Below are positions 1 through 20,224 of a stretch of 20,224 nt of DNA, piece after piece. The notes under the pieces were generated by a model. It ran no database searches. It worked only from the letters and a program-made list of their open reading frames with translations, and was not told the DNA's origin. Numbering within the stretch: position 1 is the first letter of the stretch; each line of letters opens with the position of its first letter. The position numbers and the translations under genes were made by a program. The DNA is from a virus: IMG/VR virus record IMGVR_UViG_3300020730_000025, positions 1-20,224 of that record; one strand, 5' to 3'.

Positions 1-2
1 CA

Positions 3-401
3 TCATTTTACCTTTATATCAACTAAATTTATTTGCGCACTTGAATCTTTATTCCAATGTGTCGAACCCATCATGCGAACAGCGGCATAGATAAGCTCTG
101 TGCGTTCTTCCGATACGCCGTTAAACTCTAGCATCTCTTTAAGAAGTTCATCGCATATATCACGTGGAATAGTCATAGCCGTGTATAGTCCATCATGTAT
201 GATTGCCCCACTTAATAAGTCCCCCTCTAAAGGACTTCCGAATATGCTCCAAAACGGCTTTGGAATACTGCAACCATCAGTCACAAAACCACTCTTGCAA
301 GTGATTAGATACTTATCGTTTTCATATGAGAAATCATTTAGCAAGCTCCAATTAGTTTCATCGACTTCTTTAAGTTCAACTTCTCCTATAAATTGTTTCA
401 T
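3..401 (-). CDS. DUF1353 family phage protein
   Basis: This 132-residue protein matches the DUF1353 phage family from memory of its conserved pattern. FVTDGCSIPKPFW lies at residues 39-51, HDGLY at 69-73, and an AVR..G..HW segment at 107-116. The biochemical role of DUF1353 is not established. Members are commonly encoded at the end of tail modules or next to lysis genes, and the conserved D, H and D residues look like a possible active or metal site (inference). Its ATG (399-401) overlaps the TGA of the preceding gene in an ATGA arrangement, so it is probably translationally coupled; a GAGG lies about 10 bases upstream. Its TGA at 3-5 is in turn overlapped by an ATG at 4-6, so another minus-strand gene probably continues off the left edge. 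Confidence 0.8.
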   Translation of the reverse strand: MKQFIGEVELKEVDETNWSLLNDFSYENDKYLITCKSGFVTDGCSIPKPFWSIFGSPLEGDLLSGAIIHDGLYTAMTIPRDICDELLKEMLEFNGVSEERTELIYAAVRMMGSTHWNKDSSAQINLVDIKVK

Positions 402-790
402 AGTTTTGATGCCTCATTGAATAATGCTTGTACATCAGAATCGGAAATGCCTAGCGCGACAAGTAGCATTAATAAAGTCGGATGGTTGATTTCCCACGTT
501 GGCGCAAAGTCATACTCTATTTGCGCTTGTTCTTTTTGTGGGCTAGGTAAAGAATTAATAGCTGTTTGAACATCAGAGTATTTCCCAAGGGCTAAAAGCT
601 GTAATCTACCTTGTTTATTTGTGATGTTTGTAGCATCAGGAATAGGAACGGGGGCATTAACAATCGCTTGAAACTCCTCATCCGTTAAAAGAGTCCAAGT
701 ATCTTGTACTAAGAAACTTTGGTCTCCGTCTATATCTGTTGCTTCACCTATTCCATATAACTGTTTATTTTCATCTATGTAGTGTTTCAT
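398..790 (-). CDS. Tail fibre accessory / assembly-chaperone-like protein
   Basis: This 130-residue protein sits directly after the tail fibre gene, where tail-fibre assembly chaperones usually lie. The N-terminus (MKHYIDENKQLYG, then a LTDEEFQAIVNAP stretch) resembles the opening of many fibre chaperones. The C-terminus, with TWEINHPTLLMLLVALGISD followed by an LF..A end, resembles small prophage proteins found downstream of fibre genes. The role (folding or trimerising the fibre) is inferred from position and these patterns. I chose the ATG at 788-790, which overlaps the fibre stop as TAATG and has GGAA 8 bases upstream. An ATG 18 bases earlier (806-808) is the alternative, giving 136 residues. 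The next gene overlaps its TGA. Confidence 0.65.
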   Translation of the reverse strand: MKHYIDENKQLYGIGEATDIDGDQSFLVQDTWTLLTDEEFQAIVNAPVPIPDATNITNKQGRLQLLALGKYSDVQTAINSLPSPQKEQAQIEYDFAPTWEINHPTLLMLLVALGISDSDVQALFNEASKL

Positions 791-2493
791 TATCTTAGTT
801 CCATCCATTTTACTAATCCGGCAAAATTGTCGGCCATATATGTAGCTCCATTTGGTATTATAACCATGGCACTATTCCATGTTCCATACCCATTGATAGC
901 ACCGATAGATACTCCATTTATATAAAAATACCAAGAACCATTAGTAGCATTATTTTTACTAACAAAAGCCGTAATAGGTTTTCCAGTAGAATTTGTATAA
1001 GTAGTTTGCGTAGCTCTTGAAGTAGTCATGTCTTGCCAAGTTTGACCAAAACCTAATCCACCAACTACCCCGTTAACTGCAGTCTGCCCTATAACCGTTG
1101 CACTTGAAACTGTTGGTGTCAAAGTTAATGCCGATGGTGTAATAATCTGATATTGAATAGTCGTTCCGGTAAATGCTGTAACTTGATAAATACCATTTGG
1201 GATAATATAGTTATTAGCTGTACTTACTGCTGTAGATGTTGTTAAACCGTTTACGTTAATCCAATCTCCAACTATAAAAGTGTGACTTGCTACTGTTAGC
1301 GTAATAGTTGTAGTTGTAGTTCCTGAATAGCTCCAAGCTGTTATTGATACGGGTGTAGATTTATAAGATAAGTTATTTAAATTAATATTTAATGGCGTTC
1401 CATCTTTTCTAAGATAATCTAAACAAGTCCAATATCCGCTTGCTCCGTTAGTACATACGAATGTAGCTGTATCTCCTACAGCAGTAGTGATATTTGCGCT
1501 TGTAGGAAGATTAAGAGAAGTTGCATTATAAGTTAAAATAAGTATCCCATCAAAAATAACATTTCTAATAGTTCCAGTTGTTGAAACTCCTAAGTTTGTA
1601 ATAGTAGTTGTTCCAGTAATATGAACAGTATCTCCAGCTAAATAAGTTCCGATAGTACAAGTTGAAGCAGAAGCTACGGCAGTTTGTATGGTATTCTCAT
1701 TTTTTGTTGAGTTTGGAATAACATTTATAATGCTATCTGTTGCAGTTGTACCAAGTAATGAGTTTTGTAATGTACTTGTGAAAGTTGGCGTATACCCCGT
1801 TAATACATAAGAAGCTACGTGATAGATATCTAGTGTTGTGTAATTCCAAGCTAACCCTATATCTCCTATTTCTACGTAGGCATCAGTGGTAGTGCGAGTA
1901 AACCTGATATTTAATGATGTTGTAGAGTTTGTAGCGGGACACATAGCCTGAGTATTGTACCACATGCCAGTATCCATATTTCCTTTTATGAGAAGTTCGT
2001 AAGATGCGGGATTAGTTACACTCGAGTGGTCTCTATCATCTTGCGTGATGACGATTTTCATAAGCCCTAAATCAACTCGTGATGCTGTAGCTGTTACGAG
2101 TCCGGCTATTTTGATGGAGATGACACCCGTTAAAGCACCACTAAAATAGTTCACATGCCTGACTGCGCCATTTACTTGATAAGTATTTGATGGGTCTGTT
2201 GAAGTTCCGCCGATTCCTGCCGCCGCTTCAACCGCTGTTAAAAGATTGTTTTTGATTGTTGTGATTGAGTCACTATCATTGACATTTGCACCTGAATTAT
2301 CCACAATAAATTGAGCGAGTGCCGCCGACATAGTAGAAGTCTGTAATAGTGCTTTATTAACTAGCGCACTTCTCGCCTGACCCGTGCTATATGCGTTTCC
2401 ATTTAATCTGTCCGCATCAGTTGCATAGCTTGATTGACTTAACACATTAATTTGATTTGAGTCAAACTGTAAAATATTATTTGTTCCAGCCAT
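790..2493 (-). CDS. Tail fibre protein
   Basis: This 567-residue protein is the putative receptor-binding tail fibre. Residues 1 to about 95 follow a pattern common in tail fibre N-termini: FDSNQINVLSQSSYATDADR, then STGQARSALVNKALLQTSTM, then an acidic D.DS segment. This part presumably attaches to the baseplate. The middle is rich in Thr, Ser, Gly and Asn with beta-strand character, as in fibre shafts. Near the C-terminus, GFGQTWQDMTTSRATQTTYT followed by NSTGKPI is a motif seen in many fibre tips, and the protein ends in a YFYINGVSIG...W-type beta domain. The ATG at 2491-2493 has a strong AAAGGAG 8 bases upstream. No chaperone-type autoprotease or collar domain was recognised. Host range would depend mainly on the C-terminal half (inference). 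Confidence 0.85.
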   Translation of the reverse strand: MAGTNNILQFDSNQINVLSQSSYATDADRLNGNAYSTGQARSALVNKALLQTSTMSAALAQFIVDNSGANVNDSDSITTIKNNLLTAVEAAAGIGGTSTDPSNTYQVNGAVRHVNYFSGALTGVISIKIAGLVTATASRVDLGLMKIVITQDDRDHSSVTNPASYELLIKGNMDTGMWYNTQAMCPATNSTTSLNIRFTRTTTDAYVEIGDIGLAWNYTTLDIYHVASYVLTGYTPTFTSTLQNSLLGTTATDSIINVIPNSTKNENTIQTAVASASTCTIGTYLAGDTVHITGTTTITNLGVSTTGTIRNVIFDGILILTYNATSLNLPTSANITTAVGDTATFVCTNGASGYWTCLDYLRKDGTPLNINLNNLSYKSTPVSITAWSYSGTTTTTITLTVASHTFIVGDWINVNGLTTSTAVSTANNYIIPNGIYQVTAFTGTTIQYQIITPSALTLTPTVSSATVIGQTAVNGVVGGLGFGQTWQDMTTSRATQTTYTNSTGKPITAFVSKNNATNGSWYFYINGVSIGAINGYGTWNSAMVIIPNGATYMADNFAGLVKWMELR

Positions 2494-2506
2494 TTAAAAA
2501 ACTCCT

Positions 2507-3142
2507 TTAAATATTATATATATTCGCCCAAGATGATGTATCCCAACCGCCGAAATATTCAGAGTTGTTACCCCAAGCAAACATAGGGCTTGAATCTCTG
2601 CTTGTTTCTAGGTATCCGCCATTTACACCAAACGGCGCAAAGCTTAAATACCCATTTGTTATTAGCGATATTGTGATTGTATCTAAAATCGAACCAAGTA
2701 AAATGACATTGATGGACATATTTCCAACATCCTCAAAATCAATTAACTCTGAAGATGATAGAGCAGAAAAAGCCGTTAATGCTGTTTGTTTTGTTCCGTC
2801 GTAATGATTTTTTATAATCGTAAACTTGATTATATTGCGATATGTAGTATCATCTAAAACAGTAATACCACTTATTGGTGTTCCCTCAGCTACCCAACTA
2901 TAAAGACTATCCCAAGTTCTCCCTGATGTATCCCATAATAATTGAACATCAAGAGGCTGTGTCAATATTCTACTAACGCCGACCCACGCGCCTATTGTAT
3001 CAAGCAGACTACCCGTTGCGGTATTTACATCAAGATCGATATTAAGACTCTGTAAATCATTTAGTGGTGTAGTAAGCCCCGTAATGATTGATTGGAAGTT
3101 CGGCACTTGATGCTCGCTTGTTAAATATGTTGTGTAATCCAT
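2507..3142 (-). CDS. DUF2612 baseplate protein (P2 gpI / Mu gp48 position)
   Basis: This 211-residue protein resembles the DUF2612 phage family. It begins MDYTTYLTSEHQ, has a conserved DTIGAWVGVSR segment near residues 45-55, and a repeated WDTSGRTWDSLYSW-type loop. It lies between the J-like protein and the fibre, the slot held by P2 gpI or Mu gp48, so it probably joins the baseplate wedge to the fibres (inference from gene order). The reading frame is open further upstream to 3244, but the translated extension is basic, low-complexity sequence that overlaps the preceding gene by about 100 bases. The ATG at 3140-3142, one base after the preceding TAA, gives the family-like N-terminus and was chosen. 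The fibre's AGGAG directly follows this gene's stop. Confidence 0.85.
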   Translation of the reverse strand: MDYTTYLTSEHQVPNFQSIITGLTTPLNDLQSLNIDLDVNTATGSLLDTIGAWVGVSRILTQPLDVQLLWDTSGRTWDSLYSWVAEGTPISGITVLDDTTYRNIIKFTIIKNHYDGTKQTALTAFSALSSSELIDFEDVGNMSINVILLGSILDTITISLITNGYLSFAPFGVNGGYLETSRDSSPMFAWGNNSEYFGGWDTSSWANIYNI

Positions 3143-3143
3143 A

Positions 3144-4310
3144 TTACACCGCCGTAATCGCAATATTTGAAGCTGTAATTTGCGATGCATAGTTGAATGC
3201 AATCGGTACATCAATAACACCCGTAGGACTTGCAGAAGTTCCAAGAGTTAGAGCAGTGATTGAATAAGTCAAGCTGTCTGTCGCTCCTAAGAGATTTGCA
3301 TAAGTCCATAATCTGCCATAGGGTACCGTTTGACCTATCGCTAAACTATTTATATAAGCGATAAGAGAGTTTTGTATCTCTGTCGCTATCGTGCTAGTAT
3401 ATCCCGCGTATTGATGCATTGAGATTGAGATATAAATAGGCGTGTAAGCAACCATAAAAAACTTAATAGGCGTATTCATTCCGTAAGCATCCGTATAAGT
3501 TCCTGACGTTGTGCCGTTTGTATTACAACCCATAGTTTTACGTAAGCCTATTGTGTTAATTATATCTTGTGTCGCTCCACCCTCTACAATTGCGCAAATA
3601 GAAAAAGGAACTAAACCGTTTGAGTCTGTTGTTGCTGTTGCGTTTTCCAAAACTTTAGCGCGTGTTACATTTGTTACCGCCAGAAGTGCGCCATATAATC
3701 CCGCTAGAACAGTTATAGAAGATATTGCTGTGCTATATAATTGTCTTTGTCTTAGTGCTGAGTCTGATTCAGTATTAAGCCCTGTTGTCGCCGCACTTGC
3801 ATTCGTCACAGAATTAAAACCAAAGATAGGCGTATTGATCGTTGTGATTGTATTTGGTAAAGCCGTAATTGCACCGACTGTCTCGCAAGTAGCAAGAGCC
3901 GTGACCGTTCCACCGCTTCCAATAGTACAAGTTGCGATATCCCAAATATACCCGTTTGTATCTTTCGCGCTTGCACCTGAGATTATAGTTCCAGCCGAAC
4001 CGCCGAGCGTGAGTGTAGCCGTTGAAGCTGTTGCGGGTAGTCTTTGAATACCATTTAGACATACCGCTGATGATTGTTGTGCGCCTTGAACGTAAACTGG
4101 AGATAGTGCGTTGATGACTTGTGCCATCGTTTGATTCGTATCATAGAGAGCGGTTGCGAAAGCGGCACATAATTGCCCGTCTTGACTATCTGCCTCTAAG
4201 TATATATCTTGTCCATAAATATTTCGAAATATATCTTGCACATACGTCAAATGTGTTGGAAAATCTGCATAAGAAAAACCGCTTGTGTCTAAATTTGATA
4301 ATGCGCCCAT
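3144..4310 (-). CDS. Baseplate J-like wedge protein
   Basis: This 388-residue protein resembles the baseplate J family (P2 gpJ, Mu gp47, XkdT), which forms the outer wedge of contractile-tail baseplates together with the W/gp25 and I-type proteins. The N-terminal FPTHLTYVQDIFRNIYGQDI segment, followed by DSQDGQL and a QGAQQSSAVCLNGI helix, is the typical family opening. The middle is a Gly/Thr/Ala-rich beta region, and a helix around ESDSALRQRQLYS is characteristic of the family. The C-terminal part has the usual pattern of a segment for opening the fold (TVPYGRLWTYANLLGATDSL). The ATG at 4308-4310 overlaps the preceding stop as TAATG. Length is normal for the family. Confidence 0.88.
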   Translation of the reverse strand: MGALSNLDTSGFSYADFPTHLTYVQDIFRNIYGQDIYLEADSQDGQLCAAFATALYDTNQTMAQVINALSPVYVQGAQQSSAVCLNGIQRLPATASTATLTLGGSAGTIISGASAKDTNGYIWDIATCTIGSGGTVTALATCETVGAITALPNTITTINTPIFGFNSVTNASAATTGLNTESDSALRQRQLYSTAISSITVLAGLYGALLAVTNVTRAKVLENATATTDSNGLVPFSICAIVEGGATQDIINTIGLRKTMGCNTNGTTSGTYTDAYGMNTPIKFFMVAYTPIYISISMHQYAGYTSTIATEIQNSLIAYINSLAIGQTVPYGRLWTYANLLGATDSLTYSITALTLGTSASPTGVIDVPIAFNYASQITASNIAITAV

Positions 4311-4663
4311 TAAAATGCTCCGTATATATTCGCAGTTCCATAGATAGTGTCTATAACCGCATTTATGTGATAACTTCTATCATCGCCATTATACACACCA
4401 CTGAATGATACGATTGACAAAACGCCAGTGGTGTCTAATACCACTTGCGCTATAAGTTGATTTATTGTATCCCCAGTATATTTCCCTAAAATTCCGCCCA
4501 TAAACGGAACGCCGTCGGTTATATCTAAAAACCATTCGCCACTCCAAAGTTTTAATCTTGTCTGTACGGCTTGTGCTACACCATCGGGTGTATTATGATA
4601 ATAGTTTGCTAATCCAGAGCCGAAAGTATAATCGCCATTATCATCTAATTGTCTGTATATCAT
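4310..4663 (-). CDS. Baseplate wedge protein, gp25/W-like
   Basis: This 117-residue protein fits small wedge proteins of the gp25/gpW type by size, position immediately before the J-like protein, and pattern. It begins MIYRQLDDNGDYTFG, then has a VAQAVQTRLKLWSGEWFLD segment and DGVPFMGGILGK. The TRL.LW.GEWF.D motif with a following G..W/F..ILG is common in phage proteins of this slot. In contractile tails these proteins form the core bundle of the baseplate wedge and are thought to help start sheath assembly (family knowledge). Its ATG overlaps the spike gene's TGA in an ATGA arrangement, and its own stop overlaps the J-like start. Confidence 0.82.
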   Translation of the reverse strand: MIYRQLDDNGDYTFGSGLANYYHNTPDGVAQAVQTRLKLWSGEWFLDITDGVPFMGGILGKYTGDTINQLIAQVVLDTTGVLSIVSFSGVYNGDDRSYHINAVIDTIYGTANIYGAF

Positions 4664-5286
4664 TGTGGTACTCCCGTTATTCCTGAGCCAGTTGTTACAC
4701 CGCTATGTTTATGATTTTTAAGCGAAATACTGCCTGCTGTTATATCGCCCGTTGCTGTTATAGTTCCATTTACGATTACATTCCCAGTAATGGTTACATT
4801 CCCATTATTGAGTGTTATCTTCGTTGCGCCGTCGATCGTTCTAAGTTCTGGCGCAGTCGTGTTGTAATTTGATATCTTGTGGGGCTGGCTTCTAAAACCG
4901 ATTATAGCCATGCCGTCGCTCAAATCGTGATTTCTAACCTCTGCTTGTGGTTGAACTCCGCCACTCTGCCACCATCCATCGATACATCGTGAACTAAAAA
5001 CAATTAGACATTCACTACCCTCTAGTTTCGGCATCGTAAAAACAAAACCAGTACCGCCATAAATCTGGAAAGGAACATCAACCAATAAAGGAAGATTTAC
5101 ATTAGTTTGTTTTTGATTTTTATCTGTCATACTCGCTTGAATAGCGGGTTGAGCCGTAAGCGTTTGATTCACATAATCCACTGTGTTTATAATGGCGGGG
5201 ATAGCCGTCCAGATATTATACATGTGACCCTCAACACCACTTTTAAACGCTTCTTGTGGGTCTCCTATTCTTTCATTAGCTAACAT
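4660..5286 (-). CDS. Baseplate central spike (gpV / Gp138-type)
   Basis: This 208-residue protein looks like the membrane-piercing central spike of a contractile tail. The N-terminal two thirds (residues 1 to about 135) resemble the OB-fold domain of the Gp138/gpV group, with VPFQIYGGTGFVFTMPKLEG and a CLIVFSSRCIDGWW stretch followed by RNHDLSDGMAI. Residues about 150-188 form a run of alternating small strands (VTITGNVIVNG, TITATGDITAG, SISL), as expected of a trimeric beta-helix. The extreme C-terminus carries H192-x-H194 followed by SGVTTGSGITGVP. In P2 gpV and related spikes an HxH pair at the tip binds an iron ion, so the same is inferred here. No lysozyme domain is present. TAATG overlap with the hub gene. 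Confidence 0.85.
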   Translation of the reverse strand: MLANERIGDPQEAFKSGVEGHMYNIWTAIPAIINTVDYVNQTLTAQPAIQASMTDKNQKQTNVNLPLLVDVPFQIYGGTGFVFTMPKLEGSECLIVFSSRCIDGWWQSGGVQPQAEVRNHDLSDGMAIIGFRSQPHKISNYNTTAPELRTIDGATKITLNNGNVTITGNVIVNGTITATGDITAGSISLKNHKHSGVTTGSGITGVPQ

Positions 5287-6179
5287 TATCCCTCTTTTCC
5301 CGTCTTAACGGCATTAGACTCAATACAAACTATGCTCGAAAACCAATCATTGCCGTATGTATCGCCATTATAAGTTACTTCTATAACCTTGTATTGACCA
5401 TCGTGTGTTATAGTTGGCGCTTTATTTACGGGATCTTTTTTTGATTCTTTAGTATTTTTTATTTTCGCAAACTCTACGTCTTTTTCGTCTATGATTACTA
5501 ATGCACCGATTTTTATCATAGGATTCAAAAGTGCTTTTGCCTTGATGCCGTCTGTGGATTGTTCCGCACCACCTACTAAACCACTTTTTGAGTTCAACAC
5601 TATTGATTGATTTTTAAGTGTGTTATCTTTCGAGATGATTTGAAGTTGGCCATCTTGAATAGACCAATCTTGCCCGTGAGCTTGTGCTGATTTTCTCATT
5701 ATGTGTTTAGCCTCGCCAAACATTACTTTACCGCGTGGTAACTTATTAGACTTTGTGTCTTTTTGGGTGTGACCTATTCCCATAGATTTCTGAACCACAT
5801 TAACGTGGTCTGCTTGTGAACTTCCAGCGGCTAAAGTTGTATTCACAAAGGCAAAGTTGTAGGCATTATCTCCATCACTTGCATTGATCTCTATATAAGT
5901 TTCAGTTCCGCCCTCGCGCCCTTTTTTAATCTGTGTGCATTGTCCGTCAAAGATTACACCAAAGTTATCTTTGTATCCCGCTTGTAAAGTGACTCTTTGA
6001 CCCTCTGCAACTAATAGATTTGCCGTATCTTCCGATAGATTATATACTTTGATTTGTGCCTGATTCGGCGTTTCTGTTTGACTGCGTTTTATTTCGAAAG
6101 TAATTCGCAGTTGTGATAAATCAAGTGATGCACTGCCCGCAGATATTACAAGCCCACAATGTCTAATCCATTGTTGCAT
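5286..6179 (-). CDS. Baseplate hub protein (Mu gp44 / P2 gpD-like)
   Basis: This 297-residue protein lies directly before the spike gene, where the gp27/gpD-type hub that joins tail tube to spike is normally encoded. The sequence supports this. An early LRITFEIKRS segment is followed by PNQAQIKVYNLSEDTANLL, then VTLQAGYKDNFGVIFDGQ, a pattern seen in many phage hub proteins with a gp27-like beta-barrel. Later parts contain an R.SAQAHGQDWSIQDGQLQI segment and a final VIEVTYNGDTYGNDWFS strand pair. Residues about 225-250 are a charged, Lys-rich insertion. No peptidoglycan hydrolase motif was seen. The start overlaps the preceding stop as TAATG. Confidence 0.8.
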   Translation of the reverse strand: MQQWIRHCGLVISAGSASLDLSQLRITFEIKRSQTETPNQAQIKVYNLSEDTANLLVAEGQRVTLQAGYKDNFGVIFDGQCTQIKKGREGGTETYIEINASDGDNAYNFAFVNTTLAAGSSQADHVNVVQKSMGIGHTQKDTKSNKLPRGKVMFGEAKHIMRKSAQAHGQDWSIQDGQLQIISKDNTLKNQSIVLNSKSGLVGGAEQSTDGIKAKALLNPMIKIGALVIIDEKDVEFAKIKNTKESKKDPVNKAPTITHDGQYKVIEVTYNGDTYGNDWFSSIVCIESNAVKTGKEG

Positions 6180-6481
6180 TACGGCACCACGAAATATATA
6201 TTAGATTGAGTGCCAAGATTATCATAAGTCGGCGGCAAATCATTTCCATCTGTTATGGCAAATAATTGAAAGCCAAAGTTTAAATAGGCAAAAGGCAAAA
6301 GCAAATCTAATCCTGTAGTGAGCGGTATGTTGCTGATTATTGGAATAAGATTTATGTCGGCTATATTTATAAACCATCCTTGAAGCTCATTATATTGAAG
6401 TGTCACATTATATGAAGTATCGTTTAGAATGACGTTAAATTGCTGATTGTCATTCGTTAAAGATATCGTGTAGATTGTCAT
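6179..6481 (-). CDS. DUF6983-like phage baseplate-region protein
   Basis: This 100-residue protein matches what I recall of the DUF6983 family. Its opening is ISLTNDNQQFNVILNDTSYN with beta strands, the centre has GWFINIAD, and IPLTTGLDLLLPFAYL is followed by the conserved C-terminal DLPPTYDNLGTQSNIYFV. The function is not established. In this type of myophage it is regularly found between the Dit-like gene and the hub gene, so a structural role at the tail-baseplate junction is likely (inference). The start overlaps the Dit-like TGA as ATGA, and the stop overlaps the hub start as TAATG. Confidence 0.78.
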   Translation of the reverse strand: MTIYTISLTNDNQQFNVILNDTSYNVTLQYNELQGWFINIADINLIPIISNIPLTTGLDLLLPFAYLNFGFQLFAITDGNDLPPTYDNLGTQSNIYFVVP

Positions 6482-7014
6482 AATATCCCTTTCGCTATGT
6501 TCGACATAAAAGACACATTTTTATTTTTAGCGTCTGTTACATCCTGCGCTGATTTTTGACCGCTCTTATCATTCTTCGCCGTTTTCTTAGAATTTTTATG
6601 CACTTGTTTTGGCGGAAAACTATCTATAGTTTGAACTGATACGATAATGACCTCTTGGAACTCTGCACTAATCTTTAGAATGTTTTCTGTCGTTTTATCT
6701 GTCGTCACACTCAAAGATTTAATCTGCATATTATTATAGATTCGTTTCATTGTTGTGACTGTAAATACGTCTGATGAAGATTGAAGCAAAAGTAAGTTTT
6801 GATATTTATTTGCCAATTCCGCCTGATTATCTCCGCTAAACATTAAGTCCATTTTTAGGGCAATAGGCTTTTTATATTTATGGTCGCTTATAGATGCGCC
6901 TTGTTGTACAGGATGACTTGTTATCTCATAGCTATCTGTTGTCTGTTCTTCAATAACTAAGTCGGGGATAATAGTGCCGATTAGTCGTCCGCTACGTGGG
7001 ATTATATTTGCCAT
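6478..7014 (-). CDS. Dit-like phage tail protein
   Basis: This 178-residue protein resembles the Dit-like N-terminal domain of phage tail proteins. Residues about 14-50 contain IIPDLVIEEQTTDSYEITSH, PVQQGASISDHKYKKP, and then IALKMDLMFS; the E..T..YEIT.HPV..G..ISDH pattern is the recognisable part. Such proteins probably form a ring between the tube end and the hub (inference). The last 45 residues are a Lys/Asn/Ser-rich, probably disordered tail (KKTAKNDKSGQKSAQ) with no strong similarity I can name. The gene sits directly after the tape measure gene, where a distal tail component is expected. TAATG overlap at its start and ATGA at its end. Confidence 0.8.
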   Translation of the reverse strand: MANIIPRSGRLIGTIIPDLVIEEQTTDSYEITSHPVQQGASISDHKYKKPIALKMDLMFSGDNQAELANKYQNLLLLQSSSDVFTVTTMKRIYNNMQIKSLSVTTDKTTENILKISAEFQEVIIVSVQTIDSFPPKQVHKNSKKTAKNDKSGQKSAQDVTDAKNKNVSFMSNIAKGIL

Positions 7015-8645
7015 TATCTCGCCCTCGCTGTTGCGTTACGTGTTAGATTCTGATTCACATTTGATTGATGTGTTGCTACCGCCTGAGCTGTTGCTTGTGG
7101 ATTAGCATTACCGTGAACATGTATGACTGTTTGTTGATTCACGCTTGACCCCGTACTAGCATCGCTCGGTTTTAATACAGTTGAGTTACTTCCAAAGAAG
7201 CCAGATACTGCACTACCCATCTTTGATATTTTATCAAAGCTTTTACCTACTGATGAGAACAGACCCGTAAAAAAGTCTTTGACTACTTTCCAGTGCTTCA
7301 CAAGTTCATACCCCGCTACGCCTAGAGCCGCAATAGCAATTATTATCAACCCAATAGGATTAGCAGATAAGATAAAGTTTAAAGCCATTTGAGCGGTACG
7401 CCATACGGTCGTAAACATTGTTACCATTTTAATTGCAACTCCATAAACCATCATTGCGCCTTTTACCGCCAGCACTGCACCCGCTACATAGCCGAGAACT
7501 TTAACAACTTCCAAAGCCCCCTGCGCAAAGTCACTATTCCAATTTATCAGGGAATCGCCGCCCTCTTTAAAGGTTAGAAAGTCATCATATAGAGCAAGTA
7601 TTGCAACACTTAACAAAATGATTCTTCCGATTGGAGAAGATAGAAAAACTTTATTTAGTAGTTGCCACCCAACAACGAGACCGCCTACTATTCCGATAAG
7701 CCCATCCGTCTTTTCGTTTACTTCCAAGAAAGTGTTAATGAGCATTTTAGCAAGGTCTATTACAACCTTAATGCCTCTAGCACCAAGTCTTACAAATCCG
7801 TCGGCAAGATTTAAAATCATTGTTAGCAGTGGCTTGATAAATGCTTCTATCTTCGGGGCTAATTCCATAACCTCGTTACGCATATCGTGAATAGTAGAAG
7901 TAATCTTCTCAATCGCTTCTCTTATTTTCGGCATAAGATAAACCGCTATCGCCTCTTTTATTTTATCAAAGAGAGTTTTGAAAAGATTGATTTCCATCCG
8001 CATATCTTTCCAAGATGCGCTAAAAGCTTTTGACTCTGCTATTGATTTATCAAGGTTAAAACCTGCTGCTACATCAATCTTAGAAAGTTCTCCGCCGATA
8101 TATTTTGTTTTTTCCAAAGAGGCGTTAAACATTAGAAGCATTTTAGGGTCAAGTCCTAAACGCTCCATAACTCTAAGCTGTTCCCCTCTTCCCATTCCTT
8201 GCATTTTTACTTGTAAGTCGGACATTACGTCCATGGTTCCACGCACTTTGCCATTTGCATCAGTTACAGAAATACCAAGTTTCTCAAAGATTACTTTAGA
8301 ACGTCCGATACCCATTCCCGCATCTTCTACGGCTCTTGACATTGATTTAAGTGATTCTGTGGCAGTCTCTTCGCTAATGCCCATTACTCCAGCAGTGTCT
8401 ATGAACCCATCCACTGCTTCCGCTGTTGTATTAAGCTGTTTCGCAAGTAAATCTAATTGCTTATATTGGTTTGCTACCTCTTGAACTGTGTGAACGATCT
8501 CGCCAGCCATTGCGGTAACGGCTACACCAAAAGCCATTACACCCGCCGAAGCTTTTATTATGGATGAGTTGAAATTGTTAAGCGAGTTTTCATCTATGTT
8601 AAAACCAAGCTTAACTAAAAACTCTTTTAAAACTTCTGTCTCCAT
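7014..8645 (-). CDS. Tail tape measure protein
   Basis: This 543-residue protein is the likely tape measure. It lies after the chaperone pair and before the distal tail genes. It opens with METEVLKEFLVKLGFNIDEN and a long helix region, and has several hydrophobic segments: near residues 35-48, about 318-357 (including IGRIILLSVAILALY), about 385-408 and about 430-450 (PIGLIIIAIAALGVAGYEL). The C-terminus is Asn/Gln/Ala/Ser-rich. Tape measure length tracks tail length at roughly 0.15 nm per residue, which would suggest a short tail of about 80 nm (inference from the known rule). The ATG at 8643-8645 has a GGGAG 7 bases upstream, lying across the end of the chaperone frame. No lytic domain was recognised. 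Confidence 0.85.
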   Translation of the reverse strand: METEVLKEFLVKLGFNIDENSLNNFNSSIIKASAGVMAFGVAVTAMAGEIVHTVQEVANQYKQLDLLAKQLNTTAEAVDGFIDTAGVMGISEETATESLKSMSRAVEDAGMGIGRSKVIFEKLGISVTDANGKVRGTMDVMSDLQVKMQGMGRGEQLRVMERLGLDPKMLLMFNASLEKTKYIGGELSKIDVAAGFNLDKSIAESKAFSASWKDMRMEINLFKTLFDKIKEAIAVYLMPKIREAIEKITSTIHDMRNEVMELAPKIEAFIKPLLTMILNLADGFVRLGARGIKVVIDLAKMLINTFLEVNEKTDGLIGIVGGLVVGWQLLNKVFLSSPIGRIILLSVAILALYDDFLTFKEGGDSLINWNSDFAQGALEVVKVLGYVAGAVLAVKGAMMVYGVAIKMVTMFTTVWRTAQMALNFILSANPIGLIIIAIAALGVAGYELVKHWKVVKDFFTGLFSSVGKSFDKISKMGSAVSGFFGSNSTVLKPSDASTGSSVNQQTVIHVHGNANPQATAQAVATHQSNVNQNLTRNATARAR

Positions 8646-8649
8646 GATA

Positions 8650-8823
8650 TTACTCCCTATTTATTGATTCGTGCATAAGCCGCTCGTTTTCGTCTTTCAC
8701 GTCTAAAGCGTCATTCATACGTGCTATATCTTCGATATGTATTTTACCATTAATCAAAGACTCATAACTACACATACCAGCGAGGACGGGGCGTATAACC
8801 CAGTTCTCATGGTCATATGGCAT
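8650..8823 (-). CDS. Tail assembly chaperone second frame (C-terminal part of -1 frameshift product)
   Basis: This 57-residue reading frame starts MPYDHENWVIRPVLAGMCSY and continues with ...SLINGKIHIEDIARMNDALDV and a charged end. The W..RPV..G...YE.L..G...I.DIA.MN..LDV pattern resembles small phage proteins between the tail chaperone and the tape measure. The ATG at 8821-8823 has no ribosome binding site upstream. The same frame is open back to the T-run at 8883-8890 in the preceding gene and is in the -1 register, so I infer it is made as part of a 188-residue fusion, like lambda gpGT and P2 gpE+E'. The fused product would contain 111 residues of the upstream protein, a 20-residue linker (SRRRINFERHEENSGIKYVS) and these 57 residues. 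It would recruit tube subunits or tape measure during tail assembly. Confidence 0.75.
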   Translation of the reverse strand: MPYDHENWVIRPVLAGMCSYESLINGKIHIEDIARMNDALDVKDENERLMHESINRE

Positions 8824-8834
8824 TGAAACGTATT

Positions 8835-9215
8835 TTATTCCGCTGTTTTCTTCGTGTCTTTCAAAATTGATGCGGCGTCTTGAAAAAAAACCTCATAATT
8901 CTCCATGAAAGCCTCTTTTGCAAGTAGTAAAGCATCTATCATATTGATATCGCTATACATAAGTTTATCTTCTGTTGTGATACTTGCCCAAGATTTACCC
9001 GTTTGTCTTTTGATGCAACCGAGTAAAGCAAAATAAATTTCTTTCATAATCGCTTTATCAAGTTTACCGATTGAGTCGAATATGCCGCCGATTCCCGCAT
9101 CTGAAAGATTAGCAAGGATAGGCGCAAAACGTGAAGCAAGATAGGTTTGCTCAAAAGCATCATCTATTTTAGTAATAGAGTAATGATTGCCTTTTAGTTC
9201 AAATTCCCTAGCCAT
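8835..9215 (-). CDS. Tail assembly chaperone (zero-frame product)
   Basis: This 126-residue protein lies between the tube gene and the tape measure gene, the standard position for the tail assembly chaperone. It starts MAREFELKGNHYSITKIDDA and contains a conserved ASRFAPILANL segment and an LLGCIKRQTGKSWASI segment typical of phage tail chaperones of this group. The last codons (NYEVFFQDAASILKDTKKTAE) span a run of eight T in the mRNA where a -1 shift would extend the protein; see the slippery site entry. Chaperones of this type coat the tape measure and are not in the finished virion (family knowledge). The ATG overlaps the tube stop as TAATG. Confidence 0.82.
   Translation of the reverse strand: MAREFELKGNHYSITKIDDAFEQTYLASRFAPILANLSDAGIGGIFDSIGKLDKAIMKEIYFALLGCIKRQTGKSWASITTEDKLMYSDINMIDALLLAKEAFMENYEVFFQDAASILKDTKKTAE
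8883..8890 (-). other. Programmed -1 ribosomal frameshift slippery site
   Basis: On the mRNA the zero-frame reads GAG GTT TTT TTT CAA, giving a run of eight T. The heptamer T TTT TTT (8889 to 8883) fits X XXY YYZ. After a -1 shift the next codon is TCA and the frame stays open to 8650, joining the 57-residue second frame. A possible downstream pairing of CCGC with GCGG across about 27 bases is weak. Position between the tail tube and tape measure genes is where such shifts are conserved in many tailed phages. Confidence 0.75.
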
Positions 9216-9655
9216 TAGTAGTTACCTAATTGGTGGCTGGTTCTTCCTGCTGCAAAAGCCCATTCGTTCGTTCCCGCTTCTTTACCGTAGACGAGATTTG
9301 GCACCTTCGTAAAAGCTACTGAAGTTAAAGTAATCGTTTCGCCCGTTTGAGCGTTTGATACTGTGATAGTATTTTTACCATGATTTGCTGAGCTTGACGT
9401 TTGAGTGTTATACATGCTCATAAGCATAGCATTTACGGGGCTTGTTTTTAAAAGCTTAACCGATACTTTAGAAGCCGTCGAACCATGTAGCGAGTGCATT
9501 GGCGCACCATCTGCACCGATTGTCATAGTCGATTTATCCTCGATTGCATCTATCGTGATACCCTCATCGGCTGTGCCAGCTCCCGAACCTAATTGAAAGT
9601 TACCGCCAACACCATTAATGGAGGCATTGACGTCTAAGAATGAATATGTAGCCAT
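9215..9655 (-). CDS. Tail tube protein (DUF3277-like)
   Basis: This 146-residue protein follows the sheath gene and matches the DUF3277 family of tail tube proteins. It opens MATYSFLDVNASINGVGG and has an acidic GAGTADEGITIDAIEDKSTM segment, then a GADGAPMHSLHGS loop, and an ...SVKLLKTSPVNAML helix as in tube subunits. The C-terminus ends in TKVPNLVYGKEAGTNEWAF and a short tail. The protein would stack as rings to form the inner tail tube (family knowledge). The ATG at 9653-9655 is preceded by TAAGGAG, where the TAA is the sheath stop, with 8 bases spacing. This is one of the strongest ribosome binding sites in the block, as expected for an abundant protein. Confidence 0.88.
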   Translation of the reverse strand: MATYSFLDVNASINGVGGNFQLGSGAGTADEGITIDAIEDKSTMTIGADGAPMHSLHGSTASKVSVKLLKTSPVNAMLMSMYNTQTSSSANHGKNTITVSNAQTGETITLTSVAFTKVPNLVYGKEAGTNEWAFAAGRTSHQLGNY

Positions 9656-9666
9656 TTGAAAACTCC

Positions 9667-10791
9667 TTATCTATTTACATTAACAGTTATAGCAACTGTA
9701 TGAATTGCACCAGCCATTTTAACGGCGATTTGCACCGGAGGACAAATACGAGCCTCACGGGCTGATTGTGATTGAGAAGCCATAGGCGCAACGTAAACGT
9801 AGTAACCCGATTTCAAATAATCGCCCAAACTTAAAGCACCAAAACCGCTTGTATTCCATTGCCCCTCTGCAATTAGTCCGTTACTTACCGCTTGTTCTAG
9901 AACGCCGTTTACAGTTGTGATGATTTGACCGACACCCGCATCAGTTTGAGGGATTTTTGTTTTGTTTTGGTATAGTAAATTGAATACGCTAGTTTGAATA
10001 GCATTTTGCAACCAATCCAACCCCATAACTTCATCAAAGAAACGACCACCTGCCACAGTCCCAAACTGTACAATCGTTGCGCCGTTGTTGTAAGTTACAA
10101 ACACGTTGAGGTTATTTGCCTTAGCTCCCTGCGCTTGTGATTCTGTAAGATTTTCGGCAGCGACTAAAACCTCTTGTTTATACATCATCGTGATAGTCGA
10201 TTTGTTAGCAGTAAAATCTACATTAAGAGCCACGCCAAAGAACGCCGCGATAGCATAAGGATTTGAGCTTGAATATTGACCGACTGTGCGACTAAGAGAA
10301 AGTGCTTTTAGTTGATATGCGATTGAAGTTGTATCACTTGCGCTTAATGCTGTTGTTTCATTTGTTGTATAACCAAATATGCGTGTTCCCGTTGCTTCAA
10401 TATAAGAAGCGATTGCAACGATATCGGCATCTACTTCAGTACCAACTATCATACAAGCATACCAAGCAGAAGAAGCTGAAGCACACGCCTGAACCGCCGC
10501 TACCCAAGAAGCATCACCGCTTATTTTTTGACCGATCATCAAGTGTGATGGAGTCGGCTGTTGAGCGAAATAAAGCTGTGATGCTAAATACTCAGGCGTA
10601 GTATTTGCAAAATCTGCCAATACTCCCGCTAAGTTTGAATATGAGCGAACTCTATCAGTTGAAGAAGACGGAAAACCCGTGTTCCCGATAATCAATAAAG
10701 TTGAAAAGCTTTGTCCCGCAATGGCGGTAGGCGATACGTTTACAGTGACGGATACCAAGTCACTAACGGCTAAGGTTGGAAGAGTTGCCAT
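9667..10791 (-). CDS. Tail sheath protein (DUF3383-like)
   Basis: This 374-residue protein matches the DUF3383 family, the contractile sheath of this group of myophages. Recognisable parts are the opening LAVSDLVSVTVNVSPTAIAG, then FSTLLIIGNTG, a DRVRSYSNLAGVLADF segment and PEYLASQLYFAQQPTP. The C-terminal third contains VNGVLEQAVSNGLIAEGQWN and a final strand pair rich in Ala and Val. The sheath surrounds the tube and contracts at infection. Its presence is the main evidence that this is a contractile-tailed phage. The ATG at 10789-10791 has AAGGAAA about 9 bases upstream; the 22-base gap to the previous gene holds only this site. Confidence 0.88.
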   Translation of the reverse strand: MATLPTLAVSDLVSVTVNVSPTAIAGQSFSTLLIIGNTGFPSSSTDRVRSYSNLAGVLADFANTTPEYLASQLYFAQQPTPSHLMIGQKISGDASWVAAVQACASASSAWYACMIVGTEVDADIVAIASYIEATGTRIFGYTTNETTALSASDTTSIAYQLKALSLSRTVGQYSSSNPYAIAAFFGVALNVDFTANKSTITMMYKQEVLVAAENLTESQAQGAKANNLNVFVTYNNGATIVQFGTVAGGRFFDEVMGLDWLQNAIQTSVFNLLYQNKTKIPQTDAGVGQIITTVNGVLEQAVSNGLIAEGQWNTSGFGALSLGDYLKSGYYVYVAPMASQSQSAREARICPPVQIAVKMAGAIHTVAITVNVNR

Positions 10792-10813
10792 GTTTTATTT
10801 TCCTTAAATTAGT

Positions 10814-11326
10814 TTAACTATCAATACTGACGTCCGATAATCTTTCAACTGTAAGTATATTGTATGCGCTTGATGAGTTTTGACTTATTGCATATGTCAA
10901 ATCGTAGCGTTGTAGCCATCTGCCATTGTGTAATTCAGGTACACGAATAAAGCTCATTGACCCACCAAAGCTAAAACCTTGCATCTGTTCCCAGTTTTGT
11001 CTAATCTCTAAACCATCTCTTAAATTACGAGCGTTTGACTCTGCACTGTCTCCATAAATAGAAGCCGTTACAATAAAATTCTCTTGACGGCTTACTGCGT
11101 TCTCATCAATGTGTGCGAAGCCTTGCGCTTTGACTTGTGATGTTCCAAAAGCTACCCAATCAGTACCAAATGGCGGTGGCGGTGGCGGATTAGGTTGGTT
11201 TTTTGGACGCACATAAGTATTCCCCATTCCTAAAATTCCACATATTTGGTCGTGAATAAGATGATGGATATTTATAGGCGTTGAAGTTACACCTAAATAT
11301 CCACCTGTTGCCGTTGTATTACTCAC
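10814..11326 (-). CDS. LIC_12616-like neck / tail terminator protein
   Basis: This 170-residue protein resembles the LIC_12616 family of phage proteins encoded just before the sheath; the tail terminator or neck role is inferred from position. Recognisable parts are STPINIHHLIHDQICGILGM, a QPNPPPPPPFGTDWVAFG segment and an IYGDSAESNARNLRDGLEI helix. A run of six prolines at residues 47-52 lies in a loop where relatives have shorter Pro-rich sequences; translating it should depend on EF-P (known ribosome behaviour). The start is a GTG at 11324-11326, chosen because GGAGG lies 6 bases upstream; it overlaps the preceding gene's end by 8 bases. Confidence 0.78.
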   Translation of the reverse strand: MSNTTATGGYLGVTSTPINIHHLIHDQICGILGMGNTYVRPKNQPNPPPPPPFGTDWVAFGTSQVKAQGFAHIDENAVSRQENFIVTASIYGDSAESNARNLRDGLEIRQNWEQMQGFSFGGSMSFIRVPELHNGRWLQRYDLTYAISQNSSSAYNILTVERLSDVSIDS

Positions 11327-11675
11327 TGTATGCCTCCAATATTGCTACCGCCTCATAGTGCGTTTTCCATTTTTTAGATTTCATTACTTGATATCTATGA
11401 CTATCATAAGTCACTACATCGCTATATCCCGTTCCATTATCCGATTCCGAATATAAAGGATCTAGACAAAATATAGTTATTGTCTCACTCTCTAGAACGA
11501 AGTCTGGTAAAAACTCTAACTCTTTACCCGCCGTTGGTTGCACTGATGCGATCGAGTCAATCGTTGTGGTAGTAAATGAGTTTTCGCCGTAGTCATTGAT
11601 TGCAAAAGTTCGCCTCTCTATGGTTATGGAGTCGGTAAAAAAGTTGTTTAAAAGATTTCCTCGAACATTTAGCAT
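11319..11675 (-). CDS. Head-tail joining / head closure-like protein
   Basis: This 118-residue protein is not confidently assigned to a named family. Its position (after a gp10/Mu-G-like gene and before the terminator-like gene) and its composition fit a small neck protein. It begins MLNVRGNLLNNFFTDSITIE, which resembles a short helix followed by a strand. It has a central SIASVQPTAGKELEFLPDFV segment and ends with a KSKKWKTHYEAVAILE strand. Many head-closure proteins share such a beta-barrel with a late strand of the form 'Y.V...' (inference). The ATG overlaps the preceding stop as TAATG. Confidence 0.6.
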   Translation of the reverse strand: MLNVRGNLLNNFFTDSITIERRTFAINDYGENSFTTTTIDSIASVQPTAGKELEFLPDFVLESETITIFCLDPLYSESDNGTGYSDVVTYDSHRYQVMKSKKWKTHYEAVAILEAYSE

Positions 11676-12151
11676 TATTTATCCTTAATGATGTAGGTTA
11701 TAGATTTAAGCATTTGCCCCGTGTCTATCAATGGCTTACTTCCAGCCGTTGTGTGTTTTCTTCTGCGCTGTCTTTCGTTTATAGTTCTAAGACTCAACGG
11801 CTCAAAGTCCTCACCACTAACTATGAAATTCTGTACTTGTGCAGAAGCAAAAATCCCTGCTTTTTCTAGCGTGATGTGTATATCTTCGCCACTCAACACT
11901 TTAAGCGAGCCGTCTTTTAAAATCTTAATTATGTTTTCTTTTGATTGCGCAATAGATGGACGAAGAAAAGGACGGGCGCGAATATTTTTATGGTCGCTTC
12001 CAAACTCATTTATAAACGCTATTTGAGAATTTGTAATAGAGCCTTCACGATTGTTTTTATCGTCGGGTATTCCTACAAATACCGATTTTGTCACCATAGC
12101 TTTTATATTAGATAATATCTTTTTGCTAATGTCCTTTTTCACTTTTATCAT
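11675..12151 (-). CDS. HK97 gp10 / Mu gpG-like neck protein
   Basis: This 158-residue protein has features of the virion morphogenesis group that includes Mu gpG and HK97 gp10. It contains SVFVGIPDDKNN, then TNSQIAFINEFGSDHKNIRA followed by RPFLRPSI. The 'G.P......t..qiA.iNEFG....I.ARPFLRP' pattern is the diagnostic part, and the C-terminal KPLIDTGQMLKSITY segment is also typical. These proteins act in head-tail joining or tail completion (family knowledge). The ATG overlaps the DUF4054 stop as ATGA, so coupled translation is likely. The C-terminal half is basic. Confidence 0.8.
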   Translation of the reverse strand: MIKVKKDISKKILSNIKAMVTKSVFVGIPDDKNNREGSITNSQIAFINEFGSDHKNIRARPFLRPSIAQSKENIIKILKDGSLKVLSGEDIHITLEKAGIFASAQVQNFIVSGEDFEPLSLRTINERQRRRKHTTAGSKPLIDTGQMLKSITYIIKDK

Positions 12152-12465
12152 ACAACTAAGCCACCTACGCCGTAGGTCATCATAAGTCTGTAATACATAC
12201 GTCCATACATTGTCATATTGTAATGGCTGTTATCTTCGCCGTTAGAATATGCAACACTCATGCCGCCTACAGTCTCAGAAGCTACGAGCGCACTATCATC
12301 GGCAGTGATGAAATGAGCGGTTAAAAGACCTATTGCGTAATTTACTTGTTCCCCGTATCTGTCTGGATTAACCATATTAATAGCGGCTTGCATCCATAGA
12401 GTCATATAAGAATCTGTGTATCCCGTTATCTCTGGGAACATCGCTTTAAAATCATCTAACGTCAT
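12148..12465 (-). CDS. DUF4054 head-tail adaptor-like protein
   Basis: This 105-residue protein matches the DUF4054 phage family. It begins MTLDDFKAMFPEITGYTDSY, the typical 'F...FPEF......' opening of head-tail connector proteins. It continues with a helix (MTLWMQAAINMVNP) and a YAIGLLTAHFITADDSAL helix. The C-terminus ends GRMYYRLMMTYGVGGLVV, matching the common 'T.YG..y..L......GG..V' end. Members are thought to form the adaptor ring beneath the portal (inference from gene order and size). Both ends overlap neighbouring genes as ATGA. Confidence 0.82.
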   Translation of the reverse strand: MTLDDFKAMFPEITGYTDSYMTLWMQAAINMVNPDRYGEQVNYAIGLLTAHFITADDSALVASETVGGMSVAYSNGEDNSHYNMTMYGRMYYRLMMTYGVGGLVV

Positions 12466-12641
12466 CTTCTACGCCTCTTTATTTTGTTTATCGGTTCAGG
12501 ATCAGATTCAGGGGCTAAGGGTTCAAGCATTTTCGAAGCCATAAGCTTTAAAACATACCAATCTCTTTTCTCAATTTCAACCAGCCCATCAATGTGAGCC
12601 TTTCCCTCGATTACGCAAGGGAAAAGAACTCGATAAGTCAT
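12462..12641 (-). CDS. Small head-region protein, unrecognised
   Basis: This 59-residue protein begins MTYRVLFPCVIEGKAHIDGL and ends INKIKRRRR. I do not recognise the family. Its coding status is supported by its exact fit: the ATG overlaps the capsid stop as TAATG, and the TGA overlaps the next start as ATGA, with an uninterrupted frame. The N-terminal half looks like two or three short beta strands around a KRDWYVLKL stretch. The C-terminal half is Pro/Glu-rich with a cluster of four arginines at the very end. Small proteins in this slot between capsid and adaptor genes are common in tailed phages, but their roles vary. A role in nucleic acid or capsid surface contact via the basic tail would be speculation. 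Confidence 0.7.
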   Translation of the reverse strand: MTYRVLFPCVIEGKAHIDGLVEIEKRDWYVLKLMASKMLEPLAPESDPEPINKIKRRRR

Positions 12642-13615
12642 TATAGACCGTCTCTGTAACCGATAGTTTCAGGATAAACGATTTCTGTTTGACCTAAAGC
12701 CCACACGTAAGGACGAGAATAGAATAGGTCCCTATATGATGGTTCAAAACCTTGAACTGGAACCATAGGGAAACGAATACGATCATAATCATTAGTGTAT
12801 GCAACCATACGATCAGCTGGAGAAGAACTAACGACACCAGCACCAGCTAACCATTTGACAGGAAGAATTTTAAGAGATACACCGTTTACACGTAAACTGA
12901 TAGAGTTATCTTCAAGATATTTCAAGATTGAAACTGTACCAGCTGTTGAAACTGTTTGCGTCGCAATATATCCATATTGAACGGGAGGCAATAGAATAGT
13001 ATCAGGACAAACAGCAAAACCAGATGCCGCCCATACGCTTTCAATCAACTCGTTAACGTCTGTTAAGATTTGTGCTGGAGTTTTATTCGACCATCCGCCT
13101 GTTGCACCCGTTGAAACAGTTGCACTATTTGTTACAGCTGTTGAGTTTACCATACCCGTTACTGATAAGTCTTTATCCCCGATGTATGCCATCTGGTCCG
13201 CACTCATCTGATACTTAGTGTTGATAGCATTGAATTTGCTTGAATCAATACTGAATCCCGCTTGTTGTGCTTTCATAAGTTCAAGTTTGCTATAAGATAG
13301 AGACATAGCAAGTGGACGTAATGGAGTTGTTACAAGTTGTCCGTCAATATCTACACCATTAAGAGCAGTTGTGCCACTATTGATATATGGTAAACCACCT
13401 GAGCTAATTGTACCACCAGCACCAAGAGTATGCAAAATGTAAGAAGACGATTCATTGCCTAAGCTGATATCTTCACGAAGTTTAAGATCGCGCATATAAG
13501 TGGTCGCATACAACGGCTCATATAGTTTTGGATCAAGTTTTGTTAACTGATTGATGAAGAAGCTTAACCCGCTATCCATCATTTGTGATTTTGGTTTAGT
13601 TACTAAATTTGCCAT
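12641..13615 (-). CDS. Major capsid protein (DUF2184-like)
   Basis: This 324-residue protein matches the DUF2184 group of major capsid proteins, which adopt the HK97 fold. Recognisable parts are SGLSFFINQLTKLDPKLYEP near the start, a PLRPLAMSLSYSKLELMKAQ helix (the long 'spine'-like region) and an AYIGD segment. Later come a TILLPPVQYGYI stretch, a DRMVAYTNDYDRIRFPMVP segment and the final ETEI..P..I.Y.DGL end. It lies after the protease/scaffold and decoration genes as expected. The ATG at 13613-13615 has AAGGGG upstream. No obvious N-terminal delta domain is visible, consistent with a separate scaffold supplied by the protease gene. Confidence 0.88.
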   Translation of the reverse strand: MANLVTKPKSQMMDSGLSFFINQLTKLDPKLYEPLYATTYMRDLKLREDISLGNESSSYILHTLGAGGTISSGGLPYINSGTTALNGVDIDGQLVTTPLRPLAMSLSYSKLELMKAQQAGFSIDSSKFNAINTKYQMSADQMAYIGDKDLSVTGMVNSTAVTNSATVSTGATGGWSNKTPAQILTDVNELIESVWAASGFAVCPDTILLPPVQYGYIATQTVSTAGTVSILKYLEDNSISLRVNGVSLKILPVKWLAGAGVVSSSPADRMVAYTNDYDRIRFPMVPVQGFEPSYRDLFYSRPYVWALGQTEIVYPETIGYRDGL

Positions 13616-13617
13616 AA

Positions 13618-14115
13618 TTACCCCTTAATATAAAGTTCTGCAATGTTACTCGCATCTTTTCCATTCACAGCCCACTCAGCGTTAGCCACTACGATTTGGT
13701 GTGCAGGTGTTGCATCAACTGTCGCCTCGATATCTCCAATGGCTTTGCCCGTATCAGCAACAACACGAACATAAACAACTCCACCACGAACGGGTGTTCC
13801 AACTGTACATAATACTTTCGCGTATCCCCTAGTCATACGACCTTGAACATAAACCGAATTTGGTACTGTTTGATTGAATTGTGCCGCAAGTGTTCCCGTG
13901 ATATTTGGAACCGAACGAACTAAAAGACCATCTACCGCAGTAGTTGAGCCAGATACATTTTTAAAGACGCCTGTTGTCGCGTCAAAACTTCCAAACTCGC
14001 CGTAATTTGTAAAAGATGAGTCAATAGTTACCGTATCAACAAAAGTTTCAAGTGGACGAGATACCGAACCGACAACACCTGCTGGTGTGCCATATACAAA
14101 AGCCATTAAGCTCAT
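13618..14115 (-). CDS. Capsid decoration / structural cement-like protein
   Basis: This 165-residue protein has the composition of a beta-rich virion surface protein (many Val, Thr, Gly) and lies between protease/scaffold and capsid genes, the slot of cement or decoration proteins. It begins MSLMAFVYGTPAGVVGSVSR, has a DGLLVRSVPNI strand and a NQTVPNSVYVQGRMTRGYAK segment, then a GGVVYVRVV strand. It resembles Gp24-type structural cement proteins of similar phages. The first ATG (14113-14115) was chosen because GGAGGT lies 5 bases upstream and the start overlaps the preceding TAA as TAATG; an ATG three codons later would have too long a spacing. Role on the head is inferred from gene order and sequence type. 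Confidence 0.75.
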   Translation of the reverse strand: MSLMAFVYGTPAGVVGSVSRPLETFVDTVTIDSSFTNYGEFGSFDATTGVFKNVSGSTTAVDGLLVRSVPNITGTLAAQFNQTVPNSVYVQGRMTRGYAKVLCTVGTPVRGGVVYVRVVADTGKAIGDIEATVDATPAHQIVVANAEWAVNGKDASNIAELYIKG

Positions 14116-14543
14116 TATTTACCTCCGAAATGTGCAGCATACTTAGCGTTAAGCTCTGAAATGCTCGGTGTTTTAAATGCTTCATCCGCATAAGCCGAAT
14201 CGTTGATCGAGATCATAATAGAATCTTTGATGCCATCGTCGTCGCCATCGTCGTCGTCATCTTTTTGCTCTGTCGCTTCCATCTCTAAAAGCTTGTTGAG
14301 TAGTGCTAAGATTTGATCTTCTTTCGTTGGAGTGGCTTCCTCTCCCTCTTCGTCATCGTCTTTTTTAACGCCATCGTCTTTAGATGCAACTTTTGCCTCT
14401 AAATCGTCCATACGTTTTATAAGACCATCAAACGCCTCTTTTGCGTCAAATACGCTTTCATCGTCTTTTTTATCATCGTCTTTTTTATCAGCCGAATCAA
14501 AGAGAGCAGCGATTTTTTGAAACAGTGTTTCTTTTTCTGTCAT
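14115..14543 (-). CDS. Nested scaffold protein from an internal start of the protease gene
   Basis: An in-frame ATG at residue 194 of the protease is preceded by AGGAG (14550-14554) with 6 bases spacing, a strong ribosome binding site in coding sequence. It lies exactly at the junction of the protease domain and the acidic scaffold region. A separately made product of 142 residues would begin MTEKETLFQKIAALFDSADK. Lambda C/Nu3 and several other phages make scaffold from such nested starts (known precedent). Here both the start and product are inferred. Confidence 0.6.
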   Translation of the reverse strand: MTEKETLFQKIAALFDSADKKDDDKKDDESVFDAKEAFDGLIKRMDDLEAKVASKDDGVKKDDDEEGEEATPTKEDQILALLNKLLEMEATEQKDDDDDGDDDGIKDSIMISINDSAYADEAFKTPSISELNAKYAAHFGGK

Positions 14544-15122
14544 TGTTATCTCCTGACTATCATTTATTGAACATTTAGAGCCGCATCGTCCATTAGCTAC
14601 AAGCGCTAAGTGATTACCCATTACGTTAATAAGTGTACCAGTCCCATCGCCATTAGGCTTAATGTCAGCCCAATAACCACACGACACCTCACGAAGTCCA
14701 TTTTTAACTAATCTGATGGATTCTGTTGTAATTATTACTAAATCAGCCACAAGCGTTTGACTTTCTACGTCATAATGGACGTTTTGAATATGTCCGACCG
14801 TATGCTCTGAAATGTTATCAGGGTCGAGCATTTCGTTGGGATGTTCTATCGTTATAGACTTACCCTCAAAACTTGCGATTGTTTCTTCACTCGATAATGT
14901 CTCTTCATTGTGTCCGATTTGAACTGTCGGACTATTCACGCCCTCAATCTGTCCCGTGTTCTGATATTCCATAAGTCCAACACGAGCTAAAGACACATTT
15001 CTGCATATTAAAAAGCCCTCTGGTGTTTCTTCTATATTTTCCGTTATCTTTTCGGCAAAGAACATCATAGCCGCATCTTCGCCCGCTTCTGGTTCGAATG
15101 TGTTTAAATTTGATGCCGTCAT
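14115..15122 (-). CDS. DUF2213 prohead protease with C-terminal scaffold region
   Basis: This 335-residue protein joins a DUF2213 maturation protease to a scaffold-like region. Candidate active-site residues are His94 (ITIEHP), Ser147 (LREVSCGYW) and His171 (NHLALVANGRCG). The 24-residue Ser-to-His gap is close to that of herpesvirus-type assemblin proteases (His-Ser-His), but the triad is inferred. Residues about 194-335 are highly acidic, with Asp/Lys runs, an ILALLNKLLEME helix and a terminal helix before HFGGK, fitting an internal scaffold that is cleaved away. The frame is open to a TTG at 15126-15128, but AAGGAG lies 7 bases before the ATG at 15120-15122 and only 1 base before the TTG, so the ATG was chosen. 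An internal start at 14543 is listed separately. Confidence 0.85.
   Translation of the reverse strand: MTASNLNTFEPEAGEDAAMMFFAEKITENIEETPEGFLICRNVSLARVGLMEYQNTGQIEGVNSPTVQIGHNEETLSSEETIASFEGKSITIEHPNEMLDPDNISEHTVGHIQNVHYDVESQTLVADLVIITTESIRLVKNGLREVSCGYWADIKPNGDGTGTLINVMGNHLALVANGRCGSKCSINDSQEITMTEKETLFQKIAALFDSADKKDDDKKDDESVFDAKEAFDGLIKRMDDLEAKVASKDDGVKKDDDEEGEEATPTKEDQILALLNKLLEMEATEQKDDDDDGDDDGIKDSIMISINDSAYADEAFKTPSISELNAKYAAHFGGK
14550..14554 (-). promoter_or_regulatory. Internal ribosome binding site for the nested scaffold
   Basis: The mRNA reads AGGAG then ATAACA then ATG. It lies inside the protease reading frame, where such a site at the right distance from an in-frame ATG needs explaining. 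Confidence 0.6.
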
Positions 15123-15144
15123 TCTCAAACTCCTTTTTGAGAAT
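15121..15144 (-). promoter_or_regulatory. Hairpin with the protease ribosome binding site in its loop
   Basis: On the mRNA, arm ATTCTCAAA, loop AAGGAG and arm TTTGAGAAT form a perfect 9-bp inverted repeat with a six-base loop. The loop is exactly the Shine-Dalgarno sequence of the protease gene. The 3' arm takes in the first two bases of its ATG (15120-15122). Such a structure could hold the start codon in a stem while presenting the ribosome binding site, so a translational control role is possible. The stem is AT-rich, with two G-C pairs. Confidence 0.55.
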
Positions 15145-15157
15145 TATAAACTATTGA

Positions 15158-15898
15158 TTAATCTTTGCTTAACACTGGCTCGCTGTAGCATCTGCAATTA
15201 ACAAACTCTCCAGCGTTCACACTGTTCCCATCGCTTAATGTCGGAGGATTATCATAGTCGCATATCTTCCCGTCCATTTCCAGATGACTGTCCCTTGTAT
15301 TCTCGTCTTTCATTGTGTGCCAGATATATTTATTTGCGCCTACGTATGTAGCTCTAGCTCGAGTGAAAGTAGCGTTTGCCTTTGCAATTTCTGTACGTGC
15401 TATAGTATTGGCTCTTGATGCCGTAATATCTCCGCTCCGTCTTATTTCATCCACAATGTCCGCCGCGCGCATGCCCTCTGTGTGTGCTTTAATCGCCAAC
15501 TCTTGCGCCCGTTGTCCTGCTTGAAGAGGTAAAGACTTAATGAGCGTTACTTGTTCATTTTGTAGCTTCGTTGCGATCAATCCGTTCATTGATGCAAACC
15601 TATCACTTTGTAATTGCTTCGAGAATTTTTTAGCGTTTGCGTTCCACCATTTAGCATTATTCTTATCGACACGATTAATCATATCCATAGCTAACCGTTC
15701 AGCAAAAGGGGTGATAGACTCAGAATACTTTTTTAAAAGCTCTTGTAATCCGTGGTGTAGAACTATTTTAATTTGGCCCGTAACTTTGTCTTTCTCGATA
15801 ATAGTATGATGGTTTATCATATCGCCGACTACGTTAGCTACCTTTCTGAGCTTACGAGAATATTCAGCCTCTAATGCTGTCGGATGCTTTGCACCCAT
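15158..15898 (-). CDS. Mu gpF / SPP1 gp7-like minor head protein
   Basis: This 246-residue protein carries the Mu F head morphogenesis domain in its C-terminal half. The pattern RANTIARTEIAKANATFTRA is followed by YIWHTMKDENTRDSHLEMDG, and the protein ends with a NAGEFVNCRCYSEPVL segment. The 'T.r..H...DG' and 'CRC' elements are diagnostic of the family. Such proteins sit inside the head near the portal and may be ejected or help head assembly (family knowledge). The N-terminal half is helical and basic. It follows the portal gene with a TAATG overlap. No additional toxin or enzymatic domain is fused at the C-terminus, as is found in some MuF proteins. Confidence 0.87.
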   Translation of the reverse strand: MGAKHPTALEAEYSRKLRKVANVVGDMINHHTIIEKDKVTGQIKIVLHHGLQELLKKYSESITPFAERLAMDMINRVDKNNAKWWNANAKKFSKQLQSDRFASMNGLIATKLQNEQVTLIKSLPLQAGQRAQELAIKAHTEGMRAADIVDEIRRSGDITASRANTIARTEIAKANATFTRARATYVGANKYIWHTMKDENTRDSHLEMDGKICDYDNPPTLSDGNSVNAGEFVNCRCYSEPVLSKD

Positions 15899-17322
15899 TA
15901 TTTAGCCCCGATTATATCTTTAGCTTGATTGAGTAGGTCGGCTCTTGACGAGGGCGGATCTTGCTCTGTCTGATTGTATTCAGGAGTTGGCACTTCGTTC
16001 TCTGCCTCTTCCAAGTCTTCATCTGTAATATTAGAGAATATGCCCGTGAACTCAGACGACTGTCTAAGCTCTTTTAGTGCAATCTCTCTATTGATTGTTC
16101 CATCTGCTAAAGCCATTGAAACAGTTTGAGCAGTTTTGAGCGCGATATCTGCTTTTTCTGTAAGCGATACTTGCCACAATGGATTATATTCGATTGTCAT
16201 ATCGTCTGGCGCACTTTCTCCAAAGTGTGAAGCATAGAACACACAAAGAAGCTTTAAGTCATCGTCAACTCTTTGCTCTTGTTGTGCCGATATCATATCA
16301 TAATAGATTCGAGTATCGCTGTCGCCAGTAGCATTTAATCCCGCTGGGCTTTGGCCAAAAAGAATAGGTAATGGAATTCGTTTTGCTCCTGCTACTTGTT
16401 GCACGAATTGAAGCATCATAGTATCAAGCCCCGTGAATGAATAACTATCAGTTTGGAAGTTATCCTCGCTATCTAGAAGAGTTATGCCCTCATTATTTTG
16501 CATTTCTCGTATATATGAAAATTGCTTGATTAAGTTCTCTTCTTGCTTTCCACCTGCCGCGAGAATTTGTCTTAACCCTTTAACTGCGATTGTTCTTAAA
16601 TGTGCTCTTGATATAAGATTAGCCGCTCCAAGCGAGACAGATTCAAATGCTACTATTCTATCTATGACATTTTCAAGTACTGATGCTCCCCATAGCATTT
16701 CACGCACTGCTTGATAGTGTGGTAGCTTATCCCCAACGAATCTAAATACCCAAGTGTGATGAACTTTTATGTTTAAATCTATAATCGTGTAAAACTCAGG
16801 TAGTCCAACATCTCGCCCCGATTGAATTAAGTTTGTCATATCAGGAACTAAACGCCATCTATCATATACGCTTAGACCTCTAAAGCTATTCTGCTTAATG
16901 TTTTTGATATCAAACGGCTTTTCGTAGTCCATTCCATCAATAAGCATTAAAGCAATAGCACCTCCGAAGAGACGCCCCCATCGAATACCATCGCTAATGT
17001 CTTGCATCAGTCCTCTACGTTGTATCATCGATTTAAACTCGCTCAATCTATCTGGTTCAATCGTCCCCTTAATTGTAAAGCCTGAGCGTGTCATATCTTC
17101 GGCGATTCTATCTACTAACGCTTGACATATCCAATTCCCCCTATGCGCCGCTTCAAGTTGTACACGATTTTGAGTGAGATAGTTAAAATCGAAATACCCT
17201 TGAGATAGTTGATTATCCACCTGCCCAAAGCCGAGCTTGCCTACCACATTGCTAAAGCCATCGCTAAATGATTGAGTAGGCTTTACATTATTTCTTTGTC
17301 GTCTGTTGTTATTTTTTCGCAT
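15898..17322 (-). CDS. Portal protein (DUF1073-like)
   Basis: This 474-residue protein resembles the DUF1073 portal family. After a basic N-terminus (RKNNNRRQRNN), it contains LAAHRGNWICQ-like sequence near residues 58-70, where the ICQALVDRIAEDMTRSGF helix is conserved. Later come DGIRWGRLFGGAIALMLIDG, a GLSVYDRWRLVP segment and an HHTWVFRFVGDKLPHY strand. IPLPILFGQSPAGLNATGDS is a strong family motif. Portals form the dodecameric DNA channel at the head vertex. The ATG at 17320-17322 has GAGGT 7 bases upstream. A 41-base gap separates it from the large terminase gene, one of the few intergenic gaps in the window. Confidence 0.87.
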   Translation of the reverse strand: MRKNNNRRQRNNVKPTQSFSDGFSNVVGKLGFGQVDNQLSQGYFDFNYLTQNRVQLEAAHRGNWICQALVDRIAEDMTRSGFTIKGTIEPDRLSEFKSMIQRRGLMQDISDGIRWGRLFGGAIALMLIDGMDYEKPFDIKNIKQNSFRGLSVYDRWRLVPDMTNLIQSGRDVGLPEFYTIIDLNIKVHHTWVFRFVGDKLPHYQAVREMLWGASVLENVIDRIVAFESVSLGAANLISRAHLRTIAVKGLRQILAAGGKQEENLIKQFSYIREMQNNEGITLLDSEDNFQTDSYSFTGLDTMMLQFVQQVAGAKRIPLPILFGQSPAGLNATGDSDTRIYYDMISAQQEQRVDDDLKLLCVFYASHFGESAPDDMTIEYNPLWQVSLTEKADIALKTAQTVSMALADGTINREIALKELRQSSEFTGIFSNITDEDLEEAENEVPTPEYNQTEQDPPSSRADLLNQAKDIIGAK

Positions 17323-17363
17323 AATAAGACCTCAATAATATTTCTAACATTGTAGCAAAACGG

Positions 17364-18563
17364 CTAAATTATATTTAACCATACATTTATGCCACCTCGA
17401 GTTAATGGTTCTAAGGCGTATCTAATTGCGTCAATCCCGTGATTATTAGCGTCGATCAATATTGGTGTAATATCCCCACTCAATTTATCGATCTTATATG
17501 AATAACTTCCAAATTCTTTGATTAAGTTTGTACATTTTGGATTAATGACGATATCAAAAGATCTCATAAATTGTATCCCATCCTCTACGCTTCCCTTACC
17601 TTTGTGCACTCCTTCACAAAATGGATATCCATTATTTTTTAAATAACTTATCGTCTCAGGTCGTGCGCTATCACATCGAATTACTTTTCTTCTCGCTTCG
17701 ATATCTGCCTTATCTAATAGATAGTGCAGATCATTTATTTCTGTCTCTATTCCATACGCTTCATTTTCAATATATAGAATTGTCTCATGTACCCAGACTT
17801 TTGTAACCGAGTTTGGGTCTTGACTAAACCCGAAGTCCATACCGAGATAAGAGTTCTGCCATCCGAAAGTATCAAGCTCCGCGATTCTATATCTATCCTT
17901 AAACACCAAAGCCTCAGATCGTTTTTGGTATTCTCCGAGCCATACGTTGTTAAATGTGTCTGGATTGGTTCTAAGATGCCTTTCTGCTTCGTCTAGAGTT
18001 GTTTGCGTTATGAAAGGGTTTTGCTTATAGTTTACGAATGCACAAATAGAATTTTTATGCTCTTCTTTAAAAATCTGCTCAACTGGATCAGTTTCTAATT
18101 TAGGGTTCCATGAAAACCATATCTCCGAATTTTCAGCCCTTATCGTTGGAAGCAATAGCTCCATAGAGTGAGCGGATATACTTTGTGCTTCCTCTACCCA
18201 AGCAAACCCAAAACCCTCTAAGGATTTTATAGAATCGGCGGTATGATCTTGCATCCCTTGAAATATCATAATCCCTTCGCCGTCTTTTCTCCGTATCTCT
18301 GTTTCTGTTATATCGAATAAGTGAGATACATTCATTTTTCTTATTTTTGATAGTACAAGTTTTTTAGCAGAGAATTTGAGAGATTTTTGTATTTCACGAA
18401 TACATACAAATTGCGCATCTCTGTCGTATACCATTGTTTCTACGGCTAATTCTGCAAAGAAGTGAGATTTACCTGAGCCCCTCCCGCCTTTTGCGCCCTT
18501 ATAGCGTCTAGGTTCTAAAAGAGGTATAGCCCATCTTGGTGTTAGTATTTCTAAATCATACAT
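17364..18563 (-). CDS. terL: Terminase large subunit
   Basis: This 399-residue protein is the DNA packaging ATPase-nuclease. Numbered from the chosen ATG, the Walker A motif GGRGSGKS is at 26-33, Walker B FAWVEEAQ at 120-127 and the coupling motif WFSWNP at 149-154. The C-terminal nuclease has YLGMDFGFSQDP (first metal-binding Asp), CDSARPETI and HGIDAIRYAL (further Asp residues). It belongs to the PBSX-type branch by overall pattern. The frame is open to a TTG at 18575, with ATGs at 18572 and 18563; I chose 18563 because MYDLEILTPRWAIPLLEP fits the family start, leaving an 8-base overlap with the small subunit gene. No clear ribosome binding site decides this, so coupling is likely. Confidence 0.92.
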   Translation of the reverse strand: MYDLEILTPRWAIPLLEPRRYKGAKGGRGSGKSHFFAELAVETMVYDRDAQFVCIREIQKSLKFSAKKLVLSKIRKMNVSHLFDITETEIRRKDGEGIMIFQGMQDHTADSIKSLEGFGFAWVEEAQSISAHSMELLLPTIRAENSEIWFSWNPKLETDPVEQIFKEEHKNSICAFVNYKQNPFITQTTLDEAERHLRTNPDTFNNVWLGEYQKRSEALVFKDRYRIAELDTFGWQNSYLGMDFGFSQDPNSVTKVWVHETILYIENEAYGIETEINDLHYLLDKADIEARRKVIRCDSARPETISYLKNNGYPFCEGVHKGKGSVEDGIQFMRSFDIVINPKCTNLIKEFGSYSYKIDKLSGDITPILIDANNHGIDAIRYALEPLTRGGINVWLNII

Positions 18564-19104
18564 CAACCACATCAATATCGATGATACGCCTTGTGATTTG
18601 CATTGGTGTTGTAGCTATCGCGGCAGTGCTTACGTTTACGTCTCCATTCTTTGCAAACTGTTCTATAACTCCAAGTGACTGCCCTGCTTTGTGGATTGCA
18701 TTTTGGCATTGTATAAAATCAGACGCACCTAGCCCTATCTCTTCAAAGTGTTGCACTCCATCGCCCACATTAATCTTTTCTACTTTTGTGTTATTACTGA
18801 GATATTCAGTAATACGAACTAAATTTAATTGACTTGCATTAGTAACTAACTGATTATTATAAATCTCCTCTTGGGCAACAAGTACAATTGCGCCCATTTC
18901 TTCAGGAGGTAAAAGAGCTTTTGCCGTAAGCACGGTAATTTGAGCGTCTACAATATGCCCATTTTTTTGGTCTATGCCCTTTGTTAAGTTACCTACTGTT
19001 CCCTTTGATGCCCCATATTTATTTACTAAGTCTCTTTGAGAGTATCGACCGGTTTTCCAGTCTGCAATAAGATTCTTTTTATCTTGCTCGGATAGTTTAG
19101 CCAT
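18556..19104 (-). CDS. terS: Terminase small subunit (HTH DNA-binding)
   Basis: This 182-residue protein lies immediately before the large subunit and overlaps it by 8 bases, the usual place of the small terminase. Its N-terminus holds a helix-turn-helix: YSQRDLVNKYGASKGTVGNL at residues 21-40. This would recognise the packaging start site. The remaining part is helical (LTAKALLPPEEMGAIVLVAQ and later) and would form the oligomeric ring. The C-terminus ends in an ITRRIIDIDVVDV strand, suitable for contact with the large subunit (inference). The frame is open to 19119, but the ATG at 19102-19104, one base after the preceding TAA, gives a MAKL start like the neighbour and was chosen. Assignment is by position and HTH; I cannot place it in a specific Pfam terminase family. 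Confidence 0.8.
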   Translation of the reverse strand: MAKLSEQDKKNLIADWKTGRYSQRDLVNKYGASKGTVGNLTKGIDQKNGHIVDAQITVLTAKALLPPEEMGAIVLVAQEEIYNNQLVTNASQLNLVRITEYLSNNTKVEKINVGDGVQHFEEIGLGASDFIQCQNAIHKAGQSLGVIEQFAKNGDVNVSTAAIATTPMQITRRIIDIDVVDV

Positions 19105-19105
19105 A

Positions 19106-19744
19106 TTAAAAACTCTCAATCTTTTGCTTTATTTCTTGCATTATAGATTCTGTAACGCAAAACCACTCGCTATTAAAATTATATTCTGAAAAGTGATTGT
19201 GCATATCTCTTTCAATAGTATAAGCATTTTTAAAATATCTACTATACAATAATATCAAATAAAATGGGTTTCCAGTCTGTAAATTATTAAGTCTTAACCC
19301 TATGTCTGTAGCTACCCCTATTTTTAAAAATATATCATTTTGGTTTTTAAAATAGATTAAATACACACTGCCATCAGGTCTAGTGCCTCTTCTATTTATT
19401 GCAGTTTTATGATTACCAGAAACTATTTTATTAACTGACCCTAATGATACATTATTTTTTATAGCCAATGCTCTTTGTGATATTCCTTTTTCAAAATCTT
19501 CAATAATTTTATTTTTCATATGTTCAGTTATTTTTGACACGTGTATCCTTTTTTTTACGGATATTATATCTATTTTTGAACGCTTAGTCAAGTGTTCATT
19601 TGAAGCATCTACTCCTTTTGTCAACCCGCTTATTGTTCCTACTGATACATCGTGCTTCTTCGCTAACTGTCTTTGACTATATTGCCCCGTCTTATAATCA
19701 GCAATTATTAACAATTTATCATTATAAGATAACAGTTTAGCCAT
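19106..19744 (-). CDS. HTH-HTH-GIY-YIG (T5orf172-like) nuclease, terminase-linked
   Basis: This 212-residue protein combines two helix-turn-helix units with a GIY-YIG-type nuclease domain. The first unit (residues about 1-50, HTH YSQRQLAKKHDVSVGTISGL) aligns with the adjacent small terminase N-terminus at 29 of 51 positions by hand. The second (about 72-112) repeats the pattern (ISQRALAIKNNVSLGSVNKI). Residues about 126-205 resemble the T5orf172/MUG113 branch: VYLIYF, KIGVATDIGLRLNNLQTGNP, then E178 in ERDMH and SEWF. Candidate catalytic residues are Tyr128, Arg151 and Glu178 (inference). The nuclease part is notably AT-rich. It may be a free-standing homing-type endonuclease that uses a terminase-like DNA reader, or a packaging helper. 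Its ATG overlaps the zinc ribbon gene by 8 bases. Confidence 0.78.
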   Translation of the reverse strand: MAKLLSYNDKLLIIADYKTGQYSQRQLAKKHDVSVGTISGLTKGVDASNEHLTKRSKIDIISVKKRIHVSKITEHMKNKIIEDFEKGISQRALAIKNNVSLGSVNKIVSGNHKTAINRRGTRPDGSVYLIYFKNQNDIFLKIGVATDIGLRLNNLQTGNPFYLILLYSRYFKNAYTIERDMHNHFSEYNFNSEWFCVTESIMQEIKQKIESF

Positions 19745-19907
19745 CTTGCGATTTTATCCCGTCATTGGTTTTAATCATTCCGATCTCGTATTTTCTTTCG
19801 AGTATATTCTCGCATATCTCGCAATGCTCAATTCTTGAACTTTCACTCATTGGTTTGTCTATCTCTATTGTATTGTCACAGTGCGGACATTTGTATAAAT
19901 AAATCAT
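19737..19907 (-). CDS. Small FmdB-like zinc ribbon protein
   Basis: This 56-residue protein starts MIYLYKCPHCDNTIEIDKPM and has two Cys pairs, C7-x-x-C10 and C29-x-x-C32, which should bind one zinc. The Y.Y.C..C pattern near the N-terminus resembles FmdB-type regulatory zinc ribbons. The rest is a short charged tail (ERKYEIGMIKTNDG). Coding is supported by an ATGA overlap with the preceding gene's TGA and an 8-base overlap with the following nuclease gene. Function is unknown; small zinc ribbons of this type occur in many phages and may bind nucleic acids or proteins (inference). Confidence 0.72.
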   Translation of the reverse strand: MIYLYKCPHCDNTIEIDKPMSESSRIEHCEICENILERKYEIGMIKTNDGIKSQDG

Positions 19908-20209
19908 AATAATTCTCCAAAAAGATTTTTATTGTCGATATCATATCCGTTCAATGTGGGCTTTGATAGATTGCGTAGTACAATCATCTTGATGTTATTT
20001 CTTCGTGTGATGAAACGATCATAAGAATCATCTAACGCGCGAACTATCGAATCATAATACTTATGATATCTCCCATTATCTAAATCTTCTAAGATATAAG
20101 CATTCTTAACGTCTGAACCATACGCCTTAAGCATGAGTGCAATGACCTTATAGTCATCTTCGCATAAGTCACAAAATGTTAAAAATTCTAATTCTTCGAG
20201 ATTCTTCAA
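19904..20209 (-). CDS. Hypothetical acidic protein
   Basis: This 101-residue protein is not recognised. It begins MKNLEELEFLTFCDLCEDDY and is acidic in its first half, with helical character (KVIALMLKAYG) followed by a LEDLDNGRYHKYYDSIV segment. The second half is more basic (RFITRRNNIKMIVLRNLSK). The start is probably a TTG at 20207-20209: AAGGA lies 7 bases upstream and an in-frame stop (TAA at 20222-20224) lies just before, so no earlier start fits. A faint similarity of the acidic part to small antirestriction proteins was considered but is too weak to name. Its TGA overlaps the zinc ribbon gene as ATGA. Confidence 0.6.
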   Translation of the reverse strand: MKNLEELEFLTFCDLCEDDYKVIALMLKAYGSDVKNAYILEDLDNGRYHKYYDSIVRALDDSYDRFITRRNNIKMIVLRNLSKPTLNGYDIDNKNLFGELL

Positions 20210-20224
20210 ATCACAATCCTTTTA

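Follow-up and report, generated by a model that had tools for sequence, protein, structure and literature searches.

A terminase gene is present in 35% of the neighbourhoods of T5orf172 genes, whose products carry repeated, exchangeable DNA-binding beads, which in the survey were mostly zinc-finger beads (PMC10448857). Odn (origin-directed nuclease, ICP1 gp88) combines T5orf172 with a RepA_N domain resembling that of a satellite's initiator; it binds and cuts the satellite origin, and domestication of a homing nuclease has been proposed as its source (PMC8263062, PMC10448857). I-TevI is described as nuclease and repressor at once (discussed in PMC10448857), and HK97 gp74, an HNH protein, stimulates cos cleavage in vitro (PMC11331095). 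In many structures of small terminases (TerS) the helix-turn-helix (HTH) is presumed to be the domain that binds DNA, and in lambda and SF6 it is sufficient for binding (PMC11331095); an SF6 study cited there has the words "sequence-independent interactions" in its title.

The locus described here lies in a window of 20,224 nucleotides, the whole stretch of viral DNA that was analysed (IMG/VR record IMGVR_UViG_3300020730_000025). It encodes a protein that joins a T5orf172 nuclease domain to a DNA-binding domain of TerS ancestry. By analogy with Odn we somewhat favour the reading that this domain, HTH1, directs the cutter to packaging-site DNA, with homing or exclusion as the result, and we infer the DNA target, the cleavage and the homing or exclusion from the comparisons given below.

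Architecture of the nuclease and its neighbours

Profile searches show an intact T5orf172/MUG113 domain of the GIY-YIG superfamily at the C-terminus of the 212-aa protein, which we regard as a predicted nuclease (Table 1). The T5orf172 profile matched residues 126-209 (E=6e-11; 43.2 bits against a curated cut-off of 20) and the MUG113 profile residues 140-208 (E=9e-14; 52.2 bits against 22.3). An initial annotation made from the letters alone had proposed a GIY-YIG/T5orf172-like domain here and had named a C-terminal part that is not GIY-YIG as the result that would speak against it; both profiles found the domain. In a pattern-biased sample of 68 aligned relatives, picked by catalytic motif from among the matches listed, the catalytic Tyr, Arg and Glu (Y128, R151 and E178) are invariant. 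The equivalents of the GIY-YIG active site (Y128, K141-I-G143, R151 and E178) are conserved together with E193-W194, and the position of the YIG Tyr is a Lys in this protein as in all 68. In an AlphaFold2 model the nuclease domain has a pLDDT of about 95 and HTH1 one of about 80; among viral folds the model matched T5orf172 and GIY-YIG proteins best, and fold searches of the PDB gave no significant match.

Table 1. Positions of the features of the nuclease and terminase region in the window.
Feature	Position	Strand	Remarks
Large terminase TerL	17364..18575	(-)	Terminase_3 and RNase H-like nuclease domains, complete; profile match
Small terminase TerS, 182 aa	18556..19104	(-)	N-terminal HTH 18934-19104; family of about 35 proteins upstream of TerL
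ATGGCTAAACT at terS start	19094..19104	(-)	
Chimeric nuclease gene	19106..19744	(-)	212 aa, ATG start
Predicted T5orf172/MUG113 nuclease domain	19118..19369	(-)	Residues 126-209; conserved Y128, K141, G143, R151, E178, H182, E193, W194
HTH2, generic HTH, possibly of homing-endonuclease type	19394..19540	(-)	Residues 69-117
HTH1, TerS-family N-terminal domain, putatively DNA-binding	19574..19744	(-)	Residues 1-57
ATGGCTAAACT at nuclease start	19734..19744	(-)	Same letters as terS start
Small zinc-ribbon protein	19737..19907	(-)	Directly before terS in contigs L003 and L012

At its N-terminus the protein resembles the adjacent TerS, and the 29 identities that had been counted over the first 51 residues are exact. 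BLASTP aligned the two with 31 of 64 identical residues (E=6e-15), and the local alignment scored 139, where 2000 shuffles reached 50 at most (z=24). The likeness stops near residue 64, and the oligomerisation region and core that follow the HTH in TerS are absent. A profile of the TerS N-terminus, built without the TerS of the window phage and without its two near relatives, scored HTH1 at 73.2 bits, close to the approximately 80 bits of held-out real TerS, and the best non-TerS protein among 13,115 ORFs at 34.8 bits; the sole match above 34 bits in 398 bacterial genomes was itself a TerS. Because of this gap, HTH1 is taken to be a TerS domain by ancestry. A similarity shared by many unrelated regulators, which would have made the resemblance non-specific, is thereby rejected for HTH1 (73 against 35 bits) and does hold for HTH2.

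The initial annotation had described HTH2 as a second, more diverged copy of the same HTH. That a second HTH exists was borne out, since a segment at residues 71-114 scores 28.3 bits with the TerS profile and resembles HTH1 with z=8.6; its derivation from TerS was not, the score being at background level when set against the C-terminal HTH of an HNH endonuclease (35 bits) and unrelated genome proteins (28-34 bits). HTH2 therefore probably represents a generic HTH of homing endonucleases rather than another copy from TerS. The HNH endonuclease, recognised as such by eye, is the best-scoring non-TerS protein (L078:2510-3211; 34.8 bits), and HTH2 may stem from an HTH like the one at its C-terminus, as found in homing endonucleases.

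The nuclease gene is nearly coupled to terS, its end lying one base ahead of the terS ATG (19104), and it overlaps the zinc-ribbon stop by 8 nt. Its GC content is 28.6%, as against 33-42% in neighbouring genes. The part that codes for HTH1 contains an imperfect palindrome (19690-19729) with 20-nt arms that are 80% complementary and no spacer, which may be a chance product of AT-rich DNA. A 17-nt direct repeat (19051-19067 and 19266-19282, 88% identical, about the level expected by chance) falls in the coding regions of the TerS HTH and of the LQTGNP motif of the nuclease. Could the protein be a transcriptional regulator, with HTHs that bind an operator of the operon and a nuclease domain that is regulatory or weak? 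The double role of I-TevI (discussed in PMC10448857) and the palindrome speak for it. We consider it improbable, since all the conserved catalytic positions are kept and the palindrome is weak and lies inside AT-rich coding sequence.

About 35 distinct proteins, 150-190 aa long, were recovered from IMG/VR by scanning with degenerate patterns of the HTH1 motif. For nearly all of those with enough flanking sequence, the next ORF downstream is about 400-570 aa long; 21 of 28 such ORFs match one PHROG large-terminase family and others match further large-terminase families. Because of these adjoining ORFs the approximately 35 proteins are small terminases. The TerS of the window is assigned to the same function from gene order, the TerL neighbours and a modelled helical architecture, which comprises an N-terminal HTH, a long helical core and a beta hairpin and whose best PDB matches, below significance, are small terminases. 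It had no significant match in Pfam, PHROG or NCBIfam; tblastn with it and with the TerS of contig L012 found nothing among 50,697 phage records, and the family is apparently an unnamed one. No iteron-like TerS site was found, nor any Rfam match around terS. The TerL has its own full-length Terminase_3C nuclease domain; its best matches, at 38-48% identity, are spread over various hosts, and it is 37% identical to the TerL of contig L004. The TerS of the window is 75% identical to that of contig L003 (span 6001-7856) and the two TerLs are unrelated (BLASTP E=0.17), so terminase subunits have passed from phage to phage.

Origin of HTH1 and the insertion site

Over the 57 residues of the HTH1 region, the window's own TerS and that of L003 are identical at 56 positions, whereas HTH1 and the window's own TerS agree at 29 and HTH1 and the TerS of L012 at 32; at the DNA level HTH1 is 62% identical to the neighbouring terS and 68% to that of L012. 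A tree forcing HTH1 together with its neighbour was rejected (AU p=0.011) and one grouping it with the L012 TerS was tolerated (AU p=0.27), in tests on 57 columns that place HTH1 only weakly within the TerS family. These values reject a recent duplication of the neighbouring terS. They also correct the view that HTH1 is a copy of the adjacent TerS, as it is nearer a different allele; the donor was thus another allele of the TerS family, or else the capture is old.

In the window the nuclease gene sits between the zinc-ribbon gene and terS; in contigs L003 and L012 the zinc-ribbon gene runs straight into terS and the nuclease is absent. Comparison of related phages with and without the gene, which had been proposed as a check, did thus find nuclease-free relatives at this very junction, and the gene is present or absent among relatives at one site, as is characteristic of homing endonucleases. 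None of the related TerS phages L003, L004 and L012 has this nuclease gene beside terS, and no T5orf172 ORF was found beside other TerS loci in the flanking stretch present for each. The nuclease gene and terS both begin with ATGGCTAAACT, and this shared start would fit a history in which the 5′ end of a terS allele became joined to a nuclease gene and a complete terS was restored downstream. A fusion of exactly this kind was seen at one locus: direct searches of IMG/VR, INPHARED and plasmids did not find an identical one, nor was there any among the 67 other T5orf172 proteins aligned, a pattern-biased sample of the matches listed. No earlier description of a TerS-HTH/T5orf172 fusion was found in the open-access literature searched.

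The same comparison weighs on a role as packaging cofactor, in which genome cleavage by TerS and TerL at the packaging site would be aided by the protein, much as HK97 gp74 stimulates cleavage at cos. Its position beside terS, the near coupling and the shared type of DNA-binding domain, together with the in vitro stimulation of cos cleavage by gp74 (PMC11331095), would suit such a role. Yet the relatives do without the gene, which is not co-conserved with the terminase, TerL brings a nuclease domain of its own, the nuclease protein has no TerS oligomerisation region, and HTH1 is unlike the HTH of its would-be partner. We consider this role very improbable.

Nucleases that share a domain with a neighbour

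We compared the non-nuclease part of T5orf172 proteins with every other ORF of their own locus, for 65 proteins from viral contigs, phages, plasmids and bacterial genomes in which that part measures 40 residues or more. Domain sharing was detected in four of the 65 (the window, L034, L115 and L161) and in none in three control rounds against other loci (Fisher p 0.004 with the window and 0.015 without it; 0.06 without the window when L115 and L161 are treated as a single event). Each of the four neighbours concerned is expected to recognise a specific cis site.

Two of these cases are analogues of the domain order sought next to terminases, with HTHs of the unrelated Sf6-terminase type instead. 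The homologous T5orf172 proteins of contigs L115 and L161 carry two to three such HTHs. On contig L115, terS (1050-1529) is followed by the nuclease (1507-2517), then by a 326-aa ORF and, from 3595 onwards, by an ORF that looks like terL; at L161:870-2115 the nuclease likewise adjoins terS and overlaps its end. The ORFs adjoining the nuclease match PHROG small terminases, as do the HTHs of the nucleases, and residues 28-87 of the L115 nuclease are 35% identical to residues 29-88 of the L161 TerS (E=3e-14), with further repeats matching too. They represent an independent chimera of TerS domain and nuclease beside a terS of Sf6 type. A search with the L115 nuclease in 398 genomes gave no match. 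In the remaining case, an unrelated locus on a bacterial genome contig (L034:593-2064, on the same contig as L216:3073-4544), a T5orf172 nuclease lies beside a lambda-O-like replication initiator (Phage_rep_O 4e-10); the start of the nuclease and the N-terminus of this overlapping downstream initiator share 37% identity over 78 alignment columns. The design is Odn-like, with the nuclease beside its own initiator gene.

Unrelated viruses have thus built the same kind of hybrid beside genes for packaging or replication, and cutters of this kind may therefore be directed at the sites where rival viruses start to package or copy their DNA. If targeting by borrowed domains is a rule, Odn would be one instance of it. 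An ordinary T5orf172 homing endonuclease would require no such aim: HTH1 would be a mere bead, its TerS ancestry an accident of insertion in terS, and the reading of the packaging site would have been lost. The expected site specificity of the donor in all four cases and the 73 bits that HTH1 still scores as a TerS domain make us think this rather unlikely, even though T5orf172 genes with repeated, exchangeable beads are common beside terminases (PMC10448857) and HTH1 has diverged from the neighbouring TerS (29/57).

A possible cutter of packaging-site DNA

We prefer the reading of a nuclease directed by HTH1 because the T5orf172 and MUG113 matches exceed their cut-offs with the catalytic Y, R and E kept, because HTH1 is specific to TerS, because no nuclease gene separates the zinc-ribbon gene from terS in L003 and L012 and the GC content of the one in the window stands apart, because there are independent analogues in L115/L161 and L034 (4/65 against none in the controls), and because Odn provides a precedent, cutting the very origin that the RepA_N domain it has borrowed recognises (PMC8263062). 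The initial annotation had offered a selfish element or a packaging cofactor; the independent analogues favour the selfish, targeting part of this proposal and the relatives without the gene disfavour the cofactor.

A free-standing, homing-type T5orf172 endonuclease would have captured its front end from a TerS of the same family, not recently from the adjacent allele. Pac sites are frequently located within terS or close to it, and the lambda origin lies inside O. HTH1 would aim the cutter at the packaging-site DNA bound by such a TerS, in or near terS, and the nuclease would nick or cut this region in co-infecting phages or satellites that have a matching site and no copy of the gene. Repair from the DNA of the carrier would then spread the nuclease gene together with the terS locus (homing), and rivals that are not copied would lose packageable genomes (exclusion, as with Odn). 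A cut placed inside or beside the insertion site in gene-less relatives is what homing requires, and it would also spoil the rivals' packaging or replication. The difference between HTH1 and the adjacent allele would help to spare the carrier itself. A lone HTH from an oligomeric TerS may bind weakly or with no sequence preference, which counts against targeting, as do the single locus of the exact fusion and the p of 0.06 for recurrence when L115 and L161 are merged and the window is left out.

Should targeting by HTH1 prove true, packaging sites would stand beside replication origins as targets of counter-weapons encoded by phages, and the target of such a nuclease could be predicted from the domain it has borrowed. 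A map of its cuts would be a handle on where an uncharacterised TerS family binds. Spreading of the terS locus by a nuclease would help to explain terminase mosaicism, of which the 75% identical TerS with unrelated TerLs are an example. The neighbour-domain test is simple and could reveal more site-directed nucleases in phage genomes.

Among known systems, phage small terminases have the N-terminal HTH family of HTH1, followed by a helical oligomerisation core and C-terminus where the nuclease has HTH2 and the nuclease domain. HNH proteins of the HK97 gp74 type likewise connect a nuclease gene with the terminase, but have another nuclease fold and no known TerS domain, and the gene of the window is absent beside terS in relatives. 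Free-standing T5orf172 homing endonucleases share the nuclease family, the repeated beads and the location next to terminases (PMC10448857); 87% of those surveyed have CapR/DUF723/DUF4397 zinc fingers, and the survey text consulted mentions no TerS-type HTH. In Odn the borrowed domain is RepA_N, from replication, and the donor is a satellite, whereas the predicted nuclease of the window has a domain of TerS type, from packaging, and its gene lies beside the terS of its own phage. With Odn and ICP1 gp5 (PMC8263062, PMC10448857) it shares the central design, a T5orf172 nuclease joined to a DNA-binding domain homologous to that of a binder of a vital cis site.
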